This document shows, in pieces, positions 1 through 64,000 of a DNA stretch of 64,000 bases (position 1 is its first letter; each line of letters starts with the position of its first letter). The DNA is from an uncultured Eubacteriales bacterium (GTDB lineage Bacteria; Bacillota; Clostridia; Peptostreptococcales; Anaerovoracaceae). A program made the translations under genes and the position numbers. Below the pieces are notes generated by a model that saw nothing but the letters and a program-made list of their open reading frames with translations, was not told where the DNA came from and did no database searches. The DNA lies in contig CADABZ010000001.1 of assembly GCA_902786355.1 (NCBI GenBank), forward strand, positions 176,795 through 240,794. The letters run 5' to 3'.

Positions 1-350
1 ACGAGGAGCTCATTTTCTCCAATCTCATCCTGATTGAGAGGATCATCCTTGGATGCATCTCCTGTATCTAGTCCGAAGTAATCAGGGCTTGCTTCCTCAC
101 CTTCGACCTTCTGTTTCTGCTCGTCTGTAAGTGCATCCCATGCTGCCTTTGCAGCTTCACACTGAGCATAGGTATCATCAGTATATTCCTGTACATAGAT
201 AGCATCGATCAGTGCTGCACATTCTGCTGCCGGATCAGCTTCAGTCTTTGCTTCTTCGGTCTTCTCACCGCTGCCTGAACCGCAGCCGGCCAGAAGCGAG
301 AACGAGAATATCATAGTGATTCCGAGTAACAGTGTTAAAAATTTCTTCAT
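1..350 (-). CDS. Lipoprotein sirohydrochlorin cobaltochelatase (CbiK-like), 3' end outside window
   Basis: Only the first 116 codons are inside the window. The protein starts with a lipoprotein signal peptide: MKK, a hydrophobic core and the lipobox LLAGC, so Cys-22 should be lipidated and the protein anchored outside the membrane. A short helical region follows, containing LIDAIYVQEYTDD and AAWDALTDEQ, and the visible part ends in GENELL. That is where CbiK-type chelatases begin their ELLVVSFGT strand, and the gene at 849-1670 has the same KELLVVSFGT start. Extracytoplasmic CbiK proteins bind cobalt or insert it into sirohydrochlorin. A good ribosome site (AGGAG, about 9 bases from ATG) fixes the start. 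A cobalamin riboswitch lies in its leader. The catalytic part is not visible, so the chelatase call is inferred from the N-terminal region, the paralogue and the riboswitch. Confidence 0.75.
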   Translation of the reverse strand, partial: MKKFLTLLLGITMIFSFSLLAGCGSGSGEKTEEAKTEADPAAECAALIDAIYVQEYTDDTYAQCEAAKAAWDALTDEQKQKVEGEEASPDYFGLDTGDASKDDPLNQDEIGENELL

Positions 351-482
351 GCCGATTTTCTCCTTTTCTCCAATGACTTAATTCAGGCTTAACCCTGACC
401 TGCACTGTATCGAAGGTCCGGACAGTTCCGGCAGTGACAATGTCAAAAGAAAAGCCTTCTTACCACTCACGGCAAAAAGGTG

Positions 483-508
483 ACAGAAAACAAGGAACAT
501 TGTTCCTT
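483..508 (-). terminator. Probable intrinsic terminator in the cobalamin riboswitch leader
   Basis: On the minus strand a 7-bp stem (AAGGAAC / GTTCCTT, 492-508) with a 3-base loop is followed by GTTTTC. It lies between the riboswitch aptamer and the lipoprotein gene, where an expression platform is expected. A second long inverted repeat (GGAAAC...GTTTCC) sits between aptamer and terminator and could act as antiterminator. The stem is AT-rich and the T tract short, so transcriptional control is plausible but not certain. Confidence 0.45.
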
Positions 509-593
509 AAGACTGTACGACCAATTCCTCGTGATCCGGAAACTCTCCGCGGCGCCCTGCACTGCTTGCGGATCGCAGAGGGTTTCCTGTACA

Positions 594-766
594 AAGCACC
601 GGCAGGTCTCCTGGCTTAAGAACATAGCATGTAAGTCCGCCTTCCCGGGGTCGTTAAACTCCCAGTGACATAATGGGCTTACACGTTCTATCACAGTGAC
701 GGGATCGCGCAGGATTCTGACCTGCTTCCCTATTATCCCCGCAAAGCTGCAGGGCACCGGATGCTT
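594..766 (-). promoter_or_regulatory. Cobalamin (B12) riboswitch
   Basis: The minus strand shows the class hallmarks in order: a closing stem AAGCATCCGG near 766 that pairs with CCGGTGCTT near 594, GGGGATAATAGGGAAGC, CAGGTCAGAATCCTGCGC, the conserved CCCGTCACTGT, and the B12 box AGCCAGGAGACCTGCC just before the 3' closing strand. It sits in the 5' leader of the lipoprotein cobaltochelatase gene about 240 bases upstream of its start, so high adenosylcobalamin should reduce expression of that gene. Confidence 0.93.
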
Positions 767-796
767 CATGTTATTAATGAATTGCAGTGCTTAAAT

Positions 797-825
797 ATTT
801 TAACACCGGTCATTTGCTGTAGCAA
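797..825 (-). promoter_or_regulatory. Promoter driving the riboswitch / lipoprotein transcript
   Basis: On the minus strand a -35 box TTGCTA (820-825), a 17-base spacer and a -10 box TAAAAT (797-802) preceded by TG at the extended -10 position. Transcription would start about 20 bases before the aptamer, which fits well. Confidence 0.7.
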
Positions 826-848
826 GCTGTCTGGCGTTCTATTGAAAT

Positions 849-1670
849 TCAGAATAGAGCTGCAGCCTTCATTGCATGGCTTACATATATATCTCTGACA
901 GCCGGGATCTGTCCAAGTCCTTCGATGATGCATACAGTCTCATATCCGGCAGCCGTGAACCTTGAATACCATGAGTCAGGATCATCTGCCGATGCCATAT
1001 CGTTAATTGCGTGATTCCCAGCTGTCAGCATCAGAGGTCTCAGTACTGCTCTGGTGTAATCTTCTCTGTTCACACTGGCGAGCACATCTTCAAGAGAAGG
1101 CCTGGCTTCTGCGGTCCCGATATAATAATTGTTTTTTCCTCTGGCGTATAGCGCTTCCTGTATCCTAACATATACATCATTGGATGATGCAGATGTTCCG
1201 TGTCCCATGAAGACGACAGCAGTACGGCCATCGTCATACTGATCAGAAGCATCGACCAGAGCTTCTGCAGTCCTGCTGATATCTTCCTCTGAAGAAAGCA
1301 GCGGCTCCCCGAGAGAGATGCCTACGAATCTGTCCTCGTATTCAGTCAGGATCGTGCGGATTTTGTCATATTCAAGTCCCTTTGTAAGATGAAGAGGCTG
1401 CACCACAAGATGACTGACACCGTTCTCTGCTGCTCTTTCAAGTGCTTCGCTGAGGTTATCGATAATGATTCCTTCCCTTTTCCTGATGATATTGATTATC
1501 ATCTGAGAAGTGAACGCTCTGCAGACATTGTAAGCATCTCCTGCAGCAGCTTTGATCGCATCCTCTGTAGCGTCTATATTCAGTCTCCTGCTTTCAGGTG
1601 AAGCGGTACCGAAGCTCACTACAAGAAGCTCCTTCTTTCCGGCTTCAACATGTTCATTCAGATTATTCAT
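849..1670 (-). CDS. cbiK: Sirohydrochlorin cobaltochelatase, cytosolic
   Basis: CbiK-family class II chelatase of about 273 residues, which inserts Co2+ into sirohydrochlorin in the anaerobic cobalamin pathway. The chelatase core begins KELLVVSFGTASPESR. The two metal-binding histidines are visible in FMGHGT and AGNHAINDM (Salmonella CbiK has GHG and GDHANNDM), and GEPLL matches the acidic active-site loop. The open frame extends further upstream, but ATG at 1670 is preferred: it has AGGAG at about 7 bases and does not overlap the upstream gene, which stops at 1696. It lies 25 bases behind an unknown gene and upstream of the riboswitch-controlled lipoprotein paralogue, so the genome has at least two copies. 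Unlike its paralogue it has no signal peptide, so it should act in the cytoplasm. Confidence 0.88.
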   Translation of the reverse strand: MNNLNEHVEAGKKELLVVSFGTASPESRRLNIDATEDAIKAAAGDAYNVCRAFTSQMIINIIRKREGIIIDNLSEALERAAENGVSHLVVQPLHLTKGLEYDKIRTILTEYEDRFVGISLGEPLLSSEEDISRTAEALVDASDQYDDGRTAVVFMGHGTSASSNDVYVRIQEALYARGKNNYYIGTAEARPSLEDVLASVNREDYTRAVLRPLMLTAGNHAINDMASADDPDSWYSRFTAAGYETVCIIEGLGQIPAVRDIYVSHAMKAAALF

Positions 1671-1695
1671 TGATTGATCTCCTGTCAGGCAGTGC

Positions 1696-2127
1696 CTAGT
1701 CATCATCCTCATCCTCGAAGAAGTAATATCCGATGTCTCTCTTCCTCACGCCTTTATAGCAGGCCTGAAGATGGACCGCGATAGCATCCCGTATATCTTT
1801 CTCAAGAGGTATGGCCCCTCTTGCGGAATCTGACTTCGGATAGTAAGGCTCGGCGTATATTGCACCTTTCTGCCCGGTAACTATTTTTTTGCCGCCAAAG
1901 CAGTTCTCGTTGATCACATCTGCGATAACTTTTTCCGTTCCTTCGGTTATCATCATAATGGTCATGGCATCATCCCAGTCAAGCTGCGGATAGTTCTTTC
2001 TCCAGTCAGCTACGAACCGCTTCTGACGTTTCTCAGTAAAAAGATCGAAGAACCTGCTCGCAGCATCCTTCCGAAGTTCGAGATCGTCTATCGTTGTCCC
2101 CAGCCCGTATGCAAAAGCTGTACCCAT
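1696..2127 (-). CDS. Unknown soluble protein (143 aa) upstream of cbiK
   Basis: I do not recognise this protein. The start at 2127 is chosen because GAGGAGGT lies 4 bases before the ATG (MGTAFAYGLG); a longer frame starting at 2157 has no comparable ribosome site. The product is soluble, without signal peptide or membrane segment, rich in Asp, Glu and Lys, and ends in an acidic tail (FFEDEDDD). Mid-protein features are an aromatic stretch (DWRKNYPQLDW) and GGKKIVTGQKGAIYAEPYYP. It is the first gene of a likely two-gene unit with cbiK, with 25 bases between stop and next start. That suggests a link to cobalt or B12 metabolism, but this is context only. Confidence 0.7.
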   Translation of the reverse strand: MGTAFAYGLGTTIDDLELRKDAASRFFDLFTEKRQKRFVADWRKNYPQLDWDDAMTIMMITEGTEKVIADVINENCFGGKKIVTGQKGAIYAEPYYPKSDSARGAIPLEKDIRDAIAVHLQACYKGVRKRDIGYYFFEDEDDD

Positions 2128-2211
2128 ATTTACCTCCTCTATCCTGATCACCGGCACAGGCAGTAATCACCCCTGCCGTGAAAACCCTGCGTGTTTAAAA
2201 CATAGTATCAC

Positions 2212-2220
2212 AACAAACGT
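2212..2220 (-). promoter_or_regulatory. Extended -10 promoter element for the unknown-cbiK unit
   Basis: The minus strand reads TGATACTAT, an extended -10 (TGN plus TACTAT), about 85 bases before the start at 2127. A weak -35 candidate TTGTGT is 20 bases upstream, which is too far to be convincing. The rest of 2128-2404 is a divergent intergenic region. Confidence 0.4.
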
Positions 2221-2347
2221 TCTCCTCACACAAAATAATCATGCAGGTCATGTCTGATACTGTAAATAAGAACTATTGAATATTTCTATACAAAACGTTT
2301 TTTTATTGTGTATGCGCCCCAAAAGATGGAAAATTATATACGGTGCT

Positions 2348-2370
2348 GAACGGCGCAAATACCGCCGTTC
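2348..2370 (+). other. Hairpin in the 5' leader of the double-cubane gene
   Basis: A perfect 8-bp inverted repeat (GAACGGCG / CGCCGTTC) with a 7-base loop ends about 20 bases before the ribosome site (GGGAGG) of the gene starting at 2405. There is no T tract after it, so it is not a terminator. It could stabilise the mRNA or be a protein-binding site. Confidence 0.45.
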
Positions 2371-2404
2371 CTGATAAACAGATATCAACGGGAGGAAAGA
2401 ATTA

Positions 2405-3556
2405 ATGGAAATCATCAAAGAACTGCCAGCTGTGTTTGAAGAATTCGCAGAAGCAAGAAGAAATGCCTTCATCAATGTCAAGAACGTCAAGGATAAGGGT
2501 ATCCCTGTAATCGGTTCTTATTGCACATATTTTCCTCAGGAACTCGCTATTGCTGCAGGTTGTGCTACTGTAGGACTGTGCTCAACATCCGGTGAGACTA
2601 TCCCTGCTGCTGAGAAGGATCTTCCGGCTAACCTCTGCCCTCTGATCAAATCCAGCTACGGATTTGCCAAGGAAGACAAGTGCCCGTTCTTCTATTTCAG
2701 TGACATCGTTATCGGTGAGAATACATGTGACGGCAAGAAGAAGATGTACGAGCTCATGAAGGATTTCAAGGACGTATTCATCATGGATCTTCCTAATTCA
2801 CAGAGTGAGAACGGACTCAAGCTCTACAAGGACGAGCTTCTGAGACTTAAGGCTTACATCGAGAAGAAGTTTGATATCACCATCACTGATGAGGATATGC
2901 GCAAAGCTGTCAAGCTCGAAAACGAGATCAGAGTTGCCAAGAAGCACCTCATCGACACTATGAAAAACGATCCATGCCCGGTTTCCGGACTCGATATGTT
3001 CAAGGTCCTCTACGGAAGCGGCTTCAAGTTCGACCACACTCAGATCGTACCTGAGGTTGAGGCTGTTAAGGAGAAGATCGAGAAGGAACTCGCAGAAGGC
3101 AAGAACGTCGGCAAGAGACCTCGCATCGTCATCACAGGATGCCCTATCGGAGGAGTTACAGAGAAGGTCATCAAGGCTGTTGAAGATAATGGCGGCGTAG
3201 TAGTTGCAATGGAGAACTGCGTAGGCGCTAAGCAGTATGACAGACTGATCGACGAAGATGCTGAGGACATCTGGGAAGCAACAGCATACAGATATCTGCA
3301 GATCGGATGCTCGGTCATGACACCTAACCCTAACAGATATGACCTTCTCGGAAGGACAATCGATGAGTATAAGGCAGACGGCGTACTCGAGATGACACTC
3401 CAGGCTTGCCACACATACAATGTAGAGCACAAGTCAATCGAGAGATTCGTAACTGAAGAGAAGAAGATCCCTTACTTCATGGTAGAGACTGACTACTCAA
3501 CAGCTGACGTAGCTCAGCTGAACACACGTATCGCAGCCTTCATCGAAATGCTGTAA
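2405..3556 (+). CDS. Double-cubane-cluster anaerobic reductase (YjiM / HgdB-like family)
   Basis: This 383-residue protein belongs to the 2-hydroxyacyl-CoA dehydratase D-component superfamily and most resembles the double-cubane cluster protein group that includes E. coli YjiM. Shared blocks are GSYCTYFPQE, LCSTSGETI, NLCPLIKSSYGF, KCPFFYFSD and ENTCDGKKKMYE, which supply conserved cysteines expected to hold an [8Fe-9S] double-cubane cluster. Such enzymes need an ATP-dependent activase to inject low-potential electrons; their physiological substrates are mostly unknown. The gene stands alone with a strong ribosome site (GGGAGG) and its own terminator. The usual small activase gene is not adjacent, though a giant activase is encoded at 9630-13958. 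It could also be a true 2-hydroxyacyl-CoA dehydratase subunit, but no second subunit is next to it. Confidence 0.85.
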   Translation: MEIIKELPAVFEEFAEARRNAFINVKNVKDKGIPVIGSYCTYFPQELAIAAGCATVGLCSTSGETIPAAEKDLPANLCPLIKSSYGFAKEDKCPFFYFSDIVIGENTCDGKKKMYELMKDFKDVFIMDLPNSQSENGLKLYKDELLRLKAYIEKKFDITITDEDMRKAVKLENEIRVAKKHLIDTMKNDPCPVSGLDMFKVLYGSGFKFDHTQIVPEVEAVKEKIEKELAEGKNVGKRPRIVITGCPIGGVTEKVIKAVEDNGGVVVAMENCVGAKQYDRLIDEDAEDIWEATAYRYLQIGCSVMTPNPNRYDLLGRTIDEYKADGVLEMTLQACHTYNVEHKSIERFVTEEKKIPYFMVETDYSTADVAQLNTRIAAFIEML

Positions 3557-3592
3557 TACACATCTTCATTTCAGCAGGATGATAATAACAAT

Positions 3593-3626
3593 GCCCGCAG
3601 ATCCAGGTCTGCGGGCAGTTTTCTTA
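3593..3626 (+). terminator. Intrinsic terminator after the double-cubane gene
   Basis: A perfect 9-bp GC-rich stem (GCCCGCAGA / TCTGCGGGC) with a 6-base loop, followed by AGTTTTCTTA on the plus strand. It sits between two convergent genes and may also slow transcription coming from coaE on the other strand. Confidence 0.88.
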
Positions 3627-3649
3627 GTAAGAATTAAAGCAGATTCAAG

Positions 3650-4237
3650 TCAGATCGCTTCGAGAAGCCGGTCTACAGCAGCTTTCAGCTCGTCCACGCT
3701 GCCGTTATTGTACAGTACGGCATCAGCCTTTGATACTTTGACATCCTCATCAGACTGCGAGTCCATGATAAGGTCGATGATCTGAGGGTCGATATTATCA
3801 CGCTTCATCACGCGGTCTCTTCGTACCTCATAATCAGCAGTTACGACCCATACCTGGTCATATCTGTCCTCCTGATGAGTCTCGAACAGCAGCGGGATAT
3901 CGAAGAACAGAGCTTTTTCTCCTGCTGCCTCCTTTTCTTTCCGGATTTTTTCGATATCTTCAAGGACAACCTTTGTAGTTCCTTCTTCGAGGATCTTTTT
4001 GTATTTCGGTGCCTGGAACACGAGATCTCTCATCGCGCCCCTGTTGAGACTTCCGTCTGCATTGATAAAATCCGGTCCGAAGTGCTCCATGATATACGGC
4101 ATGGCCTTGCCTCCCGGACCTGTCATTTCGCGGGACATGCGGTCAGCATCTATCACAGTAAATCCTCTGGAAATGATGTGATCTGTCACAGTTGATTTTC
4201 CGGCTCCTATGCCGCCGGTTATAGCTATAGTGATCAT
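3650..4237 (-). CDS. coaE: Dephospho-CoA kinase
   Basis: This enzyme phosphorylates the ribose 3'-hydroxyl of dephospho-CoA with ATP, the last step of coenzyme A synthesis, in the cytosol. The N-terminus has the P-loop in ITGGIGAGKST, followed by DADRMSREM, a FGPDF block, and the lid and CoA-binding blocks FDIPLLFE and VWVVTADYEVRRDR. The 195 residues match the family's usual size. A GGAGG ribosome site sits 8 bases before the ATG. It follows polA with a 32-base gap, and polA-coaE is a common pair in Clostridia. A CoA step fits an organism that relies on acyl-CoA fermentation. Confidence 0.95.
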   Translation of the reverse strand: MITIAITGGIGAGKSTVTDHIISRGFTVIDADRMSREMTGPGGKAMPYIMEHFGPDFINADGSLNRGAMRDLVFQAPKYKKILEEGTTKVVLEDIEKIRKEKEAAGEKALFFDIPLLFETHQEDRYDQVWVVTADYEVRRDRVMKRDNIDPQIIDLIMDSQSDEDVKVSKADAVLYNNGSVDELKAAVDRLLEAI

Positions 4238-4269
4238 TTCATGATCCTCCTTCGTATAATTCAGATCTG

Positions 4270-6936
4270 TTATTTCAGGTCATACCATGTTTTGCCTGAA
4301 TGTATGTCACAGGTAAGCTCAACGGCAAGATCAGCAGCACCTGTCATGCACTTCTCAAGTACATCTCTCACTTCAGCTTCTTCAGACTCAGGACCCTCTA
4401 CGATGAGTTCATCGTGGATCTGGAGTATCAGTTTTGACTTAAGACCTCTCCTGTCAAGCTCGGCTGAAACAGAGTTCATGGCGAATTTGATTATATCCGC
4501 CGCAGTTCCCTGTATTGGAGTATTCATAGCGAGCCTCTTCGCCAGTTCCTTCTCCATGTACTTTCTTGATGAGAATTCAGGGATCTGCCTTATCCTTCCG
4601 TAGTGTGTCCTGACTGCCCTGTTCTTCTCGCCTTCTTCTATCATGCTGTCAAGATACTTTTTGACTGCAGCATGCTTTGCAAAATAGTCATTGATATACC
4701 TTTGACCTTCGGCGCGCGATATATTGAGGCTCTCTCCGAGGCCGAAACCGCTCATGCCATATACGACCCCGAAGTTGACCGCCTTGGCCTTTGTCCTGTC
4801 AAGAGGAGTGACTTCATCTTCAGGGATCTCAAAAACTCTCGACGCAGTTGCGCGATGGATATCCTTGCCGTTCCTGAAATCGCTTATAAGAGACTCATCA
4901 CCGCTGAGCGATGCAAGTATCCTGAGCTCTATCTGTGAGTAGTCTGAACCTGTGAACACGTTATCTTCAGAGCTTACTATGAATGCTTTTCTTATAAGCC
5001 TTCCGTAATCATCTCTGATAGGGATGTTCTGCAGATTAGGATCCGTGCAGCTCAGTCTTCCTGTCGCGGCGACGGTCTGCATGAAATGCGGACGGACTTT
5101 GCCGTCTTCGCCTATCACTGTGCTGAGGCCCTCGACGTAAGTGCTTCTGAGCTTGGCCAGCTTCCTGTATTCGAGCACATCAGAAACGATGCTGTGATCT
5201 TCTTTCAGCTTGTCGAGGATGTCGGCAGCTGTCGAATAACTGCCTGTTTTGCCCTTTGCCTTAGGGTAAGGGATATTCAGCTCTTCGAACAGGATGCTTC
5301 CGAGCTGCTTAGGAGAATTGATATTGAATTCCCTGCCGGCCTCGCTGTAGATCTTCTGCTCGAGAACAGAGATCTTATCTGTCAGCTCACTGCCGATCGA
5401 TCCGAGGATCTCAGGATCACATGTAATGCCCGAAAGCTCCATTCCGGCTATAGTCGATACAAGCGGCATCTCGCATTCGTCAAAAAGCTTCCTTGTCCCG
5501 GCCTCATCGAGTAGAGCGCTCTGTCTGTGCATAATAAGCACGGAGCAGTAAGCTCTCATGAGGCAGTCCTCTTCTGCAAGCTGCTGACTGCTGTAATTGA
5601 GATCATCGCTCATGATCCGTGCGTATTCTTCGTCTGCAACATATCCTGCATGTCTGAGCAGGAGCTTGTCCATCGGATATTTCTGCCTGTTAGGATCGAG
5701 CAGATACTCAGCTATAGTGACATCATGATACGGGATCAGCTTAATATCCGCCATGCTGAGAGCCGAATAGATGATCTTCTTGAGACCGCATCCGCACAGC
5801 CTGTAGCTTCTGGAAGAAAGCTCACCGAGAACAAGAGCAGCATCCATCGGTGTTATCATCTGGGTGCATCCGATGCCTTCAGCAGGATAATACAGTGCAA
5901 AACCCGTGATCTGTGCCGGTGCGAGATGGTTGTTGTCACATGCGGCTTCGATCGATACTATGCTGCCCTCAGGGACTTCAGATATGAATTCTCTGAAGCC
6001 TGTCCTGTGGATACCTGCGAATGATTCTTTTATGTCTTTTCCCTGCTCAGTATCAGCTGCAGCTGAAGTATCTGCGCCCTCAGACTGAAGTTTTCTGATG
6101 AAAGAATTGAATTCAAGCTCTGTATACAGCTCGATGAGACGAGGCATATCAGGCTCTCTGAATCTGAGTTCATCCCATGTGAATTCAACAGGAACGTCTG
6201 TATCGATAGTAGCCAGCCACTTCGAAAGTCTGGCCGATTCGATGTTCGCCCTGATGTTCTCACCCATCTTGCCCTTGATCTCATCTGCATGATCGAGCAC
6301 AGACTCAAGAGTGCCGTATTCTGTCAGAAGAGCTATTCCCTTCTTCTCACCTATACCCGGTATGCCCGGAATATTATCTGACTTGTCTCCCATGAGGCCC
6401 TTCAGGTCGATAAACTGCTTCGGTGTAAGCGAGTAACGTTCCATCATAGCAGCCTCATCGTACAGGTCAAATTCGCTCATTCCGCGCTTGTTGATAAGCA
6501 CATTGACTTCCGGGCTTACAAGCTGAAGTTCATCCTTGTCACCGGAAATAACGAGCGTCTTAAGGCCTGCCTCAGTTGCCCTGCGTGAGAGTGTCCCGAT
6601 CAGATCGTCAGCTTCGTATCTCGGCTTTTCGACGACTGCTATGTTCATAGCATCGAGAACTTTGTGAAGCCATGGGATCTCCGAGAGAAGCTCTATCGGA
6701 GTCTGCTGTCTTCCGGCCTTGTAGCCGTCGTATCGTTCGTGTCTGAACGTCTTTTCTTTCATATCAAAGGCTACAGCCATATAGTCCGGCTCATAGTCTT
6801 TGACTATCTTTCCGAGCATATTGATGAAAGCAAAAATGCCCTGAGTATGTATGCCTTTGGATGTTACCATAGGCCTCATGGCAAAATACGCTCTGAACAG
6901 AAGACTGTTTCCATCGATCAGTATGAGTTTTTCCAT
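4270..6936 (-). CDS. polA: DNA polymerase I
   Basis: Family A polymerase of 888 residues, used in Okazaki fragment maturation and excision repair. The N-terminal 5'-3' exonuclease domain (about 1-290) has LIDGNSLLFRAYFA, YEADDLIGTL, VISGDKDELQL and DLKGLMGDKSDNIPG. The middle 3'-5' exonuclease-like domain (about 310-480) lacks the DxE and later Asp metal ligands: where FDTET-type sequence is expected it reads IVSIEA. Proofreading is therefore probably lost, as in many Gram-positive enzymes. The polymerase domain has TGRLSCTDPNLQNIP, motif A SDYSQIELRI, the O-helix RTKAKAVNFGVVYG and motif C QIHDELIVE. It lies 90 bases downstream of the P1 peptidase gene with a hairpin between, and precedes coaE. 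Confidence 0.97.
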   Translation of the reverse strand: MEKLILIDGNSLLFRAYFAMRPMVTSKGIHTQGIFAFINMLGKIVKDYEPDYMAVAFDMKEKTFRHERYDGYKAGRQQTPIELLSEIPWLHKVLDAMNIAVVEKPRYEADDLIGTLSRRATEAGLKTLVISGDKDELQLVSPEVNVLINKRGMSEFDLYDEAAMMERYSLTPKQFIDLKGLMGDKSDNIPGIPGIGEKKGIALLTEYGTLESVLDHADEIKGKMGENIRANIESARLSKWLATIDTDVPVEFTWDELRFREPDMPRLIELYTELEFNSFIRKLQSEGADTSAAADTEQGKDIKESFAGIHRTGFREFISEVPEGSIVSIEAACDNNHLAPAQITGFALYYPAEGIGCTQMITPMDAALVLGELSSRSYRLCGCGLKKIIYSALSMADIKLIPYHDVTIAEYLLDPNRQKYPMDKLLLRHAGYVADEEYARIMSDDLNYSSQQLAEEDCLMRAYCSVLIMHRQSALLDEAGTRKLFDECEMPLVSTIAGMELSGITCDPEILGSIGSELTDKISVLEQKIYSEAGREFNINSPKQLGSILFEELNIPYPKAKGKTGSYSTAADILDKLKEDHSIVSDVLEYRKLAKLRSTYVEGLSTVIGEDGKVRPHFMQTVAATGRLSCTDPNLQNIPIRDDYGRLIRKAFIVSSEDNVFTGSDYSQIELRILASLSGDESLISDFRNGKDIHRATASRVFEIPEDEVTPLDRTKAKAVNFGVVYGMSGFGLGESLNISRAEGQRYINDYFAKHAAVKKYLDSMIEEGEKNRAVRTHYGRIRQIPEFSSRKYMEKELAKRLAMNTPIQGTAADIIKFAMNSVSAELDRRGLKSKLILQIHDELIVEGPESEEAEVRDVLEKCMTGAADLAVELTCDIHSGKTWYDLK

Positions 6937-6962
6937 ATGTGTGACCGCCTGTAATATACAAT

Positions 6963-6989
6963 GCCGATCCCGGAAAGAACGGGACCGGC
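6963..6989 (-). terminator. Hairpin between the P1 peptidase gene and polA
   Basis: A 10-bp stem (GCCGGTCCCG / CGGGATCGGC as minus-strand RNA, one G-U pair) with a 7-base loop lies just after the peptidase stop codon. Only a mixed ATTGTATATT tract follows, so termination is probably partial. It might let some transcription continue into polA. Confidence 0.5.
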
Positions 6990-7026
6990 TTTATAGTGAC
7001 TTATCATCATTGTCCGGGAAAAGAAA

Positions 7027-8580
7027 CTACTTGCGTATGATATCTCTTGCAGCCGGGAGACCGTATGCACTTTCTGCGGAGTGTGCACCGTCTATGATCG
7101 CATACTGCAGCACGTCTGTGGCAAGAGCTGCGAAAGCGTCAAAATTCACTTCCTGCGTGCATGTCGACATAACGAATATCGTGTCGCCGTCAAGCGTGGT
7201 GTGAACCGGCTTGATCGCTCTGGCATAAGCATCATGGAGTATGGATGCAAGCTTGTTAGCCTGTGACTTTGTGATGATGGCATTGGTAATTACGCATGAT
7301 ATCGTAGTGTTGAAAGCGATATCGTAACCCATGTCCGCCTTATCCTCAGGACTCAGGCGGAATTCGTCATCTTCCTCCTCAGCAGCATCACTCTGAGCAT
7401 CTTCTGCTGCAGCCTCTGTTTCCTGCGGCTGGACTTCAGCTGCTGTCTGTTCAGGCTCTGCAACTGCAGGTTCAGGTTCTGGCTCCGGAATCACTTCAGA
7501 AGCTTCTACAGCCGCTTCTGCTTCAGCTGCATATTCATGAGGCTGAATGTCAGCTTCTGTCTGCTCAGGCTCTGCTGCTTCCGGTTCAGGTGCCGGCTCC
7601 GGAATTGCTTCAGGAGCTTCTGCAGCTGCATATGATTCCTGCAGGTACAGATCTTCCGGATGCTCTACCTGTTCATATGATGGCTCAGGAGCTTCAGCTG
7701 TTACTGCCATTTCCTGAGTTTCTTCAGCCTGTTCTGCTTCTGCCAGCTGAGACTGCTCAAGCTGATATGATGCCATCAGAGCTCTTGCTATATCTTCCTT
7801 CTCATTGCCTGTGCTCTCCGGCTCAGGTTCTGCTGTAGTCCTTGACTCTTCTTCAGCCATACGGCGTATATCGTATATATCAAGATCAGGCTGCGACTCC
7901 GGATGTATCATGCCCTTGAGGACTTTGACAGTTCCCTGGATCTCAGTTCCGCCCTGGCTTCTGAGACCAGCTATGATATTTCCTGCTCCGTTGTAGATAT
8001 CTGCACATGCATTGACAGCTGATATAGCACCGACCTGGATAAGGTCATCTCCGCAAGCAAAAGTTCCGAGTCCGGTCTTCATAGCTCTTTCCATGCCGAG
8101 CATCTTTCCGACTGATGCTCCTGTGCCGGCTCCGTGATTGCCTGCTTCAAAAATATCGGCATACGCATTCTCAACAGCCTGTCTGCCCATATCGACGTCA
8201 GGGAAAACATCACTCCGTCCGACCTGCAGATCGAAAAGTGATGCACCTGTTATGATAGGAACTGCAACATCTCCCACTCTGAAGCCTACTCCTCTTTCTG
8301 CGAGTGATCTCATTACTCCTGAAGCAGCTTCAAGGCCGAAGGCAGAACCGCCGCTGAGTACAACGGCATTGATTTTCTCTACGGTGTTTTCCGAACGGAG
8401 AAGATCGGTCTCTCTTGTTGCCGGAGCTCCGCCCCGTACATCTACTCCTGCTACTGCGCTGTCTTCTGCGATGACGACTGTGACTCCGGTACCGGCTTCA
8501 GCGTCTTCTGCATTTCCCAGCCTGAATCCTTTGATTTCACTGATGTCGATCTTTTTTAGTTTCATTTCTGGCATCCCCAT
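7027..8580 (-). CDS. P1/S58-family self-processing aminopeptidase with a long Ala/Glu/Pro-rich insertion
   Basis: Member of the P1 peptidase family (DmpA/BapA type, Ntn-hydrolase fold), which cleaves itself into two chains; the new N-terminal Ser or Thr is the nucleophile. The N-terminal part has FRLGNAEDAEAGTGVTVV, VLSGGSAFGLEAASGV and GAGTGASVGK. The C-terminal part starts at about residue 419 with MGYDIAFNTTISCVITNA, the region holding the predicted cleavage site and nucleophile. Between them, residues of about 246-418 (longest frame) are a low-complexity insertion rich in Ala, Glu and Pro, absent from typical members of about 320-350 residues. It holds two imperfect repeats with PEPEAAEPEQT and PEPAVAEPEQT. 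The start is uncertain: ATG at 8580 (GGAAA upstream), 8574 and 8565 are all possible. No signal peptide is seen. Confidence 0.85.
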   Translation of the reverse strand: MGMPEMKLKKIDISEIKGFRLGNAEDAEAGTGVTVVIAEDSAVAGVDVRGGAPATRETDLLRSENTVEKINAVVLSGGSAFGLEAASGVMRSLAERGVGFRVGDVAVPIITGASLFDLQVGRSDVFPDVDMGRQAVENAYADIFEAGNHGAGTGASVGKMLGMERAMKTGLGTFACGDDLIQVGAISAVNACADIYNGAGNIIAGLRSQGGTEIQGTVKVLKGMIHPESQPDLDIYDIRRMAEEESRTTAEPEPESTGNEKEDIARALMASYQLEQSQLAEAEQAEETQEMAVTAEAPEPSYEQVEHPEDLYLQESYAAAEAPEAIPEPAPEPEAAEPEQTEADIQPHEYAAEAEAAVEASEVIPEPEPEPAVAEPEQTAAEVQPQETEAAAEDAQSDAAEEEDDEFRLSPEDKADMGYDIAFNTTISCVITNAIITKSQANKLASILHDAYARAIKPVHTTLDGDTIFVMSTCTQEVNFDAFAALATDVLQYAIIDGAHSAESAYGLPAARDIIRK

Positions 8581-8639
8581 AGACAATAAATTTCCATATT
8601 TTTATTTATTGTACCATATTCTAAATATATTTTCTCAAT

Positions 8640-8800
8640 AAAAAACCCGGAATACCGTTAAGCCATTAATTGACGCCCTATCGTTAACTGATAAGGTGGG
8701 TACTTCCTGAGCATGGTTTCTGTAGTCCACTCATTGGAGGCTGTACATAATACTTCCGCATCGGAATCCCTTTAAGAAAGTGTAGGTTCAATTAAAGATA
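8640..8800 (-). ncRNA. ssrS: Structured non-coding RNA, possibly 6S RNA
   Basis: Between yebC and the peptidase gene is a stretch with no reading frame but clear RNA structure on the minus strand. Ends pair over a long range: TTAATTGA near 8796 with TCAATTAA near 8665, extended by CCTA with TAGG. Inside are a TTCCG-ATG-CGGAA hairpin, GCCTCCAATGAGTGGACTACAG and GGAAGTACCCACCTTATC. The 3' end runs into a small CGG/CCG hairpin and a six-T tract. A closed rod with internal bubbles, about 160 bases long and ending in a T tract, resembles Firmicute 6S RNA, the regulator that binds sigma-70 RNA polymerase. The 6S name rests on memory of family patterns and needs a covariance search; that this is a structured RNA is better supported. 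Confidence 0.5.
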
Positions 8801-8861
8801 CTCAACGCATATCCCAGGAAATGGGATCTATGCCATATGCTGCGTGGTGCAGCTGATATTA

Positions 8862-9581
8862 TCAGTCAAGATCCAGATCGCAGTTGAAGTAGACCTTCTG
8901 AACGTCGTCATTGTCCTCAAGGGAAGTGATCAGCTTGGTCAGTGACTTGACTGCACTGTCGTCTGATACGTTTGCTTCCATTGAAGGGATCTGCTCGACC
9001 TCTGCTTCAACGATCTCATATCCGGCATCCTTGATAGCCTGATGTACGTCATTGAAAGCAGATGGCTCTGTTCTGATCTCAAAGTTGTCTTCGTTGACGA
9101 TCATATCGTCAGCGCCGGCATCGAGAGCTACCATCATTACTTCATCCTCATCAAGATCTTCTGAGTCGATGATGATAACGCCCTTGCGTGAGAACATATA
9201 TGAAACGCAGCCAGGTGTTCCGAGATTTCCGCCATTCTTATCAAATACGGATCTTACAAATGAAGCTGTCCTGTTCTTGTTGTCTGTCAGAGCTTCTACG
9301 ATAACAGCTACTCCGCTTGGACCGTAACCTTCAAACTGAAGCTCTTCATAGGATTCGCCGCCGAGTTCTCCGGTACCCTTCTTGATGGCTCTGTTGATGT
9401 TGTCGTTAGGCATTCCTATCGACTTTGCCTTGTCGATTGCTACTCTGAGTGAAGGGTTGAATTCAGGATCTCCGCCGCCCTTGGCTGCTACGATGATCTG
9501 TCTTGAATACTTTGTAAACATTGCAGAACGCTTAGAGTCCTGCGCTGATTTTCTGTTAGCTATTGTTCCATGTCTGCCCAA
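8862..9581 (-). CDS. yebC: YebC/PmpR-family regulatory protein
   Basis: YebC proteins act in the cytosol as transcriptional regulators or, from recent work on relatives, as factors helping ribosomes through proline-rich stretches. This 239-residue copy has the family start GRHGTIANRKSAQDSKR, then FTKYSRQI, RVAIDKAKSIGMPNDNI, EGYGPSGVAV and NGGNLGTPGCVSYMF. The start is taken as TTG at 9581: it gives the typical MGRHGTIA N-terminus and has AAAGGAGG 8 bases upstream. An alternative GTG at 9590 overlaps that ribosome site. It follows the giant activase gene after 48 bases and may be cotranscribed with it. Confidence 0.93.
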   Translation of the reverse strand: MGRHGTIANRKSAQDSKRSAMFTKYSRQIIVAAKGGGDPEFNPSLRVAIDKAKSIGMPNDNINRAIKKGTGELGGESYEELQFEGYGPSGVAVIVEALTDNKNRTASFVRSVFDKNGGNLGTPGCVSYMFSRKGVIIIDSEDLDEDEVMMVALDAGADDMIVNEDNFEIRTEPSAFNDVHQAIKDAGYEIVEAEVEQIPSMEANVSDDSAVKSLTKLITSLEDNDDVQKVYFNCDLDLD

Positions 9582-9629
9582 TGGAGACACCTCCTTTGAT
9601 ATCTGTTTCTGTTCTTCTCTTACAGTATA

Positions 9630-12600
9630 CTACTTAGACTCAGTTTCTTCAAGATTCTTGAAGGCTGTGGACATCATAAGCTTGATCCGGTTGAGCTGAT
9701 TGACATTCGATGCACCAGGATCATAATCGATCGCAACTATGTTGGCTTTCTCGTCGTACTGTCTGAGCGCCTTGAGCATGCCCTTGCCGGCTACATGGTT
9801 AGGCAGGCAGGCAAAAGGCTGCAGACACAGGATGTTTTTGACGCCTGAATCGATAAGGTCAACCATCTCGCCGGTAAGCAGCCATCCTTCTCCGCACTGG
9901 TTTCCTACCGAGATGAACCTCTCTGCATTGGCGGCAGTCTCTTCGATATGAGCATCAGGTACGAACCTCTTGCTCTGCTCGCAGGCCTGCCTTGCGTATT
10001 TGCGGTAGGATTCAATGAAGCTTATCATTACCTTGTTGATAACCATCGACTTCCATGTCCCCGAAAGATTGTTGTAATTGTATATCTTATTGAGGAACCC
10101 GTATTCGAAGAAGTCTATGAATGAAGGTACGACAGCTTCTCCGCCTTCTTCTTCGATAGTCTCAACGAGGTTGTTGTTCGCGTTCGGATGGTATTTTACA
10201 AGTATCTCTCCGACAATGCCGACTCTCGGCTTGACTACATCCTCATGGATCGGGATGCTGTCAAAATCTCTGACTATAGCAAAGAGATTCTTTTTGAACT
10301 CTTTCTTGCTGAGATCCATGGAGTTGCGTACGATCTTGTCAAACCATGAATCCATGACAGACTGCGCGCTTCCCTTCTCTATCTCGTAAGGTCTGATCCT
10401 GTAGAGACATTTCATCATAAGGTCTCCGTACAGAGCTCCATATACAAGTGAAAGAGCCAGTCTTGGCGTTATGCTGAAGCCCGGGTTTCTCTCGAGTCCT
10501 ACCATATTGAATGATATGACAGGGATCTGCTCCATACCGAGGTCTTTGAGGGCTTTTCTGAGAAGAGCTACGTAGTTGCTCGCCCTGCATCCTCCGCCTG
10601 TCTGGGACATGAAGACACCGGTCTTGCGCAGGTCATATTTACCTGACTTGAGAGCATAGATTATCTGACCGAGAGTGACGATAGTAGGATAGCATGCGTC
10701 ATTATTAACATAACGAAGGCCTTCTTCCTCGGATTCTTTTGTAACTGCAGGAAGCAGGACAGCGTTATAGCCGGCTGCCCTCATTACAGGCTCAAAGTAC
10801 TGGAAATGTATAGGCGACATCTGCGGTACGAGGAGCGTGTAGCCGTCATTTCTCATCTCTTTTGTGAAGAGTTTGCGCTTATATGGCTTATTGATCCTGC
10901 GGGATTTAGTTCCGAGCTTATCTCTTTCCTCAAGAGCTGCCTTGAGTGATCTGATACGGATCTTGGCTGCTCCGAGGTTAGCGCCTTCATCTATCTTGAG
11001 GACAGTATACAGCTTGTTGTTCTGCTGGAGAAGCTCATCCACCTCGTCAGTAGTTACAGCATCAAGTCCGCATCCGAAGGAGTTGAGCTGTATGACCTCA
11101 AGGTCATCTCTCTGACCTGCATATACAGCTGCCTTATAGAGTCTTGAATGATATACCCACTGGTCGAGGATACGGAGCGGTCTTTCGGTCCTGACCTTCC
11201 AGCTTACGGAGTCCTCTGAGAGGACTACCATATCCTGCTGCACTACGAGCTCATCGATTCCGTGGTTGATCTCAGGGTCGATATGATAAGGTCTTCCCGA
11301 AAGGATGATCCCCTTCTTATGGTGCTCTTCCATATATCTGAGAGCTTTTTCGCCCTCGCCAGCAACCATCTTCTTGTATGCTATCTGGGCATTGCGGGCG
11401 GCTCTGAGAGCATGGCTTATCTCAAGAGTGTCCGTACCGATGCCGTAGAGGCTGTAATCTCTTTCATCCTCGCCGAGATGATAGCTTTCGACTATGTTCT
11501 CAGAGCTGCTTATGTCTACCTTTCTGGATCCGGAGAAGAACTTGGTCATCTCCATGATGAAGCGGTCATCGTTATCGTACGGAACGAAAGGATGATAGAA
11601 TTCCACGTTATTATCGTAGAAATAATCAGCCATGTTCTTGTCGATGACTTCCGGATATGTCGCAACTACAGGACAGTTGTAATGATTCGGAGCTTTCGAA
11701 TCCTCTACCGCCTCGTAATTGATCGATGGATAGAATATGCGCTTGACACCGTTTTCAACAAGCCATTTTATATGCCCGTGAACGAGCTTGGCCGGGTAGC
11801 ATGCGGTATCTGACGATATAGTATCCATACCGCTTGTATATATCTCTTTGCTGCTTGCAGGGCTTATGATGACTCTGAAGCCGAGCTTTGAGAAGAAAGC
11901 ATGCCAGAACGGATAGTTCTCATACATGTTGAGAACCCTCGGAATACCGATAGTGCCGCGCTTGGCCTCTTCTTCAGTGAGTACCGGTCTGTCGAAGAGA
12001 AGCTTTGCTTTTGTCTTGTACAGATTAGGAAGATCTGATTTTGCAGTTACGTGGCCTGCACCTCTCTCACATCTGTTTCCGGTGATATATCTGCTGCCAT
12101 CTGAGAATTTAGATATGGTCAGAAGGCAGTTGTTGCCGCATCTTCCGCATCTTGCGTTGGATGTTGTGACAGTGAAGCTGTCGACCTGATCAAGAGGCAG
12201 AACAGTAGAAACTTCGCCTTCCTTATAGTCATTGCATGCAACGATAGCTGCTCCGAAAGCACCCATAAGGCCTGAGATCTCCGGTCTGACAACGTTTTTG
12301 CCGAGGATTATCTCAATGCTTCTGAGCACTGCTTCATTGAGGAATGTGCCGCCCTGAACGACGATATGATCACCAGTCTCCTCAGTGTTTCTGAGTTTGA
12401 TGACCTTATAGAGCGCATTCTTGATAACTGAATAAGACAGTCCTGCAGAGATATCTGCAATAGATGCACCTTCCTTCTGTGACTGTTTTACCTTGGAATT
12501 CATGAAAACAGTGCATCTGGTGCCGAGATCGACCGGCCTTTCAGACTTGAGCGCTTCCCTCGCAAAACCAGGAACTGTCATGTTCACGGATTTTGCATAG

Positions 12601-13958
12601 GTCTCGATGAATGATCCGCAGCCGGATGAACATGCCTCGTTGAGCATGATGCTGCTTATGGCGCCGCCTTTGATCTTCATGCACTTCATATCCTGTCCGC
12701 CTATGTCGAGGATAAAAGTAACACCAGGCATGAACTGCCTTGCAGCCATGAAGTGCGCCATCGTCTCGATCTCGCCGTCGTCTATTCTGAAGGCTGCTTT
12801 GACAAGGCCCTCGCCATATCCGGTGACGACAGATCTTCCGATATATGCATCCTCAGGAAGCTGTGAGTAGATCTCCTTAAGCACATTTCTGACAACGTCA
12901 AGCGGATCGCCTTCGTTATTCTGATAGTGTTCGTATATGAGTTCTTTGCGCGAATTGATGACTGCAGCCTTGGTTGTAGTCGATCCTGCATCAATACCGA
13001 GGAATACAGGGCCGCTTGCCTTGCTCATTTCGCCTCTGACGATCTTAGCTGAGGCATGTCTCTTCCTGAAAGCTTCGAGTTCCTCCTCGCTGCTGAAAAG
13101 AGGCTGCAGATACTTGGTGTCTGAGACATCCTGCGGATCGGCATTTCTTAGCTTGTCCGTAAGATCAGAAAGCCTGATGACAGGTTCGTTTTCAGCAAGA
13201 TAAGCCGCCCCGAGAGCTACGAAGAATTTCGCATTATCAGGGAAGATGATGTTTTCGTCCTTAAGATCAAGAGTCTCTATAAATCTCCTGCGAAGCTCAG
13301 AGAGATATTCGAGCGGTCCACCGAGGAACGCCACGTTGCCCCTGATCGGGTGTCCGCATGCAAGGCCGGATATCATCTGATTGACGACAGCCTGGAATAT
13401 AGAAGCTGCGATATCAGAAGTCTTCGCTCCGTCATTGATAAGAGGCTGTATGTCTGTCTTGGCAAAAACTCCGCATCTTGATGCGATAGGATATATGATC
13501 GAATAGTCCTTTGCCGCTTCGTTGAGTCCGCCTGCATCAGTATTGAGGAGCACAGCCATCTGATCGATGAAAGCTCCTGTTCCGCCTGCGCATGTTCCAT
13601 TCATTCTCTGTTCAACAGAAGAGCCATAGAAAGTGATCTTGGCGTCTTCTCCTCCGAGTTCTATGGCAACATCTGTCTGCGGGATCAGCTTTTCTACAGC
13701 ATTGCTGCAGGCTACTACTTCCTGTTCAAATTTGATCTCAAAAAGATTTGCAAGTGAAAGCCCTCCGGAACCGGTTATTACCGCCTTAAGCTCCAGATCT
13801 CCTCTTTCGGCTTTCAGTTCTTCGAGAAGCTCGCCGACTTTCTCGAAGACATTTGACATATGCCTTTCATATTTCGAATAGACTATATTGTCCTGCCCGT
13901 CGATAAGAACGAGCTTTACCGTTGTTGAACCAACGTCAATACCAAGTCTTAGTTCCAT
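9630..13958 (-). CDS. Giant acyl-CoA dehydratase activase (two ASKHA domains plus dehydratase-like region)
   Basis: A 1442-residue cytosolic Fe-S ATPase of the BcrAD/BadFG/HgdC activase superfamily, long architecture. Two ASKHA ATPase domains lie in tandem: residues about 1-290 (GIDVGSTTVKLVLI, CAGGTGAFIDQM, SRCGVFAKTD) and 315-580 (GIDAGSTTTKAAVI, CSSGCGSFIETYA, GTRCTVFMNSK). The paired cysteines would hold the bridging [4Fe-4S] cluster. A cysteine-rich segment (CGRCGNNCLL, NRCERGAG) follows near 610-635, then a DUF2229-type region with FYPSINYE and, toward the C-terminus, HgdB-like blocks such as NNDACYPTIVTLGQ and SQTGGGCRASNY. Known short activases use ATP to drive electrons into dehydratases or double-cubane reductases. 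The role of this long form is not established; it may supply the reductase at 2405-3556. Confidence 0.88.
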   Translation of the reverse strand: MELRLGIDVGSTTVKLVLIDGQDNIVYSKYERHMSNVFEKVGELLEELKAERGDLELKAVITGSGGLSLANLFEIKFEQEVVACSNAVEKLIPQTDVAIELGGEDAKITFYGSSVEQRMNGTCAGGTGAFIDQMAVLLNTDAGGLNEAAKDYSIIYPIASRCGVFAKTDIQPLINDGAKTSDIAASIFQAVVNQMISGLACGHPIRGNVAFLGGPLEYLSELRRRFIETLDLKDENIIFPDNAKFFVALGAAYLAENEPVIRLSDLTDKLRNADPQDVSDTKYLQPLFSSEEELEAFRKRHASAKIVRGEMSKASGPVFLGIDAGSTTTKAAVINSRKELIYEHYQNNEGDPLDVVRNVLKEIYSQLPEDAYIGRSVVTGYGEGLVKAAFRIDDGEIETMAHFMAARQFMPGVTFILDIGGQDMKCMKIKGGAISSIMLNEACSSGCGSFIETYAKSVNMTVPGFAREALKSERPVDLGTRCTVFMNSKVKQSQKEGASIADISAGLSYSVIKNALYKVIKLRNTEETGDHIVVQGGTFLNEAVLRSIEIILGKNVVRPEISGLMGAFGAAIVACNDYKEGEVSTVLPLDQVDSFTVTTSNARCGRCGNNCLLTISKFSDGSRYITGNRCERGAGHVTAKSDLPNLYKTKAKLLFDRPVLTEEEAKRGTIGIPRVLNMYENYPFWHAFFSKLGFRVIISPASSKEIYTSGMDTISSDTACYPAKLVHGHIKWLVENGVKRIFYPSINYEAVEDSKAPNHYNCPVVATYPEVIDKNMADYFYDNNVEFYHPFVPYDNDDRFIMEMTKFFSGSRKVDISSSENIVESYHLGEDERDYSLYGIGTDTLEISHALRAARNAQIAYKKMVAGEGEKALRYMEEHHKKGIILSGRPYHIDPEINHGIDELVVQQDMVVLSEDSVSWKVRTERPLRILDQWVYHSRLYKAAVYAGQRDDLEVIQLNSFGCGLDAVTTDEVDELLQQNNKLYTVLKIDEGANLGAAKIRIRSLKAALEERDKLGTKSRRINKPYKRKLFTKEMRNDGYTLLVPQMSPIHFQYFEPVMRAAGYNAVLLPAVTKESEEEGLRYVNNDACYPTIVTLGQIIYALKSGKYDLRKTGVFMSQTGGGCRASNYVALLRKALKDLGMEQIPVISFNMVGLERNPGFSITPRLALSLVYGALYGDLMMKCLYRIRPYEIEKGSAQSVMDSWFDKIVRNSMDLSKKEFKKNLFAIVRDFDSIPIHEDVVKPRVGIVGEILVKYHPNANNNLVETIEEEGGEAVVPSFIDFFEYGFLNKIYNYNNLSGTWKSMVINKVMISFIESYRKYARQACEQSKRFVPDAHIEETAANAERFISVGNQCGEGWLLTGEMVDLIDSGVKNILCLQPFACLPNHVAGKGMLKALRQYDEKANIVAIDYDPGASNVNQLNRIKLMMSTAFKNLEETESK

Positions 13959-14039
13959 ATCAGATCTCTGTCCCCTTCAGTCTGAAATATATTACTAACA
14001 TTTGATCTTGAACTTCATTCGTTCAATGCAAAAAAACCA

Positions 14040-14362
14040 AATAAGAAACGGGCAGACTATAAGCCGGGTTCTGTATTTGACGATCATCCATCTAGCACTG
14101 CGGTTGCCCGCAGCATCAAGCGACTCACCTTCGGGCGGGTACGGGCCGCACCCACAGATGCCCTTCTCAGTCTTGCTCCGGATGGGGTTTACACGGCTGC
14201 TGTGTCTCCACAGCACCGGTGAGCTCTTACCTCACCATTTCAACCTTACCACGGCATTACCCGTTTCGGCGGAATGTTTCTGTTGCACTTTCCCTACAGT
14301 TACCTGCGGCGGACCTTTCCTCATGCCATACGGCACGCGACCGTCTGGTCTACCCATTTCCA
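14040..14362 (-). ncRNA. rnpB: RNase P RNA, bacterial type A
   Basis: Catalytic RNA that trims the 5' ends of tRNA precursors. On the minus strand the P1 helix strands GAAATGGGTAGAC (14348-14360) and GTCTGCCCGTTTC (14045-14057) pair over 13 bp. In between are GAGGAAAGGTCC, GGGAAAGTGCAACAGAAA, AAGGTTGAAATGGTGAGGTA with AGAGCTCACCGG, and near the 3' end AACAGAACCCGGCTTATAG-like sequence, all conserved landmarks. This layout is type A, as in Clostridia rather than Bacilli. A T-rich tract (GGTTTTTTT) follows at the 3' end, and a near-consensus promoter lies just upstream. Confidence 0.97.
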
Positions 14363-14376
14363 TATATACCTAGATA

Positions 14377-14404
14377 ATTATATTCGGCAGGAATATTTTT
14401 TCAA
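14377..14404 (-). promoter_or_regulatory. Promoter of rnpB
   Basis: On the minus strand TTGAAA (14399-14404), a 16-base spacer and TATAAT (14377-14382), placing the start near 14368, a few bases before the P1 helix. The rest of 14405-14502 holds a weak TTCAGG/CCTGAA hairpin after the YkvI gene and nothing else I can name. Confidence 0.82.
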
Positions 14405-14502
14405 CATTTTAATTTGTATCTTAGCGCTCTCTATATACTGCTGATAAGTCTTTCAGGCCCATTTATCCTGAAGGCGATAATTTTATATGTGCTGAAAAGA
14501 CT

Positions 14503-15552
14503 TTATGATCTGTTCCTGTGAGCCTGCCTTAAGAAATTGATTATGATGAATACTATGAACAGCAGTCCTATGTATCCCTGTGCTGAATACAGGAATTCCA
14601 CAAGTTTTCTGAAGCCTGCCAGCCCGATAAGGAATCCGGCAACTGCGCCTCCGATTATTATGTATTTCTTGACACTGCTGTTGCTGAGCTTGGTGCTGAA
14701 GCCGTAGTATGTGCTGGCGCCTGTCGAATACACTGCTCCATACAGTACTATCGCGTATATGATGTTCAGTACCGGTGACAGTCTGGCGGAAAATCCCAGC
14801 ATCGGAAGATCAAGGGATGATGAGAATGCCATATCTGTCAGAAGTGCTCTGAGAAGAAGTATAGTAAGTCCTCCGAGACAGAGTGTTCCCAGTACAGCTC
14901 CTGTATACGCATTCCTGCTGTCTCTGGCATTGATGGCGCAGCTGCCGGCCATAGTTGTCATGCCAAGGGCGTTGTAAGCCATGAATACGAGTGCTGATAC
15001 TGGCCAGTTTGGTGACATTCTTCCCGGCCTGTATCCTGTGACTGCTCCGCTCTGTTCGAAGTCTGCTCTGATCGTCAGAAGTATGGTAATGACGCCGATA
15101 ACGAAAAGTACAGGCACAAGCAGTCTGAATACCTTCGAGACTCTCTCAAAATCCCCAAGCACGGTGATGATGCACAGAAGAGCTATGATCGCTCCTCCTA
15201 TGGCTTTGCTGACCCCGAACTGCTGATACAGAAGCGAGCCGCCTGCTGCTGTCATGGCGATGATCATGGTGTAGTATATTATGGCCATTGTCCAGCCTAT
15301 AACTTCATCGATCACGCTGTTGTCGAAAGGCGATATCAGCTTTCCGAGGTCTGCGCTCCCCTTGCTTCTGGCTATATAAGTCAGCATCAGTGCAAGAGCC
15401 ACAAAGCAGATCGTGCTGAAGACAACTCCGTAATAGCCTTTCGGGCCGAACACGCCAAAATACTGCCAGCATTCGCGGCCTGATGCGAAGCCGGCTCCCA
15501 TTATCACACCTATATAAAGCGATGTTATCTCTATAAAACTGAGTTTCTTCAT
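14503..15552 (-). CDS. YkvI-family multi-spanning membrane transporter
   Basis: A 349-residue integral membrane protein with about ten hydrophobic helices. The N-terminal TSLYIGVIMGAGFASGRECWQYFG block, with an unwound-helix glycine motif and GRE, is typical of the YkvI family (COG3949) in the amino acid/sodium symporter (APC/LeuT-fold) group. Substrates of these carriers are not known. The C-terminal helices end in a short basic tail (RQAHRNRS). It lies 42 bases behind trmK, so it may be the last gene of the rpoD operon, and 140 bases before rnpB. No strong ribosome site is visible; TTTGATGAA upstream of the ATG is weak. Confidence 0.8.
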   Translation of the reverse strand: MKKLSFIEITSLYIGVIMGAGFASGRECWQYFGVFGPKGYYGVVFSTICFVALALMLTYIARSKGSADLGKLISPFDNSVIDEVIGWTMAIIYYTMIIAMTAAGGSLLYQQFGVSKAIGGAIIALLCIITVLGDFERVSKVFRLLVPVLFVIGVITILLTIRADFEQSGAVTGYRPGRMSPNWPVSALVFMAYNALGMTTMAGSCAINARDSRNAYTGAVLGTLCLGGLTILLLRALLTDMAFSSSLDLPMLGFSARLSPVLNIIYAIVLYGAVYSTGASTYYGFSTKLSNSSVKKYIIIGGAVAGFLIGLAGFRKLVEFLYSAQGYIGLLFIVFIIINFLRQAHRNRS

Positions 15553-15594
15553 TTCATCAAAGATTCATGCGATCGTCCGGAGCAGCTTCCGTCA

Positions 15595-16308
15595 TCATTC
15601 TGACAGCAGGCTGATAAGATATTGTCTGTCCTTACTGAGTCTTTCTGCAAGGTACGTTGAATCTGTCCTGCTCCTTGAAAGATTCTCTATCTGCTCCTCA
15701 AGACTGCTTATCTTCCAGGATATACGTTTCTCAGCCAGCGACCTGTCTGCTGAGACAAGCTGAGGCGGATATTTCCACCTGATATCGTCCTCAGGATACG
15801 GAGGTTCTCTTCTCTCTTCGCCGCAGCAAGGCACAGCAGTGATTATCTCACATACGAACTTGCCTTCCGGCGCGAGGTCTTCATCAACAATATCCCAGCC
15901 GTTAGTGTACAGAAAATATCTGAGGTTGCCTGAATGCTTTCGGGGCTGCATGATGATCTTGCTGTAAGACATGCTCTTGTCAGGATCAGCCGCAAGTATG
16001 CCGGAAATGGTGATCCCTCCAAGGCCTCCGATAATGATATCATCCACTTCGGCCGGCTCTATAGTGGAAAGTCCGTCTCCGACCCTGAAGCAGTCATCGC
16101 CGGCGTGCAGACCTGCGATCTTAAATGTCACTTTTGCTTTCGCGAGTGAGCCTTCGCTTATATCCGACATTATCACAGACGGAGAAATATTATTCTTAAC
16201 CAGAAGCATAGGCACATATCCGTGGTCTGTGCCTATATCTGCAGCAGATTCACCGGGTGATACCTTCTCTGCAATTTTGTATATTCTTTTGCTTAGTCTG
16301 AAAGCCAT
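15595..16308 (-). CDS. trmK: tRNA (adenine-22 N1)-methyltransferase
   Basis: SAM-dependent Rossmann methyltransferase of 237 residues that makes m1A22 in tRNA. The SAM-binding block AADIGTDHGYVPMLLV, the second strand IMSDISEGSLAKA and the family-specific DDIIIGGLGGITISGIL and LRYFLYTNGWDIVDEDL are all present. A coiled-coil-like C-terminal tail follows, as in the family. The start has AGGAG 5 bases upstream. The rpoD-trmK neighbourhood (yqfN position in Bacillus) supports the call. A strong hairpin separates it from rpoD. Confidence 0.92.
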   Translation of the reverse strand: MAFRLSKRIYKIAEKVSPGESAADIGTDHGYVPMLLVKNNISPSVIMSDISEGSLAKAKVTFKIAGLHAGDDCFRVGDGLSTIEPAEVDDIIIGGLGGITISGILAADPDKSMSYSKIIMQPRKHSGNLRYFLYTNGWDIVDEDLAPEGKFVCEIITAVPCCGEERREPPYPEDDIRWKYPPQLVSADRSLAEKRISWKISSLEEQIENLSRSRTDSTYLAERLSKDRQYLISLLSE

Positions 16309-16357
16309 AAGTACTCCTGTTCTGTTAGGAAGTAATGATCTCCGGTCCGCAGCAATG

Positions 16358-16391
16358 AACGGGCGGGAGAACTGACGCCCTCCCGCCCGTT
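16358..16391 (-). other. Long hairpin between rpoD and trmK
   Basis: A perfect 12-bp GC-rich inverted repeat (AACGGGCGGGAG / CTCCCGCCCGTT) with a 10-base loop, about 40 bases after the rpoD stop. There is no T tract on either side, so it is either an attenuating or RNA-stabilising hairpin rather than a standard terminator. Confidence 0.6.
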
Positions 16392-16428
16392 ATCTATGAC
16401 TGCAGTGTGATGCAGTCCGGGTTATGCA

Positions 16429-17676
16429 TTATTCAAGATAATCCCTGAGCTTTTTGCTTCTGCTAGGGTGTCTGAGTTTACGGAGGGCCTTAGCCTCGAT
16501 CTGACGGATACGCTCTCTTGTTACGTTGAACTCTTTACCTACTTCCTCGAGTGTGCGCGGACGGCCGTCATCGAGTCCGAATCTCAGTATAAGGACTTTT
16601 TTCTCTCTCTCGGAAAGGGTGTCGAGCACCTCTCTGAGCTGTTTCTGAAGCATTGAATATGCTGCAGCATCGACAGGTGAAGGGATATCTTCATCAGGGA
16701 TGAAGTCTCCGAGATGGCTGTCTTCCTCCTCGCCGATAGGTGTTTCGAGAGAAACAGGATCCTGGCTGATCTTCTTGATCTCTCTTACCTTTTCAACAGA
16801 GATTCCCATCTCTTTTGCGATCTCCTCGCTGGTAGGTTCACGGCCGTATTCCTGAAGGAGCTGACGGGAGATCCTGATCAGCTTATTGATAGTCTCTACC
16901 ATATGAACAGGGATCCTGATAGTTCTTGCCTGATCAGCGATAGATCTTGTAATAGCCTGTCTGATCCACCATGTAGCGTATGTTGAGAATTTGTAGCCTT
17001 TTGTATAGTCGAATTTCTCTACAGCCTTGATAAGTCCGAGGTTACCCTCCTGGATAAGATCAAGGAATGAAAGTCCCCTGTTGAGATATCTTCTCGCGAT
17101 ACTTACTACCAGTCTCAGGTTGCTCTCGCAGAGCTTCTTCTTGGCTTCTTCATCGCCCTGCTCGATCCTGATGGCAAGTTCTCTTTCTTCTTCTGCTGAA
17201 AGCAGAGGGACCTTGCCTATCTCTTTGAAATACATCCTGACAGGGTCATCAGTCGGGATATTCTTGGCGGAATCTGTTACTTCGATCTCGCCGGAAGCTT
17301 TGATTATGACACCGCTCTTCTTCTCATCCTCGAGTTCGTTTTCAAGGTCGTCCTCATCAAGATCCAGATCAAGCAGATCATCATCATCGAGATCAAGATC
17401 CTCCTCGAGCTCGTTGGAGGACGGCTCTCTGGTATCAAGAATGCTTATACCCTTGCTCTCTACCAGGTCATAGATTTCCTCAAGGAGGTCCTTGTCAGGA
17501 TTGGAATCAGCGAGCATGACATTGATCTCATTATAGGTGATCTCGTTTCCTGTAGTCCTTGCTGACTCTATGATAGTATGAGCAAGTTCTTCGGCTTTTG
17601 ACAATTCTGCCGGTGCATCATCCATCGGCATATCGTCCGTGATCATCTTTTTGTCTTTGACTTTGGTTTCACGCAT
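16429..17676 (-). CDS. rpoD: Primary sigma factor RpoD (sigma A)
   Basis: Housekeeping sigma factor of 415 residues that directs RNA polymerase to -10/-35 promoters. Region 1.2 starts at [16 protein letters not shown]; region 2 contains [39 protein letters not shown] and [10 protein letters not shown]; region 3 has [14 protein letters not shown]; region 4 ends with [29 protein letters not shown]. An unusually acidic stretch (about 95-120, runs of Asp, Glu and Leu) lies between region 1.1 and 1.2. The start overlaps the last 8 bases of dnaG (ATGCGTGA) with GGAGG 5 bases upstream, which suggests translational coupling. This is the classic Firmicute dnaG-rpoD operon. Confidence 0.98.
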
Positions 17677-19477
17677 TGTGTTCCTCCATTATCTGGTTCG
17701 TTTTGTTGATCAGATTATCCAAACGGATCAGTCTGGCTGCAAGTTCCTCGATTTCGTCCTGTCTGCCGGTCTTTTCGGCGATCGCAAGCTCATTAAGCAG
17801 CTCAGCCTTTTCCATTTTGTAATTGTTGATAAGATAGCTGGCCCTGGTCTCACGGTAAAAAGCTTCATCGTCAGACCCTATGCGTATGCTCCCGGCATAG
17901 CGTCTGAAGCGTTCTTCTTCGTCCGGATCCAGCATGCGTGCTATCGATTCTGCGTCAGCACAGTGCGGACCATTCTCCGAACTGTCTGCAAGTGCTGACA
18001 GTGCTGAAATTATATGTGAGGCAAGATCCGAGTGGAATTCTATCCCGTCTTCCTCGAACCGCCTTATATATCTTGTATTGTTCATCGCAAGAAGTGCGAA
18101 AGAGATCTCGATCCTTTCATCTATTGCGGGCTGCTCCCTGTCTCTCCTTCTGTTCATCCTGCTGTGCATCGGTGTTGTCCCCGATGCAGATCTTCCTGCT
18201 GCAGAGCGTCCTGTGTTTTCAGTCTGAACGCTCATAAGGATCGCCCTGTCAGAGATCCCGAATTCTTCACTCAGCCTGCGTATATACATATCCTGCTCAA
18301 CCGGGCCGAGATCCCTCAATACCGGGATTATGCTCTCTATATATTCAAGGACGCCTGTATCTGTTGACAGATCGTGTCCTCTTCTTGCCAGTCTGAGTCT
18401 GAATTCAGCTGCCGGAACAGCATCGTCAGCAAGCTTCAGGAAAGCTTCCCGGCCGTTCTTCTGTATGAATTCATCCGGATCCTTTCCGTCGCTGACAGTG
18501 AGTACTCTTGGCTTGCCGCCGGCAGAGTTTATAACGGATATACCTCTGAGCGCAGCGTTTATACCTGCATTATCCGAATCGTACGACAGTATGATATTCT
18601 TCGAGTATCTGCACAGGAGTTTTGCCTGATTATCTGTCAGAGCCGTTCCGAGAGAAGCAGCTACATTCCTGACACCGCTCTGATAAAGAGAGATCACATC
18701 CATATAACCTTCTACAATGATCGCCCTGTCTTCACCGGAGATCTCATTTCGGGTGAAGTTAAGGCCGAAGAGGTTGTTCTTCTTGAGGAATATCTCGCTT
18801 TCCGGCGAATTCAGGTATTTCGGCTTGATATCTCCTATGGCTCTTCCGCCGAATCCGATGACCTTGTCCTGAGTATTGATGATAGGAAACATCACCCTGT
18901 CTCTGAACTTGTCGTACAGACCGTTCTTGCCGCTGTTGGCAAGGCCGAGTCTCAGCATCTCTTCATCAGTCACACCATCGGCTCTGAGATGATCTACGAG
19001 AGCTGTCCCGGATGCAGGTGCATAGCCGAGTCCGAATTTTATGATCGTATCTCTTGAAAGGCCTCTCTTCATCAGATATGCAAGGCCTTTGTTCCCGCGG
19101 CTCCCGAGAGAGTTGTAGAAGAATCTCGCTGCTTTTGCATTGATCTCGTAATAGCGCGAGTAGTCCTTTCTCGGTCCTGAATGTCTCTTCTCTGGCATCC
19201 TGATGCCGTATTCATTGCAGAGCTTCTCGACTGCCTCCATAAAAGGAAGCTTGTAGTAGCTCTGTACGAATTTGATAACATCGCCCTTCTCACCGCAGCC
19301 GAAACAGTTGAATATCTGTCTCTCCTCGTTGACCATGAAGGACGGAGTCTTCTCTGAGTGAAACGGGCACAGGCCTTTATAGTTGGCACCGGCCTTTTTG
19401 AGATTAACTTCACGGCCGACAACATCAACGATATTCACTTGCATCTTGAGTTCATCAATGAAGTTGTCCCATGCCAT
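17669..19477 (-). CDS. dnaG: DNA primase
   Basis: Makes RNA primers for DNA replication together with the replicative helicase. 602 residues. The N-terminal zinc ribbon (about 38-65) has [11 protein letters not shown] and [11 protein letters not shown], giving Cys-His-Cys-Cys ligands. The catalytic core includes [21 protein letters not shown], and the Toprim domain has [12 protein letters not shown] and [10 protein letters not shown]. The C-terminal helicase-binding domain is less conserved. The ribosome site GGAGGT overlaps the end of the upstream dgt gene (10-base gap). The gene overlaps rpoD by 8 bases. Confidence 0.97.
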
Positions 19478-19486
19478 CAGTTACTG

Positions 19487-20497
19487 TTACCTCCAGCTGT
19501 GCGGAACGAATAATCTGTCATACAGCCTCATGGCATATCTGTCAGTCATACCGGATATCCAGTCCTTGACTGCCTCATGAGTGCCGTCTTCTTTCTCTAT
19601 CTCACGGTATATTCCCGGGATCTCATCCGGATGACCGAGAAAATACTCGTAAAGCGATCTGATTATCAGTTCGACCTTTTCCATGTCAGCCACAGCGATG
19701 ACCTGCGGCGAATTATATACATTGCGGAACATGAAGGTCCTGAGATCTGTCAGCGCTCCGTAGAACTTATCTGACAGGCTTATACAGTTCTTACCTTCAC
19801 TTGTGCAGCACAGGTCTACGATGAGATTATTGATTCGGTCTGAATGCGTGGTTCCGAGGATCTCTATATCCTGCTCCGGAAGATCCGAAAGGCTGATTAT
19901 CCCGCTTCTTATAGCATCGTCTATATCATGATTGACATAAGCGATCCTGTCACACATGCGCACTATCTGCCCTTCGAGAGTCGAAGGAATTACTGCGCCT
20001 CTGTGATTGAGGATACCGTCACGCACCTCGTAAGTCAGGTTGAGGCCTCTTCTTCTTGAGGTATCTTCGATCCTGTCGACAGTCCTCAGGCTCTGCACGT
20101 TGTGGACAAAACCTCCTGGATGGATGCTGTTCAGAACTCTCTCTCCGACATGGCCGAAAGGTGTGTGCCCCAGATCATGTCCGAGTGCTATTGCTTCAGT
20201 AAGATCTTCGTTGTAGCAGAGTATCCTTGCAGCTGTACGCGCTACCTGAGCTACTTCCAGAGTATGTGTAAGTCTGGTTCTGTAATGATCATCTTCGGGA
20301 GCTATGAAGACCTGGGTCTTGTGGATAAGACGCCTGAACGCCTTGGAATGGACTATACGGTCTCTGTCGCGCTGATAGTCTGTCCTGTAATCGCATTTCT
20401 CCTCGTAGTGTTCACGGCCTTTTGATTCAGCGGCCTTGGACGCCAGAGGAGACAGGACCTCATATTCCCTTTTCTCTATAAGAGTGCGTGTGATCAT
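19487..20497 (-). CDS. dgt: Deoxyguanosinetriphosphate triphosphohydrolase-like HD protein
   Basis: HD-domain enzyme of 336 residues that hydrolyses dGTP or other dNTPs to nucleoside and triphosphate and so tunes nucleotide pools. Visible are the family start YRTDYQRDRDRIVHSKAFRRL, then the metal-binding HD residues in RTRLTHTLEVAQVAR and ALGHDLGHTPFGHVGE, and the downstream CDRIAYVNHDIDDAIR. The start codon overlaps the stop of the upstream unknown gene in an ATGA arrangement, so the two are probably translationally coupled. It is followed 10 bases later by dnaG, a frequent clostridial order. Confidence 0.93.
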   Translation of the reverse strand: MITRTLIEKREYEVLSPLASKAAESKGREHYEEKCDYRTDYQRDRDRIVHSKAFRRLIHKTQVFIAPEDDHYRTRLTHTLEVAQVARTAARILCYNEDLTEAIALGHDLGHTPFGHVGERVLNSIHPGGFVHNVQSLRTVDRIEDTSRRRGLNLTYEVRDGILNHRGAVIPSTLEGQIVRMCDRIAYVNHDIDDAIRSGIISLSDLPEQDIEILGTTHSDRINNLIVDLCCTSEGKNCISLSDKFYGALTDLRTFMFRNVYNSPQVIAVADMEKVELIIRSLYEYFLGHPDEIPGIYREIEKEDGTHEAVKDWISGMTDRYAMRLYDRLFVPHSWR

Positions 20498-21003
20498 TCT
20501 GAAAAGCCTGATATCCTCACATCATATCCGTCAACAGTGTAGCCGAGAGCATTATGAAAATCATAATCGCACTTATCACCGAGAAAACCCGCAGCTATAA
20601 TGTTGTATCTTGCATCTCTGACACTTATGTCTTCACCGCTGATCCTGTCAAGTACGTTGAGGTCGTGAACATACCACTTGCGGAATCTTTCGATCTCATC
20701 AGCAAGAACGGAGATATCATCGCTGCTCATATCCTCAGCGATCATCCCTGACATAGCTCTGCCTATCGTATCGACGGTGATATAGAGCTCTGATTCATTA
20801 TCAGGAATATGTTCCAGAAACTGCTCATAAAAAGAATCCAGGTGTTCTGCAAAAACCTTCTTATCCACTTCTCTGAGAAGGTCTCTTATGAGATTGCTCT
20901 CGATATAATCATCCTCCTCCATCAGAGCGGCAAGATTCTCATAGTATCTGAATTCGTCTATTGTATCTATATCAAGTTTTCTGTAAAGCTCGGTTTTATC
21001 CAT
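20494..21003 (-). CDS. Unknown 169-aa protein heading the dgt-dnaG-rpoD operon
   Basis: I do not recognise a domain. The protein is soluble and strongly acidic, apparently mostly alpha-helical (MDKTELYRKLDIDTIDEF; later EEDDYIESNLIRDLLREV), with a C-terminal segment GFLGDKCDYDFHNALGYTVDGYDV. It has no signal peptide or membrane helix. It overlaps dgt by 4 bases (ATGA) and appears to be the first gene of the replication/transcription operon, divergent from pepF. Its position suggests a housekeeping or regulatory role tied to replication, but that is inference from context only. Confidence 0.75.
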   Translation of the reverse strand: MDKTELYRKLDIDTIDEFRYYENLAALMEEDDYIESNLIRDLLREVDKKVFAEHLDSFYEQFLEHIPDNESELYITVDTIGRAMSGMIAEDMSSDDISVLADEIERFRKWYVHDLNVLDRISGEDISVRDARYNIIAAGFLGDKCDYDFHNALGYTVDGYDVRISGFSE

Positions 21004-21022
21004 ATCAATGAAAGATCTCTTA

Positions 21023-21052
21023 TGCTATAATTTCTGACAGAATATTATAACA
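21023..21052. promoter_or_regulatory. Overlapping divergent extended -10 promoters
   Basis: On the plus strand TGCTATAAT (21023-21031) could drive pepF; on the minus strand TGTTATAAT (complement of 21044-21052) could drive the unknown169-dgt-dnaG-rpoD operon. Both predicted start points fall near 21037-21038, so polymerase could not occupy both at once. No good -35 box is seen for either, which fits extended -10 promoters. Confidence 0.6.
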
Positions 21053-21067
21053 CATGGAGATGTCAAA

Positions 21068-22888
21068 ATGAACAGTGATAAGCAGAAATTGCGCACGGAA
21101 ATACCATCCTCCGATAAATGGGATATCGAAGCAATGTATCCTGAAGGCAGAGGTTTTGCCGACGATATAGCAGCAGGTCTTGCAGGAGCTGAGGAGCTTG
21201 CTTCAATGAAGGGCCACATCATGGATTCACCTTCGGATCTGCTCCGTGCACTTATTACCTATTCCGAATCTATGAGGAAGATCGAGCGCGCATATATATA
21301 CAGTCATATGAAGCGCGACGAAGATAATTCAGACAATATCAACTCTGAGATGTTCGGAAAGGCTGCAGCTGCTCTTACATCATTTTCAGCTCTGGTCTCT
21401 TTTCTAGATCCGGAGATACTCTCTTCGGAGCCATCGGCTGTCTATTCGTATATTCAGCAGGAGCCGGGTCTTGAGATGTACAGATTCATGCTCACATCTC
21501 TTATGAAAAAGCGCGATCACACGCTGTCTGCTGCAGAGGAGAAGATCATCGCTTCATATGGCGAAGTGCTGAGAGCCTCTGGCAACATTTTTACCGTACT
21601 CAACAATGTAGATATGAGATTTGATCCGGTCCGCGAAGCTGACGGGCGGGAAAAAGATCTGACGGTCGCTTCCTATATAAGGTTTCTCGAGTCAGCTGAC
21701 CGCAACGTGCGCAAAGACGCATACGAGAAATTCTATGCAGAATACAGAGCTCTCAACAACACCATTGCTGCTGTCTATTCAAACAACGTCAGGCGCGACG
21801 CAGTAACAGCACGCCTCCGCGGCTATGGTTCGTCTCTTGAAGCATCCCTGTCCCAGAACGATATACCTGTAAGTGTATATGACAATCTCGTCAGCGCGGT
21901 GCATCAGCATCTTTCTTCCATGCACAAGTACGCAGAGCTTCGTAAGAGAGTTCTTGATGTTGAAGAACTGCACATGTATGATGTCTATGCCCCTCTTGCA
22001 TCTCTTGAGGATAAGCACTATACATTCGAGGAAGCGTGCGAGCTTGCATGCAGAGCACTCGCTCCGATGGGCGAAGAATATGTAAGCACTTTCAGAAAAG
22101 GCATCCTTGAAGAGCGCTGGGTCGACCGTTATGAGAACAGAGGCAAGACATCGGGAGCCTACAGCTTCGGTTCATATGACAGCTTCCCTTACATTCTGAT
22201 GAACTTCGGAGGCGGTCTGAGAGATGTCTTCACGCTTATCCATGAAGGCGGTCACTCTATGCATGCATGGTATACAAGAAATACACAGCCTTACATATAC
22301 GGCGATCATTCGATATTCACTGCAGAAGTTGCAAGTACCGTCAATGAGACACTTCTGATAAAATACCTTCTGGACAATACAGACGATCCGGAGATGAGAT
22401 CTTATCTGATCAATTTCTATATCGATGAATTCAAAGGCACCCTGTTCAGGCAGACCATGTTCGCTGAGTTCGAAAGATATGCTCATGAATATGTGGAAGC
22501 CGGCGGATCGCTCACAGCTGACTGGCTTAATAACGAGTACGACAGACTCAATACTGAGTACTTCGGTCCTGCCATGACGCACGATGATCTGATACAGTAT
22601 GAGTGGTCAAGGATACCGCACTTCTACAATCCGTTCTATGTATACCAGTATGCGACAGGCTTCTCTGCGGCGAATGCTATAGCACACAGGATCCTGACAG
22701 AAGGATCTTCTGCCCGCGATGAATACATAGAATTCCTGAGATCGGGTTCATCAGATACACCTATTGAGCTTCTCAGGATAGCAGGTATAGATATGAGTAC
22801 ACCTGATCCTGTAGATGAAGCTCTGAAAGCTTTTGATGAACTCGTTGATGAACTTGACCAGATGACGAAAGGAATCCGTAATGCATAA
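21068..22888 (+). CDS. pepF: Oligoendopeptidase F, M3 family
   Basis: Zinc metallopeptidase of 606 residues that degrades short peptides in the cytosol. The zinc motif is in FTLIHEGGHSMHAW (HExxH form HEGGH), followed by the third ligand region YIYGDHSIFTAEVASTVNE. The N-terminal oligopeptidase domain (KWDIEAMYP onward) and the C-terminal YQYATGFSAANAIAHRIL block match the family. The ribosome site GGAGATG lies 7 bases before the ATG. It begins a plus-strand operon, overlapping nadK by 8 bases (ATGCATAA). Confidence 0.96.
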   Translation: MNSDKQKLRTEIPSSDKWDIEAMYPEGRGFADDIAAGLAGAEELASMKGHIMDSPSDLLRALITYSESMRKIERAYIYSHMKRDEDNSDNINSEMFGKAAAALTSFSALVSFLDPEILSSEPSAVYSYIQQEPGLEMYRFMLTSLMKKRDHTLSAAEEKIIASYGEVLRASGNIFTVLNNVDMRFDPVREADGREKDLTVASYIRFLESADRNVRKDAYEKFYAEYRALNNTIAAVYSNNVRRDAVTARLRGYGSSLEASLSQNDIPVSVYDNLVSAVHQHLSSMHKYAELRKRVLDVEELHMYDVYAPLASLEDKHYTFEEACELACRALAPMGEEYVSTFRKGILEERWVDRYENRGKTSGAYSFGSYDSFPYILMNFGGGLRDVFTLIHEGGHSMHAWYTRNTQPYIYGDHSIFTAEVASTVNETLLIKYLLDNTDDPEMRSYLINFYIDEFKGTLFRQTMFAEFERYAHEYVEAGGSLTADWLNNEYDRLNTEYFGPAMTHDDLIQYEWSRIPHFYNPFYVYQYATGFSAANAIAHRILTEGSSARDEYIEFLRSGSSDTPIELLRIAGIDMSTPDPVDEALKAFDELVDELDQMTKGIRNA

Positions 22889-23684
22889 AAAAATATATAT
22901 CTTCAGCAATTTCAAAGACAATTCTGTTTCTGCAAAGCAGGAGCTGGAAGAAAAGCTGACTGCCAGAGGATACGAGATACTCAGCGAGTACTCTCCGGAA
23001 GCTGACTTCTGTTTCTGCATAGGCGGAGACGGAACCTTCCTCAGCTTCATACACAAATGCCGCTTCCCTTCAGCCCCTGTACTGGGCTTCAATACCGGTC
23101 ATCTCGGTTTTTTCCAGGAATTCTCTCCTGACAGGATCGACGATGCTCTCGATTATCTTGAATCCGGAAGCTTTTCTGTACAGACCATCAGGCCGCTTCA
23201 GGCTAAGATAGTGACACCTAAGAATGAATTCTACCGCATCGGTCTCAATGAGATCCTGGTAAGAGGCCAGTATTCTCACGTGTCTCAGTTCTCGGTCTCG
23301 ATCGATGACACCAAGATACAGGATTTCTCCGGTGACGGCATTCTGGTATCTACACCTGTCGGTTCAACTGCCTACAACTATTCTCTGGATGGTGCTCTTG
23401 TATCTCCGGATCTTGATGTAATGCAGCTGACACCGGTCGCACCGATGAATACGAATGCCTACAGATGCTTCCACTCAAGCATCCTGCTTCCAGCTGATGA
23501 ATGCATCAGGATAGCCGGAACAGGACGCAGCACAAAAGGCACGATAATCCTTTCCTTCGACGGACGCACCCATGAATTCAGCAATGTTCTCTACGTAGAG
23601 CTTACTCAGTCAGATAAGGAAGTCCATCTGATCAGAAACAACGAATACGACTACTGGAAGAAGCTGAGCAGCAAACTGCTCTGA
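22881..23684 (+). CDS. nadK: NAD kinase
   Basis: Phosphorylates NAD to NADP using ATP or polyphosphate in the cytosol. 267 residues. The GGDGT motif is in CIGGDGTFLSFIH, the NAD-binding loop in GFNTGHLGFF, and the later NEILVRG, SGDGILVSTPVGSTAYNYS and APMNTNAYRCFHSSI blocks are typical. Its start overlaps the end of pepF by 8 bases, implying coupled translation. The next gene starts 8 bases after its stop. Confidence 0.95.
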   Translation: MHKKIYIFSNFKDNSVSAKQELEEKLTARGYEILSEYSPEADFCFCIGGDGTFLSFIHKCRFPSAPVLGFNTGHLGFFQEFSPDRIDDALDYLESGSFSVQTIRPLQAKIVTPKNEFYRIGLNEILVRGQYSHVSQFSVSIDDTKIQDFSGDGILVSTPVGSTAYNYSLDGALVSPDLDVMQLTPVAPMNTNAYRCFHSSILLPADECIRIAGTGRSTKGTIILSFDGRTHEFSNVLYVELTQSDKEVHLIRNNEYDYWKKLSSKLL

Positions 23685-23692
23685 TACATATA

Positions 23693-24598
23693 ATGGCAAA
23701 ATACGAACACATTGTTACAGAAGAAGAACAGGGTCTGACGATCAATCAGATCCTCAGGCAGAACTACAGATTCTCATCAAGATTCCGCACAAAGATGAAA
23801 TACCAGTCTCTCGTGGACCTCAACGGATCTCCTTCCCCGGGATATATACGCCCTGCAGCAGGAGATGTTATTGGTGTAAGACTTCCTGAGGAGACGAGTG
23901 ATTTCCCTCCCGAGAATATCCCTCTCGACATAATCTATGAAGATGATGATCTCATCCTCATCAACAAGCAGCCTGGAATCATCGTCCATCCGACAAAAGG
24001 CCATCCTGAGCATACTATCGCCAATGCGGTCATGTATCACATGCAGCAGACGGGTCAGTCGTTCAAGGTGAGATTTGCCAACAGGATAGATATGGATACT
24101 ACAGGAATCATCATCGTTGCCAAGAACGCCAACGCCCAGAACGATCTGTCCAATCAGATGAGGCATAATTCGGTCATCAAGAAATACCTCGCACTGACGG
24201 AAGGTCTGATCGAAGAAGATCATTTCACTATAGATCTGCCTATCGGCCGTCCGGATCAGGTATCTATCCGAAGAGAAGTCATGGCCGAGGGCGGCAAAGA
24301 CGCTGTCACTGAAGTCACCGTGCTTGATAGATTCGATTCTGAAGTATATGGCCCGCACACACTGGTGCAGGTCGATCTCCATACCGGACGCACTCATCAG
24401 ATAAGAGTCCATCTCTCTCATACCGGGCATGTGATAGCCGGAGACGAGCTGTACGGAGCCAGTACAGACCTGATCAGCCGCCAGGCACTGCATGCATATC
24501 ATATAGAATTCACACACCCTGCCACCGGGGAATACATGGTATTTGAAACAGGTATTCCGGCAGATATAAGTGAAGCGATCGACAAGCTAAAAAAATAA
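23693..24598 (+). CDS. RluA/RluD-family pseudouridine synthase
   Basis: Isomerises uridine to pseudouridine in rRNA or tRNA. 301 residues. An S4-like N-terminus with FSSRFRTKMKYQSLVDLNG is followed by the catalytic domain: YEDDDLILINKQPGIIVHPT, the catalytic Asp motif as NRIDMDTTGIIIVAKN (usual form RLDxDTSG), KKYLALTEG and DLHTGRTHQIRVHLSHTGH. The short N-terminal part and context resemble clostridial RluD-like proteins with unknown site specificity, so I give no symbol. It is third in the pepF-nadK operon and ends at a strong terminator. Confidence 0.93.
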   Translation: MAKYEHIVTEEEQGLTINQILRQNYRFSSRFRTKMKYQSLVDLNGSPSPGYIRPAAGDVIGVRLPEETSDFPPENIPLDIIYEDDDLILINKQPGIIVHPTKGHPEHTIANAVMYHMQQTGQSFKVRFANRIDMDTTGIIIVAKNANAQNDLSNQMRHNSVIKKYLALTEGLIEEDHFTIDLPIGRPDQVSIRREVMAEGGKDAVTEVTVLDRFDSEVYGPHTLVQVDLHTGRTHQIRVHLSHTGHVIAGDELYGASTDLISRQALHAYHIEFTHPATGEYMVFETGIPADISEAIDKLKK

Positions 24599-24620
24599 GC
24601 CGCGCGATGCGCGGCTATTT
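24599..24620. terminator. Bidirectional intrinsic terminator
   Basis: A 7-bp GC stem (GCCGCGC / GCGCGGC) with a 3-base loop, followed by TATTTTC on the plus strand and preceded by seven A residues, which gives a T tract on the minus strand. It separates the plus-strand pepF operon from the convergent DUF975 gene. Confidence 0.9.
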
Positions 24621-24628
24621 TCGTGTTT

Positions 24629-25459
24629 CTATCTGTCCGGCTCTTCAAGTTCTCTGAATGCATCCTGGCCTGCATATCTGAACTCTGCAAAGCCTTTGTT
24701 GATCATCAGTTCATAGAAGACCGTTCTGCCCATGCTCATCAGTCCCCTTACGGCGAAAACCGGGATGTCTCCGATAAGTGCAGCTGCGATGAATACAGGT
24801 GCAGCTACCTTCCCGGCAAGTCCGCCGATCAGCATAGCCGGGATGTATGCGAGCATGTAATACGGTACGTAATACAGGATGAGTCTGAAATAATTCATCT
24901 TGTTTCCGTACATCATCATCTTGCTCTCGGTGAGGATCTCAGGAATGCTTTTGTCAGGATCATCAGCCAGTATGTAGAAAGACTGACTGAAATTGAGAGC
25001 AGCTATGATCCCCGGGAATATAAACAGCATCGTCCAGAATGATATTACAAGTATCTGGATCAGATATATCGCAAGAGTTTTGACATAATATGAAAAGCTC
25101 TCTGTCAGGGCTCTGTAGTCTGCCTTTCTGTTCCTGATATATGTCAGTGTATACAGACATTCACTGAGCTGGAATACGCCTGAGAAGAACAGTGAGTACA
25201 GGAATACGACAAGAGGAGTCGCCGGCAGCTGTTTTAACATAGCCGGATCTGCATCAGTATAAGCCGAAAACAGATCTAAATTGGTTGCCGGAAAGAAAAC
25301 GCTCAGTATCTCCGGGACCCATGTCGTCATAATGCAAAGCATGCAGAAGCCAGCCAGGAAACTCGCAAGAGTTCCTCTGGAATGGCTTTTGCACTTCATC
25401 ATTATTCTTACAGGATGTTCTTTAACTATATAAAAGCGTTTCAGATTGCTTTCAGGCAT
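24629..25459 (-). CDS. DUF975-family membrane protein
   Basis: A 276-residue integral membrane protein with about six hydrophobic helices. Its middle has the signature of the DUF975 family: WTMLFIFPGIIAALNFSQSFYILADDPDKS followed by ESKMMMYGNKMNYFRL. Function of the family is unknown; a role in envelope homeostasis has been proposed for some. The start is placed at ATG 25459 because AGAGGTG lies 9 bases upstream, while the longer GTG start at 25471 overlaps that site. It follows pheT after about 36 bases and may be cotranscribed with pheST. Confidence 0.8.
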   Translation of the reverse strand: MPESNLKRFYIVKEHPVRIMMKCKSHSRGTLASFLAGFCMLCIMTTWVPEILSVFFPATNLDLFSAYTDADPAMLKQLPATPLVVFLYSLFFSGVFQLSECLYTLTYIRNRKADYRALTESFSYYVKTLAIYLIQILVISFWTMLFIFPGIIAALNFSQSFYILADDPDKSIPEILTESKMMMYGNKMNYFRLILYYVPYYMLAYIPAMLIGGLAGKVAAPVFIAAALIGDIPVFAVRGLMSMGRTVFYELMINKGFAEFRYAGQDAFRELEEPDR

Positions 25460-25495
25460 TGATTTTGACACCTCTTGTATCTGATAACTGATCTG

Positions 25496-27916
25496 TTATC
25501 TCAGTTCAGCCTTGCACTTGTTACCGAGCACCTTGATAATGCCGGCCATTTTCTTATCGATCTGCTTCGATGTCATGGTCGAATCATCGTTGCCTATCTT
25601 GAGGCTGAGCATGACTGATTTCTTGCCTGCCGGGATCTGCTTGCCGCGGTATTCCTCGACGAACTTAAGCTCTTTTACCATGTACTTGATGGATTCCCTG
25701 ATCTGCTCCCATGTGACGGATTCGTCGACGAGGAGTGAGAGATCCTGCTCTACAAGCGGATATGTAGGAAGCTGTTTGTACTCATTGGTCCTTGAAGGGA
25801 AAGGTACAAGGCGGTCTGTATCCAGCTCAAAAGCAGCAGCTTTGACGCTCTTGATGCCGGATTCAGCGAGAGCAGCTACAGATATCAGTCCGATAGAACC
25901 GACGATCTTCTTTCCGCTCATGACATTGAGCCATACCTTCTCATCAGCCCATGATGGTTTTTCCTTCTGTTTGAACGAAAGCTCCTCACAGTGGCAGTAA
26001 CCTGACATCTTCTCGATAACGCCCTTGACTCTGTAGAAAAGCTCAGGTGCGTTCTTGCCTGCAGCAACTCCGGAGATCAGATTCCTGTGTACAGGCAGTG
26101 TCTCCTCTTCTGTTGAAGGATGATACTCGCCCTTTTCGAATACCTGAGTATTCTCGAATATGCAGAACTCGTCAAAATATCTCTCGTTTTTGTCGATGGC
26201 CTCGAGCATACCAGGGATCAGCGAAGATCTGAGGATACCGAGCTCCGGTGCAGGAGGTGTAGCGAGTCTGATGCTCTTGTCAGTATCGATCTTAGCTGCA
26301 TGGATATACTTCTCATCGATCCATGGATATGTGAACACTTCATTGAATCCGCATCTGTAAGCAAGATACTCTCTCAGCTTCCTGCTGAGGTCAGTTCTCA
26401 CCTGATTGACGGAATGCTCGAAGCTGACTCTGAGAGGCTGCTTTTTGAAGTATTCGTATCCGATAAGTCTTGCAATATCACCGAGGATATCATCGTGGAT
26501 GGATACATCGCCTGTTGAACGCCATGTAGGCGCCTTGCAGTGATATGTTTCACCATCGAAGGAAACCTCGTATCCAAGTCTGATCAGGATATCTTCGATC
26601 TCAGACTGCGGAAGGACCTCACCCAGTCTCCTGTCGAGGAATTCCTGAGTGATATCGATCTCAGCTTTCTCTGTCCTGATCGGATAGTTGTCGCCGAAAG
26701 CAGTGAATCTGCATTCAGGGAACAGTTCTTTGAACAGTTCAAGTGCAAGAGCTACGCCCTGCTCTACTCTCTGTGTATCGACGCCTTTGTCATATCTCAT
26801 TGCGGCGTCTGTCTTTTCATTGAACTTACGCTCTGTGCGTCTTATTCCAGGCGCCGAGAAATTTGCGACCTCCAGAAGCACGGATGTTGTCTCCGGAAGG
26901 ATGGAGTCCTTACGTCCGCCCTTGATTCCGGCGAGGCCCATAGGCTCGACTGTATCGCAGATTACAAGATCGTCTGTACCGAGATCAAGGTCAGCTTCGT
27001 CGAGAAGAAGCAGCTTCTCTCCTTCTCTTGCATTTCTGACTACGATCTTGCCGCCCTCGACATGAGTGCTGTCGAATGCATGCATAGGCTGTCCTACAGC
27101 CATCAGTACAAAGTTCGTTATATCGACGATCGCATTGATAGGTCTCATGCCTGCATTGGTGATGAGCGTCTTCATCCATGCCGGTGATTCCTTGTCGTAT
27201 ACATTTTCAATTATAGTAGCTGTGTATCTCGGGCACTGCTCAGGAGCTTCGATCTCTACCGGATACTCAGGGAGACCCTGCGGAAGTCCGGATGGTACTT
27301 CTTTGAGAGGCACCTTATATATAGCAGCAAGCTCTCTTGCCATTCCAAGATGTCCCCACAGATCAGGTCTGTTGGACAGAGACTTATTGTCGATCTCAAG
27401 GATGACATCATCAAGTCCTGCAACTTCAGCCACGCACTGTCCTACTTCGCATTCAGCGCCGAGTGCTGTAAAGTCAACGATCTCTCTTTCGTCTGCCGGC
27501 GGATATACATCTGCAAGATAGACTTCTGTTGCGCCGCAGATCATTCCGTAGGATTTCTCACCTCTGAGCTTTGATTCTTTGATGAGTACAGGTTCTCCTT
27601 CACCGTGCCATACTACTTCCGCACCAGGCTTGGACACACAGACTCTGTGGCCTTCATACAGGTTGGAGCCTCCGCATACGATCTGCTTGAGCTCATCTTC
27701 GCCGACATCAACTATGCAGATCTTAAGAGCATCTGCATTAGGATGAGCTTTGACTTCTTTGATCTCGCCGACAACGATATCATGGAACTTGTCAGCTGTT
27801 CTGATTATCTCTTCGACCTCTACTGTTCTCATTGTGAGGTCATATGCGATCTGCTCATAAGTAAGGTCTTCAGGCAGATCTACGTATCTCTGTAAGAATT
27901 TGAAAGATATATTCAT
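25496..27916 (-). CDS. pheT: Phenylalanyl-tRNA synthetase beta subunit
   Basis: Beta chain of the (alpha-beta)2 synthetase that charges tRNA-Phe; 806 residues, normal size. The N-terminal tRNA-binding domain (about 40-150) has VGEIKEVKAHPNADALKICIVDVG; the B3/B4 editing region includes DKSLSNRPDLWGHLGMARELAAI-type sequence; B5 follows; the core has RSSLIPGMLE; and the C-terminal anticodon-binding fold ends with SVMLSLKIGNDDSTMTSKQID. It lies 16 bases downstream of pheS. No T-box leader is seen before the operon. Confidence 0.97.
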   Translation of the reverse strand: MNISFKFLQRYVDLPEDLTYEQIAYDLTMRTVEVEEIIRTADKFHDIVVGEIKEVKAHPNADALKICIVDVGEDELKQIVCGGSNLYEGHRVCVSKPGAEVVWHGEGEPVLIKESKLRGEKSYGMICGATEVYLADVYPPADEREIVDFTALGAECEVGQCVAEVAGLDDVILEIDNKSLSNRPDLWGHLGMARELAAIYKVPLKEVPSGLPQGLPEYPVEIEAPEQCPRYTATIIENVYDKESPAWMKTLITNAGMRPINAIVDITNFVLMAVGQPMHAFDSTHVEGGKIVVRNAREGEKLLLLDEADLDLGTDDLVICDTVEPMGLAGIKGGRKDSILPETTSVLLEVANFSAPGIRRTERKFNEKTDAAMRYDKGVDTQRVEQGVALALELFKELFPECRFTAFGDNYPIRTEKAEIDITQEFLDRRLGEVLPQSEIEDILIRLGYEVSFDGETYHCKAPTWRSTGDVSIHDDILGDIARLIGYEYFKKQPLRVSFEHSVNQVRTDLSRKLREYLAYRCGFNEVFTYPWIDEKYIHAAKIDTDKSIRLATPPAPELGILRSSLIPGMLEAIDKNERYFDEFCIFENTQVFEKGEYHPSTEEETLPVHRNLISGVAAGKNAPELFYRVKGVIEKMSGYCHCEELSFKQKEKPSWADEKVWLNVMSGKKIVGSIGLISVAALAESGIKSVKAAAFELDTDRLVPFPSRTNEYKQLPTYPLVEQDLSLLVDESVTWEQIRESIKYMVKELKFVEEYRGKQIPAGKKSVMLSLKIGNDDSTMTSKQIDKKMAGIIKVLGNKCKAELR

Positions 27917-27932
27917 TGATTAACCTCCCTGA

Positions 27933-28970
27933 TTACCTGAACTGTCTGAGGAATCTCAGATCTGCGCTGTGGAACAGTCTTACATCATCGACTCCGTAAC
28001 GCATCATTACAAGTCTATCAAGACCTATGTTGGTATAGAAGCCTGTCCATTCATCAGGATCAAGATTAGCTGCTCTGAGGACATTAGGATGGATAACACC
28101 GCCCGGCATTACTTCGATCCAGCCTGCATGGTTGCATGCCTTGCAGCCCTTGCCTCCGCAGAGGAGACATTCCATATCGATCTCATATCCCGGCTCTGTG
28201 AACGGGAAGAAGCCTTCTCTCATTCTTACATTGACCTTGCGGCCGAATACCTTCTCAAGTATGGTCTCGATCATTACTCTTCCTGAGCTGAAAGAAATGT
28301 CCTTATCAACGATAAGCGCCTCATACTGGAAGAATGCTCTTTCGTGTCTGGCGTCAGTCGTTTCATTTCTGTAAACTCTGCCTGGATATACGAATCTTGC
28401 AGGAGCTCCATGCTCAAGGAGATACCTTACAGAACCGCCGGTAAGATGAGGTCTGAGACAGAGTCTTTCATTGCCGCTCTTATCTTCTGTTCCTTCAAGC
28501 CAGTATGTATCCATAGAAGCTCTGGCCGGATGGTCTGCTGCAAAATTCAGATTGTCAAACGCGAATTTCTCGCTGCTGATATCGTCTTCACTGTATATTT
28601 CAAAGCCAAGGGATCTGAATGCGTCATTAAGGTCATAGCACATCTGTGTGATAGGATGCAGTGCACCGCCGGCAATATCAAGGCCAGGAAGTGTAAGATC
28701 TATCTCACCATCGACAGCCGAAGCATTTGCGATGAGTTCTTCTTCTTTCTCTTTGATCTTCTCTGCGAAGAGGTTCTTGACCTCATTGGCCTTCATTCCG
28801 ACGGATTTCCTCATATCCGGATCAAGGCCGCCGAGACTCTTGAGCACCTCCTGAAGAGAGCTCTTCTTTCCCGTAAGTTCTTTTCGTATCATTTCCAGCT
28901 TATCCCTGTCAGCTGCGCCGGAAATGCGCTCGAAACCTTCGTTGCGAATCTGTTCGAGTTTATCCAACAT
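27933..28970 (-). CDS. pheS: Phenylalanyl-tRNA synthetase alpha subunit
   Basis: Catalytic subunit of phenylalanyl-tRNA synthetase, 345 residues. An N-terminal coiled coil (about 1-85, ELTGKKSSLQEVLKSLGGL) binds tRNA. The class II core shows HPITQMCYDLNDAFRSLGFEI, DHPARASMDTYWL, motif 2 GRVYRNETTDARHERAFFQYE, the cysteine cluster CLLCGGKGCKAC, and motif 3 near GLDRLVMMRYGVDDVR. A likely promoter lies 43-72 bases upstream. Forms an operon with pheT. Confidence 0.97.
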   Translation of the reverse strand: MLDKLEQIRNEGFERISGAADRDKLEMIRKELTGKKSSLQEVLKSLGGLDPDMRKSVGMKANEVKNLFAEKIKEKEEELIANASAVDGEIDLTLPGLDIAGGALHPITQMCYDLNDAFRSLGFEIYSEDDISSEKFAFDNLNFAADHPARASMDTYWLEGTEDKSGNERLCLRPHLTGGSVRYLLEHGAPARFVYPGRVYRNETTDARHERAFFQYEALIVDKDISFSSGRVMIETILEKVFGRKVNVRMREGFFPFTEPGYEIDMECLLCGGKGCKACNHAGWIEVMPGGVIHPNVLRAANLDPDEWTGFYTNIGLDRLVMMRYGVDDVRLFHSADLRFLRQFR

Positions 28971-29012
28971 CTCTGAATCCTCCTTTGGCTTATTTAAATC
29001 TGTATCCGTTCT

Positions 29013-29042
29013 ATAGTAACATCATTATTTGATGATTAGCAA
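29013..29042 (-). promoter_or_regulatory. Promoter of pheST
   Basis: On the minus strand TTGCTA (29037-29042), an 18-base spacer and TACTAT (29013-29018) preceded by TG at the extended position. It lies between the buk stop (29068) and the pheS start (28970). The short leader leaves no room for a T-box. Confidence 0.6.
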
Positions 29043-29067
29043 CAATTATATGGCCGGAATTTGTGTT

Positions 29068-30159
29068 TTACACCATTCCTTCGCCAGTATATATCTTAGG
29101 TTCTTCCTTTCCTGTCAGGACTCTCAGTGCTCCTGAACACATCGCTTCCTGTTCGACCTCATTTTCATATATATAGACAGGTGCGATCCAGCCTACATAC
29201 TCTCTGATATAATCCATCAGATCGGTGAACCTTGTATATCTTCCGGTTATAAGGATGCCGTCGACCTTTCCCTTCAGGACGGTTGCCATCGATCCTATAT
29301 ATTTAACGATATTGTATCCGAGAGCCTCCCAGACTATGGCAGCTTCCTTGTTGCCGTTTCTGGCCATTTCGAATACTTCATCTGCATTCGAAGTGCCGAA
29401 ATGAGAGACAAATCCGCCCGTACCTGTGCACAGCTTCCTCATCTCCGTAACTGTATGTGTCTTGAAATAATCAAGCACCTCCATGAGCGGGAGTGATCCT
29501 GTGCGTGTTGCTGTAAAAGGACCTTCGCCGCCGGCGCCCTGATTGCAGTCTACCTGCCGTCCGTTATCATGTGCAGCGATGGTGATCCCGCCATCGATAT
29601 GAGCGACTACAAGCTTTGATTGGTGGTAGTCCATACCATGTATCTTGCAGTGATGCATCGCAGTACCTCTGAGGTTGAGAGCGTGTGACTCTGCTCTTCT
29701 TGAGAGGCCTTTTACACCTGTGATCCTTGCGACGTCTGTATACTCGTCTACGCAGATAGGATCCACCATGAAGAGCCTTCCTCCGTACTGCTGCTGAAGC
29801 TGATATGCCAGCTGGACACCGAGGATCGACGGATGGATCGTATGTCCTACATTGTGCCTTATATCATAGAGAAGCCTGTCATTGACTTCGAATGTACCTG
29901 AAGGGACCGGATAGCAGCCGCCTCCTCTGCCGACAAATGCATCGACGTCGGAGAGATCTATATTATTATTGCTGATAAAATCAGTGATAAACCCCATCCT
30001 GTAATCCAGCTGGTCATTGCATGTAGGAAACGAGTTGAGGACTGACGCATCGTGTGTGACAGTCGTCTCAAGAACCTTCCTGTGGTCCTCAAAGAGAGCC
30101 AGCTTGGTTGATGTTGATCCCGGATTGATCACAAATATTTTGTAAGTGTAGTCTTTCAT
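29068..30159 (-). CDS. buk: Butyrate kinase
   Basis: Acetate/butyrate kinase family enzyme (363 residues) that turns butyryl phosphate and ADP into butyrate and ATP in the cytosol. Landmarks are the N-terminal phosphate loop VINPGSTSTKLALF, GRGGGCYPVPSGTF, ESHALNLRGTAMHH, VVAHIDGGITIAAH and TGTGGFVSHFGTSN. The partner phosphotransbutyrylase gene (ptb), usually adjacent, is not in this window. The gene lies after a terminator that ends the pyrophosphatase-like gene, so it is probably transcribed alone. Branched-chain acyl kinase activity is an alternative, since the family overlaps in substrate range. Confidence 0.93.
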   Translation of the reverse strand: MKDYTYKIFVINPGSTSTKLALFEDHRKVLETTVTHDASVLNSFPTCNDQLDYRMGFITDFISNNNIDLSDVDAFVGRGGGCYPVPSGTFEVNDRLLYDIRHNVGHTIHPSILGVQLAYQLQQQYGGRLFMVDPICVDEYTDVARITGVKGLSRRAESHALNLRGTAMHHCKIHGMDYHQSKLVVAHIDGGITIAAHDNGRQVDCNQGAGGEGPFTATRTGSLPLMEVLDYFKTHTVTEMRKLCTGTGGFVSHFGTSNADEVFEMARNGNKEAAIVWEALGYNIVKYIGSMATVLKGKVDGILITGRYTRFTDLMDYIREYVGWIAPVYIYENEVEQEAMCSGALRVLTGKEEPKIYTGEGMV

Positions 30160-30177
30160 AGCAGTTCACCAGTAAAA

Positions 30178-30203
30178 AAGCGGCTTCCTGTAAGGAGCCG
30201 CTT
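30178..30203 (-). terminator. Intrinsic terminator after the pyrophosphatase-like gene
   Basis: As minus-strand RNA, AGCGGCTCC pairs with GGAAGCCGCT (about 9 bp, one G-U pair) and is followed by TTTTTTAC. It closes the secG plus pyrophosphatase-like transcript before buk. Confidence 0.85.
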
Positions 30204-30247
30204 AAGCATAGCCATATGTACTGTCGCATGCTCCTTTTCAGAAGATA

Positions 30248-32053
30248 TTAGAACAAAAATCCTCCTATCCTTATAAAGACAGGGAGAAATGCGGCTGAAA
30301 ACACTGTCATCATCTTGATGACAGATGAAAGTGACTGAATAGCTGTATTCTCAAAATGTCTTCCTGAATTATTGAAACCGGTAACGATGAAGTATCCGCA
30401 GGATATGACCGCTACAAGGAAGCCTGCAAGAGTTGCCGGTCCGAACAGAAGCCCTACAACTGTAGGGAGAGCTATAGCGATAACAACAGGAAGAGCCGCA
30501 CCTCTGAGAGAGCTTGCAGAGCCTGTCTCATCATCACTTCTTCCCATATCTCTGCGGGCAACACGTCCTGTTACATGAACAGAACCGATGATTATACCGG
30601 TCAGAACAAATGCGCTGCATGTACCGACAATAATACCCGCGAACACTCTGAGAGCCATGATGTCTATAGATTCAACCTCGCTGGAAACAGCAAAGGCTGT
30701 GAACAGAGCCAGCGCCGCAGTGAATCCTGCAGCTGTTCTGTAGGATCTGGACATTATTCCAGTCCTGTCTGATATCACTGCTGCTGCATCTGACATTCTG
30801 GCTTTGTCTGAGTCATCATCTTCATCAGTGATAGTTGATGAAATAATATCTGATGTCTCGCCTGACAGAACAGAAAGTCCGGTCACTCCGGATGATGCTG
30901 CTGTGAGAGAACACATTCCGGCAGCACAGAGTGCAAGTCCGTAGAAGTTTGCGAAGTTGAACGAAACAACGATAGCAGAAAGCACGATGATCGCAGTGAA
31001 AGCAGTCGAGATCATGCCGCTGCCCATATTGAAAATAACGACTGAATGTCTTCCGAGATTCTTTCCTGCTCCTTTGAACACCCTGCTGTCAGGTGAGAAG
31101 AATCTGTTGACCAGAGCGAGTATGATGCCGGCAAGCATGCCGGTGCCTGCTGCGTAAGCATATACAAAGCTCTGCATCATAACATTGCTGAAATATGCGC
31201 ATACAGCAGCGGCGATGACAGCTGCTGCGATAACTCCGATAAGAGAACCCTTCGATGCGTCATTGCCGATGCCGGCTTTCTGCAGGAATATACCGACTAC
31301 AGAACCGACCATACCAGCAGCGTACACAACTATTATGAATCTTGCTGCAGCACCATGAGTGAAAGTCGATGTGACACCGGATGCAGCTACAGCAACATCA
31401 GCGAGCATGATCGTTGCTGCTGCTGACAGGATGTATGATTCTGCTATATCTGAACCCGCTGCTGTGAAGAATCCCGATCTGTCTGTAAAATCGCCGGATG
31501 GAGCTGCAAGAGCGTAAGCCGATGAATATACATCTCCTCCCGTATGAAGCAGAGCTGCAGTAACAGAGCCGCCGAGAGCAAAGCTGCCGGCAAGCGCCAT
31601 AACAGTCTCAGTCTTCATGAACTGGAAGACTGCCAGAAGAACTGCAGTTACCAGTGCAGATATACATAAACCAAGCACAGCGCCGGTTCTGTAGGATGCT
31701 TTGATAGATGTCCTGATATCTGAAGCGTCAGCACTGCTGTGTGAAGCAACAGAGCCGGCTACATAGGAAAGTGATCCGATATAGACCGAAGCTAATGTGA
31801 CTATGCCGCCCGCAAGACATGCTGCTGCATTCATCCATCCGATACCAAGCCCTGAAGCGATCACAACAAGGAGCAGAAAAGCAATAGCAGGGATGTAGTG
31901 AAATCCCCAGAAATTGTTGTTCCTGCTCTTGATTATCCCGTACAGCTTAGCAGTTTCTTCGCCTGTCCCTCTCCTGCTTCTGATCCATGAAGAGAGGAAA
32001 AAAGCAGTCGCTGCTGCTGCAATTATACATATCAGTGAAACAATCTTATACAT
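30248..32053 (-). CDS. Membrane pyrophosphatase-like protein lacking the catalytic motifs
   Basis: A 601-residue protein with about 14-16 hydrophobic helices whose order of segments matches membrane H+/Na+-translocating pyrophosphatases: ASYRTGAVLGLCISALV, YAAGMVGSVVGIF, FNMGSGMISTAFTAIIVL, LYGIALA-like FYGLALCAAGM and the C-terminal LPVVIAIALPTVVGLLFGP. True enzymes carry DVGADLVGKVE, DNVGDNVGD, DNAGGIAE and GDTVGDP for Mg-pyrophosphate binding. Here these places read GGDVYSSAYALAAPSGDFTD then FFTAAGSDIAESY (about 172-207), LSVLSGETSDIISS (about 393-406) and a C-terminus without GDTVGDP. The nucleotide-like acidic pocket is therefore lost. Energy-coupled pyrophosphate hydrolysis is unlikely; its real role is unknown. 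It follows secG after about 30 bases. Confidence 0.75.
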   Translation of the reverse strand: MYKIVSLICIIAAAATAFFLSSWIRSRRGTGEETAKLYGIIKSRNNNFWGFHYIPAIAFLLLVVIASGLGIGWMNAAACLAGGIVTLASVYIGSLSYVAGSVASHSSADASDIRTSIKASYRTGAVLGLCISALVTAVLLAVFQFMKTETVMALAGSFALGGSVTAALLHTGGDVYSSAYALAAPSGDFTDRSGFFTAAGSDIAESYILSAAATIMLADVAVAASGVTSTFTHGAAARFIIVVYAAGMVGSVVGIFLQKAGIGNDASKGSLIGVIAAAVIAAAVCAYFSNVMMQSFVYAYAAGTGMLAGIILALVNRFFSPDSRVFKGAGKNLGRHSVVIFNMGSGMISTAFTAIIVLSAIVVSFNFANFYGLALCAAGMCSLTAASSGVTGLSVLSGETSDIISSTITDEDDDSDKARMSDAAAVISDRTGIMSRSYRTAAGFTAALALFTAFAVSSEVESIDIMALRVFAGIIVGTCSAFVLTGIIIGSVHVTGRVARRDMGRSDDETGSASSLRGAALPVVIAIALPTVVGLLFGPATLAGFLVAVISCGYFIVTGFNNSGRHFENTAIQSLSSVIKMMTVFSAAFLPVFIRIGGFLF

Positions 32054-32083
32054 GTGAAATAGCCTTGCCTGAAGTTATACGTA

Positions 32084-32317
32084 TCAGTTGAAAATCGCAA
32101 CGATAGCAAGTGAAACAATAATATAAATGATAGCTGAAACTGTGGTGATCTTGGCAAGAACAGCATCATATCCTCTGCTCTTGCGCTTGCCGAAAAGCTG
32201 CTCAGCACCGCCTGCGATGGAGCCTGAAAGTCCGTCACTGTTACCTGCCTGAAGCAGAATGCTGATGATAAGAATGACACTTGCCACAAGAAGAATTATC
32301 ATTAAAGCTGTATGCAT
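32084..32317 (-). CDS. secG: Preprotein translocase subunit SecG
   Basis: Small SecYEG subunit (77 residues) with two membrane helices: one N-terminal (LMIILLVASVILIISILLQ) and one C-terminal (TTVSAIIYIIVSLAIVAIF). Between them is the conserved loop SIAGGAEQLFGKRKSRGYDAVLAKIT. The start is ATG at 32317 with GGAGG 5 bases upstream; a TTG 12 bases further up overlaps the ribosome site. It lies downstream of gap-pgk-tpi, a normal clostridial position, but has its own strong promoter with a large palindrome at the start of the transcript. Confidence 0.93.
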   Translation of the reverse strand: MHTALMIILLVASVILIISILLQAGNSDGLSGSIAGGAEQLFGKRKSRGYDAVLAKITTVSAIIYIIVSLAIVAIFN

Positions 32318-32348
32318 AGCTTCCTCCAAATCTGTTTAAAATAGAACT

Positions 32349-32387
32349 AAAGTGTTCGATTCTGTAATCCGCAAAATCGAACACTTT
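32349..32387 (-). promoter_or_regulatory. 13-bp palindrome at the start of the secG transcript
   Basis: A perfect inverted repeat (AAAGTGTTCGATT / AATCGAACACTTT) with a 13-base loop. One arm touches the -10 box of the secG promoter, so the palindrome spans the transcription start and the first bases of the mRNA. No T tract follows. It may be an operator, a 5' stabilising hairpin, or a weak terminator for tpi. Confidence 0.55.
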
Positions 32388-32416
32388 ATAATAACACTCA
32401 GATTATGGTGTGTCAA
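32388..32416 (-). promoter_or_regulatory. Near-consensus promoter of secG
   Basis: On the minus strand TTGACA (32411-32416), 17 bases, then TATTAT (32388-32393) preceded by TGT (extended -10). The -35 box begins 7 bases after the tpi stop codon. Confidence 0.82.
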
Positions 32417-32422
32417 TGAAAG

Positions 32423-33184
32423 CTATTTAAGTTGAGCCGCAGCATCAACTATAGCAGCGAAATCATCGACCTTGAGGCTTGCTCCGCCGATAAGACCTCC
32501 GTTGATGTCATTCTTTGCAAGCAGATCTGCTGCATTGGATGGCTTCATGCTTCCGCCGTACAGGATAAGGATATCATCAGCAGCCTTATTATCATAGATG
32601 CCGCCGAAGACGCCTCTTATGAAAGCACACATTTCTTCTGCCTGATCAGGTGTAGCTGTCTTGCCTGTTCCGATAGCCCAGATCGGCTCATAAGCAATAA
32701 CGACTTTTGCAGCATCATCACGAGGAATGCCTGCAAAATCAGAAATGATCTGACCTGCTACGAATGTCTGCTCGCCCTTGCCTTCTCTGACTTCAAGGGA
32801 TTCACCTACGCACAGGATCGGAGTGATGCCTGCTGCGAGGAGTGCCTTGAGCTTCTTGTTTACTGTCTCGTCTGTCTCGCCGAAATACTCTCTTCTTTCG
32901 GAATGTCCGACTATGCAGTAATCAACGCCGATCTCTTCAAGCATTGGAACGGAGATCTCTCCTGTGAAAGCTCCGGACTTCTCAAAATGTACGTTCTGAG
33001 CACCGAATCCGATCCCGCTTCCTTCAAGCTTGCTTCCAACTTCACAGAGTGTTGTGAATGGTACGAGCACAGCTACTTCATCAGCGTTAGAAAAATTCTT
33101 TGCCTTAAGCTCATTAGCGAATTCTCCTGCTTCCTTGATAAGCTTGTTCATCTTCCAGTTACCTGCGATCAAAAATCTCTTCAT
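32423..33184 (-). CDS. tpiA: Triosephosphate isomerase
   Basis: Glycolytic TIM-barrel enzyme (253 residues) that interconverts dihydroxyacetone phosphate and glyceraldehyde 3-phosphate. Active-site residues are visible: Asn-Lys in AGNWKMNK, His in YCIVGHSERREYFGE, the catalytic Glu in VVIAYEPIWAIGTGKTA, and the phosphate-binding YGGSMKPSNA and GGLIGGASL. It is 17 bases behind pgk and ends the gap-pgk-tpi cluster. Confidence 0.98.
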   Translation of the reverse strand: MKRFLIAGNWKMNKLIKEAGEFANELKAKNFSNADEVAVLVPFTTLCEVGSKLEGSGIGFGAQNVHFEKSGAFTGEISVPMLEEIGVDYCIVGHSERREYFGETDETVNKKLKALLAAGITPILCVGESLEVREGKGEQTFVAGQIISDFAGIPRDDAAKVVIAYEPIWAIGTGKTATPDQAEEMCAFIRGVFGGIYDNKAADDILILYGGSMKPSNAADLLAKNDINGGLIGGASLKVDDFAAIVDAAAQLK

Positions 33185-33201
33185 CTTCTTCTACCCTTCT
33201 T

Positions 33202-34386
33202 CTACTTATCTTCAATAATTGCTATACCAGGCAGTTCCCTTCCTTCGAGGAACTCAAGGCTTGCGCCTCCGCCAGTACTTATATGAGTCATCTTGTCTGC
33301 AAGACCGAACTGTGTAACAGCAGCTGCACTGTCTCCGCCGCCGATTACTGTTGTTGCATCGGACTCAGCAAGACATTCAGCGATAGCTTTTGTGCCGACT
33401 GCGAAATTCTCCATTTCGAATACGCCGACAGGTCCGTTCCAGACGATCGTCTTTGCCCTGGACAGTGCCTCCTTGTAGAGAGCAATTGTCTCAGGTCCGA
33501 TGTCAAGGCCCATTCTGTCTTCAGGGATCTGATCGATCTTGTATACATCATGAGGTGAATCATTGGAGAATTCATCTGCGCATACAACATCTACAGGGAG
33601 AAGGAACTCAACGCCCTTCTCTTTGGCGAGCTTCAGGATATCGCCTGCAAGTCCGAGACCTTCCTCATCCAGAAGGGACTTACCGATCGAGTAGCCCATG
33701 GACTTGAAGAATGTGTAAGCCATTCCTCCTCCGATGATGAGGATATCTACCTTGTCAAGCAGATTGGTGATGACCGGGATCTTGTCTTTTACCTTAGCTC
33801 CTCCCATGATAGCTGCAAAAGGTCTTTCCGGATCGTCAACAGCGCTTCCGAGGAATTTCAGTTCCTTCTCAATGAGGAATCCTGAAACTGCAGGGATAAA
33901 ATCAGCGATGCCTGTTGTCGATGCGTGTGCTCTGTGAGCAGTTCCGAATGCTTCCTGAACGAAGATGTCTCCGAGTTCTGAAAGCTCGCCTGCGAAGTCG
34001 TGATCATTCTTCTCTTCTTCTGCACGGAATCTGACGTTCTCAATGAGCATTACATCACCAGGAGCGAGTTCGCTTGCAGCCTTCTTGACATTGTCATCAA
34101 CGACTACGTCAGAAGGTACGAATTTTACTTCCTTGCCTAAGTACTCACTGAGTCTTGCTGCAACTGGTGCGAGGCTCATCTCAGCTACCGGCTTGCCCTT
34201 AGGTCTGCCGAGGTGAGACATGATGACTGTCCTTGCCCCGTGTTCTATCATGTAATTGATAGTAGGAAGTGCAGCTCTGATACGGGTGTCATCTGTGATG
34301 GCACCGTCCTTGAGAGGGACATTGAAGTCGCATCTCATGACAGCGGCCTTTCCTTCCCAGTTTATGTCTCTGATTGTTTTTTTCAT
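33202..34386 (-). CDS. pgk: Phosphoglycerate kinase
   Basis: Transfers phosphate from 1,3-bisphosphoglycerate to ADP in glycolysis. 394 residues. Substrate-binding blocks [30 protein letters not shown] and [14 protein letters not shown] are present, as are [20 protein letters not shown] and the C-terminal nucleotide-binding GPVGVFE and [10 protein letters not shown] ribosome site AGGAG lies 11 bases upstream. The 135-base gap to gap contains a possible promoter overlapped by a palindrome, so pgk-tpi may be expressed partly on their own. Confidence 0.98.
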
Positions 34387-34426
34387 ATCAGTCCAATCTC
34401 CTTTTTTGTTTGAATTAATTGCTTAT

Positions 34427-34471
34427 ATGATACTGGGTGTGATACAGAATGCAAGAATCAGTATCACACCC
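34427..34471 (-). promoter_or_regulatory. Possible pgk promoter overlapped by an 11-bp palindrome
   Basis: On the minus strand TTGCAT (34449-34454), 16 bases, TATCAT (34427-34432). The perfect inverted repeat GGGTGTGATAC / GTATCACACCC (34435-34445 and 34461-34471) spans the -35 box and spacer. There is no T tract, so an operator for a glycolytic regulator is possible; a hairpin that stabilises the upstream mRNA end is the alternative. Confidence 0.5.
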
Positions 34472-34521
34472 TCGTATTCGTGATTATCAGTTGTTATCCG
34501 CAGGCATAGCGGTCTGATCTA

Positions 34522-35553
34522 TCAGTCTTCGATCGGGAAGTTGCTGTTATCAACTTCATACATATGTTTTACCATCCTGAGCATGTTGGATGTGTAACCG
34601 TACTCGTTGTCATAGTATCCGACTACCTTGAAGAATTTATCGTTAACTTCGATTCCCATCTTGGCATCGTATACTGACGGAGCGCTGCAGCCGAGGAAGT
34701 CAAGAGATGTTACTTCTTCGTCTGTGTACATGAGTACATCCTTGAGATATGTCTCGGATGCTTCCTTCATAGCCTGATTGATCTTCTCGTATGATGTTGC
34801 ATTTCTCAGAACGACGTCGAGGTCTACTGCGGAAACGTCTACAGCAGGGATTCTGAATGCCATGCCTGTGATAGCTCCTTCGAGCTCAGGAATTACCAGT
34901 GCTACAGCCTTGGCAGCTCCTGTTGTTGTAGGGATGATGTTATTGAATACGGAACGTCCCATTCTCCAGTTGTACTTGGTACGTCCGTCATTGGTCTTCT
35001 GCTTGCCTGTAGTAGCGTGGATAGTTGTCAGAAGTCCTTCATAGATTCCCCAGTTGTCGTTGATTACCTTGCAGATAGGAGCAAGGCAGTTGGTTGTGCA
35101 GGAAGCTGTGGATACGACATCCATGTTCCTCTTATACCAGTCATGGTTGACACCATATACGAATGTAGGTGTGACTTTATCCTTTGCAGGAGCTGAGATG
35201 ATTACCTTCTTAGCTCCGGATTTCAGGTGAGGTGCAGACTTCTCAGTTGTTGTGAGAGTACCTGTACCATCGATTATATATTCTGCTCCGCATTCCGCCC
35301 ATGGAATATTAGCAGGATCTGACTCGAAATAAACCGGGATCTTCTTTCCGCCAACAGTGATTCCCTTCTCGTAAGTGCCTACTTCCTCCGGAAATCTTCC
35401 GAAAGCTGAATCATACTTGAGCATATATGCAACATAGTCATAATCTGCATTACGCCAGTTGATTCCAGCGACTTCCATTTCAGGGAAATTTCTGATTGCT
35501 CTCATTACGCAAGTAGAAATTCTGCCCCAGCCATTGATACCGACTTTGATCAT
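34522..35553 (-). CDS. gap: Glyceraldehyde-3-phosphate dehydrogenase, divergent cofactor site
   Basis: Glycolytic enzyme of 343 residues. The catalytic Cys is in STASCTTNCLAP, the catalytic His in TTIHATTGKQKT, and the phosphate-binding blocks NIIPTTTGAAKAV and GMAFRIPAVDVS are present. The NAD-binding part is unusual: the Rossmann motif reads NGWGRIST instead of NGFGRIGR, and the Asp that normally binds the adenine ribose of NAD (IND) is replaced by Trp in GINWRN, followed by Arg. This could change NAD versus NADP preference. The ribosome site AGGAGG lies 6 bases before the ATG. A TATAAT at 35620-35625 (minus strand) may be its -10 box, without a good -35. Confidence 0.95.
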   Translation of the reverse strand: MIKVGINGWGRISTCVMRAIRNFPEMEVAGINWRNADYDYVAYMLKYDSAFGRFPEEVGTYEKGITVGGKKIPVYFESDPANIPWAECGAEYIIDGTGTLTTTEKSAPHLKSGAKKVIISAPAKDKVTPTFVYGVNHDWYKRNMDVVSTASCTTNCLAPICKVINDNWGIYEGLLTTIHATTGKQKTNDGRTKYNWRMGRSVFNNIIPTTTGAAKAVALVIPELEGAITGMAFRIPAVDVSAVDLDVVLRNATSYEKINQAMKEASETYLKDVLMYTDEEVTSLDFLGCSAPSVYDAKMGIEVNDKFFKVVGYYDNEYGYTSNMLRMVKHMYEVDNSNFPIED

Positions 35554-35667
35554 TTCATGCCTCCTGATTGATTTTGCTAGAAAAGTATTAATAACAATTT
35601 ACCTCTAGTGATTCTATCAATTATACCCTTTCTTATCAAGACTGATATTGCCTCAGGAGAGCCTGGC

Positions 35668-36339
35668 TCACTCTTCTGATCCTGCATTTCTGCCCGTTCT
35701 GTACAGGCATATACTGCATAGTCCGCAGCTTTCGCAGGCAGGTTTTCTCGCACTGCAGCATTTTCTTCCGTGGAAGATGAGCAGATGGTGTGTGCGTATC
35801 CACAGCTTCTCAGGGAGCCTTCGCATGAGTTCTTCCTCAGTCGCAGTTACGTCTTTCTCATCCGTTATGCCTATACGGTTGGCTACCCGGAAAACGTGTG
35901 TATCCACTGCTATCCTCGGCACTCCGAAGCCTTCTGCAAGCACTACATTGGCGGTCTTGCGGCCTACTCCCGGCAGGCTTACAAGGCTGTCATAGTCGCA
36001 GGGCACCTCTCCTCCGAAATCACTGACAAGCTTCTGAGCGAGCTTTATGATATTCGCAGACTTGTTTCTGTACAGTCCTATCGTGCGGATGATATCCATG
36101 ACATCATTCTGATCTGCTTCAGCCAGAGCCTGCGGCGTCGGATATTTTGCGAAAAGCGCAGGTGTCGCCTTGTTGACGCTTACATCCGTCGTCTGTGCGG
36201 ACAGCGCGACAGCTACCGTAAGCTCAAAAGGATCACGGTGCTCAAGAGCGCATCCGGCCTCCGGGTGCATTTCTTCGAGTATTTCAATTGTCTTAGTGAG
36301 ATCCTCATCAGATATGAGGTGTCTGGTTCGTGTACTCAT
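35668..36339 (-). CDS. nth: Endonuclease III
   Basis: Base-excision repair DNA glycosylase/AP lyase of 223 residues. Helix-hairpin-helix LVSLPGVGRKTANVVL contains the catalytic Lys, and the catalytic Asp is in AVDTHVFRVANRIG. The C-terminal Fe-S loop has the Cys-x6-Cys-x2-Cys-x5-Cys spacing (CSARKPACESCGLCSIC). It is 21 bases behind the GntR gene and probably cotranscribed with it. Confidence 0.96.
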   Translation of the reverse strand: MSTRTRHLISDEDLTKTIEILEEMHPEAGCALEHRDPFELTVAVALSAQTTDVSVNKATPALFAKYPTPQALAEADQNDVMDIIRTIGLYRNKSANIIKLAQKLVSDFGGEVPCDYDSLVSLPGVGRKTANVVLAEGFGVPRIAVDTHVFRVANRIGITDEKDVTATEEELMRRLPEKLWIRTHHLLIFHGRKCCSARKPACESCGLCSICLYRTGRNAGSEE

Positions 36340-36360
36340 TGCATGTGACCCGGTTTTCTA

Positions 36361-37017
36361 TCAGAAGTATTTTGAGATCCTGCGGAGCTTGGACTGCTGC
36401 ATATGATATTCCATAGCCTTCCTTCCGGCAGCTACATTCTTGTTCTCGAATGCGGCAAAGATCGCCTTGTGCTCTTCAAGGATGGTCCTAAGATAATCCC
36501 CGGTGAATATTTTGGCAGGAGCTGAATGCTTCAGATATATCTGATAGGCCGAGAGAGTCTTCTGTATCATGCGGTTTTTGGTCCCTGCATAGATGATATT
36601 ATGGAACTGAGTGTTGAAATTCAGGACCTTGTCTATGTCATCCTTGAGAGTATAGAATTCCATGAATTCTATGGTCTCTCTGAGTTCATCGATATCCTCG
36701 GCAGACATGCGCTTTATAGCCCATTCAACCGCCTGCACCTCGAACAGAGTCCTCAGATCGAAGAGATCGGATATATCTCTCTTGGAAAGTCCTGTTACGA
36801 AAGCCCCTCTGTTAGGAATATTCACTATAAGTCCGTCAGCTTCAAGCTGGCGGAATGCCTCTCTTACCGGAGTGCGGCTTACAGAATATCTCTTGCAGAC
36901 TGATGATTCAGTCAGCTTGGATCCCGATGCCAGCTCACCTGATAAAATATCCTTCTGTATCTCCTGATGCAGCCCGAAAGCAAGCGGCTGCGCGTTCTTC
37001 TCATTGTTGATGTCCAT
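36361..37017 (-). CDS. GntR-family transcriptional regulator, FCD subgroup
   Basis: DNA-binding regulator of about 218 residues. The winged helix (about 15-75) has EIQKDILSGELASGSKLTES and VSRTPVREAFRQLEADGLI; the all-helical FCD effector domain follows (LFDLRTLFEVQAVEWA, FNTQFHNIIYAGTKNRM, EHKAIFAAFENKNVAAG). FCD domains usually bind organic acids with a metal ion. The start at 37017 is chosen for AGGAG 8 bases upstream; a longer frame upstream has no such site. The effector and targets are unknown; neighbours are nth and an M50 protease, which give little clue. Confidence 0.9.
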   Translation of the reverse strand: MDINNEKNAQPLAFGLHQEIQKDILSGELASGSKLTESSVCKRYSVSRTPVREAFRQLEADGLIVNIPNRGAFVTGLSKRDISDLFDLRTLFEVQAVEWAIKRMSAEDIDELRETIEFMEFYTLKDDIDKVLNFNTQFHNIIYAGTKNRMIQKTLSAYQIYLKHSAPAKIFTGDYLRTILEEHKAIFAAFENKNVAAGRKAMEYHMQQSKLRRISKYF

Positions 37018-37184
37018 TCCCTTACTCCTTTTGTCTGTCGACAGATATTGAAACGAATCTTTGTATTCAACGCGTCTCATCAAATACAATGCCAATGATT
37101 GTATACCATTTATAATATAAAACTATTACTTCTTTTAATCAACAGCAACTGATCCGTTTCAGTCAAAAGTTTTCACTAAAAAAT

Positions 37185-37213
37185 CCCGGATCCACATTGC
37201 TATGTTCCGGGAC
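37185..37213 (-). terminator. Intrinsic terminator of the ileS-to-M50 operon
   Basis: As minus-strand RNA TCCCGGAA...TCCGGGA closes a 7-bp stem over a loop of about 14 bases, followed by TTTTTTAG. It lies about 20 bases after the M50 protease stop and marks the end of the long operon. Confidence 0.85.
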
Positions 37214-37231
37214 AGAATCATGATTATTCAG

Positions 37232-37852
37232 CTAGAGGCCGAGAAGGCGCATGATGGCTGATACAGCCGGGCCGAGTATCATGTCAGTGACATTGGTGAA
37301 TATAAGGATGAGAAGTATCCACTGTCCGTACTGATAGAATTTGTACCACCATCTGTATTTCTGAAGGTTGAAGATCTGGGTGACCAGCCCCCAGCCGTCA
37401 AGCGGTGGAACAGGTATCAGGTTGAATATCATCAGCACGACATTGATCATGACTGCATAATAGAAGATCAGAGCGACATTCTCAAGAAGCGGTGTCCCCG
37501 AGGAATAATACATATTGAGTATCGCTCTTGTCGGGAATGACAGGATGACCGCAACTATCAGGTTCATTGTGACGCCGGCTATGCCTGTCAGAAACTCTCC
37601 GAGTCTTCTGTTCTTATAATACGAAGGATCTATCATTACCGGTTTGCCCCAGCCGAATCCGACGAAAAGAAGAGCTATGAATCCGACCCAGTCGATGTGA
37701 GCCATAGGATTGATCGTCAGTCTTCCCTGTCTTCGCGGTGTCGGGTCTCCCAGTCTGTCTGACATCCATGCATGAGCGAATTCATGAAGGCTCAGTCCGA
37801 GAATGATGCCCGGAAGTGTCAGAAGCTTAGTCATTATGAACTGTAAACTCAT
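37232..37852 (-). CDS. Site-2-protease-like M50 membrane metalloprotease
   Basis: Integral membrane zinc protease of about 206 residues. The zinc motif HEFAH is in LGLSLHEFAHAWMSDRLGDPTPRRQGRLTINP-type sequence of a membrane helix near the N-terminus. The third ligand motif is in LNLIPVPPLDGWG (usual NxxPxxPLDG). About five hydrophobic helices. Targets of this compact subgroup are mostly unknown. The start is ATG at 37852 with AGGAG 11 bases upstream, which avoids overlap with miaB (stop 37875). Last gene of the long operon. Confidence 0.9.
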   Translation of the reverse strand: MSLQFIMTKLLTLPGIILGLSLHEFAHAWMSDRLGDPTPRRQGRLTINPMAHIDWVGFIALLFVGFGWGKPVMIDPSYYKNRRLGEFLTGIAGVTMNLIVAVILSFPTRAILNMYYSSGTPLLENVALIFYYAVMINVVLMIFNLIPVPPLDGWGLVTQIFNLQKYRWWYKFYQYGQWILLILIFTNVTDMILGPAVSAIMRLLGL

Positions 37853-37874
37853 ATCTGCTGTTTCTCCTTTCCGG

Positions 37875-39197
37875 TCATACCTCCACGCCTTCAAGGCTGA
37901 ATGTCTTGCTCTCTGTGATCCTGACCTTAACGGTTGTCCCGATTATATCTTCAGGTTTCCTGTCTGAGGTGAAGTTGACGAGCTTGAAACCGTCAGTTCT
38001 TCCGGCATAAGCATCATCTGCATTCTTGCTTACGCCTTCTACGAGGACATCGTACACTTTGTCCTTGTACTCCAGATTCTTCTCAAGGCTGATGGAATTC
38101 ATGACATCCACAAGCCTGTCGAATCTCTTGTGAGCGATCCCGTCAGGTATCTGTTCAGGGAAGCTTGCTGCCGGAGTGCCCTTTCTCGGCGAATAGATAA
38201 ATGTGAATGCAGAGTCATATCTCACGCGCTTAGCGATATTGAGAGTCTCTTCAAAATCCGCCTCAGTCTCGCCGGGGAAAGCGACTATGATATCTGTTGA
38301 GATAGTGATATCCGGGCAGACAGCTCTCAGTTTGTCTACTATTTCAAGGTAACGGGCAGTATCGTAATGCCTGTTCATCCTCTTGAGTATCCTGTCGCTT
38401 CCTGACTGAACCGGAAGATGGATATTATGGCAGAGCTTGTCACATGTCCTGAAGCAGTCGATCATCTCATCTGAGATATCCTTAGGATGTGATGTCATGA
38501 ATCTTATGCGTTCTATGCCGTCGATATCGTTGACTGCTTTTATAAGATCTGCGAATGAGTGACCTGCCGGATCCCTGTATGAATCGACATTCTGTCCGAG
38601 GAGCATGACTTCTTTTACGCCGTCCTGTGCAAGACATTCTATCTCACGGACGACTTCGCTCATGACTCTGCTCTTCTCCCTGCCTCTTGTATATGGAACG
38701 ATGCAGTAAGTGCAGAAATTGTTGCAGCCGTATGTGATGTTGACGAGTGCCTTGTGCCTGTACATTCTCTTAGGCTTCATCTCATCCTCAGTGATAACTG
38801 GGTTGTTGTCTACAATGGCCCTCTGCCTTCTGCCCGTAGTCAGCCTCTGCTCAAGGAGCTGAGGGAACTGTGCGATGTTCTGAGTTCCGAATACAATGTC
38901 GACCCATGAAAACTGTTTGTTGATCTTCTCGACTATATGCGGCTGCTGAGGCATGCACCCGCACACACAAAGAACAAAGTCAGGATTGTTCTTCCTGACT
39001 TTCTTGAACTGACCGAGGACTCCGAAAAATCTTTTGTCAGCGTTGTCGCGGACACTGCATGTATTGATGACAGTCACGTCCGCTTTGAAAGCATCGTCTT
39101 CATGAGTATACCCCATGGCTTCCAGAAGGCCGGCAATGTTCTCGCTGTCATGCTCGTTCATCTGGCAGCCATAGGTGATAATGTTATATGTCTTCAT
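37875..39197 (-). CDS. miaB: tRNA-2-methylthio-N6-dimethylallyladenosine synthase
   Basis: Radical SAM methylthiotransferase (440 residues) that modifies A37 of tRNAs reading UNN codons. The N-terminal domain has ITYGCQMNEHDSE, TCSVRDNADKRFFG and CVCGCMPQQ with three cluster cysteines. The radical SAM motif is in ITYGCNNFCTYCIVPYTRG (CxxxCxxC). The C-terminal TRAM domain ends with ESKTFSLEGVEV. It starts directly after the stop of the plsY/gpsA fusion gene with no gap. Confidence 0.95.
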   Translation of the reverse strand: MKTYNIITYGCQMNEHDSENIAGLLEAMGYTHEDDAFKADVTVINTCSVRDNADKRFFGVLGQFKKVRKNNPDFVLCVCGCMPQQPHIVEKINKQFSWVDIVFGTQNIAQFPQLLEQRLTTGRRQRAIVDNNPVITEDEMKPKRMYRHKALVNITYGCNNFCTYCIVPYTRGREKSRVMSEVVREIECLAQDGVKEVMLLGQNVDSYRDPAGHSFADLIKAVNDIDGIERIRFMTSHPKDISDEMIDCFRTCDKLCHNIHLPVQSGSDRILKRMNRHYDTARYLEIVDKLRAVCPDITISTDIIVAFPGETEADFEETLNIAKRVRYDSAFTFIYSPRKGTPAASFPEQIPDGIAHKRFDRLVDVMNSISLEKNLEYKDKVYDVLVEGVSKNADDAYAGRTDGFKLVNFTSDRKPEDIIGTTVKVRITESKTFSLEGVEV

Positions 39198-41120
39198 TTA
39201 TGCTAATTCGTCCTTCTTGCTTCTGGACATAAGCTGTCCGAGAGCTTTTTCAGGCTCAAGTTCTCCTTTGAGTATTCTGTTAGTGACATTGCAGATCGGC
39301 ATCTCTACGTCATACTGCTCTGCCATCTCGCATACAGCTTCTGCTGTATAGTATCCTTCTACAACCGATCCGACTCTCTTTACAGCGTCTTCCGGCTCAA
39401 GTCCGAGGCCGATAAGAAGTCCGCACCTTCTGTTTCTTGACAGATTAGTGGAACATGTGACTATGAGGTCGCCGATGCCCGAAAGTCCTGAGAAGGTATC
39501 AGGATTGGCTCCGGCTGCAGTCCCAAGTCTCTTGATCTCGTGGATAGCTCTGGTCATAAGTGCAGCTCTTGCATTTGAACCGAGCTTCATGCCGTCTGAA
39601 ATACCTGTCGTGATAGCGATGACATTCTTGACAGCTCCGGCTATCTCTACGCCGACCATATCTTCCTGGGTGTAGATTCTGAATTTATCAGACATGAACA
39701 CATCCTGGATGTGCTCTGCAGCGGCCTTATTCTTACTGCAGACAACAACTCCTGCCGGGAAGTTCCTGACGATCTCCTCAGCATGGGAAGGTCCGGAAAG
39801 TGCGACATATGTAGCTCCCGGTATGGTCTCAGCGGCGATTTCAGAAAGTCTCTTGAGAGTCTTCTGTTCTATACCCTTGGCCAGGTTGACAGCGATCACG
39901 CCCTCTTCGAGGTAATCTGAACATGCTTCAGAGACTGATCTGAACTGCTGTGTCGGTACGGCGAAAACTACTATCGACTTTCCGGTCACAGCTTCTTTAA
40001 GATCACTTGTGTATTTGATCCTGTCAATGAGTATGACATAAGGCAGATAGTGATCATTCATCCGGCGTTCTTTCATGAGTTCCATCGCCTTGCTGTTTCT
40101 GCCGTACAGGGTTACATCATGGCCGTTGTATACAAGGAGATTGGCCATTGCAGTACCGAATGATCCATTGCCTATGACAGCTATGCTGCATGCCTGGTCT
40201 CCGAGATCAGGGATCTCATGGCCTGTATAGTAGTCTATCGGTTCAGGCTGAGGCCTTATCGCCTCCTGAGTCTGAGCTCCGACAAGTGAAGGTTCCTGCG
40301 TCGCATCTGCGGCAACAGGAGATTCTCCGCTTTCCATATCTCCGACTGTGAGAGCATTCTCGCCCAGTTTTTCGATCTCTTCTTCTGTAAGCGGATCATC
40401 AGCTACTGATATCTCAGCCGCAGGAGCTTCCTCAGCGTTCGCAGCAGCTTCGGTCTCCGCTTCTGGTTCTGCAGCAGCTGCCGGTCTCATCGTCTCTTCT
40501 GCCGGCTTCTTCCTGTCTCTGAGCGTTCTCTGTCCGAAGGACAGTGCTTTTTCTTCGCCCTTTGAAAGCCTGATGATGTTCGAGATGTGCATCAGTACCA
40601 GGAAGGCTGCTGCTCCGATGGCAAAATAAAGGCATTCCGGATAGTAATACCACACCAGAGCTGGATATGCTATAAGCGCTCCGATCGAGCCTACCGACAT
40701 CCTCCTCGTGATGATGAGAAGCACAAAAGCGACCACAAAGGCTGCAATGGCACTCGGCCAGTTGAGAGCAAGCGCTGCACCAAAAGCGGAAGCAACGCCC
40801 TTACCGCCTTTGAAGCCCCAGACCACAGGGAAACAGTGTCCTAATATGACACAGGCGAAAGCTACCATGCTTCCGGTGACTCCGCCCATGTTGTAGCCTA
40901 TGGTCACAGCGACGAATCCCTTGAGAACGTCTATGAACAGACATATGAGACCTGCAGTGAGTCCTATCACTCTGATAGTATTGGTAGTGCCAGCGTTTCC
41001 GCTGCCTTCTTTGCGGATATCGACTCCGTAAATTTTGCCTATGATTATAGACGGGCTGATATTTCCTATCGCATAGGCGATAGCTCCGATGATCAGCAAT
41101 TGTGTCATATCACCTGTCAT
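39198..41120 (-). CDS. Fused PlsY acyltransferase and GpsA glycerol-3-phosphate dehydrogenase
   Basis: A 640-residue bifunctional membrane protein. Residues about 1-197 are PlsY, the acyl-phosphate:glycerol-3-phosphate acyltransferase, with GNISPSIIIGKI, RKEGSGNAGTTNTIR, GHCFPVVWGFKGGKGVA and several membrane helices. A linker (about 198-308) is rich in Ala, Glu and Pro. Residues about 309-640 are GpsA, NAD(P)H-dependent glycerol-3-phosphate dehydrogenase: IAVIGNGSFGTAMA, LSGPSHAEEI, the catalytic Lys in IAGAVKNVIAITTGISDG, and SGIGDLIVTCSTNLSRNRR. GpsA makes the glycerol-3-phosphate that PlsY acylates, so the fusion joins two successive steps at the membrane. The frame is continuous through the linker. 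The start overlaps the der stop (ATGA). plsX, which makes the acyl phosphate, is in the same operon. Confidence 0.93.
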   Translation of the reverse strand: MTGDMTQLLIIGAIAYAIGNISPSIIIGKIYGVDIRKEGSGNAGTTNTIRVIGLTAGLICLFIDVLKGFVAVTIGYNMGGVTGSMVAFACVILGHCFPVVWGFKGGKGVASAFGAALALNWPSAIAAFVVAFVLLIITRRMSVGSIGALIAYPALVWYYYPECLYFAIGAAAFLVLMHISNIIRLSKGEEKALSFGQRTLRDRKKPAEETMRPAAAAEPEAETEAAANAEEAPAAEISVADDPLTEEEIEKLGENALTVGDMESGESPVAADATQEPSLVGAQTQEAIRPQPEPIDYYTGHEIPDLGDQACSIAVIGNGSFGTAMANLLVYNGHDVTLYGRNSKAMELMKERRMNDHYLPYVILIDRIKYTSDLKEAVTGKSIVVFAVPTQQFRSVSEACSDYLEEGVIAVNLAKGIEQKTLKRLSEIAAETIPGATYVALSGPSHAEEIVRNFPAGVVVCSKNKAAAEHIQDVFMSDKFRIYTQEDMVGVEIAGAVKNVIAITTGISDGMKLGSNARAALMTRAIHEIKRLGTAAGANPDTFSGLSGIGDLIVTCSTNLSRNRRCGLLIGLGLEPEDAVKRVGSVVEGYYTAEAVCEMAEQYDVEMPICNVTNRILKGELEPEKALGQLMSRSKKDELA

Positions 41121-42442
41121 CTCTGTTCTCCTCTCCGTTCATTCCAGACGAATTTGATTGAAGTTCCTTCAAAGTCAAAATGCTCTCTGATCTTGTTCTC
41201 GAGGTATCTCGAATATGAGAAGTGCATGAGTTCTCTGTCATTGATGCTGAAAGAGAACAACGGAGGGCATGTTCCTATCTGTGTACCGTAATATATCTTG
41301 AGTCTGCGGCCCTTGTCCGAAGGAGGCTGTCTCATCATGACAGCATCCTCTATGATGCTGTTGAGTCTGCCTGTCGTTATCCTCATAGTTCTCGCATCCT
41401 GGATCTTTGAAGCCTTTTCGATGATATCGAAGATGCGGAGCTTATTAAGAACGGAAACGAAGACTACAGGAGCATATGAAGCGAAGAGCAGCTCGCCCTT
41501 GATCTTGCGCTCGTAGTCTCTCATCGTATTGGTCTCTTTCTCAATAAGATCCCACTTGTTGACGACGATCATGAGGCCCTTGCCTGCTTCATGGGCATAG
41601 CCTGCGATCTTTTTGTCCTGCTCCGTAAGTCCTTCGGCAGCGTCTATCATGAGGATGCAGACATCGCAGCGTTCTATGGCAGCGATTGCTCTGACGACAC
41701 TGTATTTTTCGATGGTGTCGTTGACCCTGCTCTTCTTGCGCAGTCCTGCAGTATCGATAAGTGTATATTCTCTGTCATTGTATGTGAACGGAGTATCGAT
41801 AGTGTCCCTTGTTGTGCCTGCGATCGGGCTGACTATGACTCTCTTCTGCTTCGTCAGCGCATTGACCAGAGAGGATTTACCGACGTTAGGCTTGCCTATG
41901 ATGGCCAGATTGATGCTTTCATCTCTTTCAAGATACTCATCATCCGGGAATCCGGCGACTATCCTGTCGAGAAGATCGCCCATATTGGTCATGTTGGCAG
42001 CACTGATAGCTATAGGCTCATCAAAACCGAGTTCATAGAAATCATATATAGCCTCGTAGGCTTTTGAAGGCTTGTCCACCTTGTTGACTACGAGGATGAT
42101 CTCCTTGCCGGTGCGGCGGAGCATGGATGCTACTTCGCGGTCAGCAGTGGTGAGACCTTCCTTGCCGTCGACCATGAAGATTATGACATCTGCCATATCC
42201 ATAGCCATTACAGCCTGGTCTCTCATCTGAGCGAGGATGGTATCATCTGTCCTGACTTCTATACCGCCAGTATCTATGACAGCGAACTCCTTGCCGTTCC
42301 ATTCAGCTTCGGCGTAGATCCTGTCTCTTGTGACACCCGGCACATCCTCGACGATAGCCCTTCTCTCTCCTATTATTCTGTTGAAAAAAGTAGACTTGCC
42401 TACATTCGGCCTGCCGACTATGGCAAGTATTGGTTTACTCAT
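41117..42442 (-). CDS. der: Ribosome-assembly GTPase Der (EngA)
   Basis: Tandem-GTPase (441 residues) needed for 50S subunit maturation. G domain 1 has GRPNVGKSTFFNRI, DTGGIEV and NKVDKP; G domain 2 has GKPNVGKSSLVNAL, DTAGLRKKSRV and NKWDL. A C-terminal KH-like domain (RRLKIYYGTQIGTCPPLFSFSIND) follows, as in the family. It lies 12 bases behind ftsY and overlaps plsY/gpsA by 4 bases. Confidence 0.97.
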   Translation of the reverse strand: MSKPILAIVGRPNVGKSTFFNRIIGERRAIVEDVPGVTRDRIYAEAEWNGKEFAVIDTGGIEVRTDDTILAQMRDQAVMAMDMADVIIFMVDGKEGLTTADREVASMLRRTGKEIILVVNKVDKPSKAYEAIYDFYELGFDEPIAISAANMTNMGDLLDRIVAGFPDDEYLERDESINLAIIGKPNVGKSSLVNALTKQKRVIVSPIAGTTRDTIDTPFTYNDREYTLIDTAGLRKKSRVNDTIEKYSVVRAIAAIERCDVCILMIDAAEGLTEQDKKIAGYAHEAGKGLMIVVNKWDLIEKETNTMRDYERKIKGELLFASYAPVVFVSVLNKLRIFDIIEKASKIQDARTMRITTGRLNSIIEDAVMMRQPPSDKGRRLKIYYGTQIGTCPPLFSFSINDRELMHFSYSRYLENKIREHFDFEGTSIKFVWNERRGEQR

Positions 42443-42454
42443 TTTGATACCTCG

Positions 42455-43351
42455 TTATTCTTCGAATATGCTCTGTGCAAAATCTTTTGCATTGAACGGA
42501 ATCAGATCGTCAAGGCCCTCGCCCATCCCTATGAACTTGATCGGCATATCGAACTGATCGGCGATGGTGATGGAGATCCCGCCTCTGGCTGTACCGTCCA
42601 TCTTGGTGAGGATGATACCTGTGATATCTGCGATCGAGGAGAATTCCTCTGCCTGGCTAATGGCATTCTTGCCTGTTGTTGCATCGAGGACGAGTAGGTT
42701 CTCTCTTGTTGCTTCCGGATACTCTCTTGAGATGACCTTGCTCATCTTCTCAAGCTCTCTCATAAGATTGACCTTGTTCTGGAGTCTTCCGGCAGTATCG
42801 CAGATGAGGACATCTGTTCCGGCTGCCTTGGCTGCCTGGATAGCATCGTAGATAACAGCAGTAGGATCTGTGCCTTCAGCATGTCTTATGACTCTTACGC
42901 CTACTCTGTCTCCCCATGTCTGAAGCTGCTCTGCCGCTGCAGCTCTGAATGTATCTGCTGCCGCAAGCATTACTGACTTGCCCTTCTTCTTGTACATGTG
43001 AGCGAGCTTGGCTATGGATGTCGTCTTGCCTCCGCCGTTGATGCCTATCATGAGTATGATGAGCGGATAATCTTCAGACATTCTGTTTCTATCGCCCTTG
43101 TCCATGAGACCTTCGATGATCTCGGCGAGCTCTTTCTTGATCTGTTTCTCTTTGATGATATATCTTTCGTTGATCGCAGTATCAAGCTCTTTCATGATCG
43201 AGTCAGATGTGTCTATTCCGATATCTGACATAACAAGACCTTCCTCGAGCTCTTCCATGAATTCCGGCCCGAGATCAGGGTTATCATATATAGCATTGGT
43301 GATACTGTCGATGAATTTGCGGAATGTGGATTTCTTTTCAAAAAGACCCAT
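42455..43351 (-). CDS. ftsY: Signal recognition particle receptor FtsY
   Basis: GTPase receptor (298 residues) that docks SRP-ribosome complexes at the membrane. A short N-terminal helical domain leads into the NG domain: P-loop GINGGGKTTSIAKLA (usual GVNGVGKTT), then ADTFRAAAAEQL, CDTAGRLQNK, LTKMDGTARGG and GMGEGLDDL. The long acidic A domain of E. coli FtsY is absent, as in most Firmicutes. It follows smc after 65 bases in the common rnc-smc-ftsY order. Confidence 0.96.
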   Translation of the reverse strand: MGLFEKKSTFRKFIDSITNAIYDNPDLGPEFMEELEEGLVMSDIGIDTSDSIMKELDTAINERYIIKEKQIKKELAEIIEGLMDKGDRNRMSEDYPLIILMIGINGGGKTTSIAKLAHMYKKKGKSVMLAAADTFRAAAAEQLQTWGDRVGVRVIRHAEGTDPTAVIYDAIQAAKAAGTDVLICDTAGRLQNKVNLMRELEKMSKVISREYPEATRENLLVLDATTGKNAISQAEEFSSIADITGIILTKMDGTARGGISITIADQFDMPIKFIGMGEGLDDLIPFNAKDFAQSIFEE

Positions 43352-43416
43352 TCTGATCTGCTCCTTTCTGTATCATGAGCACTGTATTATCCGGGCATGA
43401 TGTCCGGAATCATGCA

Positions 43417-46400
43417 TCATTCCAGTCCGTCCATATCGAACTCGTCTCCGAGCCTGAGGGAAAGCATGCGTGATATACCGTGCTCTGGCATCGTGACTCC
43501 GTAAAGCACGTCGGCATGCTCCATCGTTGCCTTCTGGTGAGTGATAAGAGCAAACTGTATGTTATCGAACTTCTTAAGATAATTGGAGAAGTTCTCTATA
43601 TTGACTTCGTCAAGAGCCGCCTCTACCTCGTCGAGGATGACGAAAGGTGTCGGCTTGGCTTTAAGAACAGCGAACATGAGAGCAATGGCTGTCAGTGTCT
43701 TCTCTCCTCCGGAAAGAAGATTGATGTTCTTGAGCTTCTTGCCCGGCGGCTGCGCTGTTATCTCGATACCGGATTCAAGCGGTCTGCTTTCATCCTCGAG
43801 TCTAAGCTCAGCATAGCCTCCGCCGAAGAGTTCTTTGAAGGTCTCCTCGAAGTTGACAACGACATGATCGAAGTTCTCCTTGAACCTGTTTCTTATGGTC
43901 TTGTCCATGTTGGAGATGATCTCTTCAAGCTCCTTCATTGCCCTTGTGAGATCAGATTCCTGAGCTGTCATGAACTCATATCTCTTGCTTACTGCCTTGT
44001 ACTCTTCGATGGAGCTGACGTTGACGTCGCCGAGCTCCGCAAGGCGGAGTCTGACTTCGCGCGACTCCCTGTTTCCCGCAGTGATAGCGAAGTCAGGAGT
44101 CCTCATCTCGAGGGCCTCGGCGTAACTGACCTCAAACTCGTCCCACAGCTTATCCTTCTGAGTATCCAGAAGCGTCTCATTTCTGGCAGTCTTGACTTCG
44201 ATCTTATATCTCTTCTCACGTGAAGCTTCGACATCCTCACGAAGCTGCCTCTGTTCAGCGGCAAGAGACTCAGCGCGAGCCCTGTTATCTTCTCTCGCAG
44301 CAGATATCTCAGTGAGCCTGGATTCAAGAGCAGCCCTGGATTCCCTGAGTTCAGATTCCCTGTCACTCTGAGCCTCACCGCTGCCTACGAGGACCTCTCT
44401 GTCTCTCTCAAGAGCAGCAGAAGTCTCCGTATGTTCAATAATGATCTCCTCGAGCTCTGTTACATCATCTCTGACTCTCTCGATGATCTCATTTCTTGAG
44501 AGGACCTTGGACTCATATTCACCGATCCTTACCTTGAGAGCAACGATCTTCTCATTATCGTCCTCGATGACAGGCTTAAGCTCTTCAGCTCTGCTCATAA
44601 GCTCCGCCGCCCTGCTGTCAGCATCAGAATATTCCTTCTCAGCCTCAGATATCCTGCTATTGTAATCAGCGATCATCTTATCGGCTCTTTCGATATCCGA
44701 TGCAATGTTTTCTAACTCATTTCTGAAGCGCTCAGAAGCGCCTTCATCAGCTTCCACGATGGAAGCTGCATGATCTCTGTCCGTCTTGAGGACATTGTAT
44801 GCGATCTCGAGCTCAGTTACCTTCTCTCTCTGGCGGTCCCTTTCATCAGCGAGATCATTTTCATGCTTTCTTTCAGCTTCGATCTGATCACTCAGCTCGA
44901 ATATCCTGTCTTTGTATCCCCTGATAAGATCATTGAGTGTGCTGATCTCTTTCTTTCGGTCGAGGAGATTTGCTGTCTTGTTAGCAAATCTTCCTCCGGT
45001 AATAGCTCCGGAAGAATTGATGACCTCTCCGTCGACAGTCACTATCCTGAATCCGCCCGGAACAGACTTGGACATACGCACAGCGTTATCCATATTGTTC
45101 GCTATGATCACCCTGCACAGGAGATATTCAATGATCTCTGAGAATCTGCTCTCACCCTCGACCATATCCGATGCGATACCGATATAACCGGCTGCTTCTC
45201 TGACTCTGCGTCCCGGTTCAAGCGGATCTGAAGTCACAGATTCCACCGGCAGGAATGTAGCACGCCCGGACTTTGATGACTTGAGCCAGCTTACTGCATT
45301 CTTGGCATCTGAATCAGTCTCGCAGACGATGTGCTGAAGAGAGCCTCCGAGAGCTGTTTCCACAGCAGTCTCGTAGCCTTCAGGCACTCTGATTATGTCG
45401 GATACCGTGCCGATGATGCCCTTCAGATTCCTGTGCATCAAAGCTCTGACGGTATTGTTGTATCCTTCGTAGTTAGCCTCCATCTCTTCGATGGTGGATT
45501 TTCTGGCTGCAGCCCTTGTCGACTTCTCGGTGAGCTCAGTGATCTCATCAGAAATCTCCGTTATATGCTTGTTGACAGATATAATCTTATTGGCATATTC
45601 GAAGATTTTCTCTTTTTCGCGCTCAAGAGTCTCTGCACTTTCAGCGATCTCTTCCTCAAGTCTCCTGAGATTGGCCTTGTTCTCGGCTCCGGTCCTGTCG
45701 CTTCCCTCAAAATCAGCCTTCAGGGTCTCAGATCTCTCTTCGAGAGTGCCCTTGTACCTGGTCAGTGTGCTGATCTCAGCCTTTCTTCCGACATTCTTGT
45801 TGCCGATATCGATCATAAGGCTTCTCAGCCTTTCGATCTCGGTATTCAGTTCAGCGGATTCTGCCGAGTGATCGTTATAGACCATGACAGCCTGCCTGAG
45901 TTCCTCCCTGACAGAATCCATCTCATCATTAAGCTCTCTGTCCTTCGCCTCAAGCTCTTCAAGCTCCTGTCTCCTGACACCGAGTTTCTCTTCAGATGAC
46001 TCGATCTCTCCGCTGAGTCTTGTAAGTTCTTTCTCTATATTGGCGAGCTTCTCCTTGTTGAGTTCGCCGCCGCTCATGATAGTATTCAGCTCTTCTATGA
46101 CCGAGAGAAGCTCAGCATTGGCATCTGAATAGCTGTCTGAGAGGCTTGCATCCTCCGCTCTGCTCTTCTCTGCGGCTTCATCGATCTCTCTGAGCCTCGC
46201 TTCCTCAGCAGCGAGTCTTTCAGATATCTCCTGAAGCTCTGTCTTACCTGCCTCAACACTCTCTGTGAGACTGTCGAGATTGTGCAGTATTATATTGATG
46301 CTCAGAGTCTTGTAGCGCTCCCTGAGTTCAAGATACTCAGCAGCTTTCTCCGATTCATCCTTAAGTCCTCCGATGCGGCCTTCGATCTCAGCAATGATAT

Positions 46401-46977
46401 CTCTGACGCGCTCGAGGTTAGCTGAGGCCGTTTTAAGCTTGTTCTCAGCCTCTGTTTTCCTTGTTTTATATAAAACGACGCCGGCAGCCTCTTCGAAGAT
46501 CTGACGCCTGTTTTCAGGCTTTGTGCTGACGATGTCTGCTATCTTTCCCTGTCCGATTATCGAGTAGCCTTCGACACCAATACCTGTATCCATGAAAAGT
46601 TCCCTGATGTCCCTCAGCCTGCACTGGCTTCCGTTGATCAGGTATTCACTTTCACCGGATCTGAACATCCTTCTGGTAACAGCTACCTCGTTGTATTCAA
46701 GCGGCAGGATACCGGATGTGTTGTCGATGACAAGAGTGACCTCAGCCATTCCTTTTGGCTTTCTGGTCGCTGTCCCGGCAAAAATTACATCCTGCATTTT
46801 GCTGCCTCGAAGCTGCCTGGAACTCTGCTCGCCAAGCACCCAGCGGAGAGCATCGCTTATGTTGCTCTTTCCGCTGCCGTTCGGTCCTATGATACAGGTG
46901 ATGCCTTCATTCAGTTCTATGCATACAGGGTCAGCGAAAGACTTGAAACCCTGCATCTCAATTCTTTTAAAATACAT
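43417..46977 (-). CDS. smc: Chromosome segregation protein SMC
   Basis: ATPase of 1186 residues that folds and separates chromosomes as a dimer with ScpAB. The N-terminal Walker A is in IIGPNGSGKSNISDALRWVLGEQ. Two long coiled coils (about 165-500 and 670-1010) flank the hinge (about 515-640, with GIIGTVSDIIRVPEGYE). The C-terminal head has the signature LLSGGEKTLTAIAL and Walker B FVILDEVEAALDE. It is 11 bases behind rnc. Confidence 0.97.
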   Translation of the reverse strand: MYFKRIEMQGFKSFADPVCIELNEGITCIIGPNGSGKSNISDALRWVLGEQSSRQLRGSKMQDVIFAGTATRKPKGMAEVTLVIDNTSGILPLEYNEVAVTRRMFRSGESEYLINGSQCRLRDIRELFMDTGIGVEGYSIIGQGKIADIVSTKPENRRQIFEEAAGVVLYKTRKTEAENKLKTASANLERVRDIIAEIEGRIGGLKDESEKAAEYLELRERYKTLSINIILHNLDSLTESVEAGKTELQEISERLAAEEARLREIDEAAEKSRAEDASLSDSYSDANAELLSVIEELNTIMSGGELNKEKLANIEKELTRLSGEIESSEEKLGVRRQELEELEAKDRELNDEMDSVREELRQAVMVYNDHSAESAELNTEIERLRSLMIDIGNKNVGRKAEISTLTRYKGTLEERSETLKADFEGSDRTGAENKANLRRLEEEIAESAETLEREKEKIFEYANKIISVNKHITEISDEITELTEKSTRAAARKSTIEEMEANYEGYNNTVRALMHRNLKGIIGTVSDIIRVPEGYETAVETALGGSLQHIVCETDSDAKNAVSWLKSSKSGRATFLPVESVTSDPLEPGRRVREAAGYIGIASDMVEGESRFSEIIEYLLCRVIIANNMDNAVRMSKSVPGGFRIVTVDGEVINSSGAITGGRFANKTANLLDRKKEISTLNDLIRGYKDRIFELSDQIEAERKHENDLADERDRQREKVTELEIAYNVLKTDRDHAASIVEADEGASERFRNELENIASDIERADKMIADYNSRISEAEKEYSDADSRAAELMSRAEELKPVIEDDNEKIVALKVRIGEYESKVLSRNEIIERVRDDVTELEEIIIEHTETSAALERDREVLVGSGEAQSDRESELRESRAALESRLTEISAAREDNRARAESLAAEQRQLREDVEASREKRYKIEVKTARNETLLDTQKDKLWDEFEVSYAEALEMRTPDFAITAGNRESREVRLRLAELGDVNVSSIEEYKAVSKRYEFMTAQESDLTRAMKELEEIISNMDKTIRNRFKENFDHVVVNFEETFKELFGGGYAELRLEDESRPLESGIEITAQPPGKKLKNINLLSGGEKTLTAIALMFAVLKAKPTPFVILDEVEAALDEVNIENFSNYLKKFDNIQFALITHQKATMEHADVLYGVTMPEHGISRMLSLRLGDEFDMDGLE

Positions 46978-46988
46978 ATATTCTTATA

Positions 46989-47684
46989 TCAGTCCAGCCT
47001 TCTGGACAGAGCGTCTCTGGCAGCTTCCTGCTCAGCCTTTGACTTGCTTTTGCCGCTTCCGCAGCCAAGCACACTGGTTCCTGCAGTTACTTCTACTGTA
47101 AAAGTCTTGTCGTGATCAGGTCCTTTCTCGGAAACAGTAGTATACCTGATCCTGATATCGTGCTCCTTCTCCTGCAGCTTTTCCTGGAGCATCGTCTTGT
47201 AGTCATGGCGGAGCTTTCCGGCTACAGCGAGCTCGATCCTGCTGCCGAGAAGTGAAAGGATGACTTTCTTTCCGGCATCATATCCTCCGTCTGTTATGAT
47301 AGCTCCTATCATTGCCTCGAATGTATCAGCTAGTATAGAGTCCTTGTTGCGTCCGCCTGTGGCCTCCTCGCCTTTTCCCATGTATATGTAATCGCCGAGA
47401 TTGATCTCTCTGGCGGTTTCAGCAAGGGATTCCTCGCGGACTACGTCTGCTCTGTTCTTGGAAAGAACTCCTTCAGGAGCATTTTTCATTATCCTGAACA
47501 GTTCAGCCCCTACAGCAGCGTCCACATACGCATCTCCTATGAACTCGAGGCGTTCATTATTGGATCTGTAGTCCATCCTGTGCTCCGAAGAGTATGAGCT
47601 GTGAGTAAGAGCGTTGGTAAGAAGCGTTCTGTCACGGAACTCATAGCCTATCGTGGACAGGAGGTCTGTTACATCTTTCTTCAT
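46989..47684 (-). CDS. rnc: Ribonuclease III
   Basis: Double-stranded RNA endonuclease (231 residues) for rRNA and mRNA processing. The catalytic signature is NERLEFIGDAYVDAAVG and the second acidic site is in ADTFEAMIGAII. The C-terminal dsRNA-binding domain (about 155-228) ends with GKSKSKAEQEAARDAL. The start overlaps the plsX stop (ATGA), with GGAG about 10 bases upstream. In most Firmicutes acpP lies between the fatty acid genes and rnc; here it is absent. Confidence 0.96.
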   Translation of the reverse strand: MKKDVTDLLSTIGYEFRDRTLLTNALTHSSYSSEHRMDYRSNNERLEFIGDAYVDAAVGAELFRIMKNAPEGVLSKNRADVVREESLAETAREINLGDYIYMGKGEEATGGRNKDSILADTFEAMIGAIITDGGYDAGKKVILSLLGSRIELAVAGKLRHDYKTMLQEKLQEKEHDIRIRYTTVSEKGPDHDKTFTVEVTAGTSVLGCGSGKSKSKAEQEAARDALSRRLD

Positions 47685-48763
47685 TTATCTTCTTCTCCGG
47701 ATCTGAATAATTCAGCATTCTGGGTCACAGCATCAGCTATCATCTGAGTGACATTATTACGCACATAAGGGATAGCCTTCATGATTCCGTAATAGACCTC
47801 TATAGCCTTGGAATTGCCGTGCACCTTCATAACTGCGCCTTTGAGTCCGAGGATCGGCGCTCCGCCGGCATCAGAATAATCGAACATTTCTTTCAGCTCG
47901 GTTATCTTATTGTATGCAAGCAAAGCTCCCATTCTGGCAAGTACGCCCTCTGTCAGCTTCTTCTTGAACTGCTTCATGATAGCAAGTGCAACACCTTCGC
48001 TGCCTTTCAGGAAGACATTACCGGAAAAACCGTCTGTGATTACTACCTCGCAGTCTGCAACAGCGACATCGCGTCCCTCGATATTGCCGCCGAAGTTGAT
48101 GCTGCTTCCTGCCAGGAGCTTGTGAGCCTCCTTGTGCAGTTCATCGCCCTTGCTGTCTTCAGCGCCTATGTTGAGAAGCATGACCTCAGGATTTTTCACG
48201 CCTTTTACTCCTTCGACATACATAGCTCCCATGATACCGTTCTGGAATATGTATTCAGGCTTTGCTTCCACATTGGCTCCGCAGTCAAGCAGCAGAGTCG
48301 TGCCGCCTGTGTGCATCTTAGGGAACCATGCCGCGATTGCAGGTCTCCTGATCCCCTTGATCCTTCCAAGAGTTACAAGGCCTCCTGCAAGAAGAGCTCC
48401 GGTGCTTCCTGCTGATACAAAAGCATCTCCTTCGCCGCTCTTAAGCATCGTCATTGCCTTGACTATAGTGGAATCCTTCTTCTTCCTTACAGCCATTGCA
48501 GGAGCTTCATCATTGGTGATGACTTCTGTTGCATTGATGATATCGATATTGCCGTATCTGCAGACGTCATCACTGATTCTCTGAGGATCGCTGCAGTCCC
48601 AGTTTTCCGCTCTGAGACAGTTGAGCATCAGTTCCTCAGGTCCTATGATCCCCACGAAAATCTCAGGATCGAGCTGCGCCAGCTCGTGAGCTGCCATAGT
48701 TGCTCCTTTTACGATTTCCTGAGGAGCATTATCTCCTCCCATACCATCAACGATTATCTTCAT
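47681..48763 (-). CDS. plsX: Phosphate acyltransferase PlsX
   Basis: Converts acyl-ACP to acyl phosphate, the donor used by PlsY, at the cytosolic face of the membrane. 360 residues. Landmarks are VDGMGGDNAPQEIVKGA, SAGSTGALLAGGLVTLGRI, GANVEAKPEYIFQNGIMG, NIGAEDSKGDELHKEAH and VITDGFSGNVFLKGSEG. It follows rlmN after 4 bases. With the plsY/gpsA fusion 7 kb downstream, three steps of phosphatidic acid synthesis are in one operon. Confidence 0.97.
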   Translation of the reverse strand: MKIIVDGMGGDNAPQEIVKGATMAAHELAQLDPEIFVGIIGPEELMLNCLRAENWDCSDPQRISDDVCRYGNIDIINATEVITNDEAPAMAVRKKKDSTIVKAMTMLKSGEGDAFVSAGSTGALLAGGLVTLGRIKGIRRPAIAAWFPKMHTGGTTLLLDCGANVEAKPEYIFQNGIMGAMYVEGVKGVKNPEVMLLNIGAEDSKGDELHKEAHKLLAGSSINFGGNIEGRDVAVADCEVVITDGFSGNVFLKGSEGVALAIMKQFKKKLTEGVLARMGALLAYNKITELKEMFDYSDAGGAPILGLKGAVMKVHGNSKAIEVYYGIMKAIPYVRNNVTQMIADAVTQNAELFRSGEEDK

Positions 48764-48767
48764 ATAC

Positions 48768-49799
48768 TTATCCCCGTTTATTATCTGCCCTTAGCTGACC
48801 GCATGCAGCATCTATATCGCTTCCGAGCGTACGCCTTACTGTGACAGCGACACCGGAATCTTCGAGCACCTTCCTGAAAGCAGATACTCTTGCGCCCTCT
48901 GCGGTCTTGTATTCTCTTCCCTTCACCTCATTGAGAGGTATCAGGTTGACATGTGTGAGCCATCCTCTGAGTCTGTGCGCAAGAGAACGCGCATCCGCCT
49001 CAGAATCATTGACGTCTCTTATTAGCGCATATTCAAAAGTAATGCGCCTGTGTGTTTTCTCTGTGTACGCCCTGCATGCTTCGATAAGCTCATCATATCC
49101 GTACTTTCTGGCGACCGGCATAGTCCTCATACGCTTGTCGCCGTCAGGCGCATGAAGCGATACTGCCAGATTGACCTGAGGAAAATCCTCAGCGAATCTT
49201 GCTATCATCGGAATGATGCCGCATGTCGATACAGTGATGTTGCGAAGGCTCAGGCCCACGCCTGCAGGATCGTTGATCAGCCTCAGGAAACGAGCTACCT
49301 CATCGTAATTGTCAAAAGGCTCGCCCATCCCCATTATGACTACGTGATTGATATCCTCGCCTGTAAGTCTCTTCATCCTGAGAACTTCGCCGAGCATCTC
49401 CCCTCCGGTAAGGTCACGCATCTTGCCGTCCATGGTGCTCGCGCAGAACGTGCACCCCATGAGGCATCCTACCTGCGAAGAGATACATATCGAATTGCCG
49501 TAGCTGTACTTCATGAATACAGATTCGACTCTTGCTCCGTCTCTGAATTCATACAGGCACTTTCTGGTCCCGTCCGCAGCTGAGATCTGTTCAGTGACCA
49601 CTTCAGGCTGCCCGATATAGTAACCTTCAGACGCCAGTGCTTCTCTCAGCTTAAGCGGAACATTATTCATTTCATCGAATGAAGCCGCGCCCCTGGCAAG
49701 CCATCCGAATATCTGTTTTGCACGGAACTTCTTCTCGCCGAGCCCGGTGACAATGTCAGCGAGCTCAGCCATACTGAAGTCCAATAGATTTTTACTCAT
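48768..49799 (-). CDS. rlmN: 23S rRNA A2503 / tRNA A37 methyltransferase
   Basis: Radical SAM enzyme (343 residues) that adds a C2 methyl group to A2503 of 23S rRNA and A37 of some tRNAs. The cluster motif is CLMGCTFC within SSQVGCLMGCTFCAST, and the methyl-carrying cysteine is probably in SDIDAACGQL near the C-terminus. NHVVIMGMGEPFDNYD and NLAVSLHAPDGDKR are also typical. It lies 20 bases behind ileS. Cfr is a relative, but the chromosomal operon position favours RlmN. Confidence 0.95.
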   Translation of the reverse strand: MSKNLLDFSMAELADIVTGLGEKKFRAKQIFGWLARGAASFDEMNNVPLKLREALASEGYYIGQPEVVTEQISAADGTRKCLYEFRDGARVESVFMKYSYGNSICISSQVGCLMGCTFCASTMDGKMRDLTGGEMLGEVLRMKRLTGEDINHVVIMGMGEPFDNYDEVARFLRLINDPAGVGLSLRNITVSTCGIIPMIARFAEDFPQVNLAVSLHAPDGDKRMRTMPVARKYGYDELIEACRAYTEKTHRRITFEYALIRDVNDSEADARSLAHRLRGWLTHVNLIPLNEVKGREYKTAEGARVSAFRKVLEDSGVAVTVRRTLGSDIDAACGQLRADNKRG

Positions 49800-49819
49800 G
49801 TATATCGATCTGTGTGTGA

Positions 49820-52800
49820 TTACTGTACTTTTTCGACAGCGATACCTGTCTTGTGTCCGTTGATATCGAACTCTGCAAGGCCTTCAGCCTCTTCGATTCC
49901 GACTGCAATAGTCTCATCCATGATGAAGCTCTTTGCCTTCTCAACTGCTGCCTTGATCTCATCATCAGCGCACATGAAGATCCTGATCTCATCCATCATC
50001 TGGAAGTCAGCCTGCTTACGCAGCTGCTGGATCTTGGAGATGACCTCTCTTACATAACCCTGCTCGATGAGCTCAGGTGTAAGAGTTGTATCAAGGATGA
50101 CGAAGACGTTGTTGTCCATTCCGACAACGAATCCTTCCTTGGAGGAGATCCTTACGTCAACGAGATCCTCTGTGATCTCATATTCAGTGCCGCCGAGCTC
50201 CATAGTGACAGGGCCTTCACCGAGCTTTCCGATGAATTCCTTAGCGTCTGTCTGAGCAAGTGCTGCGCCGAATGCCTTGACATTCTTGCCGAGTACAGGA
50301 CCTGCAGCTCTGAAGTTAGGCTTAACCTGGAAGTTCATGTATTTGTCCAGATCATCTTCGTAGAAGACTTCGCCTACGTTGAGCTCTTCAGTGATAAGTG
50401 AAGTCAGGTCGCCGATAACATCCTTGTAGCTTCCGTCTACGATGACCTTGCTGAGAGGTTGTCTGACCTTGAGCTTCTCCTGCTCTCTTGTGGAACGTCC
50501 GAGGTTGACAAGTGTCTTGACGAGATCCATTCTGTGCTCTGTCTCTTCGTCGATGAGCGACTCGTCTGCCTCCGGATAGTAAGCTGTATGAACTGTTACA
50601 TCACCTGTGAGCTTTGTATAGATCTCATCTGAGATGAACGGAGCGACAGGTGCCATCATCTTGGAAAGTCCTACGAGCACTTCATAAGTAGTCGCATATG
50701 CAGACTTCTTGTCTGTGCTCATTCCCTCAGCGAAGAATCTTCTTCTTGCTCTTCTGATATACCAGTTGGACAGATCTCCGTCGATGAACTCGCCAATAGC
50801 TCTTACGGTCTTCATGTGATCGTAATTGTCCATAGCTTCTGTTGTGACCTTGATCAGCCTGTTGTATTTGGAAATGATCCATCTGTCGAGAAGAGGTCTC
50901 TCAGCATAAGGAACATCAAGCTTATCTGCTTCGATGCCGTCGATATTAGCATACAGGCAGAAGAAGTTGTAAGTATTTCTCAGTGTGCTGAACACCTTGC
51001 TGATTACTTCCTTGACGCCGTCCTCATCGAACTTGGTCGGAGTCCATGCAGGTGAACCGTATACGAGATACCATCTTACAGCGTCAGCGCCGTATTTATC
51101 CATCATCTCAAAAGGATTGACGGTGTTTCCGACGTGCTTCGACATCTTCTTGCCGTTCTTGTCGAGGATGAGGTCGTTGACGAGAACGTTTCTGTATGGA
51201 GCACAGCCCTTGATGATAGTGCTGATAGCCATCAGTGAGTAGAACCATCCTCTTGTCTGGTCGATACCTTCGCAGATAAAGTCAGCCGGGAAGAGTTCTT
51301 TCTCGAATCTGTCAGCGTTCTCGAACGGGTAATGCCACTGAGCGAAAGGCATAGCTCCTGAGTCGAACCAGCAGTCCATTACTTCAGGGATCCTGTGCAT
51401 GCTCTTGCCGCACTCTGGGCACTTGATTGTGATCTCATCAACGTACGGTCTGTGGAGCTCTATAGTCTCGTCGATATCCTGCTCTACGTCAGCAACGAGC
51501 TGTGCTCTTGAACCTACGCAGTGGAGGTGTCCGCATTCGCACTTCCAGATAGGAATCGGTGTTCCCCAGTATCTTGATCTTGAGATAGCCCAGTCCTTGA
51601 CTTCCTCAAGCCAGTTGCCGAAACGCTTCTCGCCTACATATGGCGGGAACCAGTTGACTGTATTGTTGTTGGCTACGAGCTCGTCTCTGAGCTTTGTCAT
51701 CTCGATGTACCATGACTTGTTAGCATAGTATACGAGCGGTGTATTGCATCTCCAGCAGTGTGGATATGCGTGCTCGAGCTTCTGCTTTGCATAGATCTTG
51801 TCGTCCTGTGCAAGATACTTGATGATGTCTACATCAAGTCCGTCTTCCATTACGAACCTTCCGGCCCATGGAGTCTCGGTGTAGCATCCTCTCTCATCAA
51901 CCGGCTGCATTACAGCGAGGTTATACTTGCGTCCGCAGTTATAGTCGTCTTCACCAAAAGCAGGTGCGGTATGAACGATACCTGTACCGTCTGATGTGCT
52001 GACGTAGTCCATGCATGTTACGATGAACGCATTCTTGCCTTTTTCAGGAACGCAGAATGGCTCAAGCTGCTCATATGTCCAGTACTCCATGTCGGAGCCC
52101 TTGACCTTCTCAACTACCTCATACTCATCCTTGCCGAATGTAACGCCTGCGAGTGCCTCTGCTACCCACAGCAGATTGCCTTCGTTTTCTCCGGACTTCA
52201 TAAGGCACTTGACGTAATCTATATCAGGACCTACTGTCAGAGCGATGTTGGAAGCAAGTGTCCAAGGTGTTGTCGTCCATGCGAGGAAATACTCGTTGTT
52301 ATGATCGACGCCTGTACGTCTGAACTTGCAGGTAAGTGTGTTGACCTTTATATCCTTGTAGCCCTGAGCTACTTCGTGGGATGCAAGACCTGTTCCGCAT
52401 CTCGGGCAGTATGGCAGGATCTTGTATCCTTCATATACGAGGCCCTTGTCGAAAGCGTTCTTGATGATCCACCAGCCGGTCTCGATGTAGTCGTTCTTGT
52501 AAGTGATGTAAGGATCGTCCATATCTGCAAGATAAGCCATCTTGTCAGACATGTCTGTCCACATCTGTGTATAGGTGAAAACAGATTCACGGCACTTCTC
52601 ATTGAATTCTCTGATGCCGTACTTCTCGATGTTCTGCTTGCCGCTGAATCCGAGCTGCTTCTCTACTTCGATCTCTACCGGAAGACCGTGAGTATCCCAG
52701 CCGCCTTTTCTCTTGACCTGGAAGCCCTTCATGGTCTTATACCTGTTGATGGAATCCTTGAGTGTTCTTGCCATCATGTGATGGATACCCGGCTTACCGT

Positions 52801-52948
52801 TAGCTGTCGGAGGTCCTTCGTAGAATACGAAAGACGGAGCTCCTTCTCTTGCCTTTACGCAGAGATCAAGCATATCGATATCTTTCCAGTGCTTTACCTG
52901 CTGCTCCTGAACCTCAGCTACAGGCTTATCATTAAGATTTTCAAACAT
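49820..52948 (-). CDS. ileS: Isoleucyl-tRNA synthetase, eukaryote-like (type 2) form
   Basis: Class I synthetase of 1042 residues charging tRNA-Ile. The HIGH-type motif is in GPPTANGKPGIHHMMART, followed by the IleS2-like GGWDTHGLPVEIEVEKQLG; the KMSKS-type motif is KMSKHVGN. An internal zinc knuckle (CPRCGTGL) and CPECGKSMH are visible. Length, the GKPGIHH form and the C-terminus without a zinc finger match the type 2 group, which is usually less sensitive to mupirocin. The start at 52948 has GGGAG 11 bases upstream; a longer frame to 53038 has none. It opens the long operon. No T-box was found in the leader. Confidence 0.95.
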   Translation of the reverse strand: MFENLNDKPVAEVQEQQVKHWKDIDMLDLCVKAREGAPSFVFYEGPPTANGKPGIHHMMARTLKDSINRYKTMKGFQVKRKGGWDTHGLPVEIEVEKQLGFSGKQNIEKYGIREFNEKCRESVFTYTQMWTDMSDKMAYLADMDDPYITYKNDYIETGWWIIKNAFDKGLVYEGYKILPYCPRCGTGLASHEVAQGYKDIKVNTLTCKFRRTGVDHNNEYFLAWTTTPWTLASNIALTVGPDIDYVKCLMKSGENEGNLLWVAEALAGVTFGKDEYEVVEKVKGSDMEYWTYEQLEPFCVPEKGKNAFIVTCMDYVSTSDGTGIVHTAPAFGEDDYNCGRKYNLAVMQPVDERGCYTETPWAGRFVMEDGLDVDIIKYLAQDDKIYAKQKLEHAYPHCWRCNTPLVYYANKSWYIEMTKLRDELVANNNTVNWFPPYVGEKRFGNWLEEVKDWAISRSRYWGTPIPIWKCECGHLHCVGSRAQLVADVEQDIDETIELHRPYVDEITIKCPECGKSMHRIPEVMDCWFDSGAMPFAQWHYPFENADRFEKELFPADFICEGIDQTRGWFYSLMAISTIIKGCAPYRNVLVNDLILDKNGKKMSKHVGNTVNPFEMMDKYGADAVRWYLVYGSPAWTPTKFDEDGVKEVISKVFSTLRNTYNFFCLYANIDGIEADKLDVPYAERPLLDRWIISKYNRLIKVTTEAMDNYDHMKTVRAIGEFIDGDLSNWYIRRARRRFFAEGMSTDKKSAYATTYEVLVGLSKMMAPVAPFISDEIYTKLTGDVTVHTAYYPEADESLIDEETEHRMDLVKTLVNLGRSTREQEKLKVRQPLSKVIVDGSYKDVIGDLTSLITEELNVGEVFYEDDLDKYMNFQVKPNFRAAGPVLGKNVKAFGAALAQTDAKEFIGKLGEGPVTMELGGTEYEITEDLVDVRISSKEGFVVGMDNNVFVILDTTLTPELIEQGYVREVISKIQQLRKQADFQMMDEIRIFMCADDEIKAAVEKAKSFIMDETIAVGIEEAEGLAEFDINGHKTGIAVEKVQ

Positions 52949-53097
52949 ACTTTTTACTACTCCCTTATTAAATAAATACTTTTCCTGATCCAGTACAGCA
53001 CCCATTGTGCCAATCGGCCGCCCATCAAACCTGCTCAATTAATGAACTGCCGAATGGCATACTGAGACATACTAAACCATCATTTCATAACTGATAG

Positions 53098-53106
53098 ATT
53101 GTACCA
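53098..53106 (-). promoter_or_regulatory. Extended -10 promoter element before ileS
   Basis: On the minus strand TGGTACAAT. The leader to the ileS start would be about 140 bases. No clear -35 box is seen at 17 bases. The rest of 52949-53148 shows no reading frame with support and no riboswitch I can recognise. Confidence 0.5.
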
Positions 53107-53148
53107 TATTTCAAGATGCTAATGCATCAAATTTCAGCATTTTACAGG

Positions 53149-53182
53149 CAAAAAAGCAGAGAGCGCCAGGCTTCTCTGCTTT
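53149..53182 (-). terminator. Intrinsic terminator after the large surface protein gene
   Basis: As minus-strand RNA AAGCAGAGA pairs with TCTCTGCTT (9 bp, 10-base loop), followed by TTTTTTGCC. It is about 80 bases after the stop codon at 53263. Confidence 0.88.
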
Positions 53183-53262
53183 CGTGTGTTGTATTTCTGC
53201 TGCAGCATGTACAATGTCACTGCACTTGCTGCAATATTACTGATGTATAAGGATCCGACACC

Positions 53263-56200
53263 TTACATCTCGCCTCTCCGTCTTCTGATCATCACCAGGC
53301 CTGCACCGCCGGCACATATGAGTATGATGCCAAGCAGATAGATCAGAGTGGTGCCTGCGCCGCCAGTATTAGGAAGCTCAGTTCCGGCAGAGTTGGTGAT
53401 CTTCAGGGTATATAGCTTGTTTTCATAAGAAAGCCCTTCGCCGCCCTGAGAATACGCAGTCCCGTCGTTATATGCAACACCGCCAAGCCCACTGTCAGGT
53501 GTTATCGTGATGATCACAGGCTCCACCCTGACAATGTAGCCTTTCGGTGCCTGAGTCTCTATCATCTGATAGACACCCGGACGCAGTTCGAATACACTCT
53601 GACCGGTGGTCTGATCCTTCAGGATACCGTCACTTCCCGATTTGAGACCTGAATACAGAAGCTCATCAATCTGACCCTGAGCATCAGTTGAATACAGGTC
53701 AAACACTGCTCCCTCAAGCATCTTGCCGGTATCTGCGACATCGACTTTCATGAATCTGACTTTCTTCCTGCTCGTGTTAGGAATCGTCATTGTGTATGTG
53801 ATGGTGCCGTCATCCGATGTCTCAGGAATCAATGTTACATCATCCGGACAAGGCCGTCCCAGATTGATCATGCCGGTCTGGGTAATGGTAAATCTGATGT
53901 ATGAGCTGAGCATCTCATATCCAGGCAAAGTAGAATCCTCCCTGAGTTCGTAGATACCATGCGCAAGGGTCTCATCGATCTTAGGAATGATGCCGTTCTC
54001 ATCAGTCGTCAGTCCGCTGTATCCTGTCATCAGTTCCATATTAGTCTGACCATCTACTGTGACCTGTTTATACAGAGAGAATTTGACGCCTTCAAGAGGC
54101 TGCTCTGTATCACCGTCGATCTTGACTGCCTTCAGCTCAAGAGGACGGTTTTTGATAGTAAGCAACGGAGTTGTTCCGCCAGCCTGCTCGAGCTCGTAGT
54201 AAGCCTGATCTACTCCGGTGACTGACACAGTCCCGTTACTGAGCATGATATTCATCGGTGACTCAAGGCCGTGATATCCTGCAGGTGACTCTGTCTCAGT
54301 GAGTTTGTATTCGATATTATCTCTCAGGAATGCGACCGTTATCTGTCCGTTATCATCTGAGGTGAAACTGCCTATCAGCCCGCCATCCGCATCGGTCAGA
54401 GTGAACTTTGCTCCCTTGAGCGGATCACCATTCCAGTCTGTTTTCCTCAGAACGATACCAGGTCTGTTATTGGTAACCCGGTCGACTCTGACATTGGAGT
54501 CGGTATCATACTGTCCTTTTTCGTACAGTACAGTGTATGTGAATCCTGATGTGCCGGACTCACCCTTCTGGCTTCCGTTCAAAGTGATCTCTTCACCCGG
54601 ACCGACAGGGGTGATGCTTACATATCCGCTGACTTTACCTTCTGAGTCAACCGACAGATCATCTCCCTCAAGTTTCACCTCTCGGATCTCGTAATTGTCG
54701 AAAGGCACATTAACAGGAAGTGGTCTGAAGTACCAGTACAATGTATCTGATCCGTACGGCATCTGACGTACTGTACCCTCTACCAGTGTAAGCTCCTCAG
54801 CGTCATTTCTTGTGAAAACAGCAAAGTATGCAGGTTCTCTCTGTGACATATAATCAGCATCTGACCACGTCTTGTTCACACGAAGGCCCCAGCCTTTGAG
54901 ATTACATATATCTACATGCGGATCAGTATGATCATTGTAGTGACCATTATGTTCATTTCTGCCTACTGTACCAGTTATTCCTGCTTCTGCGTTATAGACA
55001 TCATGATTCTGATAACTATACTTCTGGAAGGAATATCCGTCAGGTACTTCAGAAGGTCTCTCAACGATCCTGAACTTTGTTGAAGCGAGGACTTCCCTTA
55101 CCTCAACAGTATAGTCTACAGGGATATAGGAGATCGTTCCGGTCATGGACGTAGTGAATGTTGCGGATTGTTTTTCGCTGTCTGTCAGCTGATCATAGTC
55201 ACTTGTTCCGAGTGAAACGAAATCCTGTAAAGGCTCATCCCATCTGCAGTAATTTCCGTCAGGATCCTTGACATGATATGTATGCATGTTGGCAGGCGGG
55301 ATCTCGTCATCAAATTCAGTTCCGAAGTACAGACGGAATTTGAACTTTGTCTGGTCTTCGTTATAGTGGATCGGGGTTTCCCCATCCTCAGCAAACAGTC
55401 GCTTGTCAAATGTGAAATTGTGCAGAGCATTCTTATTTACATGATTGTTATATGCGGCTTTTGCTCGCTTGTCGGCCTTATCGAAGCCGGTTTCATAATC
55501 TTTGCGGAAGCCCTGACCGTGGACCGGATCACCGGGTATCTCTGTACCGTTGACATAGACTTTATCGTATATCTGCGAATCTACACAGCATTCAACGATT
55601 GAATACTGTACGCTCTTCGGATCATCGATCCCCAGACCTGTAAAGTCTATTTCGGCTGTTTCTCCGGGTTTCAGCATGAATACATTTTTATAGGTAGTAC
55701 CATTGATATCCAGAGAATCAAGATACTTGACCGGAGTTACCGTGTCTTTGTAGAAGACATGGTCCTCAGGATCTGACGATGAAGCAGACGCATTCGTCAG
55801 GTAATGCTCCCTACCGTCTTTCATGTACTTGATCTGATAAGGGAACTCTGCAAGTATCGATTCTGCGTTGTCTACTCCGCTTAACTCTTTGCTCAGAAGA
55901 ACAGTACCCGGCTTGATCGAAGCCAGATTGAAGCGCATATGAAGATTGGCTGCACCGGCGCCTCTTTCCATATAGAAAATGCGCATGGTGTGAGTCGTGT
56001 CATCCTTGAATATCGTGCTTCCCTCGTCGAAATACTCGCTTAGGAACGCTGCTACCTCTGCATCCGTTGCACCAGGGTTACGTGTTCTGTAATTATTCTC
56101 AAACAGTTGTCTCAGGGTAAAGTGTTTACCATTTACATATACGTCACCGGTACGGAAGTTGACACTTCCCGGCAGAGCACTGTGGATACCACCGAGATCG

Positions 56201-59200
56201 ATGATCCTCTCTCCGTCTACATACAGCCAGAAGTCATCATCGCCGGTGAATTCATAGATAATGTCATGTCCCCATGCATCAAGTCCATCCGGAGTCTGGA
56301 TGAAGCTTGCTTCAAGTTCAACACCATAATATGTATCAACATTTTTGATAAGATACAGCTGTTCGTTCTTTCTAGGATCATCGTCAGGGATCACTGCACC
56401 GGTAGCCGTGTACATGTTTTTCCCGTTTACTGAAGCGAAAACTCCGGGTTCGATATCATTGAACGGGAAGAACTGTCCGTGCTTGAGCGTAGGTCTGCTT
56501 CCGGCGCTGTCGTAGGTACCCAGTTCCTTATAAACTGTAAAGCAGTCGCTTCCGAGTTCCGGATTGCCGAGACTGGCAAAGTTCTGTGAACTGTCGAACT
56601 CATAATATCCTGTTCCCTGATAGGTGCTCTCTATGAAGAGATGATTGACTTCTTCAGCGCCGCTGAACAGATCGCCGAGCGAACCGCCCGCCGCAATCGG
56701 ATATCCATCACCTCCGATATTCGTGGACAGGAGATTATCTACAGTAGTTTTGACTGCTCCGCCTTCATCGCTTCCGAGGAAATCGCTCATCTCTGCGCGG
56801 CTGCCAAAGTCCTTGATTTTCATTGTGATACCGTACTTGGTATGATCAACCGTCGGTACTGTATGAAGAACATCGTCTACCGGAATATCTTCCATGATCG
56901 CAAAGTAGAAATCCATTGCTTCTGCTTTTGGGCATGAAACTATCTTGCCGTTTTCTACTTTCAGTCCGGCATATGTATAGTGTGGATCATCCCATGCAAG
57001 TATAGAAGAATAATACTGACCGAGTCTGCGTCCGTTGAGGTTGATTCCAATAGGATCATCAGCAACGATCTGGCCGTCAGATATCTGAGGCGCCAGGAAT
57101 ATATTCGAATACTCATTGTACAGTTCATAGAAGTAATTAGGTGTAACTCCGTCAGCTTCAGTATATTCTGTGAACTGCCACAACATAGTATTGATAAGAC
57201 CGCCGACCCATTCGATCGAATCTCCGCTCTCAAAACACCGGACCAGACTTCCGTCATGATCTATTGCATAGTATTCATACTTCTTGGTGCTTTCGTTCCA
57301 GCTTCGTGTATAAACGATGATCTTGGATCCCGTAGCAACTTTCGACGTATCGGAAACGCTGACCTTGGAGGCAGAATGAGTCATGAAATAGTCTTCAGTG
57401 AGTTCGGATTCGACGGCAAGATTCAGCCATTCTGAACCGGTACTGCCGTTTACACCAAAGCCGGTGTCTATGTCCCCTGAGTAAGTAAGCGTAGTATCAC
57501 CTGTTTTCAGACAGATCTCACCGGCATGGACTCCTGTTCCCGGAACGACATGTATAAGACTCGCATCGCTTTCAGAAGAAACAAGAGACAGCCCGTTTCG
57601 GTCCATTTTAAGGTATTGTGTAGTACCTTCTATGTCTGCTGTAAGATAATAATAGTCATCGTGATCCCAGTTGAATTTCCACATGGAAATATCAGCATCT
57701 TTCGGGATGAAAAGCTTGTCTTCATCATCTCCGGTCTTTGTCATGACTGTAAGGGACTTGGCTTCAAGGTGGCCTGAAGAAGGTTCAGACATCATGGCTT
57801 TGCCTGCCGGACCTCCGTTCCAGTTGATCAGGCCGTATTGTTTACCGTCAAGATCGTATGGATCTTCTGTGACCTCTTCGTAATACCAGGTATACAGATT
57901 GTTGTTGGGATCAGTCGCACTGTTATATGAGCAAAAACGAGTGCCATTGGCTCCGCCCTGCATGTTCCAGTACCATTCCCCGTTGTTGATCATGAATTGA
58001 CCATTGCTGTCAACATTTACAGTAAACGCTGTTTTATCGGATTCATCCACTAATCGGAGGCTGTTGTTTCCACCGTTATAAACATATTTCTTGTTGCCGT
58101 TATTGTCATAACAGTAAATATAGAATTGATTATCTGTTCCCGGTACTTTTTCGAAAGTGTACTCTGCAGCCTTGCTTGGGTCCGGATAATCGGTGGCCGG
58201 CTTGGTCTTAGTGATACCCATTCTTGTATTGTTTCCGGTCATTGTATTCATGAAGAAATATCCATCAGTATGACCGATATAGAAGCTGTTTCCGTTGAGG
58301 TCATCTACAGATGTAGCTTTCTTCCACCCCAAACCTGCAGGATCAGGAGCATCAACAATAGCATACGCGGAGAATCCTTCAGCCTCAAAGCTTATAGTCT
58401 TGCCGTCTACCTCTACATTGCCGACTACATCTGCCTTACCGGTACCATCAGAGAAGTGGACGACCTGAGTATCGGTTTCCGCTTTGCTGCTGTCTCTGTC
58501 ATCAAGTTCGATCCTGACATCGACAGGAGCATCGATTTTCACTTTATCTCCGTTTTTTTCAACTATGCTTATATCCAGAACTTTTGCATATGAGGAGCTG
58601 CCTTTTTCCCAGCCGAGAGCAGTTTCGGAGCTCTCGATATACTCGCTGAAGGCAGGATCATCGTCTGGGATCTCTGAAACCTCAAGACCGGCACCTGCAG
58701 GAACGCCTGATTCAGGTCCGAACGTGACTGACACTTTGTAATTGTGCCCGTCTTCGGTAAGAATATTCTTTTCCAGTGTAGTGCCAAGCACAGCATAGAC
58801 GGAAAAACTGTCTGCCTTGAAAGCAGCTTCGCTCAGCTTATTTCTGCTCAGTTTGAGCTCTACATCATCTGTCAGGATCTCCGGCTCAGGAGCACTGGTC
58901 TTTTTGTCCTCAGCAAAATGGATGACACGGATATCCTCTTTGCTCTTTGCCTCGAGATCCTTACGGATCTCACGGTCATAGGAAATCGTGACTTTTACAG
59001 CATCATCCGGAGTTATCTCTTTGCCATCTGATACAAGTGTTATGTCATAGAATCTGGCAAAAGTTATATCCGGTGCTTTATCATTTCCTGCTTCGTCACT
59101 GACTGCCTTCTTTGATCTGGCAAGAAGCTTCTCATACTCATCAGGCTCCGAATCCTCTGTGATCTCGGATACTCTGAGCTGTGTATCTTCAGGCAGCACA

Positions 59201-59742
59201 GCCTTATCATCATTTACTACGATCTTATAACCGTCACCATCATAGGTAAGGTCTTTAGGAGCAGCCTTTTTATTAGCGGTCTCATCTTCTTTCTTATCTT
59301 CTGCGGCAGCATTCAACTTGTCTGCCTTATCCTCTGAATCGGACGTATTGCTTTCCTCAGTCAAGTCTGCATCTGTATTATCAGTAAGATTCTCTGATTC
59401 TTTAGACTCATCAGTGTTTTTCGACGATCCAGCCGCTTCTGACTGGGTATCATTGCTGCTCTGATCAGAAACCTTGTCAGCTTCTGCAGTTTCTTCATCG
59501 GAAGGAAGACTATCAGCAGATGCCTCTTCTTCCTCACTTATGACAGAACTAAGAACAGGCACACTGATACCACCCTGACGAGAAGCCTCGTCATGGTCGA
59601 GTGTAGCAGCCGGAAGGATCAGGAGATAAGTCGTAACAAATACAACCATTGCTGCCATGATCCTCAGGGCAACACGGTATCTGTGCGTTCTGACCGCGAT
59701 CTCATATAGAATTGTACGCAATACTTCCCGTACTTTTTCCAT
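53263..59742 (-). CDS. Giant LPNTG-anchored Cna-B surface protein with fibro-slime domain
   Basis: A 2159-residue cell-wall surface protein. The N-terminus is long and basic, then has a hydrophobic segment (about 25-47, ending LLILPAATL) as an export signal. An acidic Ser/Thr/Asp/Glu-rich region (about 50-165) follows, then two related domains (about 165-320 and 330-465, each with a YKIVV/YKVSV start and a D(I/V)R...VVHF-type strand). A fibro-slime domain lies near 1050-1290 (FTGDDDFWLYVDGE, DLGGIHSALPG). Three SpaA-like Cna-B domains lie near 1760-1845, 1865-1955 and 1985-2080, with likely isopeptide lysines in VLRKTDWNG, AVKIDGDTEQ and FMKVDVADTG. It ends in LPNTGG, a hydrophobic helix and RRRRGEM, a class A/C sortase signal. 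Probable adhesin; the ligand is unknown. No sortase gene is in the window. Confidence 0.92.
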   Translation of the reverse strand: MEKVREVLRTILYEIAVRTHRYRVALRIMAAMVVFVTTYLLILPAATLDHDEASRQGGISVPVLSSVISEEEEASADSLPSDEETAEADKVSDQSSNDTQSEAAGSSKNTDESKESENLTDNTDADLTEESNTSDSEDKADKLNAAAEDKKEDETANKKAAPKDLTYDGDGYKIVVNDDKAVLPEDTQLRVSEITEDSEPDEYEKLLARSKKAVSDEAGNDKAPDITFARFYDITLVSDGKEITPDDAVKVTISYDREIRKDLEAKSKEDIRVIHFAEDKKTSAPEPEILTDDVELKLSRNKLSEAAFKADSFSVYAVLGTTLEKNILTEDGHNYKVSVTFGPESGVPAGAGLEVSEIPDDDPAFSEYIESSETALGWEKGSSSYAKVLDISIVEKNGDKVKIDAPVDVRIELDDRDSSKAETDTQVVHFSDGTGKADVVGNVEVDGKTISFEAEGFSAYAIVDAPDPAGLGWKKATSVDDLNGNSFYIGHTDGYFFMNTMTGNNTRMGITKTKPATDYPDPSKAAEYTFEKVPGTDNQFYIYCYDNNGNKKYVYNGGNNSLRLVDESDKTAFTVNVDSNGQFMINNGEWYWNMQGGANGTRFCSYNSATDPNNNLYTWYYEEVTEDPYDLDGKQYGLINWNGGPAGKAMMSEPSSGHLEAKSLTVMTKTGDDEDKLFIPKDADISMWKFNWDHDDYYYLTADIEGTTQYLKMDRNGLSLVSSESDASLIHVVPGTGVHAGEICLKTGDTTLTYSGDIDTGFGVNGSTGSEWLNLAVESELTEDYFMTHSASKVSVSDTSKVATGSKIIVYTRSWNESTKKYEYYAIDHDGSLVRCFESGDSIEWVGGLINTMLWQFTEYTEADGVTPNYFYELYNEYSNIFLAPQISDGQIVADDPIGINLNGRRLGQYYSSILAWDDPHYTYAGLKVENGKIVSCPKAEAMDFYFAIMEDIPVDDVLHTVPTVDHTKYGITMKIKDFGSRAEMSDFLGSDEGGAVKTTVDNLLSTNIGGDGYPIAAGGSLGDLFSGAEEVNHLFIESTYQGTGYYEFDSSQNFASLGNPELGSDCFTVYKELGTYDSAGSRPTLKHGQFFPFNDIEPGVFASVNGKNMYTATGAVIPDDDPRKNEQLYLIKNVDTYYGVELEASFIQTPDGLDAWGHDIIYEFTGDDDFWLYVDGERIIDLGGIHSALPGSVNFRTGDVYVNGKHFTLRQLFENNYRTRNPGATDAEVAAFLSEYFDEGSTIFKDDTTHTMRIFYMERGAGAANLHMRFNLASIKPGTVLLSKELSGVDNAESILAEFPYQIKYMKDGREHYLTNASASSSDPEDHVFYKDTVTPVKYLDSLDINGTTYKNVFMLKPGETAEIDFTGLGIDDPKSVQYSIVECCVDSQIYDKVYVNGTEIPGDPVHGQGFRKDYETGFDKADKRAKAAYNNHVNKNALHNFTFDKRLFAEDGETPIHYNEDQTKFKFRLYFGTEFDDEIPPANMHTYHVKDPDGNYCRWDEPLQDFVSLGTSDYDQLTDSEKQSATFTTSMTGTISYIPVDYTVEVREVLASTKFRIVERPSEVPDGYSFQKYSYQNHDVYNAEAGITGTVGRNEHNGHYNDHTDPHVDICNLKGWGLRVNKTWSDADYMSQREPAYFAVFTRNDAEELTLVEGTVRQMPYGSDTLYWYFRPLPVNVPFDNYEIREVKLEGDDLSVDSEGKVSGYVSITPVGPGEEITLNGSQKGESGTSGFTYTVLYEKGQYDTDSNVRVDRVTNNRPGIVLRKTDWNGDPLKGAKFTLTDADGGLIGSFTSDDNGQITVAFLRDNIEYKLTETESPAGYHGLESPMNIMLSNGTVSVTGVDQAYYELEQAGGTTPLLTIKNRPLELKAVKIDGDTEQPLEGVKFSLYKQVTVDGQTNMELMTGYSGLTTDENGIIPKIDETLAHGIYELREDSTLPGYEMLSSYIRFTITQTGMINLGRPCPDDVTLIPETSDDGTITYTMTIPNTSRKKVRFMKVDVADTGKMLEGAVFDLYSTDAQGQIDELLYSGLKSGSDGILKDQTTGQSVFELRPGVYQMIETQAPKGYIVRVEPVIITITPDSGLGGVAYNDGTAYSQGGEGLSYENKLYTLKITNSAGTELPNTGGAGTTLIYLLGIILICAGGAGLVMIRRRRGEM

Positions 59743-59858
59743 CTGTCAGTTTCTGAAAAGCCTCATTTATCTGCCCGTTCTGGAATGCTGAAAGCGTTAA
59801 AAAAACGCAATTTTCCGAGTTCAGGGCATAGTAAAAGCAAGTATAAATATTCAAAGTA

Positions 59859-59887
59859 ACTGTACCATTAGTCAGTAAATAAGTCAA
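59859..59887 (-). promoter_or_regulatory. Strong promoter of the giant surface protein gene
   Basis: On the minus strand TTGACT (59882-59887), 17 bases, then TACAGT (59859-59864) preceded by TGG (extended -10). The leader of about 110 bases holds a small GCGTT/AACGC hairpin with a T-rich loop. Confidence 0.75.
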
Positions 59888-59945
59888 ACCAAGATAAGTT
59901 TCTACGGCCTCTTATAAACATTTTTTTATAATCAGGCAAATGATG

Positions 59946-59954
59946 TGATATACT
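59946..59954 (+). promoter_or_regulatory. Extended -10 promoter for the 118-aa membrane protein gene
   Basis: The plus strand reads TGATATACT, an extended -10, about 100 bases before the ATG at 60055. The -35 position holds TTATAA, which is poor. It is divergent from the surface protein promoter. Confidence 0.5.
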
Positions 59955-60054
59955 GATGCATATCAGAAAGATCGGAGCTCTTAATTCAATGAGCAACAGA
60001 ACAGGAATCTTATTCGCCATGAACTGATTCCTGCATAAAAGCATTCAGAGAACT

Positions 60055-60411
60055 ATGCCACTGCTTATACTTGGACTACTGTTATTAATAGGATTGCTGA
60101 TATACTCCGTGATCAGATACATCAACAGCGGTGAGATCGATCCCCGCACTGTTCGCGAGCGCTATCCGCATGCCTTCCCTCCTAAGAAGTCCGGCAGCGG
60201 CAATATTTTTACCGACGAAGATGATGAACCTTTCCGCGAAAGCGATAACCCTCTCGCCAGGATCCTCCGCAACGAAGGCCGGGATTCTGTAAGCCGGCCT
60301 TACCGCGAAGCAGCTGAAGAAGAACAGCGCCAGAGGGACAACGGTGAGAATGTAATAGAATTCCCTACCGACAACATAGAAGCAGAGAAAATCAAACGAA
60401 ACATCCACTGA
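60055..60411 (+). CDS. Small single-span membrane protein, unknown (118 aa)
   Basis: Not recognised. The N-terminus is one hydrophobic helix (about 2-22, LLILGLLLLIGLLIYSVI) followed by a charged cytosolic-type tail with several Arg, Glu and Asp residues (ERYPHAFPPKKSG, NPLARILRNEGRD, EEEQRQRDNGENVIEF). The ribosome site is weak (AGAG). It is the only plus-strand gene in the surface-protein region, flanked by divergent and convergent surface genes and followed by a terminator. It could be a membrane anchor or regulator, but nothing in the sequence proves this. Confidence 0.7.
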   Translation: MPLLILGLLLLIGLLIYSVIRYINSGEIDPRTVRERYPHAFPPKKSGSGNIFTDEDDEPFRESDNPLARILRNEGRDSVSRPYREAAEEEQRQRDNGENVIEFPTDNIEAEKIKRNIH

Positions 60412-60445
60412 TACAAACATACATAATTCAATCGAAGCATCTCAG

Positions 60446-60483
60446 ACAGCAGTTAATTCGAAAGATTTAGCTGCTGTTTTCTT
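60446..60483 (+). terminator. Intrinsic terminator after the 118-aa gene
   Basis: ACAGCAG and CTGCTGT form a 7-bp stem over an 18-base loop, followed by TTTTCTTATT. The region 60484-60590 between this and the next terminator is AT-rich and shows no gene. Confidence 0.65.
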
Positions 60484-60593
60484 ATTCCATGAATACATTC
60501 TAATAAAGAAACAGTTATTTGACGATAATATAATTATCGATTACAACGTAGAAATCGTAAACAATTTGCTTCTTTCAGGAGCCAATAAAAATG

Positions 60594-60623
60594 CACGGGC
60601 GGGGTTTTACAGCCTCGCCCGTG
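60594..60623 (-). terminator. Intrinsic terminator after the repeat adhesin gene
   Basis: As minus-strand RNA CACGGGCGAGG pairs with CCCCGCCCGTG (11 positions, one mismatch) over an 8-base loop, followed by CATTTTTATT. It lies about 70 bases after the stop at 60693. Confidence 0.88.
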
Positions 60624-60692
60624 TATTATGTTAGTTTTTGAACCGCTGATGCGGCTGGTTCAGTGTGCTGACCTGATCAGTCTCACAGATCG

Positions 60693-62585
60693 TTATGCGT
60701 TATACTTTCTGCGTCTGATTATCATGATCAGCAGTGCCAGGATCGCTGAAAGCATTCCTGCCATTGGGATGAGGATATTGTGCTCATCGCCTGTCTTTAC
60801 GCCTGTGGTGTTGGTGATCTTCACTGTCTGGATAAGTGCTGATCCATCCTTGGCTACAAGGTTTCCGTTGCCGTCATCTACGACTTCGATAGTGACCTTG
60901 TGATCCTTGGTGTCGTAATTTACACCACTGATGTTGCCCTTAGTCTCTCTGACAATGTAGGTGTACTTGCCAGGCTCAGTGAACTTGATCTCACCGAAGC
61001 TCTTTGTCTGGTCTGCATCGCTCTTTCTGATCGTTACAGATGTTTCAGCCGGCATCGGTGTACCCTTGTCTGCGCTGAGTGTGAATGTAAACTGATCATT
61101 ATCGGTCCATGCACGTCCTTTCAGCAGTTTCTGTACAAAGATCTGCCCCTTGGCTTCCTTAGCTCCATAGGTGTTAGTGAATGCCTCAGTTTGTACAAGA
61201 CTTGAGCCCTTAGCAGCTACCAGCTCGCCCTTGCCATTGTCTACTACCTCGATCGTTACTTTATGCTCGGTCTCATCGTATGATACTCCGCCGAGCACAC
61301 CTTCGATCTCTTTCACTATGTAGGTGTACTTGCCTGCTTCAGTGAACTTGATTGATCCGAACGACTTGGCGTTGTTTCTGTCAGACTTTTTGATCGTGAT
61401 CCTAGTCTGCTCAGGCATCGGAACTGCATCTACGCCGTCCGGAGCCTCGCCTGCCGAGAGTTCGAACGAGAACGTATCATTGTTGGTCCATTTACGGCCC
61501 TTCAGTTCTTTAAGAACTTTGATCTCGCCCTCACCGGAAGCTGAGTATACATTTGTAATGTCGATCTCGGACTCGTTGCTGATAGTGATGTCATATGTTG
61601 TAGTTGTTACGAACACTCCATCCTTAAGTTCTTCCTTTGAGGAAGCGCTCAGCTTGACTGCGTACTCAGTCGGATCGATCGCGTAGCCTGCAGGTGCGGA
61701 TTCTTCCTTCAGTGTGAGTTCTGTTTCCTCACCGACCTTCGGCAGATAATTCTCGAGAGCCTTATCGTCTGTCTTGATCTTGAATGTACCGCCTGTGTAG
61801 GATGCTACTTCTTTTCTGCCGTCGTACAGCTTGAATTCAGCGCCCTCTACAGCCGTTCCATGCTGATCCTTCTTGTTGATAGTGATCTCGTTATCCGCGC
61901 GGTCCTCACGGGTCTTCTTGGTGTTTGTGATATCCGCGCTTGTCTTGCCGTCGATCTTGATGCCGTAAGTCGTAGTTGTTACGAATACGCCATCCTTCAG
62001 CTCCTCTTTTGCAGTCGCTGTGATCGTTACAGGATACTCGGTGGAATCCTTTTCGTAGCCGTCAGGTGCCGCGGTCTCCTTGAGAGTCAGTTCCTTCTTG
62101 CCATCTGCTGCAGGCAGATAGTTCTCGAGATCTGCATCATCAGTCTTGATCGTGAAGCTGCCGCCTGTGTATGTGGCTACCTCTGTAGTGCCGTCATACA
62201 GCTTGAAGGTTGCTCCGTTGAGCGCCTTCTTATCCTGATCCTGCTTGTTGATCTCGATCTGAGCATCAACGCGGTCAGTATCAGTCTTCTTGGTGTTGGA
62301 GATGTCTGCACTGGTCTTGCCGTCGATCTTGATGTCATATGACGTGATCGTGACATATACGTCATCCTTCAGTTCTTCTCTCGAAGTTGCTGTGATCGTT
62401 ACCGGATATTCAGTGGTGTCTTTATCGTAGCCGACAGGCGCCGCTGTCTCCTTCAGGGTCAGAGTCTTGTCTGATCCGGCTGCAGGCAGCTTGGAAGCCA
62501 GAGCAGCATCATCTGTCTTGATAGTGAAGCTGCCGCCTGTGTAGGACGCTACCTCGTCGTTGCCATCGTACAGCTTGAAGGTTGC
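60693..62585 (-). CDS. Repeat adhesin/pilin-like protein, C-terminal part after a frame break
   Basis: This is the 3' portion of the surface gene that continues beyond the window. Read from 62585 downward it gives about two and a half 124-residue Cna-B/SpaA-like repeats (KLYDG, YTGG, LTLKE-type, APAGY), each with an NK...KE...N pattern suited to a Lys-Asn isopeptide bond. Two streptococcal-pilin-like (FctA/Spy0128) domains follow, starting EIKVLKELKGRKWTNNDTF and QIFVQKLLKGRAWTDNDQF. The C-terminus is GVKTGDEHN, a hydrophobic helix and RRRKYNA: a KTGD-type sorting signal rather than LPxTG. There is no start codon with a ribosome site in this part. It is out of frame with the upstream repeats because of a 74-base gap at 62585/62587. 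If real, this part would not be translated from the normal start. Confidence 0.85.
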   Translation of the reverse strand, partial: ATFKLYDGNDEVASYTGGSFTIKTDDAALASKLPAAGSDKTLTLKETAAPVGYDKDTTEYPVTITATSREELKDDVYVTITSYDIKIDGKTSADISNTKKTDTDRVDAQIEINKQDQDKKALNGATFKLYDGTTEVATYTGGSFTIKTDDADLENYLPAADGKKELTLKETAAPDGYEKDSTEYPVTITATAKEELKDGVFVTTTTYGIKIDGKTSADITNTKKTREDRADNEITINKKDQHGTAVEGAEFKLYDGRKEVASYTGGTFKIKTDDKALENYLPKVGEETELTLKEESAPAGYAIDPTEYAVKLSASSKEELKDGVFVTTTTYDITISNESEIDITNVYSASGEGEIKVLKELKGRKWTNNDTFSFELSAGEAPDGVDAVPMPEQTRITIKKSDRNNAKSFGSIKFTEAGKYTYIVKEIEGVLGGVSYDETEHKVTIEVVDNGKGELVAAKGSSLVQTEAFTNTYGAKEAKGQIFVQKLLKGRAWTDNDQFTFTLSADKGTPMPAETSVTIRKSDADQTKSFGEIKFTEPGKYTYIVRETKGNISGVNYDTKDHKVTIEVVDDGNGNLVAKDGSALIQTVKITNTTGVKTGDEHNILIPMAGMLSAILALLIMIIRRRKYNA

Positions 62586-64000
62586 TCTTGTTGTTCGTGA
62601 TATTCGCAGTGGTCTCGCCGTTGATCTTGATGTCGTATGTCGTAGTTGTTACGAATACGCCATCCTTCAGCTCTTCCTTTGCAGACGCCGTGATCTTTAC
62701 AGCATATTCAGTATCATCCTTGTCGTATCCGGCAGGAGCAGAGGTCTCTTTCAGAGTCAGTGTTGTCTCATTATCGACTGCAGGCAGGTAATCCTTGAGC
62801 TCTTCATCCTTTGTATTGATCTTGAATGTGCCGCCTGTGTACGATGCTACCTCTTTGTTGCCGCTGTACAGCTTGAAGGTTGCGCCACCGAGCGCCTTCT
62901 TGTCCTGATCCTGCTTGTTGATAGTGATCTCACTGTCCACGCGGTCAGTATCAGTCTTCTTGGTGTTTGTGACATCCGCGCTGGTCTTGCCGTTGATCTT
63001 GATGTCGTATGTCGTAGTTGTTACGAATACGCCATCCTTCAGTTCTTCCTTTTCGGAAGCAGTCAGGACCACATCATATGCGGTGGTGTCTTTATCATAC
63101 CCGGCAGGTGCCTCAGTCTCCTTCAGTGTCAGGGTCTTGCTTGATCCGGCTGCAGGCAGATAATCAGCAAGCGCCGCATCCTTTGTATTGATCTTGAAGG
63201 TTCCGCCTGTGTATGTAGCTACCTCTGTTTCGCCATCATAAAGCGTGAATGTCGCTCCGTCGAGTGGATCTCCGGCATCATCCTGCTTGTTGATAGTGAT
63301 CTCATTGTCTACGCGGTCAGTATCAGTCTTCTTGGTGTTCGAGATATCCGCGCTGGTCGCGCCTTTGATGGTGATGCCGTATGTCGTAGTTGTTACGAAT
63401 ACACCATCCTTCAGCTCTTCATTCTCGGAAGCTGTCAGCTTCACCTCATACTCAGTGTTGTCCTTATCGTATCCGGCAGGTGCAGCAGTCTCTTTCAGCG
63501 TCAGAGACTTCTCTGCTCCGGCTGCAGGCAGGTAATCCTTGAGCGCCGCATCCTTTGTATTGATCTTGAATGTGCCGCCTGTGTATGTCTCTACCTCTGT
63601 AGTGCCGTCATACAGTTTGAAGGTTGCTCCGTCGAGTGCCTTCTTATCCTGATCCTGCTTGTTGATAGTGATCTCATTGTCTACGCGGTCAGTACCGGTC
63701 TTCTTGCTGTTCGTGATGTACGCGCTGGTCTTGCCGTCGATCTTGATGTCATAAGACGTGATCGTGACATATACGCCGTCTCTCAGCTCTTCTCTCGAAG
63801 TTGCCGTGATAGTCACAGGATATGCAGTATTGTCCTTATCGTATCCGTCAGGCGCTGCTGTCTCTTTCAGAGTCAGAGTCTTGTCTGATCCGGCTGCAGG
63901 AAGCTTGGAAGCCAGAGCAGCATCATCTGTCTTGATAGTGAAGCTGCCGCCTGTGTAGGACGCTACCTCGTCGTTGCCATCGTACAGCTTGAAGGTTGCT
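62509..64000 (-). CDS. Repeat adhesin, N-terminal-side fragment (5' end outside window, ends in frameshift)
   Basis: The open frame enters from beyond position 64000 and runs through about four 124-residue Cna-B-like repeats (EITINKQDQDKKALDG, ATFKLYDG, YTGGTFKINTKD, KETAAPAGYDKD, EELKDGVFVTTTTY). After residues matching ITNNK the frame shifts: the next 25 or so residues (beginning SNLQAVRWQ) are unlike any repeat, and a stop follows at 62509-62511. Such a product would lack the pilin domains and cell-wall sorting signal. The true start and export signal are not visible. The break is either a genuine inactivation or phase change, or an assembly error in the array. Confidence 0.85.
   Translation of the reverse strand, partial: ATFKLYDGNDEVASYTGGSFTIKTDDAALASKLPAAGSDKTLTLKETAAPDGYDKDNTAYPVTITATSREELRDGVYVTITSYDIKIDGKTSAYITNSKKTGTDRVDNEITINKQDQDKKALDGATFKLYDGTTEVETYTGGTFKINTKDAALKDYLPAAGAEKSLTLKETAAPAGYDKDNTEYEVKLTASENEELKDGVFVTTTTYGITIKGATSADISNTKKTDTDRVDNEITINKQDDAGDPLDGATFTLYDGETEVATYTGGTFKINTKDAALADYLPAAGSSKTLTLKETEAPAGYDKDTTAYDVVLTASEKEELKDGVFVTTTTYDIKINGKTSADVTNTKKTDTDRVDSEITINKQDQDKKALGGATFKLYSGNKEVASYTGGTFKINTKDEELKDYLPAVDNETTLTLKETSAPAGYDKDDTEYAVKITASAKEELKDGVFVTTTTYDIKINGETTANITNNKSNLQAVRWQRRGSVLHRRQLHYQDR
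62580..62592 (-). other. Junction of a 74-bp deletion in the repeat array
   Basis: The plus strand reads gaaggttgct then cttgttgttcgtgat. In neighbouring units 74 bases lie between these two landmarks (for example at 62885-62958 and 63629-63702). As 74 is not a multiple of 3, the reading frame changes here. The missing part encodes the linker and first strand, including the isopeptide Lys of one unit. Confidence 0.88.

Follow-up and report, generated by a model that had tools for sequence, protein, structure and literature searches.

What is left for a membrane pyrophosphatase (mPPase) to do once its hydrolytic site has gone? The question was raised by a gene at 30248..32053 on the minus strand of the window, by which we mean the whole 64,000-nucleotide stretch of DNA analysed here. 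The gene encodes 601 residues in a single open frame, and orthologues were found. An earlier note had described it as an intact frame for an mPPase relative without a catalytic pocket; the frame, its strand and its coordinates were all borne out.

Family membership, catalytic site and locus

A profile search against mPPases, which the earlier note had proposed as a check, gave H_PPase (PF03030) as the sole Pfam match of the window protein, at 108.8 bits versus a cut-off of 29.7. None of the 11 NCBIfam models listed was reached, the best score against the equivalogs for sodium-/H+-translocating pyrophosphatase being 130.6 bits versus a cut-off of 546. The structure predicted for the monomer had the mPPase fold with good confidence, and all 16 membrane helices were present when they were read off this model, in agreement with the mPPase helix order that had been noticed before. 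The model of a degenerate copy from another genus, g5, also had the mPPase fold, with lower confidence than that of the window protein. Chance resemblance to mPPases was ruled out by the profile and fold scores. Descent and fold, rather than function, make the window protein a member of PF03030.

The second intact hppA that the earlier note had suggested looking for was present in the same genome (L001 on contig C17, 705 residues, 908 bits), and it was used as the reference for motifs and loops. Compared with it, motif 1 of the window protein was deleted from its third residue onward, motif 3 was replaced and the last catalytic motif was deleted. Three loops were shortened, as placed by alignment and model on the minus strand. 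Loop 5-6 had lost 20 residues, including most of motif 1, with residues 184-192 (31478..31504) as its remnant; loop 13-14 (residues 503-519, 30497..30547) was 18 residues shorter; and 33 residues including the last catalytic motif were gone at the loop 15-16 junction (residues 566-573, 30335..30358). The losses were larger and more ordered than the deletion of about 15 residues previously proposed around the second motif. Most Asp and Lys ligands of pyrophosphate and Mg were deleted or replaced. The claim that all four acidic motifs were missing or replaced held for motif 1, motif 3 and the last motif, but not for D191 (31481..31483, minus strand), the Asp in the middle of motif 2, which none of the 39 copies in the main genus set had lost. 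At the first Asp position of this motif, 22 of 39 genus copies had Asp and the window protein Gly. As judged from alignment and predicted structure, these comparisons showed that the pyrophosphate/Mg site of the window protein is broken up, supporting the description as an mPPase relative without its pocket.

The partner gene named in the earlier note, secG (32084..32329, minus strand; 81 residues, Pfam SecG 68.3 bits), is co-directional and lies directly upstream, 30 bases away. The terminator claimed for the gene was recovered in part: a hairpin with a U-run was found 3' of it (30172..30203, minus strand; fold z -2.5, 3 of 200 shuffles equally good), but was not among the entries of the terminator consensus scan. 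The promoter scan placed a promoter-like site, TTGACA-17-TATTAT, upstream of secG (32388..32416, minus strand), one of four such sites versus a shuffle mean of 4.8, so there was no excess. The tpiA/secG interval also held a 17-pair hairpin touching this site (32348-32388, fold z -6.2), which is probably the tpiA terminator and perhaps an attenuator of secG. Elsewhere in the window, Rfam identified a class A RNase P RNA (14045-14356) and a cobalamin riboswitch (584-777), both on the minus strand.

Distribution, selection and origin

Matches to the window protein were found in 44 of 47 genomes of its genus, and a degenerate copy was assigned in 41 of the 47, the window included; the loss is thus shared by secG-linked relatives, a point on which the earlier note had suggested a survey. 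G082 and G190 had an intact copy beside secG, G168 had a copy adjoining pheS that looked intact over the part read, and G170 had an unlinked intact copy only; no match was found in G150 and G162. Within contig reach, degenerate loci had the order tpiA-secG-[gene], in most cases preceded by pgk and followed by buk-pheS-pheT. Of 40 degenerate loci retrieved, 38 had secG as the immediate upstream gene, as does the window, and the other two ended at a contig edge. The immediate upstream gene was also secG in all 24 intact loci counted (2 from the genus and 22 from the family, leaving out the unlinked intact copies of the genus). Therefore the linkage is ancestral, the earlier use of secG as a hint of a Sec role falls away, and an intact enzyme probably stood at the secG locus and was changed in place.

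Matches spanning the protein were 28-78% identical, which indicates fast divergence. Length was 598-609 residues in 36 of 41 copies, the other five being the copy of G149, shortened to 499 residues, the broken copy of G172 and three truncated at the end of a contig. The 5' part of the G172 copy (L048, G172:C155) was the only broken one among the 41, a break that could be genuine or due to misassembly. The early-branching copies of G148 (L084) and G149 (L085) had deletion patterns unlike the rest, loop 5-6 being present in G148 and the motifs altered, so more than one loss event may have occurred within the genus. With the window protein as query, no relative was found in the contig scan; with a genus relative, the copy of G179, as query, close relatives were found in 18 named records, of Mogibacterium sp. 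(8) and (uncultured) Clostridiales bacterium (10), several of them from sheep, goat or horse.

Among the 30 closest pairs, dN/dS (NG86) was 0.040-0.188, and among nine chosen pairs (one also among the 30) it was 0.070-0.214 in eight, dS being saturated in the ninth, G167-G177. These values are rough, with synonymous change near saturation in many pairs, and none nears 1. Between the window and G157 the ratio was 0.115, versus 0.027-0.086 for five neighbours, so the window copy evolves faster. These results showed that the degenerate mPPase is under purifying selection.

Loss of this kind was not confined to the window's genus. In g5, five genomes (G330, G391, G093, G425 and G432) had a copy of 552-602 residues with loops 5-6 and 15-16 cut, adjoining secG in four and ending near a contig edge in the fifth; six other g5 genomes read (G004, G142, G291, G320, G333 and G405) had the intact form. 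The secG-linked copies of G118 (L138, G118:C43) and G048 (L139, G048:C44), of genus g49, kept the loops and had substituted motifs, and G025 (g26) had a strongly altered copy. Genus g72 may show early stages of loss: two secG-linked copies, L181 (G397) and L036 (G071), had mild substitutions, another copy, L182 (G450), was split over two frames, and each of these genomes had a second strong PF03030 match elsewhere. In the secG-linked mPPase L137 (G356:C16), motif 2 was short of one DNVG repeat and the remaining motifs were present. Degeneration at the same locus was shown for more than a single genus, and further degenerate lineages may exist beyond those counted.

A single origin of all degenerate copies was disfavoured by a species tree of four proteins and 57 genomes (34 labelled degenerate), which needs four label changes, four also being forced by its starred branches. 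The tree was built by a quick method with a midpoint root; 27 of 57 rows were under half filled, G330 and G425 were left out, gains and reversals were not distinguished, and G356, G071 and G397 were labelled intact although each has motif changes. In the protein tree, degenerate copies within the genus all lay on one side of a branch with SH-aLRT 100; protein trees do not settle the origin, as meeting long branches were flagged and two g5 rows had a branch length of 10.

Wider searches were made at three levels. In the family, 302 of 349 genomes had a match, and 37 among the matches listed were followed up besides the genus itself, chosen by weak or multiple matches or weak scores with profile A1. 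Over 393 genomes of the order, all 23 A1 matches above 600 bits lay in the window's genus, and the next was G356 at 354 bits. Nine order or family genomes were picked for weak scores; seven had matches running into contig ends, one, G299, had no match, and the ninth, G443, had a whole frame of 739 residues. This frame (L208, G443:C6) and the nearly whole one L207 (G215:C125) scored low, at 610 and 650 bits, had divergent motifs 1 and 2, and may represent additional degenerate copies or a different type of mPPase. In the class, 242 of the 392 genomes with a completeness of 95% or more had a match. Among the matches listed, in which a degenerate copy accompanying an intact one may be overlooked, six had a best E weaker than 1e-150: G093, three contig-end pieces, G660, in which a frame break and a stop divide the copy, and G726, which was marginal.

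Retained residues and possible functions

We compared the sites invariant in 45 intact copies (269, one exception allowed) with those kept in both degenerate lineages, that is, in at least 85% of the 35 complete genus copies and four of the five g5 copies. There were 21 such sites, 11 of them Gly. Charged sites numbered 38 (20 outside the deleted loops), and two were kept, at the positions of D294 and K742 in the Vigna enzyme, which we take to be D6.50 and K16.50. In G148 and G149, counted apart, Glu and Asp stood at the D294 place and Lys at the K742 place in both; G118, G048 and G025 all had Asp at the former, and two of the three had Lys at the latter. In the window protein, a putative ion-gate stretch of D202 (6.50), E205 (6.53) and S206 (6.54) was aligned at 31436..31450 and the gate Lys K580 (16.50) at 30314..30316, both on the minus strand and with presumed numbering. 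Four of the five residues of the gate set D6.50, E6.53, S6.54, D/N16.46 and K16.50 were present, 16.46 being Ser576, not Asn; Arg 5.50 was replaced by His170. The set was taken from PMC10897367, where the ion site is made up of E6.53/57, D6.50, S6.54 and D/N16.46, and is entered and left by K16.50.

A further PF03030 match, scoring above 500 bits, was present in 36 of the 41 genus genomes with a degenerate copy (in G186 as two pieces). None was found in G157, G177, G185, G188 and G191, or in the five g5 genomes with a degenerate copy; these absences rest on draft assemblies in which genes may be missed, with completeness of 96% for G177, 93% for G188, 99% for G093 and 97% for G330. The second copies were not of one type across the genus; unlinked copies of the L001 type were 92-97% identical to L001 in 16 of 18 and 69% in two others. 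The DHHA2 domain of family II soluble pyrophosphatases was matched in 20 of 25 genomes examined, including all 13 with a genus-type or g5-type degenerate copy, and was not matched in G320, G405, G048, G118 and G065; family I was matched in none of the 25. Frame lengths of 539-594 residues in 17 of 20 suggest family II enzymes of the CBS-regulated type. G118 (90% complete) had neither another PF03030 match nor a PF02833 or PF00719 match.

We tentatively favour the explanation that the protein is a non-hydrolytic descendant of a secG-linked mPPase, in which the fold was kept while the pyrophosphate/Mg site was broken up. If selection acts on the membrane body with an ion path around D202, E205, S206 and K580, as we infer, the protein would most likely pass Na+ or H+ independently of pyrophosphate; it might act as a carrier, as a gated leak or as a sensor that depends on ions. 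Pyrophosphate itself would be handled by the soluble family II enzyme, joined in most of these species by the separate intact mPPase. It is possible, though doubtful, that on more than one occasion a pyrophosphate-driven primary pump became a channel or carrier independent of pyrophosphate, its catalytic loops being trimmed and the Asp-Lys pair kept. Among the new functions suggested in the earlier note, the residue pattern favours a putative channel or transporter. Several observations speak against ion passage. The pair was read as a gate post hoc, after the data had been seen, and could be kept for packing, as the many kept Gly sites would allow. The gate of the window protein is incomplete; among the 35 genus copies the Lys is absent in four (two Ile, two Asn) and the Glu in seven, and all five g5 copies lack Glu at 6.53, three carrying Asp. 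Copies diverge fast, and conservation is not concentrated in the six inner-ring helices of the ion path (mean 0.575 versus 0.553 for the ten outer helices). What stands out is loop 6-7 (window residues 217-232; 0.682 in degenerate versus 0.512 in intact copies), the only listed segment clearly better conserved in degenerate copies.

It is unlikely that the protein serves the Sec translocon as a structural element or chaperone, its helical body binding SecYEG or SecG and having given up ion movement. All assessable degenerate copies adjoin secG and the median gap is shorter than in intact copies (35.5 versus 107.5 bases), a mild hint. The difference is weak because start codons were taken as first starts and the copies are related; the argument from gene order was not accepted since intact copies share it, and this role leaves the retention of the gate Asp and Lys unexplained. 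Since mPPases are homodimers (PMC10897367), the degenerate copy could be imagined as joining the intact mPPase, either in a heterodimer or as a regulatory subunit, and most genus genomes with a degenerate copy have a possible partner. This is improbable: ten draft genomes show no other copy, and the second copy varies in type. A sensor or binder of another ligand at the remodelled cytosolic face, through D191 and the remnant of NNSG and loop 15-16, is suggested by the invariance of D191 in the main set and the good conservation of N562 and G564, but Asp is kept at the D191 place in none of the five g5 copies and loop 11-12 is the least conserved segment, so we hold it equally improbable.

Two further alternatives deserve very little credence. 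Decay under relaxed constraint would agree with the raised dN/dS of the window copy and with the broken G172 and shortened G149 copies; ratios far below 1 and the retained length led us to reject pseudogenization, as the earlier note had done. Continued pyrophosphatase activity with ligands at shifted positions is hardly credible. D191 remains, the first Asp of motif 2 is often kept, and in one alignment an acid is common near the position of Vigna D691 (Asp in 26 of 39 copies and Glu in 9, Glu in the window); a second alignment gave no match there (0 of 35), deletion has removed the loops in which the majority of Lys and Asp ligands lie, and in the window protein the first Asp of motif 2 is replaced by Gly.

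Comparison with known systems

Among the top listings, judged by title or the start of the abstract and with subscription papers mostly outside this scope, no treatment of a catalytically lost mPPase was seen. The coupling of the mPPase gate to hydrolysis is still being modelled, according to PMC10897367, and a natural protein with gate residues but no hydrolytic site would separate gating from hydrolysis. Repeated loss at one locus lets one ask what use there is for a pump body unable to pump. If our reading is true, these proteins would be a new class of ion-conducting membrane proteins, derived from a pump without its motor. In practice, a PF03030 match alone is no proof of pyrophosphatase activity.

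The window protein is 20% identical to TmPPase of T. maritima (PDB 4av3), a K+-dependent Na+-pumping mPPase, but lacks its hydrolytic loops and has 601 residues versus 735 in the PDB sequence. It shares the Pfam family with the second intact mPPase of its own genome, to which it is 25% identical. The secG-linked intact mPPases of the same bacterial family (for example G082 L037 and G060 L092) have a like location after secG, in the order gap-pgk-tpiA-secG-hppA-pheS-pheT at the G082 locus, and are 30% identical to the window protein over its residues 189-570; unlike it, the two named are 672-673 residues long and have the catalytic motifs.
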